DNA from: Halorientalis regularis
Lineage (GTDB): Archaea; Halobacteriota; Halobacteria; Halobacteriales; Haloarculaceae
Direction of reading: 5' to 3'
DNA length: 64,000 bases
Assembly: GCF_023698535.1 (NCBI RefSeq)
Contig: NZ_JALJCL010000002.1
Span: 248,001-312,000 of the forward strand
The notes under the pieces are model-generated. The model was not told the origin of the DNA and did no database searches. It saw nothing but the letters and a program-made list of their open reading frames with translations. Below, one piece after another: positions 1 through 64,000 of this stretch. Both the position numbers and the translations under genes were made by a program. Every line of letters starts with the position of its first letter. The stretch's first letter is position 1.

Positions 1-1
1 C

Positions 2-913
2 CAGTTGACGAGCGACGGCGCGCTGATCGTCGGTGAGAGCGGACAGTACCGGCTCACCGGGACGACGACGTACGCGCCCGGGACCGACATCGAGATCCAG
101 CTCATCTCCCGGGACGACCCGCCACCGACGAAGATCCGGATCGACGACGTGTCCATCGCGGCCGACGGCGACTTCCGGACGCCAGCCGTCAGCTTCGCCG
201 AACTCGACCCCGAGTACCCGGTCGAAGCGGAGCTGTTCTTGCGCGACCGGCTGGTCGACCGTCGGCCGGTCGTCATCGCCGACGATCCCGACAACCCGGC
301 CGAACTCGCGCTGGTCAGGGCCACCTCGTCGGTGACGATCACCGAGGGCGAGTCGCTGTCGGCACTCAGCGCCACGGTCGAGAACACCGGCGTCGCAAAC
401 GGGAACGCCAACGTCAGACTCCGGATCGACGGCGACCTCTGGGGCAACCGGACGGTCACCGTCACACCGGACGGGAACCGAACCCTCAGGTTCGACAGCT
501 CCTACCCCGCGTTCCCCCCTGGAGAGTACCCCTACACCGTCAGACTGGCCAGCAAGGACCGGACGCTCTCGGGCACGCTCGTGATCGAACCGCGGGCGAC
601 CCCCGAGCCGACGGCCACCGCTGAACCCGACACGCCGAGTACGGCTCGGCCACCGATCACGACAGCGGACGACACGCCACAGTCACCGCCGACTCGAACC
701 GTGACCGCGACGGCGACACCCGGCCCGACGACCTCCGTCGCGACGAACGCCTCCGCGCCGAGTGAGGACGGGGGGTCACTGCTCGGCGGACTCGTCGGCT
801 ACGTCACGTCGGTCGTCCCCTACACGCTGGGCTCGACGGTGTTCGTGATCCTCGCGTACGTGGTCGCGCGGGCGGTCGTCGCCCGGCGCGGCGGCAGCGA
901 GAGCGCGTCCTGA
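2..913 (+). CDS. surface/secreted protein, 5'-truncated, C-terminal membrane anchor
   Basis: The reading frame is open from the first bases of the window, so the true start lies upstream. About 300 residues are visible. They contain two beta-rich, CARDB/BGTF-like extracellular modules (roughly residues 1-95 and 100-195), then a Thr/Pro/Glu-rich stalk (about 198-250) typical of O-glycosylated haloarchaeal surface proteins, then one hydrophobic segment (about 260-290) ended by basic residues (VVARR). The anchor lacks a clear PGF motif, so a plain transmembrane anchor is likelier than archaeosortase processing. The exact family cannot be settled without the N-terminus. It converges on the DUF3194 gene with only 4 bp between the stops. 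Confidence 0.75.
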   Translation, partial: QLTSDGALIVGESGQYRLTGTTTYAPGTDIEIQLISRDDPPPTKIRIDDVSIAADGDFRTPAVSFAELDPEYPVEAELFLRDRLVDRRPVVIADDPDNPAELALVRATSSVTITEGESLSALSATVENTGVANGNANVRLRIDGDLWGNRTVTVTPDGNRTLRFDSSYPAFPPGEYPYTVRLASKDRTLSGTLVIEPRATPEPTATAEPDTPSTARPPITTADDTPQSPPTRTVTATATPGPTTSVATNASAPSEDGGSLLGGLVGYVTSVVPYTLGSTVFVILAYVVARAVVARRGGSESAS

Positions 914-917
914 AAAA

Positions 918-1157
918 TTACTCGAACAGGTCGTCGACGGCGGATCGCGCGGTCAGCGCCGCGTCGTCGGCGACCTGTTCGGGGTCGCGCGTGTCCGAAG
1001 GTGCGTTGAGGTATACGTCCACTTCGAGGACCCCGTCCTCGAAGGTGACGGTCACGTCGAGATCGGTGACCTCGGACTGTTTGTACCGTTCGAACACGAC
1101 CCCCTCAGCCGCATCGGCGGCCGTCTCCACGACTTCCTCGTCGGTGGGCTCGCCCAT
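918..1157 (-). CDS. DUF3194 family protein
   Basis: A 79-residue acidic protein starting MGEPTDEEVVETAA. It matches the archaeal DUF3194 family, which regularly sits directly after the prefoldin beta gene. The start ATG lies one base after the pfdB stop, so the two are surely co-transcribed and probably translationally coupled. The protein has an alpha-beta pattern with a central strand pair (residues about 32-50) and a C-terminal helix. Its molecular role is unknown. A longer frame reading into pfdB has nothing in favour of it. Confidence 0.85.
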   Translation of the reverse strand: MGEPTDEEVVETAADAAEGVVFERYKQSEVTDLDVTVTFEDGVLEVDVYLNAPSDTRDPEQVADDAALTARSAVDDLFE

Positions 1158-1158
1158 C

Positions 1159-1548
1159 CTATGCGCCGCCTGCACCGGGACCCATCGGGCCGCCACCGCC
1201 GCCGGCACCGCCGAGCATCTGCTGAAGCTCCTGCTGGAGTTCCTCGAACTGCTCTTGGACGCGCTCTTCCTGCTTTTCGAGCGTGTCGACGCGCACTTCG
1301 AGGCTCTCGACGGACTCCTCGAGGTCGTCTTTGGCTTCGGCGTACTCGGTCTTGACGAGCAGTTCGCCGACCTCGCGGTACATCGTGGTGTCCTCGTCAA
1401 CGTCGTCGAGTTCTTCGAGTGCGTTCTGGGACTCGGTCAGCTGTGTCTCGGCCTGCTGTTTCTGGGCGGCGACCTGCTGTGCCGTCTCCTGAAGATCCTG
1501 TAGCTCCTCGATTTTCTCCTGTGCTTCCGGCGGCAGATTACCCTGCAT
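1159..1548 (-). CDS. pfdB: prefoldin subunit beta
   Basis: 129 residues starting [16 protein letters not shown]. It is the beta subunit of the archaeal hexameric prefoldin, which holds unfolded proteins for transfer to the thermosome. Two long coiled-coil helices (about 8-50 and 70-110) are joined by the short hairpin region containing the [11 protein letters not shown]-like segment diagnostic of beta prefoldins. The tail is Gly-rich (GGAGGGGG). The ATG at 1548 is preferred to one 13 codons upstream because the family begins with MQGN-type sequences. It is followed at once by the DUF3194 gene. Confidence 0.95.
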
Positions 1549-1691
1549 ACCCAGACCCTCGGCATCCGGAGTGAAAAACCCACGCATCTCACCCCTCTGG
1601 CAACGGCGACGGCGGACCCGCCGATCGGGGGCCGAGCGGCAGCGAGGAACGGAGGGCAGCGGGGTCGGGCGGCGAGCGGGCGGCCGAGCGA

Positions 1692-2090
1692 TCAGGATTC
1701 GACCTGCCGACCCTCGTCGACGGCCTCAATGTGTTCGGCCCACTTCTCGACGGTCGGCTGGCCCCAGTAGCGTGCGGTGTTGCTCCGCGGGTCGTAGTCG
1801 ACGATGCCCGCTTCGTCGAGTTTCGGCAGATGCCGATGGTGGAGGTTGATCGCGAGCCGGTCGCGTTCCTCGTCGCTCGCGTCCGGTGCGAGCGCGTCGA
1901 CGAGGTCCGAAAGCGTCGCCACCTCGATGCCCGTCCGCCGCAGGAACAGGCAGACGCGGCGTCGGCAGTCGTTCGAGAGCAACTCGAACACGTCGTCGAT
2001 CGGTGGTGTCACTACCGCACGGTTCGTGCCCAGCGGGTTCGTCGCGTTCTGGGGCCGAACTGATCGTTCGGGCTGTTTGTCGTCTCTCAT
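1692..2090 (-). CDS. winged-helix DNA-binding protein (DUF7344/ArsR-like)
   Basis: 132 residues. A low-complexity N-terminus (1-28) precedes a winged-helix domain (about 30-115) with the signature [16 protein letters not shown], followed by recognition-helix and wing segments ([20 protein letters not shown]) typical of the haloarchaeal DUF7344 regulators. It lies 54 bp downstream of the large PAS/GAF/HTH-10 regulator but has its own TATA-like box and two palindromes just upstream, so it is probably separately promoted and autoregulated. Targets are unknown. Confidence 0.85.
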
Positions 2091-2101
2091 GGAGACTACA
2101 C

Positions 2102-2149
2102 ACGTACTCGTACGTCCAGCCGCATGAGATAAGTACCTAGCTGTCTAGG
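2102..2149 (-). promoter_or_regulatory. promoter with two palindromes ahead of the winged-helix gene
   Basis: On the plus strand, 2102-2115 reads acgtactcgtacgt, a perfect 6+6 palindrome with a 2-bp centre, 12 bp upstream of the ATG at 2090. A second inverted repeat, cctag-ctgt-ctagg, lies at 2136-2149 and overlaps the stop of the upstream gene. Between them, on the minus strand, is a TATA-like cttatc (about 2127-2133), placing transcription start near the first palindrome. Operator function is inferred. Confidence 0.5.
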
Positions 2150-4643
2150 TTCGGCCGTCGTCGAAGTACGTGGAGAGCAGTTTCCGCTCGGCGTGCCGGA
2201 GGTGCTGATGGAAGGTCGGCGACGAGATGTCCAGCGACTCGGCCACGTCCTCGGCGGTGCTGTCGCGCGGCCAGTCGAAGTACCCGCCGAAGTACGCCGC
2301 CGACAGCGCCGCCCGCTGCCGGTCGGTGAGCTTGTCGTCGACGCCTTCACACGGTGCCTCGGTGGCGGCCGGCCAGCCGTCGCCCTCGCGTTTGGCCGCG
2401 AGCGTGACGCCGCCGAACCGTTCGTCCAGCCGCTCGGTCAACGCCCGGAGGTCGAACCCGCGGGGGGCGGCCGCCTCGACTGTCACTTCGCCGCCCTCGG
2501 CCTCGACCGCGACGGGTTTGGCGCCGGACTCGAGCAGGACGGACGTGATCGACGGCCTGACCCGCGCCTCGAAGACGGCGTGGTCGTCGGTCTCCGTCAC
2601 CAGCCGGAGCGAGTCGGGCCCCGGTGTCCCCGACTCGTCGGCCAGCGCGCGCACCTCGTCGGGCGGTGCGGTGACGGCGACGTAGTGGAGGCGGCCGTCG
2701 CCGGACGCTTTCGCCGACCCGAGCAGTCGGCAAGCGCAGTCCAGGTTCGCCGAGGCGGTCCCGAAGAACGTCTCGGGTTCGTCGAGTTCGAGCGTCATCT
2801 CGATGGGCACGTCGGACTCGATGAGCTGGCGGTTCTGCGTGGCGCTGATCGCGAATCCGACCATCTCGCCCAGCACCTCGAAGGCCTTGCGTTCGCGGTC
2901 GCTGAACGCGCCGGGTCGGTCCGCGTACACCGCCAGCATTCCGTGGGTCACCGTCCGGTGGGTGAACGGAATGACCGCGACCGACCGGAACCCGTGATCC
3001 AGCGCCGGTTCCCGGAACGGCTCGAACAGCGGGTCCGACTCCACGTCGTTTGTGACCGTCACCTCGCCAGTCTCGAAGGTCTTGGCGGCCGGTCCTGCAT
3101 CCTCGTGATCCGCCTCGGTCGGAATCTCGACTGCCTCCAGGTACTGGGCCCCCTCACCGGCCCAGGCCTTCGGCTCGACGAACGGTGTGCCCGGACGACG
3201 CACACCCGTGAAGGCAAAGCGATACAGCGACGACCCACCCAGCCGCTCACAGACCGTCTCCTCGATCTCCTCGGCCGTCGCCGCCGACGCGAGCGCTCCG
3301 ATGGTCTCCTGGACGAGTTCGTTGATCCGGTTGAGCGTCTCCAGTTCGTCGCGCTGGGTCCGGAGTCGCCGCTCGCTCTCCTTGCGTTCGGTGATGTCGC
3401 GGACGACGCCGACGGTCCCGGCGAACTCCCCGTCGTCCAGGGGCAGCAGGGAGAACCGGTTCTCGACGGGGATCTCCTCCCCCTCGGCCGTCCGGAGCGA
3501 TCCCTCGACCGTCCCGACCGAGCGCTCGCCGTCGAGCATCGCTTCGCGTTGCTCGCGGGCGTTCGTGACGACGCCGTCGGAACCGAACCACCGCGCGTCC
3601 AGTCCACCGAAGGCCGCGGGATCGAACCCGAGTTTCGCCTCGGCCGCCCCGTTGACCATCCGCACGTCGTGGTTCTCGTCGGTCATGTAGACCCCGTCGC
3701 TCATCGTCTCGACCAGCGTCTCGTAGCGCTGGAGTTCCTCGGTCCGCTCCCGGAGTTTCTCCTCGCGGTCGGCCCGCCGAAAGGCCGACTCCACGTCCGC
3801 CGCGAACAGCCGCCCGAGTTCGCGGTGGGTCTCGTCGAAGGCCGACGGCTCCGTCGCCCCGATGCTGATCATGCCGTACCCCTCGATGGGGAGCAAGAGC
3901 GCGCTTCGGGCCGGGTCGTAGTCGAAGTCGGTGTCGAGGTCGCGCATGTCGTCGACGACGACCGGTTCGCCGGCCTCGTAGGCCTCACCGACGAACCCCT
4001 CGCCGACCGCGCAGGTCGGGGGCATCTCGTCCAGCCTGTCGTCGTCGGTCGCCACCGCGATAGGTTCGAGGCGGCCGTCGTCGGTCACCATTCTGACGCC
4101 CGTCGTCGCGAACGCGAAGTGACGCTGTGAGACTTCGGCGGCCGTCTCGGCGACCTCGCGGTGGGTCTCGGCGGCCATCAGGTCCCGGGTCCCGCAGTGG
4201 AGCTGTTCGAGCAACTCCGCGCGTTCCCGGCGGTCGCTCACGTCACGGGCCGTCCCGGCGAGCCCCCAGACCTCGTCGTCCTCGTACAGCGGCGCGGCCG
4301 TGACTTCGTGTGGAATCTCCCGCCCGTCCGCTGTTTCGAGGTGGAACGCCTCGGTCACCTCCTCGCCCGCCGCGACGCGGCCGAGCGCATCCACCGCCCG
4401 CTCGCGGTCACTGTCCGCGACCAGCGTCAGCGGGTCCATCTCGGCGAGTTCGTCCTCGGAGTACCCCAGGACCGTCTCGAACGTTTCGTTCCAGTCGACG
4501 AGGCGACCCGACCGGTCGAACACGTAGTACAGGTCCGTCAGCGTGTCGAGGATCGCCCCCGACGCGTCCTCGGGATCCGGCCACTCGCTGCGACTGTCCG
4601 GATCGACCCACCAGTCGCCCTGGTGTCCCAGTGCCCGACTCAT
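2145..4643 (-). CDS. PAS/GAF sensor with bacterio-opsin activator and HTH-10 domains
   Basis: 832-residue cytoplasmic one-component regulator. Order: PAS (about 25-135), GAF (150-290), PAS (310-430), GAF (450-610), bacterio-opsin-activator (Bat) domain (615-765), C-terminal HTH-10 (about 775-828, LTDRQRAALSAAYFGGYFDW). The HTH-10 family includes Halobacterium Bat, which activates bacteriorhodopsin genes in response to light and oxygen; the ligand here is unknown. PAS domains may bind small cofactors, but no specific binding residue can be assigned. There is no kinase domain. It separates pcc1 from pfdB, genes that are neighbours in many euryarchaea, so it appears inserted. No opsin gene is in the window. 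Confidence 0.93.
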   Translation of the reverse strand: MSRALGHQGDWWVDPDSRSEWPDPEDASGAILDTLTDLYYVFDRSGRLVDWNETFETVLGYSEDELAEMDPLTLVADSDRERAVDALGRVAAGEEVTEAFHLETADGREIPHEVTAAPLYEDDEVWGLAGTARDVSDRRERAELLEQLHCGTRDLMAAETHREVAETAAEVSQRHFAFATTGVRMVTDDGRLEPIAVATDDDRLDEMPPTCAVGEGFVGEAYEAGEPVVVDDMRDLDTDFDYDPARSALLLPIEGYGMISIGATEPSAFDETHRELGRLFAADVESAFRRADREEKLRERTEELQRYETLVETMSDGVYMTDENHDVRMVNGAAEAKLGFDPAAFGGLDARWFGSDGVVTNAREQREAMLDGERSVGTVEGSLRTAEGEEIPVENRFSLLPLDDGEFAGTVGVVRDITERKESERRLRTQRDELETLNRINELVQETIGALASAATAEEIEETVCERLGGSSLYRFAFTGVRRPGTPFVEPKAWAGEGAQYLEAVEIPTEADHEDAGPAAKTFETGEVTVTNDVESDPLFEPFREPALDHGFRSVAVIPFTHRTVTHGMLAVYADRPGAFSDRERKAFEVLGEMVGFAISATQNRQLIESDVPIEMTLELDEPETFFGTASANLDCACRLLGSAKASGDGRLHYVAVTAPPDEVRALADESGTPGPDSLRLVTETDDHAVFEARVRPSITSVLLESGAKPVAVEAEGGEVTVEAAAPRGFDLRALTERLDERFGGVTLAAKREGDGWPAATEAPCEGVDDKLTDRQRAALSAAYFGGYFDWPRDSTAEDVAESLDISSPTFHQHLRHAERKLLSTYFDDGRT

Positions 4644-4744
4644 CCGTGCCCCCCTCCCCAGACGAGCGTCGCCAGCCCTGGTAGCGACGGCTGTTCGATC
4701 ATACTCCGGTCTAGTCGAAGCGTCTGATAAGCGTATCGCCGGTG

Positions 4745-5005
4745 TCAGAGACTGCCACAGCCGGCCGCGTCGGCCGCTTCGCCGACCGAGACGAGCGTCG
4801 ACCAGGTGTTGATCCCGGCCCGGAGCGCGACCAGATCGTCGGCCTCGACGGTCACCGTCACGGTCGCGGCCTCGCGGTCCAGTGTCGCCGTGGTCCGGTC
4901 GCCGGCGATGGCACCGACCTCGGGGCGGACGCTTCGCTCGACGGTTCGGGCACGACGCTCGTCTTCGAAGGTGAACGAAAGAACGGCGTCGTGGGCACGC
5001 GCCAC
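4745..5005 (-). CDS. pcc1: KEOPS complex subunit Pcc1
   Basis: 86 residues. It resembles the Pcc1 family, the small dimerising subunit of the KEOPS complex that makes the threonylcarbamoyl-adenosine (t6A) modification of ANN-decoding tRNAs. The family hallmark is the C-terminal helix with INTWSTLV, resembling the RAxxNSxLRxl segment of Pcc1/Cgi121-associated proteins. The start is a GTG one base after the rpoP stop, consistent with the L37Ae-rpoP-pcc1 operon. The other KEOPS genes are outside the window. Confidence 0.85.
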   Translation of the reverse strand: MARAHDAVLSFTFEDERRARTVERSVRPEVGAIAGDRTTATLDREAATVTVTVEADDLVALRAGINTWSTLVSVGEAADAAGCGSL

Positions 5006-5006
5006 G

Positions 5007-5141
5007 CTAGTTGACGTCGACTTCCTTCACGTCGCGGCTGCGCTCTTTCAGCAGGACGCGGTGGCCACAGTACGGACAGCGGACGCCGCCGTACTCGTCC
5101 AGTTCCACGTCGCGCTTACAGCGGGAACACTTGTAGCTCAT
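5007..5141 (-). CDS. rpoP: DNA-directed RNA polymerase subunit P
   Basis: A 44-residue protein ([19 protein letters not shown]...). It is subunit P (Rpb12/Rpc10 homologue), a zinc ribbon that helps hold the RpoD/RpoN/L platform of archaeal RNA polymerase. Two CxxC pairs are visible (CSRC, CPYC), followed by the conserved [10 protein letters not shown] segment. Its ATG overlaps the last base of the L37Ae stop codon (TAATG), indicating tight translational coupling. Confidence 0.97.
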
Positions 5142-5419
5142 TACTCGTCGTCTTCGGACAGGGCCGCGCGGATCGAGCGCGTGACGGTCTTGCCACCGGG
5201 CGTCTCGGGGCGGTACGTGCCACCCGCGAACTTGTAGTCACAGTAGCCACACTGCCAGATACCGGTGCCCTGGCGCTCGACGGCCTCCTTGCCGCACTCC
5301 GGACACTCGTGGTCGTCGTTCATGTCGTCCTCGATGTCCGCGACGCGGCGTCGTGCGACGCGGCCGTAGCGAGCGCCGAACCGGCCGGCGCTCCCCGTCC
5401 GTGCCTTGTCTTTGGCCAT
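5141..5419 (-). CDS. rpl37ae: 50S ribosomal protein L37Ae
   Basis: 92 residues starting [19 protein letters not shown], the standard archaeal L37Ae N-terminus. A zinc ribbon follows with pairs CPEC and CGYC (about residues 38-58), then the family C-terminal segment [18 protein letters not shown]. It is a large-subunit rRNA-binding protein. It heads the L37Ae-rpoP-pcc1 transcription unit. A TATA-like tttatc on the minus strand about 30 bp upstream (near 5448-5453) fits a leaderless or near-leaderless promoter. Confidence 0.98.
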
Positions 5420-5503
5420 AGTACCGTTGTATCGGCACAGGCCGCTGATAAACCCTGCGTGTTCGACCGACGACGCTTTGCCGATCGCTCCGTTCCACTG
5501 GAC

Positions 5504-6064
5504 GTGGCCACTCGCCTCGACCACTCCCTCCCGACCACGGGCCGCGTCGGCGAACGGGGCCTGCTCCGGCTCGGCGCGGCACTCGGGCTCGTCGGCTGGA
5601 CTGGCACCGCGATTCTCGCTCGACTCGACGCGCCAGCGGCCGGTCACCTCGCACTCGGCTGGTGGACACTCCCCGTCGCCGGAATGGTGTACGCCATCGG
5701 CCGTCACGCTGCGAACCCTGTGCGGTTCTCGACACCCCTGTTCGGCTGGGGCGTCCTCAACGGCACGGCGACGACCGTGACGCTATGGGCGGTCGCGGTC
5801 GACGCACCGACGGGAACAATCCCCCTCGTCTGGCTCGCCGACCTCGCACTCGGCTACGCCTGGACCGCGGTCGCGCTGGGACGGGCCGGACAGCCGGGCC
5901 GAACTCGGGGGTACGCGACCGCGGCGCTCGCCTGTGCCGTCGCAGTCGGCCTCGGCTACACTGGCGTCACCGGCGGAGACGTGGGCGGGTACCCGGTCGT
6001 CGCGACGCTCCACGTCGTCCCACTGGCACTCGACGCACGCGGCCTGGGGCGACGCCGGGCGTGA
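5504..6064 (+). CDS. hypothetical polytopic membrane protein
   Basis: About 186 residues from the GTG at 5504, chosen because it is the first start clear of the divergent L37Ae promoter. Five or six hydrophobic spans can be seen (beginning [19 protein letters not shown], then near residues 45, 75, 100, 130 and 155). Charged loops are short. No catalytic or family motif is recognised. The C-terminus ([12 protein letters not shown]) is basic and probably cytoplasmic. It converges on the DUF2103 gene with a 9-bp gap. Confidence 0.6.
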
Positions 6065-6073
6065 CCGCGACAC

Positions 6074-6799
6074 TCACTCCCGCAACCCGACCTCGTCCAG
6101 CGCGTCGTTCAGGTCCGCCCGAACCTGCTCGCCCAACTCGCGGTCGCCCGCGGTCGTGACGACGCGATTCTCCTGCACGCTGGACCCGTCCCGGATCAAA
6201 AGCCGAACGTTCCCGTTGGCGTCGGCCCGCGTGGCCTTCGCCCGGACGCCGCCCCGCGAGCCCGACCCGCTCGCGTCGATGGGGCCCGGGATGATCTTCT
6301 TGACGTGCGGGTGGCCCGCGACGGTCTCGATTGCCTGTTTGCCCGCACGCTCGCCGATCAGCGTCGTGTGCGATCCGCCGAGGATGTCGGCCGTCGACGT
6401 CTCCACGACCTCCAGCGCCGGCCGCCCCTTCCGCTCGATCACCGCCGTCACGGGGTCCTCGCCGGTCACGCGATAGAACTCGTAGTGGACCTGCCCGCGA
6501 ACGGCCCGGAGGACCTCGCGGTCGCCCGTCGCGTACACCTCCTCCGGCCGCTTGCGCCTGATCTCGTCGGCGATCAGCCCGGCGAAGTTGCGCAACTCGA
6601 TCACGTCGGCCTCGCCGTCGGGGTCCTCGGGCGTCGTGGTGATCGTCCGCCGGCTGACGGTCTCGTCGTCCAGTAACGTCGTGACCGTCGCGCGGTCGCG
6701 TTCGAGGTCCAGCACGACGGTGTCGGCGTTGGCCGTTCGACAGACCAGGCAGTAATCGCCGGGTCGGTCGAGTTCGCTGGCACACTGCCGACACTCCAT
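6074..6799 (-). CDS. DUF2103 domain-containing metal-binding protein
   Basis: 241 residues from the ATG at 6799 (MECRQCASELDRPGDYCLVC). The N-terminal 20 residues form a zinc-ribbon-like pair of CxxC motifs. The rest (about 110-235) matches the archaeal DUF2103 family, containing GGSHTTLIGERAGKQAIETV and the HPHVKKIIPGPI segment. The function is unknown. It lies 69 bp downstream of truD on the same strand. An upstream in-frame ATG would add a 22-residue extension with no family support. Confidence 0.85.
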   Translation of the reverse strand: MECRQCASELDRPGDYCLVCRTANADTVVLDLERDRATVTTLLDDETVSRRTITTTPEDPDGEADVIELRNFAGLIADEIRRKRPEEVYATGDREVLRAVRGQVHYEFYRVTGEDPVTAVIERKGRPALEVVETSTADILGGSHTTLIGERAGKQAIETVAGHPHVKKIIPGPIDASGSGSRGGVRAKATRADANGNVRLLIRDGSSVQENRVVTTAGDRELGEQVRADLNDALDEVGLRE

Positions 6800-6868
6800 G
6801 TCACTGTGTCGGTGATTCGACGGGATAAGGGAGACGGTTCGAGTCGTCCGGCGGCCGCGGTTCACCGG

Positions 6869-8254
6869 CTACCCCAGGTCCGCCGGATCGGCCTTCAGAT
6901 ACTCCCGCAACAGGACCGTCGCGTAGCTCCCCTTCGGCAGGGCGAACGAAAACGAGAGCGGGTCGCGCCCGACTGTCAGGTCCGTCCGCACCAGCACCGC
7001 CCGCCGGGTCCCCGTCGAGTGGAACTCACCCGGCAGGTCGAAGTCCGCAGGCTCGATGCCCACGTCGGAAAGAATCTCGCGCTCGATCTCGCCGGGTTCG
7101 TCGTCGCCGAACTCCGTCTCGGTCCCGACCAGCGGCGCGGTGACGAACGCCCGCCCGCGCTCGCAGTGACGGGTCACGGTGTCGACCCGATCCGCGTCGA
7201 CGCGCTGGCGGCGGTCGGTGTCGGGCACCGTCACCTCGGGCGGCGCGTCGCTGTCGGTGAAACAGACCACGTCGCCCGCGACCGGTCGGTCGAAGGGCAG
7301 GCCGCGCGCCAGTCGCTCCGAGAGAACGCGGTTGAACACGTACGACTGGGCGGCGTTGACCACGAGTTGCTGGAGATTGCTCGGCATCGTCTCCAGGGCC
7401 GCCCGGAAGTCCTCGGGTTCGTCGGCGTCGCGGTCGACCAGTTCGTGCAACATCGCCCGCTCGTAGTTCAGATAGCCCGGCAAGGCGTCGAGGGCGGCCT
7501 GCCAGTCCCGTGAGCCCGCTGCGACCTCTTCGACGCGTGCACGGGCCGCCTGCGTCTCCTCGGGTTCGCGCTCGGAAGGCCTACCCACGTAGGCAAGAAC
7601 TGCGTCCTCCCAGTTCTCGCGGACGACTTCGAGGCCGACCTCGTGGGTGATCGGCCGGTGGCTCCCGAAGCGTTGCTGGCCGAAGTAGTTCGGCACGCCG
7701 ACGGTGACTGGGTCGTCCGCGGGCGTGTCGTCGCCCTCGTTGGCTCCAGCCGCACCCGCGAACGCCCGGAGGTCGTCGGTGATGGCGTCGACCAGCTCCG
7801 GTCGCTCGGGATCGCGAACGGTGACCTCGAAGGCGTTGCCCGCCAGATCGCCGAAGAAGATGGGGCGGCCCGTCCGGCCCAGCACGTCGATGTCGGCGTC
7901 CGAGAAGGTCACATCGGCGACGGTCTCGGGGTCGGCGTCGGCGACCGAGAACAGCTGGGTCGTGACGGCGTGTTTGTCCTTCGTGCCGGCCCAGGAGATG
8001 CGTTCGCGGCTGGATTCCAGCGCGTTCGAGAGGGCGCTCGCGAAGTCGTTGGTGTCCCAGCCGGTGAGTGTGGCCCGCAGGAGGACGTGCGGGTACGCGC
8101 CGGGGTCGGCGTCGACCGGTTCGGGCTCGAACGCCTCGATCTCGGTGACCCGGAAATCTTCGGGCTCGGCGCGCAACCGGCCGCCGACGCCCGCGGCGTC
8201 GCTCACGTAGTACTCCATCCCGACGGCGCGCTCGACGGGCTCGGCCTCGCGCAT
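6869..8254 (-). CDS. truD: tRNA pseudouridine(13) synthase TruD
   Basis: 461 residues. TruD converts U13 to pseudouridine in tRNA. The motif [13 protein letters not shown] holds the catalytic aspartate (D93), and the TRUD insertion domain occupies the middle of the protein. The conserved [19 protein letters not shown] segment follows (about 205-225), and the C-terminus [19 protein letters not shown] is typical of the family. The start [12 protein letters not shown] is chosen; an upstream ATG adds 19 unsupported residues. In other haloarchaea it often neighbours pth2; here a phosphoribosyltransferase and a VapBC pair lie between them. Confidence 0.95.
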
Positions 8255-8350
8255 CAGCCACCCACCCGGAAATCGGTCGTCATTGCTCCGGGGTTGGACC
8301 CGCCCCGACAAAAGCCTGGAGATCCGCGGCGGTCGACCAGCCTCGACCGC

Positions 8351-8989
8351 TCACGCCGCCGCGCCGTCCCGGTCGAGATAGGTCAGCGCCTCCTCGTCGG
8401 GGACCCGCCGAAAGTCCCGGTAGTGCTGGCCTACGGCGCGGAACTGTTGGGGCGTCTCCAGACAGAGCACCCGGTCGGCTTCGTCCCGCAGGGCCTCGAT
8501 GGTATCTGGCGGCCCGACGGGGACGGCGAAGACGAGGGGGTCGGCCCCGGCTTCGCGCACCTGTCGCAGGCAGGCCCGGGCGGTCGACCCCGTCGCGACG
8601 CCGTCGTCGACCACGACGACCGCCTGGCTGTCGAGGTCACCGAGTCGTTCGCCCTGTCGGTAGGTCGCCGCCTTCTGTCGCGCGGCGACGGTCTGTGCTT
8701 GCCACTCCTCGCGGACGTACGCGCCACGCACGCCGAGGCGGTCGATGGTGTCCTCGTTGTACCAGGTGCTCCCGTCGCTGGCGACGGCACCGATGGCGAA
8801 TTCCTCGTTGCCGGGTGCGCCGAGTTTCTTCGCGACCACCACGTCCAGCGGGGCGTCGAGCGCGTCCGCGACCGCGCGTCCCAGCGGCAGCCCACCCCGC
8901 GGAATCGCCAGCACGAGATCGGCGGCCACCTCCTCGCTCGCGAGTCGGTCGGCGAGTCGCTCGCCCGCGTCGCTCCTGTCGGCGAACAT
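8351..8989 (-). CDS. phosphoribosyltransferase (type I fold)
   Basis: 212 residues. The PRPP-binding loop VVVVDDGVATGSTA (about residues 120-133) defines a type I phosphoribosyltransferase. The preceding AIPRGGLPLGRAVADAL segment and VVVAKKLGAPGNEEFAIGAV match the predicted phosphoribosyltransferases (COG1926 type) found in archaea, actinobacteria and cyanobacteria, often near esterases. The substrate is not known. The start MFADRSDAGERLADRL is chosen over an ATG 27 codons upstream. It is transcribed in the same direction as VapBC and truD. Confidence 0.85.
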   Translation of the reverse strand: MFADRSDAGERLADRLASEEVAADLVLAIPRGGLPLGRAVADALDAPLDVVVAKKLGAPGNEEFAIGAVASDGSTWYNEDTIDRLGVRGAYVREEWQAQTVAARQKAATYRQGERLGDLDSQAVVVVDDGVATGSTARACLRQVREAGADPLVFAVPVGPPDTIEALRDEADRVLCLETPQQFRAVGQHYRDFRRVPDEEALTYLDRDGAAA

Positions 8990-9102
8990 ACTCGGAGCAA
9001 TGGCGGGCGACACGCAAAGGCGTCCGTGCCAACTATCCGTGGATCCTTGCGAGAGAAGTTCCACGTACACAGCACGTCGAGAATTCGGCCGCGGTAGTGA
9101 CC

Positions 9103-9498
9103 CTAGACGAGTTCGACCGCGAGTCCGTCGACCCGAGTGAGATCGCCGTCGTTAGTCACGACCGGCTCGTTGTACTGGAGTCCCGTCGCGGCGACGATGG
9201 CATCGCCGGGGCCGAGTTCGGGTTTCTCGTCACTGACCGCGTGTCGTCCTTCCAGCGCGCCGGCCTGACGCGCAATGTTTCCGTCGATCTCCACGACCGG
9301 CTTGTTCGCCACGAGTGCCCCGTACTGCCGGGCGTTCTCGAACGACTGCGAACCTGCGCCAACCCCGACGTAGAGTTCCTGAACCACAATCGTGGGCACT
9401 CGTAGCGGCACGTCCGCTGACTCCAGTTCGGCCGCTCTCTCTATCGCGTTCTGATTCCGGTTGTCGAGTTCGATCAGGAATTCGGTGTCGAGGATCAT
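9103..9498 (-). CDS. vapC: PIN-domain ribonuclease toxin VapC
   Basis: 131 residues. The PIN-fold acidic residues are recognisable: D4 (MILDTEFLIEL), E41 (VVQELYVG), D99 (LGPGDAIVAATG) and D117/D119 (VVTNDGDL). VapC toxins are Mg-dependent endoribonucleases acting on tRNA, rRNA or mRNA. The ATG overlaps the antitoxin stop by 4 bp (ATGA), the usual coupling. Whether this copy is active cannot be told from sequence, but no key residue is missing. Confidence 0.92.
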   Translation of the reverse strand: MILDTEFLIELDNRNQNAIERAAELESADVPLRVPTIVVQELYVGVGAGSQSFENARQYGALVANKPVVEIDGNIARQAGALEGRHAVSDEKPELGPGDAIVAATGLQYNEPVVTNDGDLTRVDGLAVELV

Positions 9499-9740
9499 CC
9501 GTCGTCCTCGGCACCCATGCGCTCCAGTCTGTCCCGCGTGTCTTCGATGCCCCGCTTTTTGGATTGAGCCAGTGCCTCCCGGTGAGTCGCTGCATCCACG
9601 ACCGGCTCACCGTCGGCGAAATCCAGCAGCGTCCACTCGCTCGTCAGCCGTTCGATCGCCTCGCTGAACGTCTCGTCACTCCGTTTTCGACTCTTAATTC
9701 GCTCGTATACGTCGTCGTCGAGGCGGACCTGATGGCTCAT
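9495..9740 (-). CDS. vapB: VapB-type antitoxin
   Basis: 81 residues starting MSHQVRLDDDVYERIKSRKR, with SDETFSEAIERL typical of the VAPB_antitox (DUF217) family. The N-terminal ribbon-helix-helix (about 1-38) should bind its own promoter; the acidic C-terminal tail (about 40-81) should neutralise VapC. A TATA-like cgtattag lies directly upstream of the ATG, so the transcript is short-leadered. It is followed with a 4-bp overlap by vapC. Confidence 0.9.
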   Translation of the reverse strand: MSHQVRLDDDVYERIKSRKRSDETFSEAIERLTSEWTLLDFADGEPVVDAATHREALAQSKKRGIEDTRDRLERMGAEDDG

Positions 9741-9782
9741 GCTAATACGTCGTTGACAGCGGAGGTTAGGCGTTTCCCCGCC

Positions 9783-10121
9783 TCAGAACAGCGAGAGATC
9801 GCCGGTCACGCGGTCGACGGCGTCCTCGTCGCCCGGCCCGACCGCCAGCGCGGTGACCGTCCCGGGTTCCAGCTGGGTGTGCCCGGCGTCCCGGACGACG
9901 GCGTTGGGCAACCCCTCGCGTTCGGCCTTGTCGGCCAACTCGAACAGTTGCTGTTCGCTCTCGCCTTTCAGGACGACCTTCTTCTGGCCGCCGCCTTTCC
10001 ACTCCTTGCGGGTCCGGTCGGGTGTGTCCTCGTAGGCCGACAGCGACGCGTGGGCGACCTGCGCGGCGAGTTTGCCCTTGCCCATCCCCACGTCCGCGCG
10101 TGCGACGATTGCCTGTTTCAT
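9783..10121 (-). CDS. pth2: peptidyl-tRNA hydrolase, archaeal/eukaryal type
   Basis: 112 residues ([26 protein letters not shown]). Pth2 cleaves peptidyl-tRNA released from stalled ribosomes and recycles tRNA. The [12 protein letters not shown] helix, the [13 protein letters not shown] strand and the [19 protein letters not shown]-terminal motif are all present, and length is normal. It diverges from dcd with 91 bp between the starts. VapB begins about 40 bp beyond its stop. Confidence 0.96.
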
Positions 10122-10212
10122 ATCTTGGGGGAGCGGGGCGGCGACAATAGGTCTGACCGTTGGCCGTCGCGGACCCCCATGACTTTAGACGACCGACTCC
10201 GCTGGTAGGGAC

Positions 10213-10803
10213 ATGATCCTCTCGGACACGAACATTCTCGACCGGCTCGCCGAGGGCGACCTCGTCATCGAGCCGCTGGAAGACGTGGACCTGCAGGTCC
10301 AGCCCGCGAGCGTCGACCTCCGGCTGGGCCGGGAGTTCCTGGAGTTCCAGCACGCCAACATCCCCTGTATCCACCCCAACAGCGAACAGGAGGTCGAAGA
10401 GTACGTCGACGAGACACACGTCGAGGAGGGCGACGAGTTCATCCTCCATCCCGGCGACTTCGTCCTCGGGACGACCGTCGAGCGCGTCGAGATTCCGCCG
10501 GACCTGATCGCTCACGTCGAAGGCCGCTCGTCGCTCGGTCGGCTGGCCATCGTGGTGCACGCGACAGCGGGTCTGTGCGATCCGGGGTACCAGGGCCAGA
10601 TAACCCTGGAACTGTCGAATCTCGGGACCGCGCCCGTCGCGCTGACGCCGGGGATGCGCATCTCCCAGTTGACTTTCACCGAACTGAAGACGGCCGCGGA
10701 TCGGCCCTACGGGGAGGAGCGGGGCTCGAAGTACCAGGACCAGTCGGGACCGCAGGCATCGAAGATTCAGGGGGACGACGAGTTCGGAGGCGACCAGGTC
10801 TGA
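10213..10803 (+). CDS. dcd: dCTP deaminase
   Basis: 196 residues ([19 protein letters not shown]). It deaminates dCTP to dUTP for thymidylate synthesis. The trimeric dUTPase/Dcd fold is indicated by [14 protein letters not shown], the Arg/Ser motif [15 protein letters not shown], and the catalytic region [20 protein letters not shown] with the essential glutamate. Whether it also has dUTPase activity, as in the bifunctional methanogen enzyme, cannot be told. Its last 15 bp are copied about 75 bp downstream. Confidence 0.95.
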
Positions 10804-10900
10804 GCGCGAACCCTGTTCTGCGTCGCGCTCAGGCGTCGTCGCCGAGAACGAGGAGCGTGAGGAGGCGACCAGGTCTGAGCGCGAACCCTGTTCCGCGTCG
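10786..10900 (+). repeat. 40-bp direct repeat duplicating the end of dcd
   Basis: Positions 10786-10825 and 10861-10900 are the same 40 bases with one mismatch (T at 10819, C at 10894), offset by 75 bp. The first copy includes the final dcd codons and stop; the second is intergenic. The 35 bp after each copy show only patchy similarity. It looks like an old tandem duplication of a gene end. Confidence 0.9.
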
Positions 10901-11002
10901 ATTTTCTTCGGCGAGAAAGCGTTCGGAGCGGGATCCGGTTCCGTCAAGCGAGTGAATCGACCAGCACGGTTTTTATGCCAGTCGGTCCCGGAGGGAGGAG
11001 CA

Positions 11003-11899
11003 ATGAGATTCATCGAGGAGGTGGTAGTCGAGGAGTTCCTCCCGACCTTCAGGTCGATGCTGGCCGAGGAGTTACGGGAGCGGGGGCTGACCCAGAGCGA
11101 GGTGGCCGACCTCCTCGGGATCAGCCAGAGCGCCGTCTCGAAGTACGTCCACGGTGAGGTGGCGCGCAACGAGCGGCTCCTGACCGACGAGCGGGTGGTG
11201 GATCTGGTCGAGCGCCTGGGCGACGGCCTGACCGACGGTGCGATGAGTCCCGTGCAGGCACTCGTCGAGACCGAGGTCGTCATCCGGCAACTCGAACAGG
11301 GGGACGTGCTGGCCCAGTTGCACCAGGAGGCGGTACCCGAACTGGCCGACTACGGCGGCGCGTTCGACGTGCACGACCCGGACAGCGACGTGCGCATCGC
11401 CGAGCAGGCACTGGCGTCGGTCCGCCGGGGGCTGACGGTGATCGAGAACACGACGGACTTCGCCCCACACATCCCGGCAGTAGGGACGAACGTCGTCGAA
11501 GCCCTGCCCGACGCCACGGGCATCGAGGACGTGGTAGCAGTTCCGGGCCGGATCATCGACCTGAAGGGTCGCCCGGAGATCCCAGCCGAACCCGAGTTCG
11601 GCGTCAGCGAGTACGTCGCCAGCGTCCTCCTGACCGCCCGCGAACACGGCAGCGACGCCCGCGCCGCGATCAACGTCCGGTACGACCCGACCATCGTCGA
11701 CGCGCTCGAATCCAACGGACACACGCCCGTCGAGTTCGACGCCGAAGCCGGCATCGACGACGCCATCCCGACCGCACTGGCGGCGAATCCCGACGCCGAG
11801 GTCCTCTACCAGACCGGTGGCTTCGGCATCGAACCCGTGATCTACGTCCTCGGCCCCGACGCGCCGACGGTCGCGGGCCGGCTCCGGGACTGCACCTGA
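11003..11899 (+). CDS. thiR: thiamine-responsive transcriptional regulator (HTH + ThiN)
   Basis: 298 residues. An N-terminal helix-turn-helix (about 18-60, LTQSEVADLLGISQSAVSKY) is fused to a C-terminal ThiN domain (about 125-295). ThiN is the archaeal thiamine-phosphate synthase domain; in HTH fusions it acts as sensor of thiamine phosphates, and such ThiR proteins control thiamine genes in archaea. Here thi4 lies 5 kb downstream. The start follows a strong Shine-Dalgarno (gagggaggag, about 10990-10999) and a TATA-like tttttatg near 10970. It shares its stop with the next start (TGATG). Confidence 0.88.
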   Translation: MRFIEEVVVEEFLPTFRSMLAEELRERGLTQSEVADLLGISQSAVSKYVHGEVARNERLLTDERVVDLVERLGDGLTDGAMSPVQALVETEVVIRQLEQGDVLAQLHQEAVPELADYGGAFDVHDPDSDVRIAEQALASVRRGLTVIENTTDFAPHIPAVGTNVVEALPDATGIEDVVAVPGRIIDLKGRPEIPAEPEFGVSEYVASVLLTAREHGSDARAAINVRYDPTIVDALESNGHTPVEFDAEAGIDDAIPTALAANPDAEVLYQTGGFGIEPVIYVLGPDAPTVAGRLRDCT

Positions 11900-12561
11900 T
11901 GTCCGACCGCGACCGCGTGCGGGAGTTCTACGGCCAGTGGGCTCACATCTACGACAGACTGGCGAGTGCACCCGGCGTGCGGTCCTGGCGACGCCGGGCC
12001 GCCGCCGCACTCGATCTCTCGCCGGGCGACACCGTCGTCGAGATGGGGTGTGGCACCGGCGCGAACGTCCCGTTCCTGCGCGAACAGGTCGGCCCGGACG
12101 GTCTGATCGTCGGTATCGACGTGACCCGCCCGTTGCTCGACCGTGCCCGCGCTCGCACGACGGGCCGGGGCTGGACGAACGCACACTTCTGTACCGGCGA
12201 CGCGACCCAGCCACCGGTCTCGGGGCCGGTCGACGCCGTCCTCGGAACCTTCGTGCTCGGACTGTTCCGGGACCCCGCGGCGGTCGTCGAGGACTGGGTG
12301 GACCTGTGTCGGCCGGGCGGGCGCGTCGCCGTCCTGAACTTCCAGCGCAGCGATCGCCCGCTTGCCGCCCCGATCAACCTCGCGTTCGCGGCGTTCCTCT
12401 GGGCTGGCTCGCCCGGTTGGAGGGTGCCGGACGAACCCGTGACGGCGGCCTTCGAGCGACGGGTCGACGCCGGCCGGACCGCGCTCGCCACCCGCACCGA
12501 CGACCGCCGCTACGAGACGTTCGGCGGCGGCTACCTCGGCCTGCTCTCCGGCCGCGTTTAG
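11899..12561 (+). CDS. class I SAM-dependent methyltransferase
   Basis: 220 residues. SAM-binding motif I VVEMGCGTGANVPFL (about 46-60) and the acidic loop end of strand 2 (VGIDVTRPLLDRAR) place it in the Methyltransf_11/25 group resembling UbiE-type enzymes. The substrate is unknown. Translation is coupled to the ThiR gene by a one-base overlap (TGATG), which may hint at a thiamine-related or cofactor-related role but does not prove it. No unusual residue loss is seen. Confidence 0.9.
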   Translation: MSDRDRVREFYGQWAHIYDRLASAPGVRSWRRRAAAALDLSPGDTVVEMGCGTGANVPFLREQVGPDGLIVGIDVTRPLLDRARARTTGRGWTNAHFCTGDATQPPVSGPVDAVLGTFVLGLFRDPAAVVEDWVDLCRPGGRVAVLNFQRSDRPLAAPINLAFAAFLWAGSPGWRVPDEPVTAAFERRVDAGRTALATRTDDRRYETFGGGYLGLLSGRV

Positions 12562-12596
12562 GAACGCTTTTTTCGGACGTTTCAGTGTGTACGAAT

Positions 12597-13931
12597 ATGC
12601 TGTCCGCCCAGCGACTCGCGCCGCTCGCGGTCGCCCTCCTCCTGGTGTTGGCGGGATGTGGGGCCGGCCCGAGCGACGGCACGACGACGGCACCGTCCGA
12701 AACCGACGCGTCGACGGCGACTGACACACCGGCGTCGACCGACACCCCGACGCCCGGAGAGACGGGGACATCCGACCAGGAACCACCGGACACGCCCGCG
12801 GACACGACACCCGACGAGGGGACACCGAGCAACGAAACCGACGACAGTGGGGAGAGGACGGCGTACGACATTCAGGTCAAGAACGGAACGCTCCCGTTCG
12901 ACGTGAACCGGACCTTCGCCCGCGTGCAGGGGTTGATCGGTACTGACGTGGACCCACGGCCGGTCGAGATCAGGAATCTGAGCGAGTGGCGAGGAAGTCT
13001 CCCCCGGGTCGCGGCGAGTCCGCTCAACGCGGCGCTCGGGTACGAGAACGTCTCGGTCAACTGGAGCGAGCCGTCGGGCGTGACGCGGCTCACCGGCTAC
13101 GTCTACGTCCATCCGGGTGCGGGGTCGGCCGCGGCCGTCGAGCGCGTGCTGGCCCACGAGTTCGCACACACGATCCAGTACCAGGCGAACATGCTCCCCT
13201 GGCTCGACCGGTTGCGGACCCGGCGGATCGAGACCGACCAGGCGAAGGTCTATCGCTCGCTTCAGGAGGGCGGTGCCGTGTACGTGGCCGACGCCTACAC
13301 CGAACGCTACCTCGACACCGAGACGAACTCGGCGTTCGTCCGCCACCAGTACGAGCAGGGCGGCGCGACCTACCGGTCGGCGCTCGCTCCGTACCTGTTC
13401 GGCACGCAATACGTGGCCCACGTGATCGACTCGCCGGCGAACCTCTCGACGGTCTACCGGACGTATCCGCGAACGACCGAACAACTGATCCACAACGTCA
13501 CCCGGGCCGAGGAGCCGGAGGCGAACCTGTCGGTCGCGGCGAGCGCGCCCGCGACGGACTGGCGGTACCGTGGAGACGATACGCTCGGCGAGATGACGAC
13601 CCGCCACTCGCTGGGGACCGAACTGTCGCCGGACCGGGCCGCCGCCGCAGCCACCGGCTGGGGGTCGGACACGCTCACCGTGTTCCAGCGGTCCGACGAG
13701 ACGGGCGGCTGGGTCTGGGTCCACCGCTGGGACAACAGTAGCGAGGCCGACGAGGCGTTCGCCGCGCTGGAGGACTACCAGGTGGCGCGACAGGCCGACG
13801 GCGACCGCGACTTCCGGACGGTCCGGATCAGCGACGAGACGACCGCGCTGGTGATCGGCCCCGAATCCTTGGTCGACGCCGCCTCGGTCGAGGGCACGAC
13901 CGCGAACGTGACCGTGCAGGTCGGATCTTAG
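12597..13931 (+). CDS. Hvo_1808-family surface lipoprotein with HExxH zinc motif
   Basis: 444 residues. A lipoprotein signal peptide (LLLVLAG-C, lipid-modified Cys21) leads to a Thr/Asp/Glu/Pro-rich stalk (about 24-90) and a globular domain. The motif HEFAH (187-191) is followed by a glutamate in LQEGGAVYV (E224), a gluzincin-like zinc arrangement, so it may be a metallopeptidase; proteolysis is not proven. The family is known as Hvo_1808-type surface protein. A Tat-type RR signal is absent, so Sec export is likely. It converges with the next gene by a 4-bp overlap. Confidence 0.85.
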   Translation: MLSAQRLAPLAVALLLVLAGCGAGPSDGTTTAPSETDASTATDTPASTDTPTPGETGTSDQEPPDTPADTTPDEGTPSNETDDSGERTAYDIQVKNGTLPFDVNRTFARVQGLIGTDVDPRPVEIRNLSEWRGSLPRVAASPLNAALGYENVSVNWSEPSGVTRLTGYVYVHPGAGSAAAVERVLAHEFAHTIQYQANMLPWLDRLRTRRIETDQAKVYRSLQEGGAVYVADAYTERYLDTETNSAFVRHQYEQGGATYRSALAPYLFGTQYVAHVIDSPANLSTVYRTYPRTTEQLIHNVTRAEEPEANLSVAASAPATDWRYRGDDTLGEMTTRHSLGTELSPDRAAAAATGWGSDTLTVFQRSDETGGWVWVHRWDNSSEADEAFAALEDYQVARQADGDRDFRTVRISDETTALVIGPESLVDAASVEGTTANVTVQVGS

Positions 13932-14689
13932 GCCTCGTACCGCGGGGCGTGCTCCTCGCAGAACTCGGGTTCGCACAACTGGGCCTCGACTACGCCGGGC
14001 TGACGGTGCGGGTTCGCCAGCCGACAGCCCTCGGTCGCACAGAAGTCCTCCCCGGTCGCCAGATAGTGGTAGGCCTGGAGAACGTACCCCTTGATCACCT
14101 CGGTCGTCCGGGGGTCGTCTTGCACCAGAAACTCGCCGTCGACCTGTTCTTCGAGGACTTCCCGCGGGGGCGTGTCGCCGCTGAGCATCGCCGTGCGCTG
14201 TTTCTCCTTGTAGTACTGTTCGGGCTTTGCCGGCGCTTCGTAGAGACCGGGCACCGAGATCGGCGCAGGCTGGCCGAGGACGTTCACGCGCTTGTGCCAG
14301 CGGCCGTCGTGGTCGCCCCAGGTCCCCAGCACGCGGTCCAGCAGTGGCACGTGCAGGTGGTCGAGCGAGCGTTCGTCGGCGGGCAGACGCTCACGTAGGG
14401 CCTCCTGGACGGCCAGCCCGTCGTAGATGACGCCGCCGGCGCGCTCGGGATGGTCGAGGGCGCGCTCCTCGTAGCGGACGATGCCCAGCATGGTGTTGCC
14501 CGTCTCGGGTTCGTAGGGGCTGAGGACTCTGGCTTCGGCGAAGGCTTCGGCGAGGCCGTCGTCCTCGCGGTCGAGAAACCGATCCCGCACCGCGACGGTC
14601 GCGGGGACGCGCTCGGCGAGCCAGTCGGCCACGGCGTCGGCGTCGGCCGGCGTCGTCGGCGCGCGATAGAGAGTGACTCGGTCGGGCAT
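13928..14689 (-). CDS. conserved archaeal protein with archaemetzincin-like Cys cluster
   Basis: 253 residues, no signal peptide. The C-terminus contains AYHYLATGEDFC, then CATEGC and LCEPEFCEEH. This resembles the CxxxxC...CxxC tail that follows the zinc site in archaemetzincins, but a full HExxH is absent: only one histidine (in AYHYLA) sits where the helix should be. A DUF6775-like putative metallopeptidase assignment is possible but not certain. The middle holds KRVNVLGQPAPISVPGLYE. It converges on the lipoprotein gene, sharing 4 bp. Confidence 0.6.
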   Translation of the reverse strand: MPDRVTLYRAPTTPADADAVADWLAERVPATVAVRDRFLDREDDGLAEAFAEARVLSPYEPETGNTMLGIVRYEERALDHPERAGGVIYDGLAVQEALRERLPADERSLDHLHVPLLDRVLGTWGDHDGRWHKRVNVLGQPAPISVPGLYEAPAKPEQYYKEKQRTAMLSGDTPPREVLEEQVDGEFLVQDDPRTTEVIKGYVLQAYHYLATGEDFCATEGCRLANPHRQPGVVEAQLCEPEFCEEHAPRYEA

Positions 14690-14746
14690 ACCAGACAGTC
14701 CGCCGTCGCCCCAGTTACGGGTTTTGGGTCCCGGTGAGCAGCCTCG

Positions 14747-16753
14747 CTATCCGCCGTGACGGCGGGCGGCGAGTACGCCGAGAATCACCGTGAGAACGGC
14801 GACGGAGACACCGAACCCGGCACCGTCCGCGGCGGTTCCGGTGGCCGCCCCATCTCGTTCCGTCGGCGGTGCGTCGACCCGCACCGTCGCCGTGGCGTTG
14901 CCGAGGCGGAACCGATGGACACCGACGGCGGGTGACGTGACGGACGCGATTTCCCGCTCGCTTCCGGGCCGGACGACGACTTCCCGGGTCGACACCGCCG
15001 TCTCGTTCCGATACAGCGTGAGCGTTCCGGCGGCCGGGACGGCCGCGTCGTTACGGAGCCGTGCCGTAAGTTCGAGTGCATCGCCGGCGGTCACGCGGGA
15101 CGCGTTCGGCCGCAGGTCGGCGACGGCCGGCGGCGACGGCCGCTGGACCGTGACCGTGATCGAACGGGTGCCGGCCGTGAGGGTGTACGTTCCTGGGCTG
15201 TCGAAGGTGTGCGCGAACGTGAGTCGCCGCTGTTCGCCGGGGTCGAGCGAGCCGGACCGGTCGTCGAGGCGGCGGTCGTCGACCGCGAAGGCGGCGTCGA
15301 ACTCGCCGGCCGCGTCGCCCGTGTTCTCGACGAGCACGTCGAGCGAGAGGCGTTCGCCGGTCGCGAGTTCGACTGGCTGGCCGGCGTCGAGCGTGCCGTT
15401 GCGGTAGGGGCCGGTGACGCGGTAACGGTCGGCGGCCGGTGCGAGCCCGTACTCGATGCGCGGGGCCGCGCCCTCGAAGGCGCGCAGGTGTTCGGTCCGG
15501 GTCCACATCGAGGGGACGGCGTCGGTCGTGGTGTAACGGTCCGCGAGTTGCCCGACCTCGGGGCCGACAACGTCGGCCACGATGGACTGGAAGGCCGGTG
15601 CCGTCAGCGGGCCGTCGGCCGCGTTCATCCGCTGGAAGACCCGCTGGAGCGTCCGGCCGTCGGTCGCCAGCCGAATCTGCCGGTCGAGTTCGCCCGCCAC
15701 GAGCGCACCCTTCAGGTACGGCGTCCGGCCGGTCCAGGTCGATGGGACCGCCAGTATCTCGCCGGGGTTCGAGCGGATGTCGCCGGCTTCGAGCCGTGTG
15801 CTGAACGCCGGGAAGGCGATCCGGTCCTGTTCGAGCGACAGCAAGGCGGCGTAGTACGTGGCGCTGGCCTCGGTGAACCAGCGCGTCCCGTCGTTGCGGT
15901 CGTAGGCCTGTCGCGTGTGGACGTACTCGTGAACCCAGACGTTGTCGGGCACGTCGAGCCGCTGGGTGTCCCGCACCCAGAAGGAGTTCCCGCCGGTCTG
16001 GAGGCCCCGGACGGACCACTCGACGGTCGTCGTCGGCCCGGCGATCATGAAGACGCTCGCGTCGCGGTCGCCCACCCGCATCGCGTCCGAAGCTGCCGTC
16101 ACCGATTCGAAGATTTCACGCCGGGGCTCGGCCAGCGTCGCCGCCGCCGGCACGACCAGCTGAAACTGCTGGCCGTGGGCTCGCCGCGTGTACTCGGCGT
16201 GCGGGCCGAGAAACAGCATGGCGTCGCTGGCGACACCCTCGCCGACGACCCGCGTTTGCCGGTCGAGCGTGACGTTCTCGCCGCGCCAGCTCCAGGAGAC
16301 GCCGACCCGGGGCGTCCGGACGAGCGCCCACGGCCCCGCGTCGACGAAGGTGTAGTCGCCCCGTCCGGCCAGCGGCCCCTCCGTCTCGCGCGTCTCGTTG
16401 ACCGACAGCCGGTAAGTCAGGCTCGGCGCGTCCGTCGAGCCGTCCCAGGCGAACTGCCCACCCGATTCCGAGAACCCGTCGGTCTCGATCACCGTCGTCC
16501 GGGCGGGCAGTTCCGTCTCCAGTTCGACCAGATTGTCCGGTTCCGAAAACTTCGCCGTGACCTCGATCTCGCCGGGTCGGTCGGGCGTCAGGCGCACGCG
16601 TTTCGTGAGTTGCAACGTCCCGCCGTCCTGAGTGGTCGTCGTCACGTTCGCGGCGGACACGTTCGCGGTCTCGGCAGTCGCCGGCCCGGGCAGACCGACA
16701 CCGAGAGCGAGCACGGCCAGCAGAGAGAATACCAGCACGCGTCGTCGTCGCAT
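14747..16753 (-). CDS. secreted gluzincin-like metalloprotease with C-terminal anchor
   Basis: 668 residues. Signal peptide (about 1-27), an N-terminal beta domain (30-200), a zinc-peptidase-like domain with HEYVH (275-279) and downstream glutamate in WFTEASATYY (E295), like M61 glycyl aminopeptidases. Two CARDB/Ig-like domains follow (about 450-620), and then a GFG-hydrophobic-RR tail (GAGFGVSVAVLTVILGVLAA) that resembles a PGF-CTERM archaeosortase signal with P replaced by A. It probably acts outside the cell, attached to the surface. The substrate is unknown. Confidence 0.82.
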   Translation of the reverse strand: MRRRRVLVFSLLAVLALGVGLPGPATAETANVSAANVTTTTQDGGTLQLTKRVRLTPDRPGEIEVTAKFSEPDNLVELETELPARTTVIETDGFSESGGQFAWDGSTDAPSLTYRLSVNETRETEGPLAGRGDYTFVDAGPWALVRTPRVGVSWSWRGENVTLDRQTRVVGEGVASDAMLFLGPHAEYTRRAHGQQFQLVVPAAATLAEPRREIFESVTAASDAMRVGDRDASVFMIAGPTTTVEWSVRGLQTGGNSFWVRDTQRLDVPDNVWVHEYVHTRQAYDRNDGTRWFTEASATYYAALLSLEQDRIAFPAFSTRLEAGDIRSNPGEILAVPSTWTGRTPYLKGALVAGELDRQIRLATDGRTLQRVFQRMNAADGPLTAPAFQSIVADVVGPEVGQLADRYTTTDAVPSMWTRTEHLRAFEGAAPRIEYGLAPAADRYRVTGPYRNGTLDAGQPVELATGERLSLDVLVENTGDAAGEFDAAFAVDDRRLDDRSGSLDPGEQRRLTFAHTFDSPGTYTLTAGTRSITVTVQRPSPPAVADLRPNASRVTAGDALELTARLRNDAAVPAAGTLTLYRNETAVSTREVVVRPGSEREIASVTSPAVGVHRFRLGNATATVRVDAPPTERDGAATGTAADGAGFGVSVAVLTVILGVLAARRHGG

Positions 16754-16840
16754 CGGTCACAGCGAGGGCCAGCGCGAACTTAGTTCCGGTGGCGGGTTGC
16801 GGTGCGGTAGCTGTGCGGGTGTCGGTCCGGTACGAGCATC

Positions 16841-16941
16841 CGCGCCGCTCCGCGGCGCGGTTCTTCGCGAGCGGCGGAGCCGCTCGCGCCTTTTTTCGCC
16901 CACGTTTTTGGCGAGGGGGTCGCCAGCGGCGACCCCCTCGC
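16841..16941. terminator. array of three perfect GC-rich hairpins
   Basis: Three perfect inverted repeats stand in series: 16841-16859 (8-bp stem, 3-nt loop), 16867-16887 (8-bp stem, 5-nt loop, then six T at 16891-16896) and 16911-16941 (14-bp stem, 3-nt loop, then gaaaaag, which reads as a T run ahead of the stem on the minus strand). They lie just beyond the thi4 stop. Termination or mRNA 3'-end protection is plausible; archaeal hairpin termination is not well established. Confidence 0.55.
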
Positions 16942-16952
16942 GAAAAAGGTGG

Positions 16953-19859
<2,907 letters not shown>

Positions 19860-19867
<8 letters not shown>

Positions 19868-22340
19868 CCCAGCCGTCGAGGCTCGACGTGGTCCGCTCGA
19901 CGGCCCCCGTCAGGTGGTCGGTGTCGATGTGTGCGTCGGCCCGCATCGCCGTTCGCGCGGCGTTCTCCGCGACGAGTTCGAGGTCGCTGGCCGCGTACTC
20001 CTCGGTCCGCTCGACGACCGTCGACCAGTCGAGGTCGTCGGCCAGCGGCCGGTCCCGGAGGTGGACAGCGAGAATCTCGCGGCGCGCCTCGGCGTCCGGC
20101 GGCGGCACCTCGACGCGCTCGTCGAACCGGCCCGACCGCCGGATCGCGCCGTCGATATCTTCGAGCAGGTTGGTCGCGCCGACGACGACCACGTCCTCGC
20201 CCACATCTTCCAGTTCGGCGAGCAACTGGTTGACCATCTGCTGTTCGCTGGTGTTCATCCCGCCGGTTCGGTTGCCCGCGATGGCGTCGATCTCGTCGAT
20301 GAAGAGGACACAGGGGGCGTTGGCCGCGGCGATGGCGAACAGGTCCGCGACGTTCTGTGCCGGCTTGCCCATCCACTTGCTCGTGAGGTCCGCCGGCGTC
20401 ACGTCGAGGAAACTGTGGCCGAGTTCGCCGGCCAGTGCGGTCGCCATGTACGTCTTCCCACAACCCGGCGGCCCGTGGAGCAGGAGTCCGTTCAGCACGT
20501 CCAGCCCGTAGTCCTCGAACCGGTCGGGGTCGTCGAGCGGGTCGATCACCGTCTCTTCGAGGCGGGCCTTCAGGTCGGCCATGCCGCCCACGTCGTCGAA
20601 GTCGATGCCGGGATCGGGGTCGACCAGCGAGCGGGCGTTCAGATCCGCGCTGTCGGGCTGTTCGACGTGATCCTCGGCGTCGGTCGGTCCGCTCCAGTCC
20701 GGGATCGAGGAGTCGAGTTCCTCGGCGGCCGCGAGCAGGTGTGACTCGTCGATCTCCTCGCCGGCGCGCAGCGCTTTCCGGGCGGCGTTCTCCGCGATCA
20801 GTTCCAGGTCGCTGGCCGCGTAGCCCGCCGTCGCCGCGACGACGCCCTCCAGGTCGATTGCCTCGGCCGTCGGACGGCCCGCAAGGTGAACTTCGACGAT
20901 CTCGCGGCGGGCGTCGGTGTCCGGCGGCGGCACTTCGACGCGCTCGTCGAACCGGCCCGACCGCCGGATCGCACCGTCCACGTCGTCGACGAGGTTGGTC
21001 GCGCCCATCACGACCACGTCGTCCTCGCTGGCGTCCTCCAGTTCGGTCAGCAACTGGTTGACCATCTGCTGTTCGCTGGAGTTCATGTTCGCGTCGCCGT
21101 CGCGCGTCCCCGCGATGGCGTCGATCTCGTCGATGAAGAGCAGGCAGGGCTGGTTGGCGCGAGCGATCTCGAACAGCTCTTTGACCTTCTGGGCGGGTTC
21201 GCCCATGTACTTGCTCGTCAGGTCGGCGGGGCCGATCTCGACGAAGTCGTGACCCACCTCGCCCGCCAGCGCTTCCGCGATGTAGGTCTTCCCACAGCCC
21301 GGCGGGCCGTGCAGGAGGACGCCGTTGACGACGCCGATGCCGTACTCCTCGAAGGCCGCGGGGTCTTCGAGCGGGCGGATCACCTTGTGCCGGAGCGTCT
21401 CCTTGAGGTCGTCCATCCCACCCACGTCGCCGAAGCCGCGTTCGACCTGCTTCGTGACCAGCGACCCGGCGTCCATCTCGACGCCGTCGGGCTGAACGAC
21501 CTCGTCCTCGCCGGCCGTATCCTCGCCGCCGAACGACCGGTCGGGCGAGCGATCCGTGGTGCCGCTGGCACCGCGTTCGTCGCGTCCGGCCCGCCCCTCG
21601 TCGTCCGAGAGCTGTTTCTGGACCCGGTCCAGCGAGAGGTCGTAGCCGTACTCGGCCAGTCGGGTCGGGTCGTCGGCGATGAACTCGGAGAGCCAGCCGT
21701 GGCGCTTGAACTCCGCCTCCGTGGCGTCGGGGTCGCGGAAGGCGAGCATGATCGAGTGATCGCCCGTCTCGCCGCGGTACTCCGCCAGCCAAAAGGGAAG
21801 GTACACGCGCGTGACTTCGGTCACCTCGTCGAACCCGGCGGGATCGAACTCGCCGGGGAGGCCGTAGTTCTCGCGGAGTTTCCGGAGGAACACGTCGGCC
21901 TGATCGCCCCGGCCGGCGTCGCGCTGGCGCGCCCAGTCCGCGACCCGCTCGGGGATGAGGTCGCCGGCGGTGTCGTTGTCCACCTGAAACTGGAGCAACA
22001 CGGCGGGACCGAGGCCGGGGCCCTCACCGAAGTCGTAATCGCCGGTCGCGACGTTCAGCAACGTCCCGGCGTCCTCGGCGTACCGGGAGACGTGGGCGTC
22101 GTTGTCCGCCCACAGGCCGTCGAGGAAGACGGTGTCTTCGCGTTGCTCGCTCCCGAACCACTGGCCCTCGTCGGACTCGTACCGGACAGTGACCCGGAAC
22201 ACGGGATAGAACACGCGGTGGAGGCGTTCGAGGCGTTCGTCCTCGTCGAACGGCGTGAGCGTCCGGTCGTCCAGCACGTCCCGCACCTTGTCGGCGTCGG
22301 GGAGCCGGTGGTCCACGTAGATGTACGGCGGCAGCGACAT
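19860..22340 (-). CDS. tandem AAA+ ATPase with unrecognised N-terminal domain
   Basis: 826 residues. N-domain (1-235) of no family I recognise, acidic linker (236-300), D1 with Walker A GPPGCGKT (K351), Walker B LLFIDEID, and SRH arginines (RRSGRFDE), D2 with Walker A K629, Walker B and SRH also intact. Pore-loop residues are SKYMG and SKWMG, closer to Vps4/katanin than to Cdc48. Both ATPase sites look active. Start ATG 22340 overlaps the phosphopantothenate synthetase stop (TGATG), so translation is coupled; a GTG one codon earlier is less likely. The substrate is unknown. Confidence 0.9.
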
Positions 22341-23086
22341 CACAGATCACCGCTTCGGATAGCGTCCTCGGCCGCCGACAGCGCCGCCTCGCGGTCGAAC
22401 TCCTCGGTGATCCGCTCGAGTTCCTCGCGGGATGCGTCGGTGAGGGCCCTGGCGTGTTCGGTGATGCCCGGCACCGCGCGGATGATGTTGTCGACGATGG
22501 GGACCGTCGCGGTCTGGGCCGACCGGGAGAGCGGGTTCAGGTCGATCACGAGTTCGGTCTTGCCCATCGCCGCGAGTGCTTCGGCGCGGTCGCCGTCTTC
22601 GAGGGGGACCAGCACCACGTCGGCGTCGCCGATGCCGTCGGCGTCGACCTTCGCGCGCTCGTGGTCGAGACCCGGAATCCGACCGTCGGCGTCGAGGCCC
22701 TTCACCTCCTCGGCCCCGTGCTCGCGGAGGTGGTCGGCGATGCGTTCCATGCGTTCGGCGGTGCGGTTGAACAGGTTGACCTCCAGATCCGCGCCGGTCG
22801 CGGCCGCCAGTTCGACCAGTTCGCCGGGCACGAGGGCGGCGGCGTTGCCGTTGACCGAGAGGACCGGATGGTCGGCGCGCAGGAGGTGGGCGGCGGCGGC
22901 GCGCTCGGCCCGGTCGGCGCTCTCGGTGGTGCGTTCCCCGAGCAGGTAGTCGTAGGCCTCACCCCGGCCCTGTGCGATCAGTCCCTGCCGAGAGGTGATC
23001 CCCAGATCGACCCCGTGTTCGATCCGGTGTCGCGTCAGCAGCGACTCGTAGCGGGGGTGGCTCTCCGGCACGTCGATCTCGTCCAT
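22340..23086 (-). CDS. 4-phosphopantoate--beta-alanine ligase
   Basis: 248 residues. It joins 4-phosphopantoate and beta-alanine to give 4'-phosphopantothenate, the archaeal replacement for PanC plus CoaA order. Family features: SHPRYESLLTRHRIEHG at the N-terminus, HPVLSVNGNAAALVPGELV, and MGKTELVIDLNPLSRSAQ, as in the DUF137/PPS proteins. Pantoate kinase, the step before it, is encoded 3 kb upstream on the same strand with the repeat protein between. A gattttt TATA-like box about 29 bp before its ATG suggests its own promoter. Confidence 0.95.
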   Translation of the reverse strand: MDEIDVPESHPRYESLLTRHRIEHGVDLGITSRQGLIAQGRGEAYDYLLGERTTESADRAERAAAAHLLRADHPVLSVNGNAAALVPGELVELAAATGADLEVNLFNRTAERMERIADHLREHGAEEVKGLDADGRIPGLDHERAKVDADGIGDADVVLVPLEDGDRAEALAAMGKTELVIDLNPLSRSAQTATVPIVDNIIRAVPGITEHARALTDASREELERITEEFDREAALSAAEDAIRSGDL

Positions 23087-23165
23087 ACTCGATCACGTTG
23101 TCGCTGGTGTGAAAAATCGCCCGGTGCGCCGGCGAAATCAACCGTTCCTCGCCGCCCGCCCCGAC

Positions 23166-26057
23166 TCAGGCCTGGGTCTCGGTGGCGGCGTCGGGCCCGA
23201 ACTCCCGGAGCCCGCCCAGTGCCTCCCGGGCCTCACGGCGGGTCGGGTAGGTCCGCTTGCTCTCGGCGACGGTACTCCCGTCGGTGTCGACGAGTCGCCA
23301 GCGCCAGCCGTCCTCCCCATCATCCTCGTGGAGTTCGAAGGCCGGCGACCCGATCTCCAGCAGGCTCGCCGTCGTCAACACGTCCCGGACCGACGCGAGC
23401 GCGCGCTCGGCCCCACTCCGGGACTCGAACGTCGGACCGCTGATACCGACGGTGTTGCCAGCGGTGTCGACGAATCGCCAGATCCAGCCGTCCTGGCGTT
23501 CGGTGACCTCGAAGGCTGCCAGATCGAAATCCAGCAGGCCCGCGCCGCCAGCGAGTTCGCGGGCCCGCGAGAGGTCCACCCGCGCGCTCTCGCGGCTCTC
23601 GTGAGTCCGAGCCCCCACGGCCAGCGTGTTCCGGTCGGGATCGACCAGCCGCCAGCGCCACCTCTCGGTCCCGCTGTCCTCGTCGGTGACCGTTTCGAGT
23701 CGAAACGCGGCGGGGTCGACCGCGAAGACGCTCGCGCCACCGGCGTTGTCCCGGACGAGTCGTGCGGTCGTCGCCACCGCGTCCCGGGACGGGAACTGTT
23801 CGGTGCCGACCGCCAGGGGCTCGCGCTCGCGGTCGACGATCTCCCACTCCCAGGCCTCGCCCTCCTCGCCCTCGATGACCGAAAAGCGGATCGCGATGTC
23901 TTCGACGGTGTGGACGGCCGCGTCGGCGGCGAAGTCGGCGACCGACTCGGCGGCCTCGGTGGCGCTCTCCCGGTCGGTGAAGCCGCCGAGACTCCGGGCG
24001 ATGGTGCTGCCGTCGGGGTGGATCAACCGCCAGCACCACTGCCGGCGCTCGCCCTCGCCGACGTACACCTGAAACAGAGCGGCGTCCATCTGCCGGGTCT
24101 CGGCCTCGGGGGCCAGCAGTGAGAGCGCGTCCATCGCTTCGCGGGCTGTCTCGTCGCTGTCGTAGCGGCCGGGACTGGTCGCCAGCGTGTCCCCGCTGGC
24201 GTCGACCAGTCGCCAGTGCCACTCGGATTCGGCCTCGTACAGCTCCAGCGCGGCGCTGCCGATCTCCACCAGATCGGCCTCTGGCGCGTGCTGTTTCATC
24301 GTGTTCATGGCCGCCGCGGCATCCTCGCGGGAGGCGTGTTCCTGCCCGCTGTCGGAGACGACGCTCCCGTCGGCGTCGACCAGCCGCCAGTTCCAGCCGC
24401 CCTCGTCGGCCTCGTAGAGGTGGAACGCGGCGCTATCGAACTCGATCCGGTCGGCGGTCTCGATCTCCTCGCGCAACTGCTCGACGGCCGCCGCCGCCGC
24501 CTCGGGGTCCGCGAAGGTCGCGCTGGCCGGACTGCGCGCGACGGTCTCGCGGTCCTCGGTGACCAGTCGCCAGGCCCACTGGTCGCCCTCGGGGTAGATC
24601 TCGTACTCGGCATCGTCGAGTTCGACGACCGGCGCGTCCGCGACGACCTCCTTGACGCGGCCGACGACCGAGCGACCGCTCTCCTCGGAGGGCACTGCAC
24701 CCTCACTGCGGGCGACGACCGCGTCGTCTGCGTCGACCAGCCGCCACCGCCAGCCGCCCTCGTCGCCCTCGACGACCTCGTAGGCAGGCGAGCCGGATTC
24801 GAGGAACGGCATGTCGATGGCCCCCTCCATGATCCGCCGGACGGACCCCTCGACCGCCTCCCGACTGTCGAACTCGTCGCTGGACTGGGCGATGGTCTCG
24901 TCGTCGGCGTCGAGCAGCTCCCAGCGCCAGGTGCCATCGGCCTCGATCAGCTCGACGCCCACCTGTTCGACGTCCATCACCGGCGACTCGCGGGCGGCCT
25001 CCCGGATCGACCGAACGGAGGCCTCGGCGTCGTCGCGGTCCTCGTAGGCCTGTGGGCCGTCGCCGAGGACGCCCCGGTTCTCGTCGACCAGCCGCCAGCG
25101 CCAGTCCGAGCCATCGCCGTAGACCTCGAAGGCCCCGTCCTCCACGTCGAGCAGGGAGGCGCCGGGGCCGTGTTCTTTCAGCAGGTTCACGGCGCTCTCG
25201 GCTTTCTCGCGGTCGGCGTAGCGGCCGTCGCTGTCGGCCAGCACGACGCCGTCCTCGTCGACGAGCGTCCAGCGGGCCGTCGACTCGCCGTCCTCCCCCG
25301 CCTCGCGGTACAGCCGGAAGGCGGCGTGGTTGATCTCCAGCAGACTCGCGCCAGCCACTTTCGCCTTGATCTCCTCCAGCGCCGCCTCGGCGTCGGTCTG
25401 GCTGTCGTAGGCTCGGGTCCCGTCGGCGACGGCCGCTTGCTCGACGAACCACCAGTGCCAGCCCGACTCACCAGGGAAGACCGCGAACACGCCGTCGCGG
25501 TCGGCCTCGCCGACCAGCACGTCCGAGACGCGTGCTTCCGTCTCGTCTTCGACGACCCACCCCATCGCGGCCGCGTCCTCGTCGGCCAGGAGGTAGCTCC
25601 GTCGTCCGGTCACCACGGGCACCAGTGCGGCGACCAGCGCCAGGAGTGCCAATCCGCTGCCGTAGCCGGCGAGGAAGAGTTGCCCCTGGGTCTTCCCGAC
25701 CCCCCACTGCCCCGGATAGATCTGCAGGAAGTACCCGACCGCGGCGACGGAGACGAGCGCACCCAGCACCGCCACCGGGACCGCCCGCCTGCGGAGGGGC
25801 AACTGGAGGACGGTCCCGAGCAGGAACACGGGGAATCCGGCCGCGGCGAGTATGAGCGTGAGTTCCGTGAGCGCCGCAGGCGAGAGGCCGAGTAGACCCG
25901 TGCGACCGGCCGCGAACACCCCCGCAGCGGCGAGTATCGCCACCAGCCCGAGCACCAGTATCCAGTAGCCGTACACCTCCGGTTTCGTCTGCGCTTCCCC
26001 CATGTACTCGTCGTAGAATCCGTAGAAAGCGCTGTCCGGTTGCGATCCCGTTGCCAT
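23166..26057 (-). CDS. membrane protein with 13 tandem DUF1508/YegP-like repeats
   Basis: 963 residues. The N-terminal part has four hydrophobic spans (about 30-51, 62-85, 92-113, 127-150). From about residue 189 to the end there are 13 successive units of 58-64 residues, each a strand-strand-helix pattern with a core like WRWRLVDADG and then SREDAEAAV-type helix. This matches the DUF1508 (YegP/HVO_2922) fold. Function is unknown; small DUF1508 proteins are usually one or two units. Start MATGSQPDSA is chosen; a TTTAA box lies about 35 bp upstream. Gaps to the flanking CoA genes are both 79 bp. Confidence 0.85.
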   Translation of the reverse strand: MATGSQPDSAFYGFYDEYMGEAQTKPEVYGYWILVLGLVAILAAAGVFAAGRTGLLGLSPAALTELTLILAAAGFPVFLLGTVLQLPLRRRAVPVAVLGALVSVAAVGYFLQIYPGQWGVGKTQGQLFLAGYGSGLALLALVAALVPVVTGRRSYLLADEDAAAMGWVVEDETEARVSDVLVGEADRDGVFAVFPGESGWHWWFVEQAAVADGTRAYDSQTDAEAALEEIKAKVAGASLLEINHAAFRLYREAGEDGESTARWTLVDEDGVVLADSDGRYADREKAESAVNLLKEHGPGASLLDVEDGAFEVYGDGSDWRWRLVDENRGVLGDGPQAYEDRDDAEASVRSIREAARESPVMDVEQVGVELIEADGTWRWELLDADDETIAQSSDEFDSREAVEGSVRRIMEGAIDMPFLESGSPAYEVVEGDEGGWRWRLVDADDAVVARSEGAVPSEESGRSVVGRVKEVVADAPVVELDDAEYEIYPEGDQWAWRLVTEDRETVARSPASATFADPEAAAAAVEQLREEIETADRIEFDSAAFHLYEADEGGWNWRLVDADGSVVSDSGQEHASREDAAAAMNTMKQHAPEADLVEIGSAALELYEAESEWHWRLVDASGDTLATSPGRYDSDETAREAMDALSLLAPEAETRQMDAALFQVYVGEGERRQWCWRLIHPDGSTIARSLGGFTDRESATEAAESVADFAADAAVHTVEDIAIRFSVIEGEEGEAWEWEIVDREREPLAVGTEQFPSRDAVATTARLVRDNAGGASVFAVDPAAFRLETVTDEDSGTERWRWRLVDPDRNTLAVGARTHESRESARVDLSRARELAGGAGLLDFDLAAFEVTERQDGWIWRFVDTAGNTVGISGPTFESRSGAERALASVRDVLTTASLLEIGSPAFELHEDDGEDGWRWRLVDTDGSTVAESKRTYPTRREAREALGGLREFGPDAATETQA

Positions 26058-26136
26058 TGGTACAGTTCGACGTTGGACCACTCGGTACCTTAAACGTGGG
26101 GTTGGTTCACACGCCTCTCGGGGACCGAAAAGACGG

Positions 26137-26964
26137 CTAATCGAGCAACTGCGCGCCCGTCGGGTCGATCCGGCAGATCGAGGGGTCGTAGCCGGCCGCC
26201 GAGAGCCCGCCGTCGATGGAGAACACGGTTTTGCCGAGCATCGCCATCGACGCGTCGCCGCCGGCCTCGTTCACGTCCAGGATTACGTCCCGAACGTCGG
26301 GGGTGAGCAGTTCCGCCTCGCGGGCGAACTGCCGGGACGCACGCATGAACGACGAGAGCGTGGGCTCCTCGACGACCCGGGAGAGGCCTCGCTTGCCGGC
26401 CTGATCCAGCAGGTCGGTGTCGCCGGAGATGACTTCCGCCGTCGAGAGTTCGCCCAGGGTGTGGTACTCGACGGGCCCGCGTGCCGGAATGGCGTCCAGC
26501 AGATTGTCCTGTGGGCCGCCGGGTTCCAGCCGGATCGGGACGCCGCCACGGGCCTGGGCCACCACGTCGCCGAGGCCCGTCCCGGCCTGGACTTCCGCGC
26601 CGTGGGCGATGGTGACGAGTTCGTTCTCGGAGAGTCGGCGGTCGAACACGTCGTTGACCGCCAGCGCGGTGCCCAGCGCCATCGCGCCGGAGACGCCGAA
26701 TCCCGAGCCGATGGGGAGGGGGGTCTGGCCGTCGACCCGAGCGGTCGCCTGCAGGGTGTCGAGGACCGTCTCGACGGCGTCCATCTCGACCGGCACGTCG
26801 TTACAGCGCACGCTCGTCTCCTCGGCCGGCCGGACGGTGACGGTCACGCCGTCGGTCAGGGTCAGCCCCGCGCCCTGGGAGCCCGCTTTCGTCGGATCGT
26901 CGTCCCGGTGAATGGTGAAAAAGCCGGTCACGTGGCCCGGGACGAACGCTTCGGCTTCGGTCAT
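26137..26964 (-). CDS. pantoate kinase (GHMP family)
   Basis: 275 residues. It phosphorylates pantoate to 4-phosphopantoate in the archaeal CoA pathway. The GHMP ATP-binding loop is PIGSGFGVSGAMALGTALA (about 84-102), the N-terminus AFVPGHVTGFFTIHR and GTGLGDVVAQARGG are typical of the archaeal PoK group, and the C-terminal GKTVFSI strand is present. Start ATG 26964 has a TTTTATTC box about 28 bp upstream (near 26986-26993). The promoter is divergent with the hydrolase gene. Confidence 0.93.
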   Translation of the reverse strand: MTEAEAFVPGHVTGFFTIHRDDDPTKAGSQGAGLTLTDGVTVTVRPAEETSVRCNDVPVEMDAVETVLDTLQATARVDGQTPLPIGSGFGVSGAMALGTALAVNDVFDRRLSENELVTIAHGAEVQAGTGLGDVVAQARGGVPIRLEPGGPQDNLLDAIPARGPVEYHTLGELSTAEVISGDTDLLDQAGKRGLSRVVEEPTLSSFMRASRQFAREAELLTPDVRDVILDVNEAGGDASMAMLGKTVFSIDGGLSAAGYDPSICRIDPTGAQLLD

Positions 26965-27009
26965 GCCTCTCGGTCGGGCCCCCGTGTGAATAAAAGGTGG
27001 TCGTCGCGG

Positions 27010-27039
27010 TCGGATCCGATTCGGCCCCGTCGGATCCGA
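27010..27039. promoter_or_regulatory. paired palindromes tcggatccga, 20 bp apart
   Basis: Perfect 10-bp palindromes occupy 27010-27019 and 27030-27039; their centres are exactly 20 bp (about two helical turns) apart, so two dimers would sit on the same DNA face. They lie between the divergent starts of pantoate kinase (26964) and the BAAT-like gene (27082). A related cggatccg occurs at 28694-28701 in the next divergent intergenic region. Operator role is an inference. Confidence 0.4.
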
Positions 27040-27081
27040 CGGTCGACACCGCTTTCACCCCAGCCTCGCAGGTCCAGAGCG

Positions 27082-28392
27082 ATGGCCGACAGTCCCCAGG
27101 TCGTCGTCGACCCCGCTCGCCCGCTGGTCGACGAGCGGTTCGCGGTCCGCCTCGCTGGCTTTCCCCCGCAACGACGGGTGACCGTTCGCGCCCGGATGCC
27201 CCTCGACGGCGGGCTCTGGGAGTCCCGCGCGACAGTCGGGACCGACGGCGACGGGACCGCCGACCTCGACAGCCAGCGACCGCTCGCCGGCACGTACGAC
27301 GCCGCCGACGCCATGGGACTCGTCTGGTCGGCCGAACGGATCGGCGACCGTCCCGCGCCCCGCGAGCGCACGCGAACCGACGGCAACGTCTCGCTCACCG
27401 CGACGGTCGGCGGCGAGCGCGTCGCCAGTGCCACCGTCGAACGACGCTTCCAGCGCGAGGGCGTCACCGTCGCGACGGTCGATCACTCCCATCTCGTCGG
27501 GCGCCTGTACGAGCCACCCGGCGAGTCCGCTGACGACAGACAGTACCCCGGTATTCTCCTCCTCGGTGGCTCCAGCGGCGGCTTCCCGTCCCGGCGAGTC
27601 GCCTCGTTGCTGGCCTCGCGTGGCTTCGCTGTGCTGGCGCTGGCCTACTTCGGCCGTGACGGCCTCCCGAATCGACTCGTCGAGGTCCCGCTGGAGTACG
27701 TCGAATCGGCCGTCGAGTGGCTCGCCGATCGCGACCGCGTCCGACCCGACCCGCTGGGGGTCGTCGGCTGGTCGCGCGGCGGCGAACTCGCCCTGCTCGC
27801 GGCGACCCGCTGTGACCGCCTCCGGACCGCCGTCGGCTACGCGCCGAGCCCGATTACCTTCCAGGGAAACAAACTGCTGTCTGATCCCGGGCCGGCCTGG
27901 ACGGCCGACGGGGAGGGCCGACCGTACGTCCCCCTCGCGGGACCAGTCGGGTTTCGATCACGGATCGTCGCCCGGTGGCTCCGGGGCCGACCGCTCTCGG
28001 TTCGGCCGCTGTTCGAACGCGGACTGGCCCGCGCGGGCGAAAAGCGGGTCCGGGCGGCGACGATTCCCGTCGAGGAGATCGGCGGCCCCGTGTTGCTCGT
28101 GACCGGCGGCGACGACCGCGTCTGGCCGGCCGACACGCTCGCCACGCGGGCGATGGCACGGCTGGATGGGCGGTCGTACTCACACACCTGCGACCACCTC
28201 AGCGTTCCCGGCGCTGGTCACGACATCAAGGTCCCGTATCACCCGACGACCGAGCGTGCGACGCGACCGTTTCCGCTACCCGGTCGCTCGCTGATGCTGG
28301 ACATGGGCGGCACGCCAGCAGGGTACGCTCGCGCCGACGCGCAGGCGTGGGCGCGGACACTTGAAATGTTAGACGAGGGGTTGCGACCCTAG
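27082..28392 (+). CDS. BAAT/acyl-CoA thioesterase-like alpha/beta hydrolase
   Basis: 436 residues. An N-terminal immunoglobulin-like BAAT_N domain (about 5-128, beginning VVVDPARPLVDERFAV) is followed by an alpha/beta-hydrolase domain. The nucleophile elbow is GWSRGG (S231), with the acid D344 or D345 in VTGGDDRVWP and H380 in VPGAGHDIK. Mammalian BAAT has Cys at the nucleophile; Ser suggests thioesterase or esterase activity. The substrate is unknown. Proximity to CoA genes may be coincidental. Ends converge with the following gene by a shared CTAG. Confidence 0.87.
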   Translation: MADSPQVVVDPARPLVDERFAVRLAGFPPQRRVTVRARMPLDGGLWESRATVGTDGDGTADLDSQRPLAGTYDAADAMGLVWSAERIGDRPAPRERTRTDGNVSLTATVGGERVASATVERRFQREGVTVATVDHSHLVGRLYEPPGESADDRQYPGILLLGGSSGGFPSRRVASLLASRGFAVLALAYFGRDGLPNRLVEVPLEYVESAVEWLADRDRVRPDPLGVVGWSRGGELALLAATRCDRLRTAVGYAPSPITFQGNKLLSDPGPAWTADGEGRPYVPLAGPVGFRSRIVARWLRGRPLSVRPLFERGLARAGEKRVRAATIPVEEIGGPVLLVTGGDDRVWPADTLATRAMARLDGRSYSHTCDHLSVPGAGHDIKVPYHPTTERATRPFPLPGRSLMLDMGGTPAGYARADAQAWARTLEMLDEGLRP

Positions 28393-28676
28393 TCTTCGGT
28401 CGCGTCAGCGGTGTCGGGAGCGGCGGCCGCGTCGGGACCGTCGGCCCCCGCCTCGGAGAGACGGTCGAGCAGTGCCGCTCGCTGATTCCGGGACAGGTCG
28501 TCGGCGAGGCACTCGACGAACGACGCCACGAGGTCCTCCCGGACACGGAGGTCGACGTGTTCCATCCGACCGTCGACGACGACGGCGTCGAGTTCCCACT
28601 CGCCTTCCTCGAGATCGGTCATCCGGATGTCTACCCACTCGTCTGTGGTCGGGTCGGTGGACTCTAACGTTGACAT
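28389..28676 (-). CDS. small haloarchaeal hypothetical protein
   Basis: 95 residues from MSTLESTDPT. An acidic protein with a beta-rich core (about 12-50: VDIRMTDLEEGEWELDAVV) and a helical segment (LVASFVECLADDLSRNQRAALLDRL), then a low-complexity Ala/Asp tail. Not recognised. The start at 28676 is preferred because the upstream extension overlaps a TATA-containing intergenic region. Its stop shares CTAG with the hydrolase gene. Confidence 0.65.
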   Translation of the reverse strand: MSTLESTDPTTDEWVDIRMTDLEEGEWELDAVVVDGRMEHVDLRVREDLVASFVECLADDLSRNQRAALLDRLSEAGADGPDAAAAPDTADATED

Positions 28677-28800
28677 AACGACTGTACTACGACCGGATCC
28701 GACATAGCTGTATCCGACGCGGGCTGATAGCAGTCGACACCCACCGAACCGCGACACGGCCGTCGATAGCTCTTTGTATGCGTAGTATTACCACGTAAAC

Positions 28801-29103
28801 ATGCCGACGATCAGCGCGCGGCTGTCGGAGGACGAGCAGGCGGAACTGGAGCGAGTCGCGGAGCTACTGGACGACGACCGAAGTACGACGATCAGGAAGG
28901 CCCTCGAAGAGGGGCTGTCGGAGTTGCGGATTCGCGAGGCGGTCGGGCGCTACCAGCAGGGTGACGTGGCCGTCACCGAGGCGTCCCGGATCGCCGGCCT
29001 CTCGGTCGCGGAGTGGCTGGAAGTCGCCCGGGAGCGCAACCTCACTACCCAGTTGAGCGCAGCCGACCTCCGGCGGGATGCCGACGACGCGAGGGAGCTG
29101 TGA
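28801..29103 (+). CDS. UPF0175 family antitoxin
   Basis: 100 residues. An N-terminal ribbon-helix-helix-like part (1-45, MPTISARLSEDEQAELERVA) and the characteristic UPF0175 C-terminal section (EASRIAGLSVAEWLEVARER) are present. The family is regularly paired with PIN-domain proteins of the DUF3368 type, as here. Its stop overlaps the next start (GTGA). A TATA-like region gtagtatta lies about 20-27 bp before the ATG. Confidence 0.92.
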   Translation: MPTISARLSEDEQAELERVAELLDDDRSTTIRKALEEGLSELRIREAVGRYQQGDVAVTEASRIAGLSVAEWLEVARERNLTTQLSAADLRRDADDAREL

Positions 29104-29639
29104 GCCGTATCTACGTCGACGCGACCGTGTTGACCGCCCTGGGAGCGGTCGGCGAACTCGACCTGCTCGGTGCCTTCGACGGCACTATCGCCGTCCCGGA
29201 CGCCGTTCGGGCGGAAGTGACGACAGAGCCGGCTCGCACGAACCTCGACCGGTTCGTCGACGACAACGATATCGTGACCGGCCCGGTCGAAACCGACTGG
29301 TCCGACGACGCCATACGCGTACTGGACGCCGCCGAGACGACGAGCGACGTGCGCGTGGTCGAAGGCATCCTCGACGCGACGGACGGAGCAGAAACGGCGA
29401 GCGGAGACGGAGCTGCGGCTCCGACCGTCGGCCTGCTCTCCGACGACCGGCTGCTTCGGACCGTCGCTGAAGGATTCGGCGCGACCGTGACCGGGACGTT
29501 CGGCGTCGTCGTCCGGGCGGCAGTCTCGGACAAGTACTTCTCCCAGTCACAGGCCAAACGCGTCGTCCGCCGGATCGACAGCCACGGCCTCCACCTGACC
29601 GGCGAGTTGCGCGAACAGGCCGTCGGAGAAGCGGAGTAA
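29100..29639 (+). CDS. PIN-domain toxin, DUF3368-like
   Basis: 179 residues from the GTG at 29100, which overlaps the antitoxin stop by 4 bp. Features: first acidic residue in YVDATVLTALGAVGELDLL (D5 by this start), VPDAVRAEV with a glutamate, and the second acidic pair in VGLLSDDRLLRTVA. An Ala/Gly/Asp/Glu-rich insert (about 85-107) precedes the third motif. The C-terminus (SQSQAKRVVRRIDSHGLHL) is like DUF3368. It is a likely ribonuclease; activity not shown. The start is GTG rather than the internal codons because of the coupling. Confidence 0.85.
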   Translation: MSRIYVDATVLTALGAVGELDLLGAFDGTIAVPDAVRAEVTTEPARTNLDRFVDDNDIVTGPVETDWSDDAIRVLDAAETTSDVRVVEGILDATDGAETASGDGAAAPTVGLLSDDRLLRTVAEGFGATVTGTFGVVVRAAVSDKYFSQSQAKRVVRRIDSHGLHLTGELREQAVGEAE

Positions 29640-29930
29640 GCCGCGTCGCTCACGGCGACAGGCGCTGGCGATCTGACGAGAGTCGCGTCGTTCACGGCTT
29701 CGCCGTTCGCGTCTCCGAGGTGCTCCCGTCGGTCGCACCTCGCACCCTCGTCTCGTTGGCCCCCAACGTCTTCGTCAGGGACTGAGTCGCTACCGGTCTG
29801 ACGAGACTCGTTGCACTCGTCTCGTGGGCTCCCAACGTCGTCGCCCTACGGGCTCAGACGTTGGCGATCCCGCGGGAACACGGTCACAGCAGAGCTGTTC
29901 CCTGCTCCCGCTCGACAGGGTCACCGTCGC
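29640..29930. repeat. intergenic region of imperfect repeats and a symmetric hairpin
   Basis: No gene is seen in these 290 bp between convergent genes. acggcgacaggcgctg at 29652-29667 recurs at 29933-29948 inside the end of aspS. ctcgtctcgt-gg-cccaacgtc-type segments occur near 29750-29775 and 29815-29840. A 33-nt symmetric hairpin occupies 29832-29864: an 8-bp outer stem (ccaacgtc/gacgttgg), 3x3 internal loop, 4-bp inner stem and 3-nt loop. It could serve as a terminator for both genes. Confidence 0.6.
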
Positions 29931-31235
29931 CTACGGCGACAGGCGCTGCCTGTCTCGCGGGAAGAGGACGGCCTCCCGGATGTTGCCCAGTCCGAGCATC
30001 GTCATGATGAGGCGCTCGCCGCCGAGCCCCCAGCCGGCGTGGGGCGGCATGCCGTACTTGAACATCTTGGTGTAGTACTCGAAGGCCTCGGGGTCGAGTC
30101 CCTGCTGTTCGAAGCCGTCGACCAGCTTGTCGTAGCGGTGTTCACGCTGGCCACCACTGACCAGCTCCATCGACGGGTGCATCATGTCGAAGCCCGTGGA
30201 AACCTCCGCGTCGTCGTCGTGATCCTTGATGTAGAACGGCTTGATCTCGCTGGGCCAGTCGGTGATGAAGTAGTGTTCGCCCACCTCGTCGCCGAGGACG
30301 TGTTCGGCCTCCGTCGAGAGGTCGTCGCCCCACACGAGCACCTCGTCGAGTTCGCCCGTCGCGTTGATCTTCTCGAGGGCCTCCTCGTAGGTGAGCCGCG
30401 GGAAGTCACCGTCGGGGACCTCGAACTCCTCGGTCATGTCCAGCGCTTCGAGCTGGTCCTGACAGTTCTCGGCGACGCCCTCGTAGGCGGCCTTCACGAT
30501 GGTCTCGCAGGCGTCCATCGCCTCACGGTGGTCGTAGAAGGCCGACTCGAAGTCGATGGAGGTCGCCTCGTTGAGGTGTCGCGGCGTGTTGTGTTCCTCC
30601 GCGCGGAAGATCGGGCCGATCTCGAAGACGCGTTCGAGGCCGGAGCCGACCATCAGCTGTTTGAACAGCTGGGGGCTCTGGTTCATGAAGGCCTCCTGCC
30701 CGAAGTACGTGATCGGGAACAGCTCGGTGCCGCCCTCGGTCCCCGTGGCGACGATCTTGGGCGTGTTGATCTCCGTACAGCCCAGGTCGCGGAACGCGTC
30801 CCGGACCGCTTCCAGGGCCGCAGCGCGGATCTCGAAGATGGCCTTGACCTCGGGCTTGCGGAGGTCTAGCGTCCGGTTGTCCAGTCGGGTCGGGAGTTCG
30901 GCGTCGACCTTCCCGGAGGGGTCAAGCGGCAGTTCGGGGTCAGCCTCGGCGATCACGTCGAGGGAGTCGGGGACGATCTCGACGCCGGTCGGCGCGCGCT
31001 CTTCGTCCTCCACGTCGCCGGTCACGGCGACGACGCTCTCGCGGTGTGCGTTCAGCCCGGTCTCGACGAGGTCGTCGTCCATCTCGTCTTTCTCGAACTT
31101 GACCTGGATCTTGCCGGTCGTGTCCCGGATGATGATGAACGCGATACCACCCAGGTCTCGGATCTCGTGGACCCAGCCGGCGACGGTGACCGTGTCGCCC
31201 GGCTCGGCGTCTGCGGTGTAGGTGCGGTCGTCCAT
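29931..31235 (-). CDS. aspS: aspartate--tRNA(Asx) ligase, non-discriminating type
   Basis: 434 residues. OB-fold anticodon-binding domain (1-110) then class II catalytic core with motif 2 ([14 protein letters not shown]) and motif 3 ([11 protein letters not shown]). H23 (WVHEI) and P82 (ERAPTGV) occupy the positions that in the Methanothermobacter enzyme (H28, P84) relax anticodon choice, predicting charging of both tRNA-Asp and tRNA-Asn. GatB is encoded 10 kb away, so mischarged Asp-tRNA-Asn could be amidated. Whether an AsnRS also exists cannot be seen here. Start ATG is standard. Confidence 0.93.
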
Positions 31236-31357
31236 GCTGTCCGATATCGGCGGCCGGGACTTAAGCCCCCTCGTTTCCCGTCAGGCAGGGACGGGGACGG
31301 AGCGACTCGAACGCCCGGCGACGGTACACTTTTTGTCGGGTGCCCAGTCCACTCGCT

Positions 31358-31837
31358 ATGAGCGACAGAGACGATATCGTCGAACTCGACGCGCTGGATC
31401 GGCACATCATCTATCGGCTCCAGCACGACGCGCGCAACACGTCCGCGAGTACGATCGCCGACGAGATGGACGTCGCCGCCAGCACCGTCCGCAACCGGAT
31501 CAACCGGCTGGAAGAGCAAGGCGTCATCAAGGGCTACTATCTGGACGTGGACTACGAACGGGCCGGGTTCCAGCTGCATACCCTCATCGTCTGTAACGCG
31601 GAGATTCCGGATCGAGAGAAGCTTTCGAGACAGGCCCTCGAGATCGAAGGTGTGGTCGCCGTCCGGGAAGTGATGACCGGCAGCGAGAACGTCCACGTCG
31701 AGGTCGTCGGTCGGGACGGCGACGACCTCAGCCGGATCGGGCAGGAACTCGACGCGCTCGGCCTGGAGGTCGTCGACGAGGACATCATCCGTAACGAGTA
31801 CGTCCACGCGTACGAGGGGTTTTCGCCGGAGAGTTGA
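31358..31837 (+). CDS. Lrp/AsnC family transcriptional regulator
   Basis: 159 residues from MSDRDDIV. N-terminal helix-turn-helix (about 12-60, LDRHIIYRLQHDARNTSAST) and a RAM/ligand-binding beta-alpha domain (about 75-150) with VIKGYYLDVDYERAG and EVMTGSENVHVEVVG. It probably controls the amino-acid permease genes downstream, by analogy with similar clusters, though this is not proven. The TATA-like ctttttgtc lies near 31329-31336, about 25 bp before the ATG. Confidence 0.93.
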   Translation: MSDRDDIVELDALDRHIIYRLQHDARNTSASTIADEMDVAASTVRNRINRLEEQGVIKGYYLDVDYERAGFQLHTLIVCNAEIPDREKLSRQALEIEGVVAVREVMTGSENVHVEVVGRDGDDLSRIGQELDALGLEVVDEDIIRNEYVHAYEGFSPES

Positions 31838-32020
31838 CCGGATACAGCGATATCCTGTGACGCCCCCACACAATCAATAGGTTTCTATTACTTTTTCCGC
31901 AGAATAACCGGTCAGTTTATGCGGATGAAGCAAGTACTAGCGATCACCAGGCGGGAAAGCCCAGGAATCCGGGTCGCATTGCCACCCGAACAGCCACGGC
32001 CTTCTCGCTGGAGGAAAACA

Positions 32021-32470
32021 ATGATATCCAATCAAAAGCGGCCAAAAGCTGTTCTCTCGGCCGATACGCCGTCGATCGTCGTCGTCGGTGGTGACGGCGG
32101 GCGAGGGCTCGCATCGAACCTTGACGAATCCGCAACTGTTCGTTTCGTCAGCGACGACGGGACCCACGTCCGCCGGGCGGCGGACGCGGGACTGGACGCA
32201 CACTGTGTGGACGTGACCGACGCGAGCAGTCTCTATCCGGTCGTCGAGGAGTTCGAGACGGCAATCGTGACCGTCGGCCCGGACCGGAGAGCACTGTTCA
32301 CCGCGCAGTTACTGCGTGCCTGTTGCGGTATCGAGACCGTGATCGCCTGCGTCACCGAGGCGGCCTACCGCGACGCGTTCGCGGAGACGGGCATCCGATT
32401 CGTGGATCCGCCGTCGTTGCTGGCCGGAGTCGTCCGCGAGCGACTGACCGAACCCGAGTCCGGCGCCTGA
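32021..32470 (+). CDS. TrkA-N (RCK)-like nucleotide-binding protein
   Basis: 149 residues from MISNQKRPKAV, placed after a gctggaggaaa Shine-Dalgarno. The Rossmann-like glycine motif VVVGGDGGRG, then CVDVTDASSLYPVVEEF and VTVGPDRRALFTAQLLR resemble TrkA-N/RCK domains that bind NAD(H) and regulate transporters. A second start at 31919 would add 34 residues with rare codons (CTA, AGG, GTA) and no homology; a TATA-like run ahead of it leaves the choice open. It sits between the Lrp gene and the permease. Confidence 0.75.
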   Translation: MISNQKRPKAVLSADTPSIVVVGGDGGRGLASNLDESATVRFVSDDGTHVRRAADAGLDAHCVDVTDASSLYPVVEEFETAIVTVGPDRRALFTAQLLRACCGIETVIACVTEAAYRDAFAETGIRFVDPPSLLAGVVRERLTEPESGA

Positions 32471-32493
32471 CGCCACGATTTCTCTATTATACA

Positions 32494-34704
32494 ATGCCAA
32501 AAGAACTCGAACGTGACCTCGGACTGCCTGCGGTGATCGCGATCAGCGTCGGTGCGATGGTCGGGAGCGGCATCTTCATCCTGCCCGGCCTCGCGCTGAA
32601 GACGGCCGGCCCGGCGGTCATCCTGGCGTATCTGGTCGCCGGAATCCTCGTCTTGCCCGCCGCCCTGAGCAAAGCCGAGATGGCGACGGCGATGCCCGAG
32701 GCCGGCGGGACGTACATCTACATCGAGCGTGGCATGGGGCCCCTCCTCGGCACCATCGCCGGCGTCGGGACGTGGTTCTCGCTGGCGTTCAAAGGCGCGT
32801 TCGCGCTCATCGGCGGCGTCCCGTACCTGCTGTACCTGTTCGATCTCCCGATCAAACCGGTCGCGCTCGCGCTGGCGGCGCTCCTGATCGTCGTCAACCT
32901 CGTCGGCGCGAAACAGACCGGCCGGCTCCAGATCGGCATCGTCGTCGTGATGCTCCTGGCGATGGTGTGGTTCGTCGTCTCCGGCCTGCCGAGTACGACC
33001 GGGAGGTACTACGGCGGATTCTTCGAGAAAGGGACCGGCGGGTTGCTCGCCGCGACCGGACTGGTGTTCGTCTCCTACGCCGGGGTGACCAAGGTGGCGA
33101 GTATCGCCGAGGAGATCGAGGACCCCGACCGGAACATCCCGCTGGGAATCCTCGTCTCGCTCGGGTTCACGACGCTGTTGTACGTCCTCATCGTCGTCGT
33201 CATGGTCGGCGTGACGCCGCCGAACGTGCTGAGCGATTCGGCGGTGCCGATGATCAACGCGGCCGAGGCGACGCTGGCGTTCCCCGGCGTGGTCGCCGTC
33301 ATCGTCGCAGCCGTCCTCGCGCTCATCAGTACCGCCAACGCTGGCATTCTCTCTTCGTCGCGATACCCCTTCGCGATGGCCCGGGACAAACTCGCACCGC
33401 CGTCGCTGACCGAGATCCACGAGTCGTGGGGGACCCCCTCGAAGGCGATCACGCTCACCGGGGTCGTCATGCTCGTGCTCATCGCGTTCGTCCCCATCGA
33501 GGAGATCGCGAAACTGGCGAGTGCCTTCCAGATCGTCGTCTTTGCCCTGGTCAACGGTGCGGTCGTGGCCTTCCGCGAGGGCGACGTGGGCGAGTACGAC
33601 CCCAGTTTCGAGTCGCCGCTGTACCCCTGGACCCAGATCGCCGGGATCGCCGGCGGCCTCGCGCTCATCGGCTTCATGGGAACGGTTCCGCTGATCGGAG
33701 CGGTCGTCATCACCGTCGGGTCGATCCTGTGGTACTTCTACTACGCCCGCGAGCGGGTAGAGCGTGAGGGAGCGGCGACGGACGTGCTCCGCCGGGCGAT
33801 CGGACAGGAGGCCATCGAACGCACGAAGTCGACCTTCGAGGAGATCGAGGGGTACGAGGTGCTGGTCGCGATCACCGAGGACACGAGCGCGGACCGCGAG
33901 CGCTCGCTGGTCCGGATCGCCGCCGACATCGCCCGGAAGAACGACGGGAGCGTCACCGTCGTCCAGTTCGACGAGGTGCCCGACCAGGCCCCACTCGGCC
34001 ACGCCTCCGAGACGATGTCGGCGTCGGACGAGGACTTCGAGCGACGCACGGCCGAACTCACCGAGGAGTTCGACGTGCCGATCCAGTACGGCGAGATCGT
34101 CAGCCACGACGCCGAGCGCGCGGTCGTCAACTTCGCCGAGGACGAGAACGCCGACTTCCTCCTGCTCGAGCGCGAGGACGACCCGCTGTACGCGTCGGTC
34201 TTCGGCACGGGCGTCGAGTGGGTCACGCGAAACGCCCCCTGTGACGTGTTGCTGATCGAAGAGCGCGACCTCGCGGACATCCACTCGATCACCGTCGTGA
34301 CGGATCGGGGCCCGTTCGACCCCCAGAAGATCGCCATCGCCAACGCCCTGGCGAGCGAGACCGGATCGCGCATCGACCTGCGCTATCCCGTGGACGGGAG
34401 CGCGACCGAGACCCAGCGCGAGACGCTCGACGAGTACCTCGCGGAACTGGAGGAACTCTGTTCGGTCCCGGTGTATCGCTCGGTCGTGGAGAGCGACGAC
34501 CCCACGCGGGACTTCGTGTCCGCGACCGACCCCACCGACGTGCTGGTCATCGGGACCGACGGCGGTCGCCTCCGAAGCAACCTGTTCGGCCGACCGGCCG
34601 ACTGGATCGTCGACAGCGTCGACTGCACGGCCGTCCAGATCCAGCCCGCCCGGTCCGAGCGGCCCGGCGTCTTCCGTCGAACGATCGAGCGCATCGTCTT
34701 CTGA
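32494..34704 (+). CDS. APC-family amino acid permease with two UspA domains
   Basis: 736 residues. N-terminal permease (about 1-435) with 12 predicted membrane spans and the APC signature GAMVGSGIFILPG, SYAGVTKVASIAEEIEDPD and SSSRYPFAMARD. C-terminal UspA-like nucleotide-binding domains follow (about 445-595 and 598-735), ending in GTDGGRLRSNLFGRPADW, a universal-stress-type ATP loop. Such fusions couple uptake to nucleotide sensing. Substrate unknown (amino acid or polyamine). Start MPKELERDLGLP lies 24 bp after the upstream gene and a TATA-like tctattat. Confidence 0.93.
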   Translation: MPKELERDLGLPAVIAISVGAMVGSGIFILPGLALKTAGPAVILAYLVAGILVLPAALSKAEMATAMPEAGGTYIYIERGMGPLLGTIAGVGTWFSLAFKGAFALIGGVPYLLYLFDLPIKPVALALAALLIVVNLVGAKQTGRLQIGIVVVMLLAMVWFVVSGLPSTTGRYYGGFFEKGTGGLLAATGLVFVSYAGVTKVASIAEEIEDPDRNIPLGILVSLGFTTLLYVLIVVVMVGVTPPNVLSDSAVPMINAAEATLAFPGVVAVIVAAVLALISTANAGILSSSRYPFAMARDKLAPPSLTEIHESWGTPSKAITLTGVVMLVLIAFVPIEEIAKLASAFQIVVFALVNGAVVAFREGDVGEYDPSFESPLYPWTQIAGIAGGLALIGFMGTVPLIGAVVITVGSILWYFYYARERVEREGAATDVLRRAIGQEAIERTKSTFEEIEGYEVLVAITEDTSADRERSLVRIAADIARKNDGSVTVVQFDEVPDQAPLGHASETMSASDEDFERRTAELTEEFDVPIQYGEIVSHDAERAVVNFAEDENADFLLLEREDDPLYASVFGTGVEWVTRNAPCDVLLIEERDLADIHSITVVTDRGPFDPQKIAIANALASETGSRIDLRYPVDGSATETQRETLDEYLAELEELCSVPVYRSVVESDDPTRDFVSATDPTDVLVIGTDGGRLRSNLFGRPADWIVDSVDCTAVQIQPARSERPGVFRRTIERIVF

Positions 34705-34813
34705 GCCGAAACGTCCGGCCATCGCCCCCGTCCGGCCGGCCCGATTGCGGCCGCCGACCCGCCGACCGCCCGGGAGTGACCGGACGCGGTTGGTCCCCGG
34801 TCGCCCGACCGTG

Positions 34814-34860
34814 TTTTAGGCGAACCGAAACCACTAAACCAGTGTTTAGGTATGCCTAAA
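34814..34860 (+). promoter_or_regulatory. palindromic TTTAGG operator, DtxR-like
   Basis: The palindrome tttaggtatgcctaaa occupies 34845-34860. Further half-sites ttttagg (34814-34820) and ctaaacc (34834-34840) precede it. The ttagg...cctaa pattern resembles DtxR/IdeR-type iron boxes, and the downstream genes encode a siderophore/heme-type importer. The regulator (SirR/Idr) is not in the window; binding is an inference from pattern and context. Confidence 0.55.
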
Positions 34861-34960
34861 ACGAGATGGCGGCCAAATCAACTGTGGCGACACCCTCGCC
34901 GATGAGACCCGAGAGACCACCGGGATCGACGGGCCACGGTCGGGGGGGTGACCGTCCCCG

Positions 34961-36187
34961 ATGACCGAAGACGAACGGGCGAGCGAGGACGGGACTCGGA
35001 GTCTCACCGAGCGGCTGACGCCGTGGCGAGCGCGCGAGACTGGCGCGAACGCCGGCCTCACGGGCCGGCTCGTCCGACGGTTCGCGTGGCTCGACGCCTC
35101 GTTGCTCGCCCTGATCTTCGGGAGTACGGCCATCGTCGTCGGCGCGGGACTCGTCCAGGTCAGTCTGGGCGCCTACGAGATGACCATCGGGCAGGCCTGG
35201 GCGGCGGTGGTCAACCCGAACGTCCTGTTCGATCCGCAGGCCTGGGACGCGTTCCTGCTGGGCGAGGCCGTCCCCGAGATGCGCACCGAGAGTCTGATCG
35301 TCTGGAACATCCGTCTCCCCCGGGTGCTGGTCGCGGTTCTGGTCGGCATGAACCTCGCAGTCTCGGGCGCGGTCTTCCAGGCGGTGACCCGGAACGAACT
35401 CGCGAGCCCGTTCATCCTCGGCGTGTCCTCGGGCGCGGGGCTGGCGATCCTGCTGACACTCGTGGCCTTCGCCGGCGTCACACTGGTCGTGCCGCTGGTC
35501 GTCACCGAGATCACGCTGGGGCTGTCCGCGCTCCTGCCCGTGATCGCCGCGGTCGGCGGGATCGCCGCCTTCCTGCTGGTCTACGCCATCGCCTGGAAGA
35601 ACGGGACCTCGCCCGTACGGCTGGTCCTCGCGGGCGTCATCGTCAGCACCGTCTTCGGCTCACTCCAGACCGCGATGTTCTTCTTCGCCGACAACATCGG
35701 CGTGGTCCAGTCGGCCATCCAGTGGACGACGGGCTCGCTGACCGGCGTCGACTGGGAACAGGTCCGGATCGCGATTCCCTGGACCGTCTTCGGGCTGGCG
35801 CTTGCGATCGCGAGCGCCAGACAGCTGAACGTCCTCCTGCTGGGCGAGAGCACGGCGAAGTCCCTGGGGATGCGCGTCGAACGGATGCGGTTTGGCCTGT
35901 CGGCCGTCGCGGTCCTGCTGGCCGCGGCGAGCATCGCCGTCGCCGGCATCGTCAGCTTCGTCGGCCTGATCGTGCCCCACGTCGTCCGCAACGTCGTCGG
36001 CAGCGACTACCGGAAGCTGCTGATCGGCTGTCTGTTCGCCGGCCCCGCGCTGCTGGTCGCCGCCGACGTGGGCGCGCGACTCGCGCTGAGCCCCGCGCAG
36101 ATCCCCGTCGGCATCGTCACCGGCCTCGTTGGCGGCCCGTACTTCCTCTACCTGATGCGCAGGCAGGAGAGCCTGGGTGAGATCTGA
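34961..36187 (+). CDS. FecCD-family ABC transporter permease
   Basis: 408 residues. About ten hydrophobic spans after a hydrophilic N-terminus (1-45). Family motifs: IRLPRVLVAVLVGMNLAVSG, RNELASPFILGVSSGAGL, and GLIVPHVVRNVVGSDYRKLL, the coupling region that meets the ATPase. It imports ferric siderophores, heme or cobalamin; the substrate cannot be told. Its start lies 100 bp after the iron-box-like palindrome. The ATPase gene follows with a TGATG overlap; no substrate-binding protein gene is nearby. Confidence 0.94.
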   Translation: MTEDERASEDGTRSLTERLTPWRARETGANAGLTGRLVRRFAWLDASLLALIFGSTAIVVGAGLVQVSLGAYEMTIGQAWAAVVNPNVLFDPQAWDAFLLGEAVPEMRTESLIVWNIRLPRVLVAVLVGMNLAVSGAVFQAVTRNELASPFILGVSSGAGLAILLTLVAFAGVTLVVPLVVTEITLGLSALLPVIAAVGGIAAFLLVYAIAWKNGTSPVRLVLAGVIVSTVFGSLQTAMFFFADNIGVVQSAIQWTTGSLTGVDWEQVRIAIPWTVFGLALAIASARQLNVLLLGESTAKSLGMRVERMRFGLSAVAVLLAAASIAVAGIVSFVGLIVPHVVRNVVGSDYRKLLIGCLFAGPALLVAADVGARLALSPAQIPVGIVTGLVGGPYFLYLMRRQESLGEI

Positions 36188-37140
36188 TGGGTGAGCGCGG
36201 CTTCGCCACGGACGGCGGCGTGGGCTCGATCCTCGGCCGGGACGACGACAGCACAGCGGACGACGATGCGGACGACAGCCCCGCGAACGCCAGCGACGGG
36301 ACCGGTGCGAGCGAGTTCAGCGGCGACGACCTCGTGATCGGCTATCCCAACACCGACGAGCCGGTGATCGACGGGGAGTCGATCCGCGTCCCGCCGGGCG
36401 AGGTGACCGCGCTGGTCGGCCCGAACGGCAGCGGCAAGAGTACCCTGCTGAAGGGGCTGGCCGACCAGTTGTCGCTTGATCGGGGCACCGTCCGGGTCGA
36501 CGGCGCGGCGGTCCACGAACTCGGGACGAAGCGGCTCGCCCGGAAACTCGGCTTGCTCTCCCAGGACAGCACCGCGCCCAACAGCATCACCGTCGAGAAA
36601 CTGGTCGCACACGGTCGCTACCCCCACCGCGGCGCGTTCGAGGCGCTGACCGACGCGGACTGGGACGCCATCGACCGCGCCATCTCGCTGGCCGGTGTCG
36701 ATCACCTCCGGGACCGCGAGGTCGGCCAGTTAAGCGGCGGCCAACAGCAGTTGGCCTGGATCGCGATGGCGCTGGCCCAGGAGACCGACGTCCTCCTGCT
36801 CGACGAACCGACGACGTTCCTCGACCTGCGCCACCAGTTGCAGGTGATGGCAATCGTCGAACGCCTCCGCGACGAGAGCGAGACGACCGTGGTGCTCGTG
36901 CTCCACGATATCGAGCAGGCGGCCCAGTACGCCGATCACGTCGTCGCGCTCGAAGACGGGTCGGTCTCCGCCCGCGGTCCGCCGGAGGCGGTCGTCACCG
37001 AAGAGTTGCTGGCCGACGTGTTCGGCGTCGACGCCGCGGTCGCGACGACCGACCACGGCCCGCAGGTGACGCCGTTACGGCCGCTCGATGACGGCGACGA
37101 CGGGGACGAAACGGGCGGGCCGGACGGAGAGCGAGGATGA
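36187..37140 (+). CDS. ABC transporter ATP-binding protein (siderophore/cobalamin type)
   Basis: 317 residues. An acidic N-terminal stretch (about 1-50) precedes the nucleotide-binding domain with Walker A LVGPNGSGKSTLLKGL, ABC signature LSGGQQQLAWIAMALAQ, Walker B VLLLDEPTTFLDL and the switch histidine in VLVLHDIEQAAQYAD, followed by a FepC/BtuD-type C-terminal part. It drives the FecCD permease encoded just before, translation coupled by TGATG. The stop directly abuts the GGGP synthase stop on the other strand. Confidence 0.95.
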   Translation: MGERGFATDGGVGSILGRDDDSTADDDADDSPANASDGTGASEFSGDDLVIGYPNTDEPVIDGESIRVPPGEVTALVGPNGSGKSTLLKGLADQLSLDRGTVRVDGAAVHELGTKRLARKLGLLSQDSTAPNSITVEKLVAHGRYPHRGAFEALTDADWDAIDRAISLAGVDHLRDREVGQLSGGQQQLAWIAMALAQETDVLLLDEPTTFLDLRHQLQVMAIVERLRDESETTVVLVLHDIEQAAQYADHVVALEDGSVSARGPPEAVVTEELLADVFGVDAAVATTDHGPQVTPLRPLDDGDDGDETGGPDGERG

Positions 37141-37845
37141 TCAGTTCGCGTCTCGCGCGCCTTCGACGGTCTCGCGGACGGCGCCGACACCCTCGTCGTG
37201 GACGAGATCGCCCACGATCACCACGTCTGCCTCCTGGGCCATCTGGTGGGCCGAGTCGTAGTCGTGGATGCCGCCGCCGTAGAACAGCGTGGCCTCGTCC
37301 AGCGCCTCGCTGGCCGCCCGGACCTTCGAGGGGTCGCCCAGCGTGCCGGAGTACTCGACGTAGACGATCTCCTGGCCGAACATCTGCTCGGCGACCTCGG
37401 CGTAGGCGGCCACGTCGTCGGCGTCCTGCTCGCAGTTGGCCCCGGTGTAGGTCGCCACGGAGGCTTCGGGGTTGAGGACGATGTACGCTTCCGTCCAGGT
37501 ACGCGACCAGTCGATGTCGTCGTCCAGTCGGACCCACTCCTTGTGCGCGCCGGTCGTCCACGTCACGTCGCCGGCGTTCAGCACGATTGGGACGAGATAG
37601 CCGTCGTGGGCGTCGCTGTGGACGACCGAAGACGGGTTGGACGGCTCGATGTACAGCGGGATGTCGTACTTCCCGCAGGCCTCGACGACCCGCTGCATCT
37701 TCTCTTCGGTCATCCCGGTAGTGCCGCCCACCTCGATGGCGTCGGTCCCGGTCGCCGCCACGTCCTCGAACGTCTCACCGTCGACCAGCGACTTGTCCGG
37801 GTCGATCTTCAAAACGTGATCCCACTCCGTCCATGGCCCGCTCAT
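37141..37845 (-). CDS. geranylgeranylglyceryl phosphate synthase
   Basis: 234 residues, TIM-barrel of the PcrB/GGGPS family. It forms the first ether bond of archaeal membrane lipids by joining sn-glycerol-1-phosphate to geranylgeranyl diphosphate. Conserved parts: [10 protein letters not shown] near the N-terminus, [36 protein letters not shown] and [10 protein letters not shown] with [10 protein letters not shown] at the end, the phosphate-binding loops. It abuts the ABC ATPase gene end to end with no gap. Confidence 0.95.
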
Positions 37846-37890
37846 ACCGGGGCATTCCGACCGACCGTGAAAACTACTTCGGAAAAGCAG

Positions 37891-40383
37891 TCAGTCCGCG
37901 GCTTCCGCGCCCGCCTGCTGTTGCCACTCCCGGATCTGGTCGGCGCTGACCCCCTGCACCGTCGTCGCGACCTCGTCGGGGTCGACGGTCTCCAGGTCCG
38001 CCAGCGTCTCGATGTCGGCCTCGGCCAGTTTCTCGGCCGTGCGCTCGCCCAGTCCGTCCAGATCCACCAGATCGTCGACCGCCTGCCGGGCCTGGTACTC
38101 CTGGTAGTTACAGATCGGACAGCCCAGTTCCCACGGGTCGTCGCCGTTGTGGACGATCAACTCGGGCAGGTCGTGCTCGTCACAGCGCTCGTCGGTCACC
38201 TCGATCTCGCCCCGGCGCGGGAGCGGCAGGGAGTACTCACAGTCGGGGTAGCGCGTACACCCGACCAGCCGCGAGCCGTTGCGGAGCTGTTTGATCGCCA
38301 GGTCGCCTCCTTCGTCAGCACCGCATTCGGGACAGTCACCGATCACTTCGTCCTCGCTCTCGTCGGCCTCGTCGGCCGCACACTGGGGACAACCGTGGAC
38401 GAACGTGTCCCGCCCCGCGAGCATCTTGACGTGCCGGAGCCCGTGTTCCTCACACTCCTCGTCCAGCACCTGTGGCTGGCCCGTACTCGGCAGGGGGAGG
38501 GTGTATCGACAGTCCGGGAAGCCGTCACAGCCCACGAAGTGGGAGCCGTGGCGACTCTGCCGGATCAACAGGTCGTGGTCGCTCTCCGGGCAGGGGCCCA
38601 GCGTGCGGTCGGCCTTCAGCGACTGCTGGAGGTGGTCGCCGACCTCCTCGCGGGACTCGTGGAGTTCCTCGAACACGCGTTCGAGCATCTCCCGTGACTC
38701 CTCGGTCACGTCGTCCAGCGTCGCCTCGCCGCTGGCGATGGCCGCCATGTCGGCTTCGAGTTCGGCGGTCATCTCCTCGCTGACGACGTGGTCGGCGAAC
38801 TCCTCGGCGGCCTCGACGACGGCTTTGGCCAGCGTCGTCGGCCGCGGCGGATCCTGCTCGATGTAGCCCCGGTCGTACAGCTTCTCGATCGTGTTGTGTC
38901 GCGTCGACTTCGTTCCGAGGCCGAGATCCTCCATGCGCTCGATCAGCCGTGACTGGCCGTAGCGACGGGGCGGCTGGGTCTGCTTGGCCGCCAGTTCCAC
39001 GTCGGAGACGGCGAGTTCCGCGCCCTCCTCCACGTCGGGCACGAAGTTCTCGCTCGCGCTGGAGTAGGGGTAGACCGCGTGATAGCCCGGTTCGACGAGG
39101 CGCTTGCCGTTGGCCTTCAACTGGCAGCCGTTGGCGTCGGCGACCACACGCAGGTGTTCCCAGGTGGCCGGTTCCGCGACGGTCGCGAAGAACCGGCGGA
39201 CGATCAGTTCGTAGACCTCCCACTCGTCATCGTCGAGTTCGCTCCGGTTGGGGAGTTCGCCCGTCGGGTGGATCGGCGGGTGGTCGGTCGTCTCCTCGTC
39301 GCCCCGCGTGGGCTCGATCTCGTCGAGGTTGAGCAGACCGGCCGCGTCCTCGCCGAAGGCACCGGTATCGGTGAACGCGCCCAGCAGTTCCTCGGGGTCC
39401 AGATCCTCGGGGTACACCGTGTTGTCCGTGCGCGGGTACGTGATGTAGCCCGCGGTGTACAGCTCCTCGGCGATGCTCATCGCGCGCTGGGCGGAGTAGC
39501 CCAGCGAACCCGCGGCGCTGATGAACGCCGTGGTGTTGAACGGCGCGGGCGGGTCGTCGGTCCGGGTGCGCCGTCGGACTTCGGTGACGGTCGCGCTTTT
39601 CGCCGCCAGCAACCGCTCGTGGGCGTCCTCGGCGGCGTCCTCGTCCCAGACGCGTTCGGCCTCTTTGCCGTCGTCGTCGTAGAAGTACTGGGCCTCGAAG
39701 GACTGGCTGTCCTCCGTGAGGTCGGCGAACAGTTCCCAGTAGTCGTCGGGCTCGAAGGCCTCGATCTCGCGCTCGCGGTCGACGATCAGCTTCAGCGTCG
39801 GCGACTGCACCCGCCCGACGGAAATGAAGTCGTCACCCAGTTGCCGGGCCGACAGCGAGAGGAATCGGGTGAGCGCCGCGCCCCAGATCAGGTCGATGAT
39901 CTGGCGGGCCTCGCCCGCCGCCGCCAGGTCGAAGTCCAGATCGTCGGGCTCGGCGAAGGCGTCTTTGACTTCGCGCTCGGTGATCGAGGAGAACCGGACC
40001 CGCTTGATCGGCACGTCGGTCTCGTCGCGGATGATCTCGTAGGCTTCCTTGCCGATCAACTCGCCCTCGCGGTCGTAGTCGGTCGCGATGACGGCCTCGT
40101 CGGCCCGGCCCGCGAGCTGGCGGAGCGTGCGGACGATGTTCTCCTTGGTCGCGGACTTGGTGATCTCGGCGTCGATCAACTCGACGGGTTCCACGTCGCG
40201 CCAATCCGAGTACTCCGGCGGGAAGTCGACGCCGACGACGTGGCCCGACAGCCCGACGACACGCTTGTCGCCCCAGCGGTAGACGTTGACGCCGTTCCGG
40301 CGGTCGACCTCGGCGCTGTCCTCGCTGAGGATTTCGGCGATGCGCCGCGCGGCGTTGTCCTTCTCCGTGATTATCAACTCCAC
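37891..40383 (-). CDS. topA: DNA topoisomerase I (type IA)
   Basis: 830 residues from a GTG. TOPRIM domain (about 1-150, LIITEKDNAARRIAE, with ATDYDREGELIG), catalytic type IA core with active-site tyrosine in AGYITYPRTDNT, then a C-terminal array of four Cys4 zinc ribbons (for example CPECGADEGG, CPICNYQEYQ) and a helix-hairpin-helix end (VDLDGLGERTAEKLAEADIE). Archaeal topA relaxes negatively supercoiled DNA. Zinc-ribbon number is as usual for haloarchaea. It lies next to GGGPS, no operon evidence. Confidence 0.96.
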   Translation of the reverse strand: MELIITEKDNAARRIAEILSEDSAEVDRRNGVNVYRWGDKRVVGLSGHVVGVDFPPEYSDWRDVEPVELIDAEITKSATKENIVRTLRQLAGRADEAVIATDYDREGELIGKEAYEIIRDETDVPIKRVRFSSITEREVKDAFAEPDDLDFDLAAAGEARQIIDLIWGAALTRFLSLSARQLGDDFISVGRVQSPTLKLIVDREREIEAFEPDDYWELFADLTEDSQSFEAQYFYDDDGKEAERVWDEDAAEDAHERLLAAKSATVTEVRRRTRTDDPPAPFNTTAFISAAGSLGYSAQRAMSIAEELYTAGYITYPRTDNTVYPEDLDPEELLGAFTDTGAFGEDAAGLLNLDEIEPTRGDEETTDHPPIHPTGELPNRSELDDDEWEVYELIVRRFFATVAEPATWEHLRVVADANGCQLKANGKRLVEPGYHAVYPYSSASENFVPDVEEGAELAVSDVELAAKQTQPPRRYGQSRLIERMEDLGLGTKSTRHNTIEKLYDRGYIEQDPPRPTTLAKAVVEAAEEFADHVVSEEMTAELEADMAAIASGEATLDDVTEESREMLERVFEELHESREEVGDHLQQSLKADRTLGPCPESDHDLLIRQSRHGSHFVGCDGFPDCRYTLPLPSTGQPQVLDEECEEHGLRHVKMLAGRDTFVHGCPQCAADEADESEDEVIGDCPECGADEGGDLAIKQLRNGSRLVGCTRYPDCEYSLPLPRRGEIEVTDERCDEHDLPELIVHNGDDPWELGCPICNYQEYQARQAVDDLVDLDGLGERTAEKLAEADIETLADLETVDPDEVATTVQGVSADQIREWQQQAGAEAAD

Positions 40384-40559
40384 GGCGGCCCACCTCCCGG
40401 TGCGTGGGTGGTCATTCGCCAGGCTCTAAGCGCACACAGGCTTTGAAGCTTTCGTCCCAGTGAGCCGGGAAATCGCTGGACTGCGCGGGTACGCGCGTTC
40501 GCGCGCCGGCGAGCGGGCAGGTTCAACGCTTATCCGTTCTCGGCCGCCAGAGTAGACCG

Positions 40560-41315
40560 ATGCTCCGCCGCCTGCTGTCGTGGCTGGGATCGGACGATGA
40601 CAGACCGGCCGATCCCGAGACCCGGGCCGACCGCCTCCGTGAGATCGGGCGCGATCCGCTGGCTCACGGCCACGACGCGACCGAGGACGTCCTCGCGGCA
40701 CTCGACGACGAGTCCCCGCTCGTGCGGACCACCGCCGCGGAAGTGCTGGGCTCGGTCGAGGTCTACCACGAACTCGTCGCCGCCGACCCGCTGATCGAGT
40801 GTCTGGACGACCCCGAGCGGTCGGTCCGGCTCGCGGCCGCAGAGGCGCTGACGGTCACGACCGACGCGACGGTCGTCGACGACGTACTCCCCTACGCGCT
40901 CGCCGACGACCCCGGCGTCCGCGCCGCCGGCGCAGTCGGCCTCTATCACGCGCTCGGGCGGATCACCTACGAGTTCGCGCCGGCACAGGTCGAGGCACTG
41001 TTCGACGCCGTCGCTGCCACGAACGAGGGCGACGCGGGGACCGAGGACGACGAGTTGGCCCGGGAGTACCTCCTCTCGGCGATCTCCCGGGGTGTGGCGA
41101 CGCGTGATCTGGCGTCCCTCGACGCGGCCCGGACGGACATTCTCGTGACCGCGCTCGACGACGACGCGATCTCCGTCAGCGGGCAGGCCGCCGCCCTGCT
41201 CGGCCACGTCGACAACGAGACGGCGCGCGCTGGTCTCCGGAAGGCCAGCGAGCGTCACGCCGACGAACGAGTGCGGGACGCCGCAACCGAGGCCCTGACC
41301 GACGGTGCCGAGTGA
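40560..41315 (+). CDS. HEAT-repeat protein
   Basis: 251 residues. About six HEAT-like helix pairs (each about 31 residues; for example EDVLAALDDESPLVRTTAAE, DPLIECLDDPERSVRLAAAE and DDAISVSGQAAALLGHVD). Such proteins are protein-interaction scaffolds; haloarchaeal members have no settled role. There are no catalytic residues. A TATA-like cttatccg sits about 28 bp upstream of the ATG (near 40530), so the message is probably leaderless. Confidence 0.85.
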   Translation: MLRRLLSWLGSDDDRPADPETRADRLREIGRDPLAHGHDATEDVLAALDDESPLVRTTAAEVLGSVEVYHELVAADPLIECLDDPERSVRLAAAEALTVTTDATVVDDVLPYALADDPGVRAAGAVGLYHALGRITYEFAPAQVEALFDAVAATNEGDAGTEDDELAREYLLSAISRGVATRDLASLDAARTDILVTALDDDAISVSGQAAALLGHVDNETARAGLRKASERHADERVRDAATEALTDGAE

Positions 41316-41361
41316 GAGTTCTGGCGAACCAGCCGACTCGGCTCTCCGGACCTCGTCGGTC

Positions 41362-42879
<1,518 letters not shown>

Positions 42880-42996
42880 TACTCGCGGTTCGTGAGCGGA
42901 CGGCTAAAGGCTAACGACCCGGGCGAGTGCTGGCGTCGCCGCGCCGCGGACGGCCGGAGACGCACCTTTCTTGTCCGTCCTCGCCCACGTACCGGT

Positions 42997-43299
42997 ATGG
43001 TCACCGAGAAACTGCGCCGCCTGAGTTACGGCTGGCTGCTCGTCCAGGGCCTGCTGGCCGCCGCCAGCCCGAAACGGAGTATCCAGCTCAACGCCAAGCT
43101 GTGGGGCCTGGCCTTCGAGAACACCGGCGAACTGAAGCCGAAACCGTGGTACGTCCGCTCGGTCCGCGCCGCTGGGGTCGGGATGCTCGCGGCCGGCGGT
43201 GTCGGCCTCCTGCTGGAAGATCGAGCTAGCGAGGACGAGGAGGCCGAGGCAGCCGAGGAGCCGGACGAACCGATCACCGTCGAGACCGACGACGATTGA
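42997..43299 (+). CDS. small membrane-associated haloarchaeal protein
   Basis: 100 residues (MVTEKLRRLSYGWLLVQGLL). It has a hydrophobic segment about 58-75 (AAGVGMLAAGGVGLLLE) and a strongly acidic C-terminus. It starts 117 bp from the divergent gatB start. The pattern suggests a bitopic membrane protein, cytoplasmic tail out of the membrane. No family is recognised; conservation across haloarchaea is likely but not shown. Confidence 0.6.
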   Translation: MVTEKLRRLSYGWLLVQGLLAAASPKRSIQLNAKLWGLAFENTGELKPKPWYVRSVRAAGVGMLAAGGVGLLLEDRASEDEEAEAAEEPDEPITVETDDD

Positions 43300-43408
43300 C
43301 GGACACGCCTGCCGACCCGTGCCGACCGTTTTCACCAGGCCCGTTCTTATCAGAAGCTATGTGAATGTCTGACGTAACTTTATGCCGGCGGGGACGGGCT
43401 ATGTCTCT

Positions 43409-43750
43409 ATGGCGAGCGGCAATCGCGTCGAGGAACTCGAATCGCGCGTAAACGAGCTTGAGGCGACGGTCGACGGCCTGACCGACGAACTCGTCGAGTG
43501 CAAGGTCCGTATTCGCGAGCTAGAGAACGTCGTCGACGACCAGGTCGGACTGGACACCATCGACGGGAGCGGCGTCGGGTCGTCGACGGCCCCGGCGGAA
43601 CGCGAGGCCGACGACGCGGCGGCCGAGTCGGAGCCGGAACCGGAGCCCGAGCCGGCCGCGGACGCGGAGCCGGCCGACACGCCTAAATCCGAGGCCGCCG
43701 AGGCGGAAGACGAGACGGAGTCAGAGGGCAGCGACATCATCGTCGCCTGA
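43409..43750 (+). CDS. short coiled-coil protein upstream of smc
   Basis: 113 residues from MASGNRVEELESRVNELEAT. Residues about 5-50 form a coiled coil with heptad leucine/valine spacing, and residues 60-113 are a Glu/Pro/Ala-rich low-complexity acidic tail. It precedes smc by 24 bp on the same strand, so may be co-transcribed and serve with the condensin; resembles the haloarchaeal DUF7518 group. The TATA-like ctttatg lies about 25-32 bp before the ATG. Confidence 0.7.
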   Translation: MASGNRVEELESRVNELEATVDGLTDELVECKVRIRELENVVDDQVGLDTIDGSGVGSSTAPAEREADDAAAESEPEPEPEPAADAEPADTPKSEAAEAEDETESEGSDIIVA

Positions 43751-43774
43751 CGGGCTCCGGCCACGAGCACCCCC

Positions 43775-46700
43775 ATGCACATCAAAGAGCTCGTCCTCGA
43801 CAATTTCAAGAGTTTCGGCCGGAAGACGCGAATCCCGTTTTACGAGGATTTCACCACCGTGAGCGGCCCGAACGGATCGGGCAAATCCAACATCATCGAC
43901 TCGATTCTGTTCGCGCTGGGCCTGGCTCGCACGTCGGGCATCCGCGCGGAGAAGCTGACCGACCTCATTTACAATCCCGGTCACCAGGACGGCGAGCGTG
44001 AGGGCGACGAGGAACGCGAAGCGAGCGTCGAAGTCATCCTCGACAACGCCGACGGGACCCTCGAACGGGGGACCGTCGTCAACGCCGCCGGCACCGAGGA
44101 CGTGGGCGACTGTTCGGAGATTTCCATCAAGCGCCGCGTCAAAGAGACCGAGGACAACTACTACTCCTATTACTACATCAACGGCCGTTCGGTCAACCTC
44201 TCGGACATCCAGGACCTGCTGGCCCAGGCCGGCGTCACGCCCGAGGGGTACAACGTCGTCATGCAGGGCGACGTGACCGAAATCATCAACATGACCCCGC
44301 ACGCGCGCAGGGAGATCATCGACGAGATCGCCGGGGTCGCCCAGTTCGACGCCAAGAAGGAAGACGCCTTCGAGGAACTGGAGGTCGTCGAGGAACGCAT
44401 CGAGGAGGCCCAGCTCCGCATCGAGGAGAAACGCGATCGGCTGAGCCAGCTCGAAGACGAACGTGAGACCGCCCTCGAGTATCAGGAGCTCCGCGACGAG
44501 AAGGAAGAGTACGAATCCTACCGGAAGGCCGCCGAACTGGAGGACAAACGGGCAGAACTCGACGCGGTCCGAGAGGAGATCGAGGAACTGGAGGACGAAC
44601 TGGAGACCCTCCAGCGCGAACTCGACGAGCGCCAGGGGACGGTCGTCCGCCTCGAAGAGGACCTCGAAGACCTCAACGCCGAGATCGAGCGCAAAGGCGA
44701 GGACGAGCAGTTACGGATCAAACGCGAGATCGAGGAGGTCAAAGGCGAGATCTCTCGGCTGGAAGACGCCGTCGAGAGCGCCGAAGAAAAGATCGAGGAC
44801 GCCGAGAACGAGCGCCGGCAGGCGTTCGTCCAGATCGACCGGAAACAGGAGGAGATCGACGACCTGGAGGGCGACATCCGCGAAACCAAGGTCGCCAAGT
44901 CCGGCGTCAAAGCCGACATCCAGGAGAAAGAGGACGAACTCGCCGGACTGGAAGAACAGATCGAGGAGGTCGGCGCGGAGTTCGAGGAGGTCAAAGACGA
45001 ACTCGACGAGAAACGGGCCGCCCTCGAGGACGAAAAGAGCGAGAAAAACGACCTCCAGCGCGAGCAGGACCGGCTGCTGGACGAGGCGCGCCGGCGCTCG
45101 AACCAGCAACGCGAGAAAGAGGCGGCCATCGAGGAGGCCGAGGCCCGACTCCCCGAGATCGACGCCGAGATCACCGATCTGGAGGACGAACTCGAGAAGG
45201 CCGCGGAGAACCGGTCGACCATCTCGGGCGTCGTCGAGGACCTCAAACAGGAGAAACGCGAGTTGCAGTCCGATCTCGACGACATCGAGGACGAGATCTC
45301 GGCCAAACAGCAGGAGTACGCCGAACTCGAAGCGAAGGCGGGACAGGACGGCGATTCCTCGTACGGCCGGGCGGTGACGACGATCCTCAACGGCGGGATC
45401 GACGGCGTTCACGGCACGGTCGGCCAGTTGGGCGGCGTCGATCCCGAGTACGCGACGGCGTGTGAGACGGCCGCGGGCGGGCGACTGGCACACGTCGTCG
45501 TCGACGACGACGGCATCGGACAGCACTGTATCGAGTACCTGAAGTCTCGCAACGCGGGGCGGGCGACGTTCCTGCCGATCACGAAGATGCAGCAGCGGTC
45601 GCTGTCGAGCCTGCCGAGCCACGACGGCGTGATCGACTTCGCCTACAACTTGGTCGACTTCGACAGCGAGTACGCGGGCATCTTCTCGTACGTGCTCGGC
45701 GACACGCTGATCGTCGACGAGATGGACACCGCCCGCGACCTGATGGGCGACTATCGGATGGTTACCCTCGAAGGAGATTTGGTCGAGAAGTCGGGTGCAA
45801 TGACCGGCGGCTCCTCGAAGGGGACGCGCTACTCATTCTCGGGCGGGCAGGGCCAGCTCGAACGCGTCGCCGCGCGGATCAACGACCTCGAAGACGAGCG
45901 CAAGTCGATCCGGTCGGACCTGCGGGACGTGGAGAACCGGCTGGACGACGCCCGCGACCGGAAATCAGACGCGGCGGATCAGGTCCGGGAGATCGAGAGC
46001 GAGATCGAAGCCCTCGAAACCGAACGCGAGGAGACCGAGGAGCGGATCGAACGGCTGGAGGCCGAACTCGACGAAATCGAAAAAGACCGCGAAGAAGTCT
46101 CCGACCGGATGGACGAACTCGAAGGCGAGATCGAGGAACGGACCGCGGAGATCGAGGCCATCGAGGACGAGATCGTCGAGTTGGAGAGCGAGATCGAGGA
46201 CTCGGAACTGCCGAAGCTGACGAACCAGGCCGACGAGGTGCGCGAGGCAATCGCCGACCTCGAAGCCCGGCGCGACGATCTCGACGGCGACCTGAACGAA
46301 CTCCAACTCGAAAAGCAGTACGCCGAGGACGCCATCGAGGAACTCCACGACGACATCGAGGCGGCCCAGAACCGCAAGGCCGAGCAGGAAGAGCGGATCG
46401 AGGAACTCGAGGCCGAGATCGCCGAGCAGGAGGAACTGCTCGAAGAGAAAGAGGCGGCGGTCGCCGACCTCGAAGAAGAGCTGGCAGACCTCAAAGCGGA
46501 GCGTGAGGAGCTGAAAGACGACCTCAAGGAGGCAAAGCAGGTTCGTGACGAACAGCAGTCGAAGGTCACCAGCGTCGAGGACGACCTCGCGGACTGTCGC
46601 GAGGAGGAAGACCGACTGGAGTGGGAGGTCGACGAACTCGAAGGACAGGTCGGGGACTACGACCCGGAGGACGTGCCCGACCACGACGAGGTCGAACGCG

Positions 46701-47365
46701 AGATCGACCGCCTCGAGACCGAGATGGAGAAGCTCGAACCGGTGAACATGCTCGCCATCGAGGAGTACGACGAGGTGAAGGCGGACCTCGACGACCTCGA
46801 GGACAAGAAGGGGACGCTCGTCGAGGAGGCCGACGGCATCCGCGACCGGATCGAGACCTACGAGGCCCGGAAGAAGGAGACGTTCATGGATGCCTACGAG
46901 GGCATCAACGAGCAGTTCGAGGACATCTTCGAGCGGCTCTCGAACGGGACTGGGACCCTGCACCTCGAAGACGAGGACGACCCCTTCGACGGCGGGCTGA
47001 CGATGAAAGCCCAGCCCAAGGACAAACCGATCCAGCGGCTGGCGGCGATGTCCGGCGGGGAGAAGTCCCTGACTGCGCTGGCGTTCATCTTCGCCATCCA
47101 GCGGTACAACCCCGCGCCGTTCTACGCGCTGGACGAGGTGGACGCCTTCCTCGACGCGGCCAACGCCGAGATGGTCGGCGAGATGGTCGACGAACTCGCG
47201 GGTGACGCGCAGTTCGTCGTGGTCTCGCACCGCTCGGCGCTGCTGGAACGCTCGGAGCGAGCTATCGGCGTCACGATGCAGGAGGACAACATCTCCGCCG
47301 TGACCGGCATCGACCTGAGCGAGGTCGGTGGCGACGGCGACGAGGAGGTGCCGGCGGATGACTAG
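43775..47365 (+). CDS. smc: chromosome segregation protein SMC
   Basis: 1196 residues. N-terminal ATPase head with Walker A SGPNGSGKSNIIDSILF (about 29-45), coiled-coil arms (170-520 and 680-1030), hinge domain (about 525-670, containing GQLGGVDPEYATACETAAGG), C-terminal head with ABC signature AMSGGEKSLTALAFIFAI and Walker B FYALDEVDAFLD. SMC organises and condenses chromosomes. The ScpA gene overlaps its end by 8 bp. Confidence 0.97.
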   Translation: MHIKELVLDNFKSFGRKTRIPFYEDFTTVSGPNGSGKSNIIDSILFALGLARTSGIRAEKLTDLIYNPGHQDGEREGDEEREASVEVILDNADGTLERGTVVNAAGTEDVGDCSEISIKRRVKETEDNYYSYYYINGRSVNLSDIQDLLAQAGVTPEGYNVVMQGDVTEIINMTPHARREIIDEIAGVAQFDAKKEDAFEELEVVEERIEEAQLRIEEKRDRLSQLEDERETALEYQELRDEKEEYESYRKAAELEDKRAELDAVREEIEELEDELETLQRELDERQGTVVRLEEDLEDLNAEIERKGEDEQLRIKREIEEVKGEISRLEDAVESAEEKIEDAENERRQAFVQIDRKQEEIDDLEGDIRETKVAKSGVKADIQEKEDELAGLEEQIEEVGAEFEEVKDELDEKRAALEDEKSEKNDLQREQDRLLDEARRRSNQQREKEAAIEEAEARLPEIDAEITDLEDELEKAAENRSTISGVVEDLKQEKRELQSDLDDIEDEISAKQQEYAELEAKAGQDGDSSYGRAVTTILNGGIDGVHGTVGQLGGVDPEYATACETAAGGRLAHVVVDDDGIGQHCIEYLKSRNAGRATFLPITKMQQRSLSSLPSHDGVIDFAYNLVDFDSEYAGIFSYVLGDTLIVDEMDTARDLMGDYRMVTLEGDLVEKSGAMTGGSSKGTRYSFSGGQGQLERVAARINDLEDERKSIRSDLRDVENRLDDARDRKSDAADQVREIESEIEALETEREETEERIERLEAELDEIEKDREEVSDRMDELEGEIEERTAEIEAIEDEIVELESEIEDSELPKLTNQADEVREAIADLEARRDDLDGDLNELQLEKQYAEDAIEELHDDIEAAQNRKAEQEERIEELEAEIAEQEELLEEKEAAVADLEEELADLKAEREELKDDLKEAKQVRDEQQSKVTSVEDDLADCREEEDRLEWEVDELEGQVGDYDPEDVPDHDEVEREIDRLETEMEKLEPVNMLAIEEYDEVKADLDDLEDKKGTLVEEADGIRDRIETYEARKKETFMDAYEGINEQFEDIFERLSNGTGTLHLEDEDDPFDGGLTMKAQPKDKPIQRLAAMSGGEKSLTALAFIFAIQRYNPAPFYALDEVDAFLDAANAEMVGEMVDELAGDAQFVVVSHRSALLERSERAIGVTMQEDNISAVTGIDLSEVGGDGDEEVPADD

Positions 47366-48389
47366 CGGGGACGAGCGGGGCGAGGACGACGACATTCCGC
47401 TGAACATCGCTGGTCACGAGGACCGGGAGCCGCCCAGCGGCTCCGACAGCGCGAGCGGGGAGCGGAGCGACCCGCGAGCGGGCGAGAAACCAGACGGTGC
47501 GTCGTCGATGCGCGGCAGTGACGACGGAGGCGGGGACGCGGACGGTGACGCGGCCGAAGCCCACGCCGTCGACCGACCGAAACCGCCGGGCGAGGACGAC
47601 GAGGACGACGTGCAACCCGTCGAAGTGCTGGTCCAGCTCGCCAAGGACGACGAGATCGAGCCCTGGGACATCGACATCGTGACCGTGACGGACAAGTTCC
47701 TCGACCGACTGGACGAGGCCGACCTCCGGACGTCGGGTCGCGCGCTGTTCTACGCGAGCGTCCTCCTGCGGATGAAAAGCGACGCGATGCTGAGCGACGA
47801 CGAGGACGAAGAGGAGGAACCCGAGCCCTGGGAGGCGGCGGCGATGGGCGAGGACACGCCGCTGGACTCGGACGCCGATCCCTTCGCCTCACTGGAGAAG
47901 GAGATGGATCGGCGGCTCGACCGGAAACGGGCCCGCGGGATGCCACAGACACTGGACGAACTGGTCCGGGACCTCCGGGAAGCCGAACGGGACACCTGGT
48001 GGAAGGAGTCCAGGGAGTACGACACGAGCGACAGTCCCAGCACGTACCAGCGCGGGACACAGGAACTCGACTACCGGAGCGGCGACGAGTTCCGGATGGA
48101 CGACGAGCCGACGGCCGCGGACGTGACCGGGACCGCCCACGGCGAGGACATCGACGCGATCATCGACGACGTGTACGGGGCCTGCCTCGAGCAGTGGGAA
48201 GCGGGCCGTGAGGAAGTCCTTTACGCCGAAATCGAGAACGCGGGCGGCTCCCGGGTCGAGACGTTCCTCGGCCTGCTCTTTCTCTCCCACCGCGGGCAGG
48301 TGTACCTCCAGCAAGACGACCTGTTCGGCGACCTCTGGATTCAGGATCCGAACGCGGCCCAGGGTTCCGAAGAGGCCATCGCGGACTAG
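47358..48389 (+). CDS. scpA: segregation and condensation protein ScpA
   Basis: 343 residues. A long acidic disordered N-terminus (about 1-75) precedes the kleisin N-domain (VQPVEVLVQLAKDDEIEPWDIDIVTVTDKF) and the LLRMKSDAML helix; the C-terminal winged helix (about 245-335, ETFLGLLFLSHRGQVYLQQ) binds the SMC head. Its ATG lies within the last codons of smc, giving translational coupling. The long acidic insert (about 155-190) is a haloarchaeal habit. ScpB is not seen in the window. Confidence 0.92.
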   Translation: MTSGDERGEDDDIPLNIAGHEDREPPSGSDSASGERSDPRAGEKPDGASSMRGSDDGGGDADGDAAEAHAVDRPKPPGEDDEDDVQPVEVLVQLAKDDEIEPWDIDIVTVTDKFLDRLDEADLRTSGRALFYASVLLRMKSDAMLSDDEDEEEEPEPWEAAAMGEDTPLDSDADPFASLEKEMDRRLDRKRARGMPQTLDELVRDLREAERDTWWKESREYDTSDSPSTYQRGTQELDYRSGDEFRMDDEPTAADVTGTAHGEDIDAIIDDVYGACLEQWEAGREEVLYAEIENAGGSRVETFLGLLFLSHRGQVYLQQDDLFGDLWIQDPNAAQGSEEAIAD

Positions 48390-48733
48390 TTCTCGCGGCG
48401 CGGCATCCAGAGGCCATAGAGGAGACAGAGGAGTCCGACGACCGTACTCCCGTCGGCGGCCAGCGACAGCGCGACGTCGACGGTCGTCCGCATCCCGGGT
48501 GCGAACGAGCCGACGCGGTCGAGGACGAGATAGACGCCGAGCAGGAAGCCACGGGTCCAGAAGGTGAGCAGGAAGCCGGTCGCGACGAACAGCATCGGCA
48601 GGCTCTCGTTGCGCCGGTACCCCCGGAAGGCGATGTAGCCGACGAGCAGACCGAGGACCGCGATGGCGACGGTAAAGGTCGACGAGACGGGGTCGCTCGT
48701 CCGGGCCGCGAACTGGAGTACTGGGTCAGTCAT
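48386..48733 (-). CDS. small three-span membrane protein (DUF7521-like)
   Basis: 115 residues with three to four hydrophobic segments (about 18-36, 46-70, 85-108). It begins where the upstream winged-helix gene ends (overlap of 4 bp, ATGA), so the two are co-translated. This pairing of a small wHTH with a DUF7521-like membrane protein is common in haloarchaea; function unknown. Its end shares the CTAG stop with scpA on the other strand. Confidence 0.75.
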   Translation of the reverse strand: MTDPVLQFAARTSDPVSSTFTVAIAVLGLLVGYIAFRGYRRNESLPMLFVATGFLLTFWTRGFLLGVYLVLDRVGSFAPGMRTTVDVALSLAADGSTVVGLLCLLYGLWMPRREN

Positions 48734-49074
48734 CGGAGGTCCTCCACGAACTGGGTGAAGCGGTCGGCCATGCGGTCCCGTCGGGACAGTCGGATCGTGA
48801 GGCCGTCCGCGGAGAGATCGACGACGACGCGGTCGAGGGTGGCGGTGTAGACTTTGTAGTGGTGGCCGTCGGCGTCCGCGCGGGTCTGTTCGGTGACCAG
48901 ATCGTGTACCCGGAGGTCCTCGAGGCGGCGGTAGACCGTCGGCGTCGACACGCCACAGCGGTCGCTGAGCTCGTCGGCCGACAGGGGTTGCGCGGCGGTC
49001 GCTTCGAGGATCGTCCGCGCGCAGTCGTCGGCCAGCAGCGTCGCGATGGCCTCGACATCGCTGTCTGCATCCAC
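48730..49074 (-). CDS. winged-helix transcriptional regulator (ArsR/HTH_20 type)
   Basis: 114 residues from a GTG (VDADSDVEAIATLLADDCAR). The wHTH domain (about 8-80, TAAQPLSADELSDRCGVSTP then VYRRLEDLRVHDLVTEQ) resembles ArsR-like regulators, and the wing is followed by YKVYTATLDRVVVDLSADGL. The start was chosen because other frames at this locus are longer but lack coding character. Co-translated with the membrane protein that follows. The signal sensed is unknown. Confidence 0.82.
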   Translation of the reverse strand: MDADSDVEAIATLLADDCARTILEATAAQPLSADELSDRCGVSTPTVYRRLEDLRVHDLVTEQTRADADGHHYKVYTATLDRVVVDLSADGLTIRLSRRDRMADRFTQFVEDLR

Positions 49075-49174
49075 AGTACCACCACTCGGTGACCGAGTAT
49101 CAACGCGGTTGCACGACTTCACTCGCTGAAACCGAGGCTGGCGGCTTATATTCATGGCCCGCCTCCCTCCGAGC

Positions 49175-49330
49175 ATGGTCCCAATCAACGAAACGACCCT
49201 CGGACTGACCTTCGCCGTTCTCGGCGTGGTCTTCTCGGTCGCGTGGCTGGTCCTGGGCCTGTACGGTATCAACAGCCTCCGGGAGATCAAAGCGAAGCTG
49301 GACGAGCACGAGGGCGAAAACGAACTGTAG
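49175..49330 (+). CDS. 51-residue single-span membrane protein
   Basis: MVPINETTLGLTFAVLGVVF..., a 51-residue frame too short for an automatic 60-residue cut-off. One hydrophobic span (about residues 8-33) is followed by a basic/acidic helix (REIKAKLDEHEGENEL). A TATA-like cttata at 49145-49150 lies about 28 bp ahead of this ATG, fitting a leaderless transcript; a further ATG seven codons upstream is in the box's shadow. Codons are strongly GC3-rich as in real genes. Function unknown. Confidence 0.65.
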   Translation: MVPINETTLGLTFAVLGVVFSVAWLVLGLYGINSLREIKAKLDEHEGENEL

Positions 49331-49502
49331 CCGACCGGTCGTCCCGCCGGACTCTCGGCAATCGTTGTTCGTCGCGCTCGTCGTCTCAACCCGCCAAGAA
49401 CGGGTAGTTAACGGTCTCGACGTGGTAGCCCCGAGCGGGATGGCAGCACACGATTTCGGCCCGTTCGGTTCCCGGCGAAAGAGCTATGATCTTTCGTGTT
49501 GT

Positions 49503-49625
49503 ATGGTAACGGTGAACATGACGCCGACCAGATTCCAGGAGCGACTGGCCGAGACCGAGGGCCGGGTCGACACCGAGCAGTTCCTCCAGGCGCTCCAGTA
49601 CGTCCGGGACGACGGACACCGGTGA
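49503..49625 (+). CDS. possible 40-residue small protein
   Basis: MVTVNMTPTRFQERLAETEG... to stop at 49625. The sequence has amphipathic helical character, no TM segment and plausible codon use, and starts after a gap in other coding signals. An internal ATG at 49518 is an alternative start. No strong promoter is seen. Could be a micro-protein or chance; kept as low-confidence. The next 232 bp (49626-49857) show nothing recognisable. Confidence 0.35.
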   Translation: MVTVNMTPTRFQERLAETEGRVDTEQFLQALQYVRDDGHR

Positions 49626-49857
49626 TCCCCCCGGCCGGTCGCGCGGGGCGGCAAGCGGCTGGTCGGTGTGTGGCGGGGAACCACTCGAATCGTATCTTTC
49701 GACGATCCGTCCGGAGCGGCCGCTGTCGACCTCTAGACCAGAGGGACGGACGCTACTGGAAGCGCTCGCGGCCGCCGGAGACGCGATGGACCGACGGCGT
49801 AGGACGGCCTCCCGCACCGCCGGTAGCTTGATCCGACCCCTCTCCGAACCCGGAGGC

Positions 49858-50757
49858 ATGGACACGCGACAGGCGCTTCTGGTCGACGCGTTCACCGACG
49901 AGCCCCTGGCGGGCAACCCCGCGGGCGTCGTGCCCGACGGCGACGGCCTCGACGACGAACAGATGCAGGCCATCGCGTCGGAGCTGGGCGCGAGCGAGAC
50001 CGCATTCCTCCGGTCCTCCGAAGATGCAGACCGGGCGGTTCGCTACTTCACGCCCAGGACCGAGGTCGACATGTGCGGGCACGCGACCATCGCGAGCCAC
50101 GCGTACCTCTACGAGCGCGACGAGATCGAGGCCGGCGACCACACGCTCGAAACCGAGGCCGGCGTGCTGGATATCGAGGTCACCGAGGATGGCGGCGTCT
50201 GGATGACCCAGAACCAGCCCGAGATCCGACGCGTCGATCTCGACTACGACCGCATGGCCGACGCGCTCGGCGTCGACGTGGCGGCGCTGGAAGACGTGGG
50301 CGCGGACCTCCCGCTGGCGCGCAGTACGACTGGTCTTCCCTTCCTGGTGATCCCGGTAAACTTCCTAGAACACCTGAGCAACCTCGACCCGGACATGGCG
50401 GCCATCGCCGAGTTGAGCCGCGAGGTCGACACCGCGGGCGTCTACGCCTTCACTTTCGACACGCTCGAACAGGAGTCGACGCTACACGGGCGGATGTTCG
50501 CGCCGAAGGCGGGTGTGCCCGAGGACCCCGTGACGGGGACCGCAAGCGGCGCAGTCGGGGCCTACCTGCGGGAGTTCCAGGCCTTCGACGATCTGCCCGA
50601 CGAGCTGGTCTTCGAGCAAGGGCACTTCGTCGACCGCCCGGGGACGGTGTACGTCCGGGTCGGCGCGGAGATCGCGGTCGGCGGGTGGGCGGTGACGGCG
50701 CTGGACGGCGATCTGGTGGTTCCGGAGACCGAAGACGACGACATCATCGAGGTCTAA
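49858..50757 (+). CDS. PhzF-family isomerase/epimerase
   Basis: 299 residues (MDTRQALLVDAFTDEPLAGNPAGVV). PhzF-like diaminopimelate-epimerase fold with two similar halves; the family glutamate lies in SELGASETAFL (about E45), and DMCGHATIASH and GVPEDPVTGTASGAVG are the conserved Gly-rich anion-binding segments. The physiological substrate of haloarchaeal members is unknown. Start ATG is preceded by cggaggc (SD). Longer upstream frame is not supported. Confidence 0.92.
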   Translation: MDTRQALLVDAFTDEPLAGNPAGVVPDGDGLDDEQMQAIASELGASETAFLRSSEDADRAVRYFTPRTEVDMCGHATIASHAYLYERDEIEAGDHTLETEAGVLDIEVTEDGGVWMTQNQPEIRRVDLDYDRMADALGVDVAALEDVGADLPLARSTTGLPFLVIPVNFLEHLSNLDPDMAAIAELSREVDTAGVYAFTFDTLEQESTLHGRMFAPKAGVPEDPVTGTASGAVGAYLREFQAFDDLPDELVFEQGHFVDRPGTVYVRVGAEIAVGGWAVTALDGDLVVPETEDDDIIEV

Positions 50758-50875
50758 ATTCCGTCGCGCTGGGGTTTCTGGACTCTGTTTCGCCCGTCCG
50801 CGGGTGGCAAGCGTTGCACCCAAGCCGCGGTTCGGAACCTTCTTTATCGGTGTTCTGTACTTCCCAGGTGAGGAC

Positions 50876-53149
50876 ATGGCTGTACTCTGGCTGGACGAAA
50901 TCGGGGCAGACGACCTCGAGTCGGTCGGCGGGAAGGCGGCCTCGTTAGGGGAACTGACGGCCGCAGGCCTGCCGGTTCCCCCGGGGTTCGTCGTCACAGC
51001 GGGGACCTACCGACGATTCATCGAGGAGACAGGAATCGACGAAGAACTGTTCGAGGCGGTCGACGTGGACGCCGAGGACTCGAAGGCGCTGGCCGAAGCC
51101 GAGGCCCGCGCACAGGAACTCATTCTGGAGACGGAGATGCCCGAGGACCTGCGCGAGGAGATTCTGGCCTCCTACGAGGAGATCGGCGACGACGAGGCGT
51201 TCGTCGCGGTGCGTTCCTCGGCGACCGCCGAGGACCTGCCCGACGCTTCGTTCGCGGGCCAGCAAGAGACGTTCCTGAACGTCACCGGGCAGGACCTGCT
51301 CGACCGGGTCAAGCGTTGCTGGGCCTCCCTGTTCACCCAGCGGGCCACCTACTACCGGCAGGAGCAGGGCTTCGCCCACGACAAGGTCGACATCGCGGTC
51401 GTCGTCCAGCAGATGGTCGAGGCCGAGAAGTCGGGCGTGATGTTCACGTCCCACCCCTCGACCGGCGAACCCAAGGTCATCATCGAGGCCGCCTGGGGCC
51501 TGGGCGAGGGCGTCGTCTCCGGCTCGGTCACGCCGGACAACTACGTGATCGACCGGGAGAGCGACGCGGTGACCGACGTGGAGGTCGCCGACAAGAAGAC
51601 GATGTACGCCAAAGACCCCGAGACCGGCGAGACCAACGAACGGCCCGTGCCCGACGAGAAGCGCAACGAACGGGTCATCGACGAGGCCGAGATCGAACGC
51701 CTCGTCGAACTCGGCGAGCGCGTCGAGGACCACTACGACACCCCACAGGACGTGGAGTGGGCCATCTTCGAGGGCGAGGTCTACATGCTGCAGTCCCGGC
51801 CGATCACCACGATCGCCGAGGACGGCGAGTCGGCCGCCACCGCCGACGGCTCCGGCGCGGCCGCGGCCCAGGCCGAGGAAGAAGACGTGTTGCTCTCGGG
51901 TCTGGGCGCGAGCCCGGGAATCGCCTCGGGCGCAGTCCGGATCGTCGACAAGCTCGACCAGCTCGACAAGGTCGGCGAGGGCGACATCATCGTCACCGAG
52001 ATGACGACGCCGGACATGGTGCCCGCGATGAAGCGGGCGGCCGGCATCGTCACCAGCGAAGGGGGGATGACCTCCCACGCCGCCATCGTCGCGCGCGAAC
52101 TCGGCGCGCCCGCCGTCGTCGGGACCGGTGGAGCGACCGACACGCTCGAAGACGATCAGCTGGTCACCCTGGACGGTGACAAGGGGACCATCCGCGAGGG
52201 CGTCGAGACCGAGGACGAGACCGAACCCGTCGAGGAAGTCCGGCCGCAGGCCCCCGTCAAGCCCATGACTGCGACGGAGGTCAAGGTCAACGTCTCGATC
52301 CCGGAGGCGGCCGAACGCGCCGCGGCGACCGGTGCCGACGGCGTCGGCCTGCTCCGGATCGAGCACATGATCCTCTCGACGAACAAGACGCCCGAGCGCT
52401 ACATCGAGGACCACGGCGAACGCGCCTACATCCAGGAGATCGTCGACGGCGTCCGCGGGGTCGCAGACGAGTTCTACCCGCGCCCCGTCCGGGTTCGCAC
52501 GCTCGACGCGCCGACCGACGAGTTCAGACAGCTCGAAGGCGGCGAGAACGAGCCCGAGGAACACAACCCAATGTTGGGCTACCGGGGCATCCGCCGGAGC
52601 CTCGACACGCCGGAGGTCTTCAAGCACGAGCTCGAAGCCTTCCGCCAGCTGTTCGAGATGGGCTACGACAACGTCGAGATCATGTTCCCCCTCGTCAACG
52701 ACGCCGAGGACGTGCTTCGGGCCAGGAACCTGATGGAAGAGGCGGGCATCGACCCCGAGAAACGCTCCTGGGGCGTCATGATCGAGACGCCCGCCGCGGC
52801 GCTGGGCGTCGAGAAGATGGCCGAAGCCGGCATCGACTTCGCCTCCTTCGGCACCAACGACCTGACCCAGTACACGCTGGCGGTCGACCGCAACAACGGC
52901 AACGTCGCCGACCGGTTCGACGAACTCCACCCCGCCGTCCTCGATCTCATCAGCCAGACCATCGAGACCTGCCGCGACCACGACGTGAACACCTCGATCT
53001 GTGGCCAGGCCGGCTCCAAGCCCCGGATGGTCAAACACCTCGTCAACGAGGGAGCCACGTCCATCTCGGCCAACATCGACGCCGTTCGCGACGTCCAGCA
53101 CGAAGTCAAGCGCGTCGAGCAGAAACTCCTGCTCGACTCGGTGCGGTAA
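50876..53149 (+). CDS. ppsA: phosphoenolpyruvate synthase
   Basis: 757 residues (MAVLWLDEIGADDLESVGGK). ATP-grasp domain (about 15-330), swivelling phosphohistidine domain with catalytic His in GGMTSHAAIVARELG (about residue 401), and TIM-barrel PEP domain (about 470-750, with LLRIEHMI, MIETPAAAL and NTSICGQAGS). It forms PEP from pyruvate and ATP, the entry to gluconeogenesis. Promoter: TATA-like tttatcg at 50843-50849, about 27-33 bp before the ATG. Confidence 0.96.
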   Translation: MAVLWLDEIGADDLESVGGKAASLGELTAAGLPVPPGFVVTAGTYRRFIEETGIDEELFEAVDVDAEDSKALAEAEARAQELILETEMPEDLREEILASYEEIGDDEAFVAVRSSATAEDLPDASFAGQQETFLNVTGQDLLDRVKRCWASLFTQRATYYRQEQGFAHDKVDIAVVVQQMVEAEKSGVMFTSHPSTGEPKVIIEAAWGLGEGVVSGSVTPDNYVIDRESDAVTDVEVADKKTMYAKDPETGETNERPVPDEKRNERVIDEAEIERLVELGERVEDHYDTPQDVEWAIFEGEVYMLQSRPITTIAEDGESAATADGSGAAAAQAEEEDVLLSGLGASPGIASGAVRIVDKLDQLDKVGEGDIIVTEMTTPDMVPAMKRAAGIVTSEGGMTSHAAIVARELGAPAVVGTGGATDTLEDDQLVTLDGDKGTIREGVETEDETEPVEEVRPQAPVKPMTATEVKVNVSIPEAAERAAATGADGVGLLRIEHMILSTNKTPERYIEDHGERAYIQEIVDGVRGVADEFYPRPVRVRTLDAPTDEFRQLEGGENEPEEHNPMLGYRGIRRSLDTPEVFKHELEAFRQLFEMGYDNVEIMFPLVNDAEDVLRARNLMEEAGIDPEKRSWGVMIETPAAALGVEKMAEAGIDFASFGTNDLTQYTLAVDRNNGNVADRFDELHPAVLDLISQTIETCRDHDVNTSICGQAGSKPRMVKHLVNEGATSISANIDAVRDVQHEVKRVEQKLLLDSVR

Positions 53150-53182
53150 CAGCCAGCCGCGAACTCGCGTTGCGCCCGGTTT

Positions 53183-53920
53183 TCAGAACATCTCGAACTT
53201 GTCCCGCCGGTAGAGGTCGATCTCCGCGGCCATCGAGGGCGACTGTTTCGCCGCGAAGACGATGGCCTCGGCGATCTCGGCGGGTTCGCTGGCCTCGCCC
53301 TCGTCGAACCGCTCTTCGAACGGCGTGCCTTCCTCGTAGCCGAACTCCGTGCGCACTTCCGCGGGGTTGACGACCGTCACCGCGAAGTCGTCGCCGACCT
53401 GGGCCGAGAGGCTCTTGGCGAACCCGCGAGTCCACCACTTGCTCGCGGCATAGACGGGGTTGGAGGGGCGCGGGTACTCGCCGGCGAAACTCCCCAGGAA
53501 GACCAGCGTCCCGCCCGAGTCCCGGAGGTGGGGGATGGCGGCCCGGGCGGCGAAGAACATCCCGTCGACGTTCGTGTCCATCATCGTCCGGTACTGCTCG
53601 GTGGACATGTCTTCGATGGGGCCGCCCCGAGCCAACCCGGCGTTGTTGACCAGCACGTCGAGGCCGCCGAACTCCTCGACCGTGGCGTCGATCAAGGCCG
53701 CCACGGCGTCTTCGTCGGTCACGTCCGTCGGAACGACCAGGGCCGCGGTGTCGTACTCATCGCGGACGGTCGCGGCGATGTCGTCGAGTCTGTCCTCGCT
53801 CCGGGCAGCGAGGACGACGTTCGCGCCTTCCCGTGCGAGCGCGTGCGCAGTCGCGCGGCCGATGCCCGCGCTCGCCCCAGTGACGACCGCTGTGTCGCCG
53901 TCGAGTGAACTCCGTAGCAT
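53183..53920 (-). CDS. short-chain dehydrogenase/reductase
   Basis: 245 residues. NAD(P) motif [17 protein letters not shown] (12-28), NNAG in [12 protein letters not shown], catalytic Ser in FLGSFAGE, and YAASK (YxxxK). A classical SDR of the 3-ketoacyl-ACP-reductase type; substrate unknown. It is convergent with ppsA (33 bp between stops) and divergent from the decarboxylase, whose start is 125 bp away. Confidence 0.92.
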
Positions 53921-54045
53921 CGCTCCCGGCTACGGCGGGACAGTTGTTAACGGTTCGTGCCGTCGCGGCAAACAGCGTATATACAGGGGTGGCGGCGAGT
54001 GAACAGAGCGCAATCCCTAAGCCGTTGCCATCACTTGGATGGAGT

Positions 54046-55098
54046 ATGCAGCGGGTCGAACCGCAGGACTTCAGCCGCGTTCTCTCCTCGATGTGTACCA
54101 AGCCACATCCAGCGGCCCGCGAGGCCGCCGAGGAGTTTCTGGCGACGAATCCCGGCGACCCGGGCACCTACGAGACGGTCTCGGAACTGGAGCAAGAAGC
54201 CGTCGACATGCTCGGGACGGTCACCGGCCTGCCCAATCCCGCGGGGTACGTCACCTCCGGCGGGACGGAGGCCAACATCCAGGCGGTTCGCATCGCGCGC
54301 AACCGGGCCGACACCGACCGGCCGAACATGGTCGCGCCCGACAGCGCCCACTTCTCGTTCAACAAGGCTGCCGACATCCTCAACGTCGAGTTGCGGACGA
54401 CGCCGACCGACGAGGACCACCGCGCCGATCCCGACGCCGTCGCCCGGGCCGTCGACGAGGACACGGCCGTCGTGGTCGGCGTCGCCGGCTCGACGGAGTA
54501 CGGCCGCGTCGATCCCATCCCGGAACTGGCCGATATCGCCAACGAGGTCGACGCGCTCTGTCACGTCGACGCGGCCTGGGGTGGGTTCGTCCTGCCCTTC
54601 ACCGATCACCGGTGGCACTTCGGCCACGCGGACGTCGACACGATGACTATCGACCCGCACAAGATGGGGCAGGCCGCCATCCCGTCGGGCGGGCTGGTCA
54701 CCCACTCGAAGTCGCTGCTCGACGAACTCGCCGTCGAGACGCCGTATCTGGAGTCCAAATCACAGGCGACGCTGACCGGGACCCGGAGCGGGGCGGGCGT
54801 CGCCAGCGCCGTCGCCGCGATGGACGCGCTGTGGCCCGTCGGCTACCGCGAGCAGTACCACGAGTCGATGGCCAACGCCGAGTGGCTGGCCGACCGGTTG
54901 GCCGCCCGGGGCCACGACGTGGTCGAACCCGAACTGCCCATCGTCGCCGCCGACATGTCGATGCCCGTCACGGAGGATCTGCGCCGCCGCGGCTGGCGGG
55001 TCACCAAGACCGGCGCGGGCGAGATGCGTGTGGTCTGTATGCCCCACGTCACCCGGTCGATGCTGCGCTCGTTCGTCGCCGAACTCGACTGGTTCTGA
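54046..55098 (+). CDS. mfnA: MfnA-like L-aspartate (or tyrosine) decarboxylase
   Basis: 350 residues ([16 protein letters not shown]). PLP-dependent group II decarboxylase; the Schiff-base lysine is in [15 protein letters not shown] (near residue 207), with [13 protein letters not shown] before it. In methanogens the homologue makes tyramine; haloarchaea lack methanofuran, so by established work on archaeal members it likely makes beta-alanine from aspartate for coenzyme A. This fits the pantoate kinase and PPS genes in the window. An SD-like ggag precedes the start. Confidence 0.9.
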
Positions 55099-55182
55099 CA
55101 GGGCGATCCGACTGCCCGGTTCCGGAGACCTCGGGAACACAAATATGAAGGCTTACAGCAACGGCAGAAAAAACGCCGCGTA

Positions 55183-55734
55183 GTGCCCGCCGCCACCCTC
55201 GCGGTTCTGGAGTGGTTCCTCCAACTCGAGGTCGTCGAACAGGCGATCCGGACAGCGACCGGTCCCGCGGGGCTGGGCATCATCGCCGTCTACTCGTTTC
55301 TGATCGCCTTCATCCTCCCGCTGCCCAGCGAGGTCGTCCTCGCGACGCCGCTCAACCTCGGCCTCCCACACTCGGCCGAGATCGGCCTCATCGTCCTCGT
55401 CAGTGGCCTCGGGAAGGCGGCCGGGAGCGTCTTCGCGTTCCACATCGGTCAGGAGGCCAAACAGTCCGGCCCGGTGATCCGGTTCCTGCGCCGGTCGCGG
55501 TTCGACGTGGTGGAGTGGTCCGAGAGCAAGACCGTCCAGCTCGCCCAGAAGTGGGGGTACGTGGGGCTGGCGCTGGCCCTCTGTGTCCCCGGGTTCCCCG
55601 ACACGCTCTCTATCTACGCCTTCACCGTGCTGGAGGAGGACTACGTCAGGTTCGCGCTGGCGACGTTCGCGGGCAGTGTCGGCCGACTGCTCGTGACCAT
55701 CTCCTTCGGGGCGGCCGCGTTCGCCATCATCTGA
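55183..55734 (+). CDS. YqaA/DedA-family (SNARE-associated) membrane protein
   Basis: 183 residues from GTG. Four or five hydrophobic spans; family elements IAVYSFLIAFILPLPSEVVL and the GKAAGSVFAFHIGQEA segment plus a late PGFPDTLSIYAF motif mark the VTT/DedA-like fold (YqaA type). Such proteins act in lipid scrambling or transport; substrate unknown. The initiation codon GTG overlaps a preceding TAG. Upstream TATA-like aaatatg at 55142-55148. Confidence 0.82.
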   Translation: MPAATLAVLEWFLQLEVVEQAIRTATGPAGLGIIAVYSFLIAFILPLPSEVVLATPLNLGLPHSAEIGLIVLVSGLGKAAGSVFAFHIGQEAKQSGPVIRFLRRSRFDVVEWSESKTVQLAQKWGYVGLALALCVPGFPDTLSIYAFTVLEEDYVRFALATFAGSVGRLLVTISFGAAAFAII

Positions 55735-55803
55735 CTTTGGTTCGTGCCGAACCGACCGAAAGCTATTCCAGCGTCCCCGTAGAAATGACAACCAGATCGG
55801 GGG

Positions 55804-56388
55804 ATGGAATCACAGTCCACAGCCCAGTCGGTCAGGAATCGTCCGCGGGCGCTCGTGCTGGCGTCGTCGGCCGACGTGGCAGCGAACGACCTCTGTGTCG
55901 ACCTGCTTTCGAGTGCCAGTCCCGAGCGTCAGCGCGTGCTGTCGCTGTCCTACACGCGCCGGCCGACACGGCTCGTCGACCACTGGCGAGCGACCCACGA
56001 CGCCCTGCCGGCGTCGATGGCCATCGTCTGCCCGGAGTCCCACGCCGACGGGGAGTCGCCGGACGGCGTCCACACGACTCACGTCCCGGCCAGCGACCTC
56101 ACGGGCGCGAGCATCGCCATCTCGCGGTATCTGGACCGCTGGGACGGCGACGGCGAACCGATCACGGTCTGTCTGAACTCGCTGACCTCGTTGCTCCAGT
56201 ACGCCGACCGCGACCGGGTGTTTCGCTTCCTGCACACGATCACCAGCCGGTGTCTGGCGGTCGACGCGTCCGTCCACGCCCACCTCGACCCCGCGACACA
56301 GGACGAGCAGACGGTGGCGACCATCGCGACGCTGTTCGATACGGTCGTCCGCCGCGAGGACGACGAGGGCTGGACCGTCCAGCAGTAG
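55804..56388 (+). CDS. DUF7504-family protein (RecA-superfamily-like)
   Basis: 194 residues. The start lies amid RNRPRALVLASSADVAANDLC; strand-rich fold with ITVCLNSLTSLLQYADRDRVFRFLHTI, typical of the haloarchaeal DUF7504 proteins, which resemble RecA-like domains that have lost Walker motifs (no GxxxxGKT here). Function is unknown, often linked to sensory loci. It precedes metG by 54 bp; whether co-transcribed is unclear as metG has its own TATA (ttttagg near 56412). Confidence 0.72.
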   Translation: MESQSTAQSVRNRPRALVLASSADVAANDLCVDLLSSASPERQRVLSLSYTRRPTRLVDHWRATHDALPASMAIVCPESHADGESPDGVHTTHVPASDLTGASIAISRYLDRWDGDGEPITVCLNSLTSLLQYADRDRVFRFLHTITSRCLAVDASVHAHLDPATQDEQTVATIATLFDTVVRREDDEGWTVQQ

Positions 56389-56442
56389 TGACCCCGCCCG
56401 CGAACCGGCGGGTTTTAGGCCGTTTGTCGGGACCGTAGGGAT

Positions 56443-58527
56443 ATGAGTCACGAGGCATTCCCCACCGACAATCCCGCGGTGGTGACCGTCGGGTTGCCCT
56501 ACGCCAACGGCGACCTGCACGTCGGCCACCTCCGGGGCTACGTCACCGGTGACACGGTCGCCCGCGCGCTCCGGCGCGTCGGCCAGCAGACGGCCTTCGT
56601 CTGCGGGTCGGACATGCACGGGACACCCATCGCCGTCAACGCCGCCGAGGCGGGCGTCTCCCCCGAGGCGTTCGCGATGGAGTACCACGAGGAGTACGCC
56701 GAGACCTTCCCGAAGTTCAACGTCGAGTTCGACAACTACGGGCACACCCACGACGAGACGAACGTGGAGACGACCCGGGAGTTCGTCCGCTCGTGGATCG
56801 ACGACGACCACGTCTTCGAGAAGGAAATCCAGGTCGCCTACGACCCCGACGCCGACCAGTGGCTCCCGGACCGACTGGTCGAGGGGACCTGCCCCTACTG
56901 TGGCGAACACGCCCGCGGCGACGAGTGCGACGAGGGGTGCCAGCGCCACCTCGAACCCGGCGAGGTCGAGGACCCCGTCTCGACGCTCACCGGCAACTCC
57001 GCCGAGTACCGCGAGCGCGACCACAAGTTCCTGCGGCTCTCGAACTTCCAGGACTACCTGCAGGACTTCATCGACCGCGTCGAGGGCACCGACAACGCGA
57101 AGAACCAGCCCCGCGAGTGGATCGAGGGCGAATTGCAGGACCTCTGTATCACCCGGGACATGGACTGGGGGATCGACTACCCCGGTGAGGGTGAGGAGGA
57201 GCTCGTGCTGTACGTCTGGGTCGACGCCCCCATCGAGTACGTCTCCTCGACCAAGCAGTACACCGAGCGCGTGGGGAAAGCGGAGTACGACTGGGAAGAC
57301 GTCTGGAAAGTCGAGGACGAGTCTGAGTTGACCGGCGCGGACAACGGTGAAATCGTCCACGTCATCGGCCGGGACATCATCCAGCACCACGCCGTCTTCT
57401 GGCCCGCCATGCTCCGGGGCGCGGGCTACAACGAGCCCCGGGCGATCCTGGCGACGGGGTTCGTCGGGATCGACGGGAAGGCCCTCTCGACCTCGCGCAA
57501 TCGCGCGGTCTGGGCCGACGAGTACCTCGACGAGGGGTTCCACCCCGACCTGTTCCGCTACTACATGATCGACGGGAGCGGGATGGAGACCGACGTGGAC
57601 TTCTCCTGGGACCGCTTCGCCGAGCGGGTCAACGGGGAACTGGTCGGGAACCTCGGGAACTTCGCGTACCGGTCGCTGCTCTTCGCCCACCGCAACTACG
57701 ACGGGACGCCAGACGTGGCCGTGAGCGACGACGTGCGCGACCGAATCGAGGAGTCAATCGAGGCGTTCGAGGCGGCGCTCAACGACTACCGCATCCGCGA
57801 CGTGGGCGCGGCGGCAGTCGAGCTGGCCGACTTCGGTAACGAGTACATCCAGCGCAACGAGCCCTGGAAGCTCACCGACGACGACCCCGAGCAGGCCGCC
57901 CAGGTCATCCGGGACTGCGTGCAACTCGCGAAGGCCTGTGCCGTGTTGATGCAACCGGTCATGCCCGAGAAGGCCGCCGAGCTCTGGACCCAGCTGGGAG
58001 AGGACGGCTCCGTCCACGAGACGGCGCTCGACGACGCGCTGGCCACGCCGCCGGCCGAGTTCGGCGAGCCCGGCGAACTGTTCGCCAAGATCGAGGACGA
58101 GCGCATCGACGAGTTGAACGAGAAACTGCAGGAGCGCGTCGAGGAAGCGACCGAGGACGACGAGGCCGACGGCGACACTGCTGCCTTCGAGCCCGAGGCG
58201 CTGGCAGACGAGCGGATCGGCTTCGAGGACTTCGGCGCCCTCGACATGCGCGTCGGGCGGATCGAGGTGGCCGAGCCCATCGAGGGGGCCGACGACCTCG
58301 CGCGCCTGGAGGTCGACATCGGCGTCGAGACCAGACAGGTCGTCGCCGGCATCAAGCAACTCCACGACCTCGACGAGTTGCCGGGCGAGCGGTGTATCCT
58401 GCTGGCGAACATGGAGCAGGCGGAGCTGTTCGGCGTCGAGTCCGACGGGATGATCCTGGCGGCCGGCGACGAGGCCGACCTGTTGACGACCCACGACGAC
58501 GCGCCGCTGGGGTCGAAGGTGCAGTAG
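56443..58527 (+). CDS. metG: methionine--tRNA ligase
   Basis: 694 residues. HIGH motif variant HVGH (YANGDLHVGHLRGY), zinc knuckle CPYCGEHARGDECDEGC, KMSKS variant KALSTSR, anticodon-binding helical domain (about 400-540), and a C-terminal OB-fold tRNA-binding domain (about 590-690, FGALDMRVGRIEVAEPIEGA) joined by a low-complexity acidic linker. It charges tRNA-Met. Length is typical for archaea with the C-terminal EMAPII-like domain. Confidence 0.97.
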   Translation: MSHEAFPTDNPAVVTVGLPYANGDLHVGHLRGYVTGDTVARALRRVGQQTAFVCGSDMHGTPIAVNAAEAGVSPEAFAMEYHEEYAETFPKFNVEFDNYGHTHDETNVETTREFVRSWIDDDHVFEKEIQVAYDPDADQWLPDRLVEGTCPYCGEHARGDECDEGCQRHLEPGEVEDPVSTLTGNSAEYRERDHKFLRLSNFQDYLQDFIDRVEGTDNAKNQPREWIEGELQDLCITRDMDWGIDYPGEGEEELVLYVWVDAPIEYVSSTKQYTERVGKAEYDWEDVWKVEDESELTGADNGEIVHVIGRDIIQHHAVFWPAMLRGAGYNEPRAILATGFVGIDGKALSTSRNRAVWADEYLDEGFHPDLFRYYMIDGSGMETDVDFSWDRFAERVNGELVGNLGNFAYRSLLFAHRNYDGTPDVAVSDDVRDRIEESIEAFEAALNDYRIRDVGAAAVELADFGNEYIQRNEPWKLTDDDPEQAAQVIRDCVQLAKACAVLMQPVMPEKAAELWTQLGEDGSVHETALDDALATPPAEFGEPGELFAKIEDERIDELNEKLQERVEEATEDDEADGDTAAFEPEALADERIGFEDFGALDMRVGRIEVAEPIEGADDLARLEVDIGVETRQVVAGIKQLHDLDELPGERCILLANMEQAELFGVESDGMILAAGDEADLLTTHDDAPLGSKVQ

Positions 58528-58594
58528 CGCGGTCGGCGGATCGACCGCGGACGCGGACCGTGTGCTTTTGGTCGTGAGGCCAGTACAGTCCCGT

Positions 58595-58855
58595 ATGTCC
58601 GAGGCGGACGACGAGGGCGGCTGGAAGTTCGAACTGGAGGACCTGCCCGAGGACGGGGGCGAGGCGGCGGCAGGGCCCGACAGCGGCGGGGACGAAGACG
58701 GCGAGGCGGGCGACGAGGAGGGCAACGTCGCCGGCGCGATGGTCCTCGACCAGCCGCTCGAACCAGGGTCGCCCTCGATGGAGAACACGGTGTTCGTCCT
58801 GCTCGGCGCACTGTGTACCGTCCTGTTTTTCATGGCGGTCCTGGGCGTGATCTGA
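58595..58855 (+). CDS. small protein with C-terminal TM span (DUF7312-like)
   Basis: 86 residues. An acidic, Gly/Asp/Glu-rich N-terminus starting MSEADDEGGWKFELEDLPED is followed by one hydrophobic C-terminal helix (FVLLGALCTVLFFMAVLGVI, 20 residues). This is a tail-anchored layout; it matches the haloarchaeal DUF7312-type proteins as far as I can tell. It precedes the nfeD gene by 46 bp on the same strand. Confidence 0.7.
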   Translation: MSEADDEGGWKFELEDLPEDGGEAAAGPDSGGDEDGEAGDEEGNVAGAMVLDQPLEPGSPSMENTVFVLLGALCTVLFFMAVLGVI

Positions 58856-58901
58856 CCCGCCGACCCCGAAGCTTAACCCCGGGGCAGCCCTACTCACGGG
58901 T

Positions 58902-59489
58902 ATGGTATTCTGGTTGCTCGCACAGGCCTCGGTGCTGGGACAGGACCTCGCCTTGCTCCTCGTGGTCGCCGGAGCGGGGCTGGTCATCGCCGAGGCGCTG
59001 GCCCCCGGTGCCCACTTCATCGTCCTGGGCGTCGCCCTCCTGGTCGCCGGCATCGCCGGGCTCCTGTTGCCGACGAGTATCGGCATCTTCGCGCCGCTCG
59101 TCCTCGCCGCGCTGGTGCTGGTCGTCGGCGGGATCACGCTCTATGGCTACCGGCAGTTCGACTTCTACGGCGGGAAAGGCACCGGCCAGACGAGTTCCTC
59201 GGACGACCTGCGGGGTCAGACCGGCCGCGTCACCGAGCGGGTCACCGAGACGGGCGGCGAAGTGAAACTCGACGACGGCGGGTTCAACCCGCTCTACCGG
59301 GCCCGCTCCGTCGACGGCGAGATCGCCGAGGGCACCCAGGTCATCGTCATCGACCCTGGCGGCGGCAACGTCGTCACGGTCGAAGCCATCGACGACATCT
59401 CGGACGACATCGACCGTGAACTCGCACAGGAGGCCAGCAAACGCGACGCGGAGGCGAGCGAACCGGACGCGGACCCGGACGCGGCCTGA
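58902..59489 (+). CDS. NfeD family membrane protein
   Basis: 195 residues. Three to four hydrophobic spans (about 5-75: LLLVVAGAGLVIAEALAPGA and VVLGVALLVAG-like helices), then an OB-fold domain (about 95-165: LRGQTGRVTERVTETGGEVK, YRARSVDGEI, GTQVIVID) typical of NfeD. NfeD proteins pair with SPFH/stomatin proteins in membrane quality control or lipid microdomains; the next recognised gene downstream, after a 580-bp gap, encodes an SPFH protein. Not an nfed-Clp protease fusion. Confidence 0.92.
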   Translation: MVFWLLAQASVLGQDLALLLVVAGAGLVIAEALAPGAHFIVLGVALLVAGIAGLLLPTSIGIFAPLVLAALVLVVGGITLYGYRQFDFYGGKGTGQTSSSDDLRGQTGRVTERVTETGGEVKLDDGGFNPLYRARSVDGEIAEGTQVIVIDPGGGNVVTVEAIDDISDDIDRELAQEASKRDAEASEPDADPDAA

Positions 59490-59637
59490 CCGACTGCGAA
59501 CAGCCGCCCAGTTTCGTCCCGGCGATATCGACGTGATTCTTCGGTCCACGTCCAAACCCGAGATACATCCACACGATTGTTTGCTTTCGTCGGATATACC
59601 CGACGTGACCAAACACTAATAATCGATATTACTTTCC

Positions 59638-59811
59638 TTATACCCAATCTTTATTACCTTCCTCAGACATACGTGTAGATGTAATGTTCAGCCGACGACG
59701 GGCGTACAGGAAACGCAGGTGCGCCGCACGTTCGTGCAGTTCCCGTGCGGCGAGAGGGGTCGCCGGCGCGACCGGCACCGGGAGGTGGTCAGCCAGGTAG
59801 TCACGCTCCAC
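59638..59811 (-). CDS. possible 57-residue protein or gene remnant
   Basis: A GTG-started frame VERDYLADHLPVPVAPAT... of 57 codons. The first 40 codons use strongly GC-ending third positions and give a plausible basic, helical protein (LAARELHERAAHLRFLYARR), unlike a random frame; the last 16 codons run into AT-rich DNA and have atypical codons, suggesting an eroded end. It was below a 60-residue cut-off. No family recognised. Could be a genuine small gene, the remnant of a longer gene, or chance. Confidence 0.4.
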   Translation of the reverse strand: MERDYLADHLPVPVAPATPLAARELHERAAHLRFLYARRRLNITSTRMSEEGNKDWV

Positions 59812-59957
59812 AGTGCGCTGTCAGCGACTACGTGGCTGGTCACCACTGGTGTCAGTGGTTCCGTTGTCCACGAGCATGGCGAGCTCCCACGTCGGCTCGC
59901 TGCTCTCCGGTTTCGCTCCCCCCAACCCAACCAACACGGAGCCACTAACCCGACCGT

Positions 59958-60046
59958 ACCGAACCCTTTTGTGTCCCTGTCCGGTGTCGTTCGCGTCCGA
60001 GAGTCCCGACGAGACCACTGGCCCCACGGGACCGAACCCTTTTCTG
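59958..60046 (+). promoter_or_regulatory. duplicated accgaaccctttt promoter element
   Basis: The same 13-mer occurs at 59958-59970 and 60031-60043, 73 bp apart. The second is centred about 30 bp upstream of the SPFH start at 60069, as expected for BRE plus TATA of a leaderless haloarchaeal message. The first has no gene start at the corresponding distance (about 59997), so it may be an additional promoter or a duplication relic. Confidence 0.6.
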
Positions 60047-60068
60047 TTGTTCGTCCGAAATTGAAGTA

Positions 60069-61244
60069 ATGTTCCCCGCGACAGTACTGCAACTCGGCGG
60101 TGGCACCATCAGCATCGTCCTGATGCTGGTGTTGGTACTCGCTGTGGTCACGGTCTACCAGATGGTCGAGATCGTCGACGCGACCGAGAAGCGCGCGTTG
60201 ACGGTCTTCGGTGAGTACCGCAAACTGCTCGAACCGGGCATCAGTTTCGTCCCGCCCTTCGTCTCGCGAACCCACACGTTCGACATGCGGACGCAGACGC
60301 TGGACGTGCCCCGGCAGGAAGCGATCACCCGCGACAACTCGCCGGTGACCGCCGACGCCGTGGTCTACATCAAGGTGATGGACGCCAAGAAGGCCTACCT
60401 CGAAGTCGACGACTACAAACGCGCCGTCTCGAACCTCGCCCAGACCACCCTCCGTGCCGTGCTGGGGGACATGGAACTGGACGACACCCTGAACAAACGC
60501 CAGGAGATCAACGCCAAGATCCGCCGCGAACTCGACGAACCCACCGACGAGTGGGGGATCCGCGTCGAGTCCGTCGAGGTCCGCGAGGTCAACCCCTCCC
60601 AGGACGTCCAGCAAGCCATGGAACAGCAGACCTCCGCCGAGCGCCGCCGCCGCGCGATGATCCTCGAAGCGCAGGGTGAACGCCGTTCCGCCGTCGAGAA
60701 GGCGGAAGGTGACAAGCAGTCCAACATCATCCGCGCACAGGGGGAAAAGCAGAGCCAGATCCTCGAAGCGCAGGGTGACGCGATTTCGACCGTGCTGCGC
60801 GCCAAATCCGCCGAGTCGATGGGCGAACGCGCCGTCATCGAGAAGGGCATGGAGACACTGGAGAACATCGGTCAGGGTGAGTCGAACACCTTCGTCCTGC
60901 CCCAGGAACTGACCTCGATGGTCGGCCGCTACGGCAAACACCTCTCCGGCAGCGACGTCCAGACCAACGGCGAGGGAACCCTCGACAGCCTGGAGTTCGA
61001 CAGCGAGACCCGCGAGATGCTTGGCCTCGACAACATCGAGGAGATCCTCGGCCAGATCGACCAGGAAGCCGAGGTCGACGTGGAGGCCATGGAGGAACAG
61101 GCCAAAGCCGTCAAACAGGGCGACAATCCCGCCGAAATCAAAGATCCCGACGACGTCATCGACGAGATGGACGACGAGTTCGAGACTGGCGGTGGCGGCG
61201 GGACGAGCGTCGAGGACACCGACGGCGAGGCCGACGGCAAGTAG
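60069..61244 (+). CDS. SPFH/stomatin-prohibitin membrane protein
   Basis: 391 residues. One N-terminal membrane span (about 10-33: TISIVLMLVLVLAVVTVYQM), the SPFH domain (about 35-200: VEIVDATEKRALTVFGEYRK and the DNSPVTADAVVYIKV motif), then a long coiled-coil (about 200-290, with repeated EAQGE, EGDKQ, AQGEK units) and an acidic tail. It scaffolds membrane microdomains. Lies downstream of nfeD, its usual functional partner, though separated by 580 bp and its own promoter. Confidence 0.94.
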   Translation: MFPATVLQLGGGTISIVLMLVLVLAVVTVYQMVEIVDATEKRALTVFGEYRKLLEPGISFVPPFVSRTHTFDMRTQTLDVPRQEAITRDNSPVTADAVVYIKVMDAKKAYLEVDDYKRAVSNLAQTTLRAVLGDMELDDTLNKRQEINAKIRRELDEPTDEWGIRVESVEVREVNPSQDVQQAMEQQTSAERRRRAMILEAQGERRSAVEKAEGDKQSNIIRAQGEKQSQILEAQGDAISTVLRAKSAESMGERAVIEKGMETLENIGQGESNTFVLPQELTSMVGRYGKHLSGSDVQTNGEGTLDSLEFDSETREMLGLDNIEEILGQIDQEAEVDVEAMEEQAKAVKQGDNPAEIKDPDDVIDEMDDEFETGGGGGTSVEDTDGEADGK

Positions 61245-61355
61245 CGACGCAACGGCCCCGCAACCGACGCGCACGGCCAGCGCACTCGTTCGTCAGCGAA
61301 TCGGCCGGGATGACTAGTCGAAGGCGTTTTATCATCGTCTTACCAACCCATAGCT

Positions 61356-61961
61356 ATGCCTGAGGAGGGGGTGGACGAGTCCAAGCGGTCGACACTGCGC
61401 CGGTTCGCAGCCATCGGCGCGGCCAGCCCCCTCGCTCGCTTCCAGTCCGACGGGACGAGTGACAGCGACGCCCCCGACGCCATCGCGGGCTACGTCGCCG
61501 CGACTCCCGGCGCGCACTTCTCGAAGCTCCGCGACGACCTACAGCTGGGCACCGGCGAGGCCCAGCACCATCTCCGCCGACTGGTCCGTGCAGGTGTCGT
61601 CGAGAGCCGGAAGGACGGCGACTACCGCCGGTACTTCCCGGCCGACCGCTTTTCGGAGTTCGAACAGGTAGCCCTGGGTTACCTGCGCCGGGAGACGCCG
61701 CGGGGGATGCTCGTGGCGCTGTTGCGCGATCCGGCGTTGACCGCGGGCGGCCTCGCCGACCGGCTGGGCGTCTCGACGCCGACGATCAGCAAGTACGGGA
61801 GCGAACTCGAGACGGCAGGCCTGCTCTCGCGGGCGGACGGCTACGCCGTCGAACGACCGGAGACGATCATGCTCTTGCTCGTGCGGTACGCCGATTCGTT
61901 CGGCTCCGACGCCGCGGCGCTGGCGGCCGAGGCCGACACGCTACTCAGTTACGACGGCTGA
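61356..61961 (+). CDS. double winged-helix transcriptional regulator
   Basis: 201 residues. Two wHTH modules: first (about 40-95, ATPGAHFSKLRDDLQLGTGE, AQHHLRRLVRAGVVESRK) and second (about 110-170, MLVALLRDPALTAGGLADRL, GVSTPTISKYGSELETAGLL). Typical of haloarchaeal MarR/ArsR-like regulators with an N-terminal segment that is basic. The TATA-like cgttttatc lies near 61324-61332, about 25-30 bp before the ATG. Targets unknown. Confidence 0.88.
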   Translation: MPEEGVDESKRSTLRRFAAIGAASPLARFQSDGTSDSDAPDAIAGYVAATPGAHFSKLRDDLQLGTGEAQHHLRRLVRAGVVESRKDGDYRRYFPADRFSEFEQVALGYLRRETPRGMLVALLRDPALTAGGLADRLGVSTPTISKYGSELETAGLLSRADGYAVERPETIMLLLVRYADSFGSDAAALAAEADTLLSYDG

Positions 61962-61989
61962 AGAAAACGAGCGAACGCGAACGTGGGTT

Positions 61990-62241
61990 TCAGGAGGTGA
62001 CTTTCCAGGTCGTCGAGGAGGAGTACCCCCACTTCTCCACGTCGACCTCGAAGTCGCCGTTCTCGATGGCGGGCATGTTGGTGCCGACTTCCTTGGCGGA
62101 CATGTCCAGCGCATCGCCGATGAGGCGTGACTTGAAGTAGGTCTGTGTGTCGGCGTTCTCCCGGAGGTACTCAAGGATGCGGGACTGCTTTTCCGAGAGG
62201 CTGGTCTGTGCCTGGGCCGTCGCGGTCGCGGTTGCGCTCAT
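61990..62241 (-). CDS. DUF7123-family small protein
   Basis: 83 residues. N-terminal low-complexity segment then a winged-helix-like region (SEKQSRILEYLRENADTQTY, FKSRLIGDALDMSAKEVGTN, WGYSSSTTWKVTS), the conserved haloarchaeal DUF7123 signature. It may be a DNA-binding protein; function unknown. Head-on to the previous regulator gene (convergent, 28 bp). Confidence 0.88.
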   Translation of the reverse strand: MSATATATAQAQTSLSEKQSRILEYLRENADTQTYFKSRLIGDALDMSAKEVGTNMPAIENGDFEVDVEKWGYSSSTTWKVTS

Positions 62242-62385
62242 ACAAACGTGTACGGTAAGGGTCCCTTTAGCGGGTTTGGTACAGACGGTTAACCGGCCGC
62301 AGTCGTGCGGTTTTTCGGACTGGTCGGAGGGAGAACGGGTCGGGAACGAAGCCGAGACGGGTACGTTGGTACAGGTGGGTAACGC

Positions 62386-62781
62386 TCAGATGTCCTCTTC
62401 GATGATCTCGCCGACCGCGAAGTTGGACTTGACTTCGGTGATCTCGACTTTCACGCGTTCCCCGATCTCGGCCCCGGGGACGATGATGACGTAGCCGCGT
62501 TCGACGCGGGCGATCCCGTCACCCTGTTTGCCGATGTCCTCGATCTCGACGTAGCGGATCTCGCCGGCCTCGACCGGGGGCTGGGGCTCCGAGGATGGCG
62601 TTTCGGGTTCGTCCTCGGACACTTCCTCGCGCTCGCTCTCGATGAGCGCCACCCGGTAGGTGTCGCCGGCCTCGACCGAGCCGGTATCGAGTTCGCGCTG
62701 TGGTACCTCGATCACGTACCCGTCCTCACTCCGCTCGACTTCGGCGCTGAACAAACACAGGAGTTTATCAGATATCTCCAA
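62386..62781 (-). CDS. TRAM-domain RNA-binding protein
   Basis: 131 residues from a TTG: MEISDKLLCLFSAEVERSED, the family's usual N-terminus. A TRAM domain (about 70-125: VEIEDIGKQGDGIARVERG, VIIVPGAEIGERVKVEITEV) binds RNA, acting in archaea as an RNA chaperone or tRNA-binding protein. The Shine-Dalgarno ggaggt sits 7 nt upstream; TTG is the only start in frame near this point, and a longer frame from 62880 lacks support. A TATA-like tttactata lies about 35 bp upstream (near 62812-62820). Confidence 0.88.
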   Translation of the reverse strand: MEISDKLLCLFSAEVERSEDGYVIEVPQRELDTGSVEAGDTYRVALIESEREEVSEDEPETPSSEPQPPVEAGEIRYVEIEDIGKQGDGIARVERGYVIIVPGAEIGERVKVEITEVKSNFAVGEIIEEDI

Positions 62782-62860
62782 GGTTAGACCTCCATGGGCA
62801 TGTGGTAGGCCTATAGTAAAGAACTTGCCCGTGACTCGGCCCCTGACGGACGCTCCGCCC

Positions 62861-63559
62861 TCAGTCCAGCGGCGTCCCATCGGGTCGCTTCTGGCCCTCG
62901 GAATCGTGGACGACTATCTCGCCCGGCCCCGTCTCGACCGGTTCGTACGCGTCCCGGACCGCGATGGCCTCTTCGATCTCCCGGATCGCTCGTTCTTTCA
63001 GCGCCGCGGCCAGCTCCTCGGCCTCGGCCCGCGAGATGTCCCGACCCAGCCCCTCACACTCGTGGGCCCGGACCATGCCCTCTTCGTCGACGGCCTCCCC
63101 CATCGGCTGGCTGGTGCCCCCGAGTGCGACGGAGAACGGGTAGGTCCGACAGATCAGCGGCCGATCCTCGTGGACCGTACAGGCCCCGGTCCCTGACTCG
63201 TCCTCCGAATAGAAGGTACAGTCCCCGCAGTCGTCGGTCTGGAGCGCCCACTCGAAGGTCTCGCCCTCCGGACCCTCCGGGCCGTCTTCGAGACCGTAGG
63301 GCATCGGACGGGCCGCGTCCCGGAAGTCGTACTCCTGGTCGCCGGCGTCCTGCACCCGCCGAATCTCGTCCGGGAAGACCGTCGCCGTGTGGGGTTCAGA
63401 ATCGGATTCAGCGTCGTCGCTCGCTTCGTTTCCGCAGGTTTCGGCCTTGCAACAGGCACCACAGCGGGTACACTCGAAACCGATCTCGACGATGGCGTCG
63501 GCGAGGGTGGCCACGTCGAGGTCACGCGCTCGGTCGAGTTCGGCTTCGAGGGTGTCCAT
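62861..63559 (-). CDS. YkgJ-family Cys-cluster protein
   Basis: 232 residues. The Zn/Fe-binding motif CTRCGACCKAETC (about 34-46), then CGDCTFYSEDESGTGACTVH and RPLICRTYPF. The family (CxxCxxCC) is metal-binding; biochemical function unsettled. The start MDTLEAELDRARDLDV is selected over one 101 codons upstream because the family start is here. It is divergent from the creatininase-family gene. Confidence 0.9.
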   Translation of the reverse strand: MDTLEAELDRARDLDVATLADAIVEIGFECTRCGACCKAETCGNEASDDAESDSEPHTATVFPDEIRRVQDAGDQEYDFRDAARPMPYGLEDGPEGPEGETFEWALQTDDCGDCTFYSEDESGTGACTVHEDRPLICRTYPFSVALGGTSQPMGEAVDEEGMVRAHECEGLGRDISRAEAEELAAALKERAIREIEEAIAVRDAYEPVETGPGEIVVHDSEGQKRPDGTPLD

Positions 63560-63657
63560 ACCGATCGAAAGCGATGGAAGCGCAAAAGCTGCGTGGCTTC
63601 GCGACGATCGTCGGTCGGGCGAAAGAGACTCACGTTGGGGCGTCCGATCGGCTGTAG

Positions 63658-64000
63658 ATGGCTTCTCCCGACGACGTTGCACTCGCTGAGCTATCTTGGC
63701 CGGACGTCGAATCGGCGCTCGAACGTGGAACGCGGACGGCGGTCGTCGCGGTCGGGTCGATCGAACAGCACGGTCCCCACCTGCCACTGAACATGGACAC
63801 GCTGGACGGCGACGAACTCGCGACGCGTATCGCGACGCGACTGGGCGACGCACTGGCCGCACCCACGATCCGCCCCGGGTGTTCGGGCCACCACATGGAG
63901 TTCCCGGGTACGATCACGGTCCCGCCGGAGACACTGATGGATCTCGTCCGGGCGTACTGCCGTTCGCTCTCGGCCCACGGCTTCGAGCACGTGGTGCTCG
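63658..64000 (+). CDS. creatininase-family protein, 3'-truncated
   Basis: The first 114 codons of a gene that runs off the window. Motifs: VAVGSIEQHGPHLPLNMDT with metal-binding E, H and D, and CSGHHMEFPGTITVPPET, characteristic of the creatininase superfamily (amidohydrolase fold). Haloarchaeal members include enzymes of F420/mycofactocin-related and deazaflavin pathways, so the substrate is unclear. Divergent from the Cys-cluster gene with 98 bp between starts. Confidence 0.85.
   Translation, partial: MASPDDVALAELSWPDVESALERGTRTAVVAVGSIEQHGPHLPLNMDTLDGDELATRIATRLGDALAAPTIRPGCSGHHMEFPGTITVPPETLMDLVRAYCRSLSAHGFEHVVL

Follow-up and report, generated by a model that had tools for sequence, protein, structure and literature searches.

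A reading frame in the 64,000-nucleotide stretch of Halorientalis regularis DNA analysed here (the window) encodes a membrane protein in which a DUF7139 domain is followed by 13 tandem DUF1508/YegP-like units. This array protein is real, ancient and conserved, its domains are known to Pfam, and it is uncharacterised in the literature searched. The reading that we favour, with a probability of roughly 0.5, is that it serves as a membrane-tethered cytoplasmic scaffold, with the array as an arm of fixed length and a specialised central unit, unit 7, as the main contact. The coordinates originally given for the reading frame were exact, and the strand, which had been left unspecified, is the minus strand (Table 1).

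Table 1. Positions of the array gene, its parts, its neighbours and related DUF7139 genes. Positions refer to the window unless a locus is named.
Feature	Residues	Position	Strand	Basis or remark
Reading frame, DUF7139 membrane domain then 13 DUF1508 units	963 aa + stop	23166..26057	-	
DUF7139 (PF23600), four predicted transmembrane helices	13-154	25596..26021	-	Pfam + AlphaFold
Linker, low confidence, membrane domain to unit 1	~149-186	25500..25613	-	AlphaFold
13-unit DUF1508/YegP-like array	187-963	23169..25499	-	Unit profile + AlphaFold
Unit starts	191, 246, 309, 368, 425, 485, 544, 603, 662, 731, 797, 848, 906			Profile
Unit 7, array centre	~544-602	24252..24428	-	
Pantoate kinase-like GHMP kinase, upstream neighbour, CoA synthesis		26137..26964	-	
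4-Phosphopantoate--beta-alanine ligase (PPS_PS), downstream neighbour, CoA synthesis		22340..23086	-	
DUF7139/volactin gene pair, own genome		L129:8011-8922 and L129:6873-7865	both -	Pair also in L130
Five-unit sister family, examples		L131:5840-7375; L133:7905-9482; L139:6268-7773; others		

The protein belongs to the DUF1508/HVO_2922 family and to DUF7139. DUF1508 (PF07411) was matched with an E-value of 1.8e-80 and 265.1 bits (curated cut-off 22), the NCBIfam HVO_2922 family (NF041908) with an E-value of 9.1e-81 and 265.8 bits (cut-off 90), and DUF7139 with an E-value of 1.7e-22 and 80.1 bits (curated cut-off 30). Eleven stretches individually pass the Pfam DUF1508 model and 11 were found with NF041908, while a unit profile that was built in this analysis and refined on orthologues detects all 13 units at 40-71 bits each. 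The number of units, their length of about 60 residues and the extent of the array, about 775 residues, had thus been read correctly in the original prediction, and the observation of 13 units is far beyond chance. The same is true for the membrane anchor, which Pfam assigns to DUF7139 and for which AlphaFold predicts four transmembrane helices. Not part of that prediction were the assignment to DUF7139, the constancy of the unit number, the specialisation of the central unit and the CoA genes next to the array.

In the AlphaFold2 model of the full protein (alignment of 43 rows; pLDDT 82.8, pTM 0.56), transmembrane helices are predicted at residues 25-52, 60-84, 92-113 and 124-150, and are followed by 13 beta-beta-beta-alpha units that run to residue 963. 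With so low a pTM, this model does not settle the overall shape of the full array. When modelled alone, units 6-9 gave a confident prediction (pLDDT 90.4, pTM 0.81), and neighbouring units are therefore predicted to adopt a fixed pose. Foldseek comparisons of the predicted models with 2k8e, 2k49, 6q2z and 3bid, all with a probability of 1.00, indicate a YegP-like unit fold. Single units aligned with HVO_2922 at a TM-score of 0.72 and with NMB1088 at 0.70-0.73. The full chains of YegP (2k8e) and SO3888 (2k49), UPF0339 proteins of 116-118 residues that have two units by length and no membrane domain, were also matched with a probability of 1.00, but at TM-scores of 0.41-0.42 and an rmsd of 14. 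If the model is right, the array would use the same unit in a different inter-unit arrangement, and a YegP-like pairing of neighbouring units is not supported by it. As for a closed ring of 13 units, propeller-like Foldseek matches had a low probability.

HVO_2922, which shares both the unit fold and the sequence family with the array, consists of 60 residues, has one unit and lacks a membrane domain; its structure (6q2z) was reportedly determined by Kubatova and colleagues and published in ChemBioChem in 2020. With its 13 units and four transmembrane helices, the window protein falls outside the small soluble UPF0339/YegP type, which has one or two units. As for its topology, loop 2 of the membrane domain carries on average 2.6 Lys and Arg and no Asp or Glu residues, as compared to 0 and 0.8 Lys and Arg in loops 1 and 3. 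This favours an orientation with both termini in the cytoplasm, and the Cys-rich, zinc-ribbon-like tails of other DUF7139 proteins would also suit the cytoplasmic side.

The number of units is fixed. Among 61 orthologues, i.e. the window protein and 60 named loci with full or partial arrays, the refined unit profile finds exactly 13 units in 56, although these proteins are as little as 34% (and up to 93%) identical to the window protein. The five exceptions are one array that ends at a contig end (L109), three reading frames that are in two pieces (L119, L122 and L124), and a divergent second copy in Halopiger goleimassiliensis with 12 units and one weak unit (L116). In addition, each unit has kept its place. 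When 12 distant representatives were compared, identity was 44% for units in equivalent positions, as opposed to 29% for units in different positions and 30% for those within one protein. Pairwise best matches alone indicated the right position for only 62 of 143 units, and we therefore used position profiles trained on 50 proteins from outside Halorientalis. These assigned 60 of 78 Halorientalis units correctly, where 6 would be expected by chance. Units that hold their position across genera imply that the array is ancient and has escaped homogenisation, and that the duplications are older than the spread of these genera. A recent expansion can thus be ruled out, in line with the ancient and maintained array that had been proposed.

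Conservation is highest in the centre of the array. In a set of 21 non-redundant orthologues (less than 70% identical), the conservation of unit 7 amounts to 67%; units 13 (53%), 6 (52%), 2 (51%) and 8 (50%) come next, and the remaining units are at 35-42%. When scored with a canonical profile built from a sister family with mostly five units (consensus FEvYED.aGewRWRLRHrNGNiiADSGEGYasR), unit 7 ranks first in 19 of the 21 proteins. The window protein is an exception, as its unit 3 slightly outscores unit 7 (51.5 versus 46.6 bits). Most of the 13 units have diverged from the canonical DUF1508 consensus. The best PDB sequence match of the window protein is HVO_2922, which aligns with residues 543-598, that is unit 7 (E=1.2e-6). 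A DUF1508 unit at residues 531-595 also matches the C-terminal part (positions 340-403) of the tryptophan--tRNA ligase model PRK12284 (E=1.1e-8), a sequence similarity suggesting the presence of a DUF1508 domain in some bacterial TrpRS.

Contrary to what the original prediction had implied, the array protein is not an isolated case. Of the 242 near-complete haloarchaeal genomes sampled, 60 (about a quarter), from 28 of 74 genera, have a match to the family profile at a threshold of E≤1e-90. The 60 named loci come from about twenty genera, including Halorientalis, Halosimplex, Halomarina, Natrialba, Natrinema, Natronorubrum, Halopiger, Halovivax, Salinarchaeum and Halorubellus, and the closest orthologues (92-93% identical) are those of Halorientalis persicus and H. 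pallida. Some genomes have a second, more divergent copy. Many others have no array. Among seven congeneric relatives, this applies to G006, in which a search for the array protein gave no match. A phage origin was rejected as phage records give no match, and so was a plasmid-borne trait, for which 5 plasmid records show no more than partial matches. A search of mainly openly accessible literature yielded no paper on DUF7139, none that combines DUF1508 with haloarchaea or deals with a haloarchaeal DUF1508 array, and two that mention DUF1508. The view that such an array is undescribed consequently stands with respect to its function, but not with respect to its domains, as Pfam already models both parts.

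In the window, the array gene is flanked by two genes for CoA synthesis. The upstream GHMP kinase matches the pantoate kinase model with an E-value of 1e-53 but does not reach its curated cut-off, and the downstream gene is a 4-phosphopantoate--beta-alanine ligase (E=9.7e-95, above cut-off). Among the 60 named loci, the kinase is located upstream on the same strand in 43 and the ligase downstream in 43, with both present in 38 and at least one in 48; several of the remaining 12 loci are short contigs. The array lies between both enzymes in 10 of the 16 array genomes among the relatives, adjoins the ligase only in G054, and adjoins the kinase in G048, where no ligase was found.

Further genes were observed in the window. 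An 827-residue protein encoded at 19860-22343 (minus strand), which overlaps the ligase stop codon, has two AAA domains that are CDC48-like but below the CDC48 cut-off, and its first ~300 residues show no Pfam family among the 25 matches listed. At 28801-29639 (plus strand), a CopG-like gene of small size precedes a PIN-like gene, and the two resemble, by eye, a toxin-antitoxin pair. Similar pairs, also identified by eye, adjoin the pantoate kinase in L131, L134 and L135.

DUF7139 is present in 55 of 58 relatives and occurs in four kinds of proteins, namely with a Cys-rich, zinc-ribbon-like tail, beside volactin, with mostly five DUF1508 units, and with 13 units. Proteins of the zinc-ribbon-like kind (~300 residues, L009-L037) were found in nearly all relatives sampled and have the tail YCGNCxHFxYV...PYCxxH..M.DM..CxxW. 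The sister family with mostly five units (3 to 5 found) is common among the relatives and shares the anchor and the unit type with the array protein, but its units are all near the canonical consensus and its genes are located in other genomic places. In view of both families, the notion that DUF1508 proteins are limited to one or two units is not supported. The volactin-neighbour proteins share the PF23600 membrane domain, but have an acidic tail and no DUF1508 units.

In our favoured reading, DUF7139 would anchor the protein in the cytoplasmic membrane such that both termini face the cytoplasm, and the 13 units would together form one arm of fixed length, probably extended. Most units, having drifted from the consensus, may act mainly as spacers and packing elements, each held in position by contacts to the units next to it. 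Unit 7, whose motif has remained canonical in almost all orthologues, would be the principal site of contact, be it for self-association or with a partner. Self-association is considered in view of HVO_2922, a relative with a single unit, which forms homodimers. As to a partner, the gene neighbourhood makes the CoA-synthesis enzymes the first candidates. The scaffold or multivalent binding surface that had been suggested at the outset is plausible.

It is conceivable, though unlikely, that the array protein itself organises or regulates CoA synthesis, by holding pantoate kinase and the ligase at the membrane or by responding to a pathway metabolite. Besides the frequent adjacency described above, this view is supported by the short gaps to the CoA genes in Halorientalis loci (about 60-95 bp) and by the finding that, in most genomes without the array, such as G006, kinase and ligase are direct neighbours. 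However, in 4 of the 16 array genomes (G008, G027, G035 and G045) the array is apart from both enzymes, and in two of these it is next to leuS, with a kinase-ligase pair elsewhere on that replicon. Moreover, aspS is also kept near the array locus, which indicates that the whole region is slow to rearrange. The stable location of the array is compatible with a functional link as well as with simple vertical inheritance. A TTTAAGG motif, read by eye ~31-37 bases before the array start codon, may furthermore be the array gene's own promoter.

We consider it somewhat less likely still that proteins with DUF7139 share the role of membrane partner to an actin-type system, the array being a cytoplasmic arm that contacts this system or the envelope. 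Full-length matches to volactin (PF25216) were obtained in 30 genomes, and in 27 of these a DUF7139 gene is located on the same strand within 2.5 kb of the volactin gene, upstream of it in 26. This makes the encoded protein a candidate membrane partner of volactin; the passages of the volactin paper that were consulted (PMC10869688) contain no mention of a DUF7139 neighbour. In a midpoint-rooted DUF7139 tree, the 13-unit clade (92/96) and the five-unit clade (96/88) are sisters (95/82), and the volactin-neighbour type, represented by two rows, forms the next branch, with the zinc-ribbon type far away. On the other hand, the array proteins and the volactin neighbours fall into distinct clades, and no array gene was found beside volactin in the loci examined. 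Equally doubtful is the idea that the array merely multiplies a stress-related function of small YegP/DUF1508 proteins. HVO_2922 is among the perchlorate-induced genes (PMC12175516), yegP is a multi-stress hub in Escherichia coli (PMC9501238), and yegP homologues come after capK/capS in operons under DNA-damage control (PMC13373217). All this evidence, however, stems from relatives with one or two units, and most units of the array have moved away from the canonical consensus. The fixed-length scaffold remains our preferred reading.

DUF1508/YegP is a widespread, functionally uncharacterised domain. Within the array, the diverged units around a canonical centre provide natural controls for the role of the canonical surface. 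In its most far-reaching form, which we regard as a long shot, the present family would be one of fixed-length scaffolds, with 13 divergent YegP units and a canonical centre, built on a membrane module that also accompanies volactin and serving to organise at the membrane a pathway of the archaeal cell, of which CoA synthesis is the most likely. The gene neighbourhood provides a concrete link to CoA synthesis and the shared membrane module one to volactin, and both can be tested.
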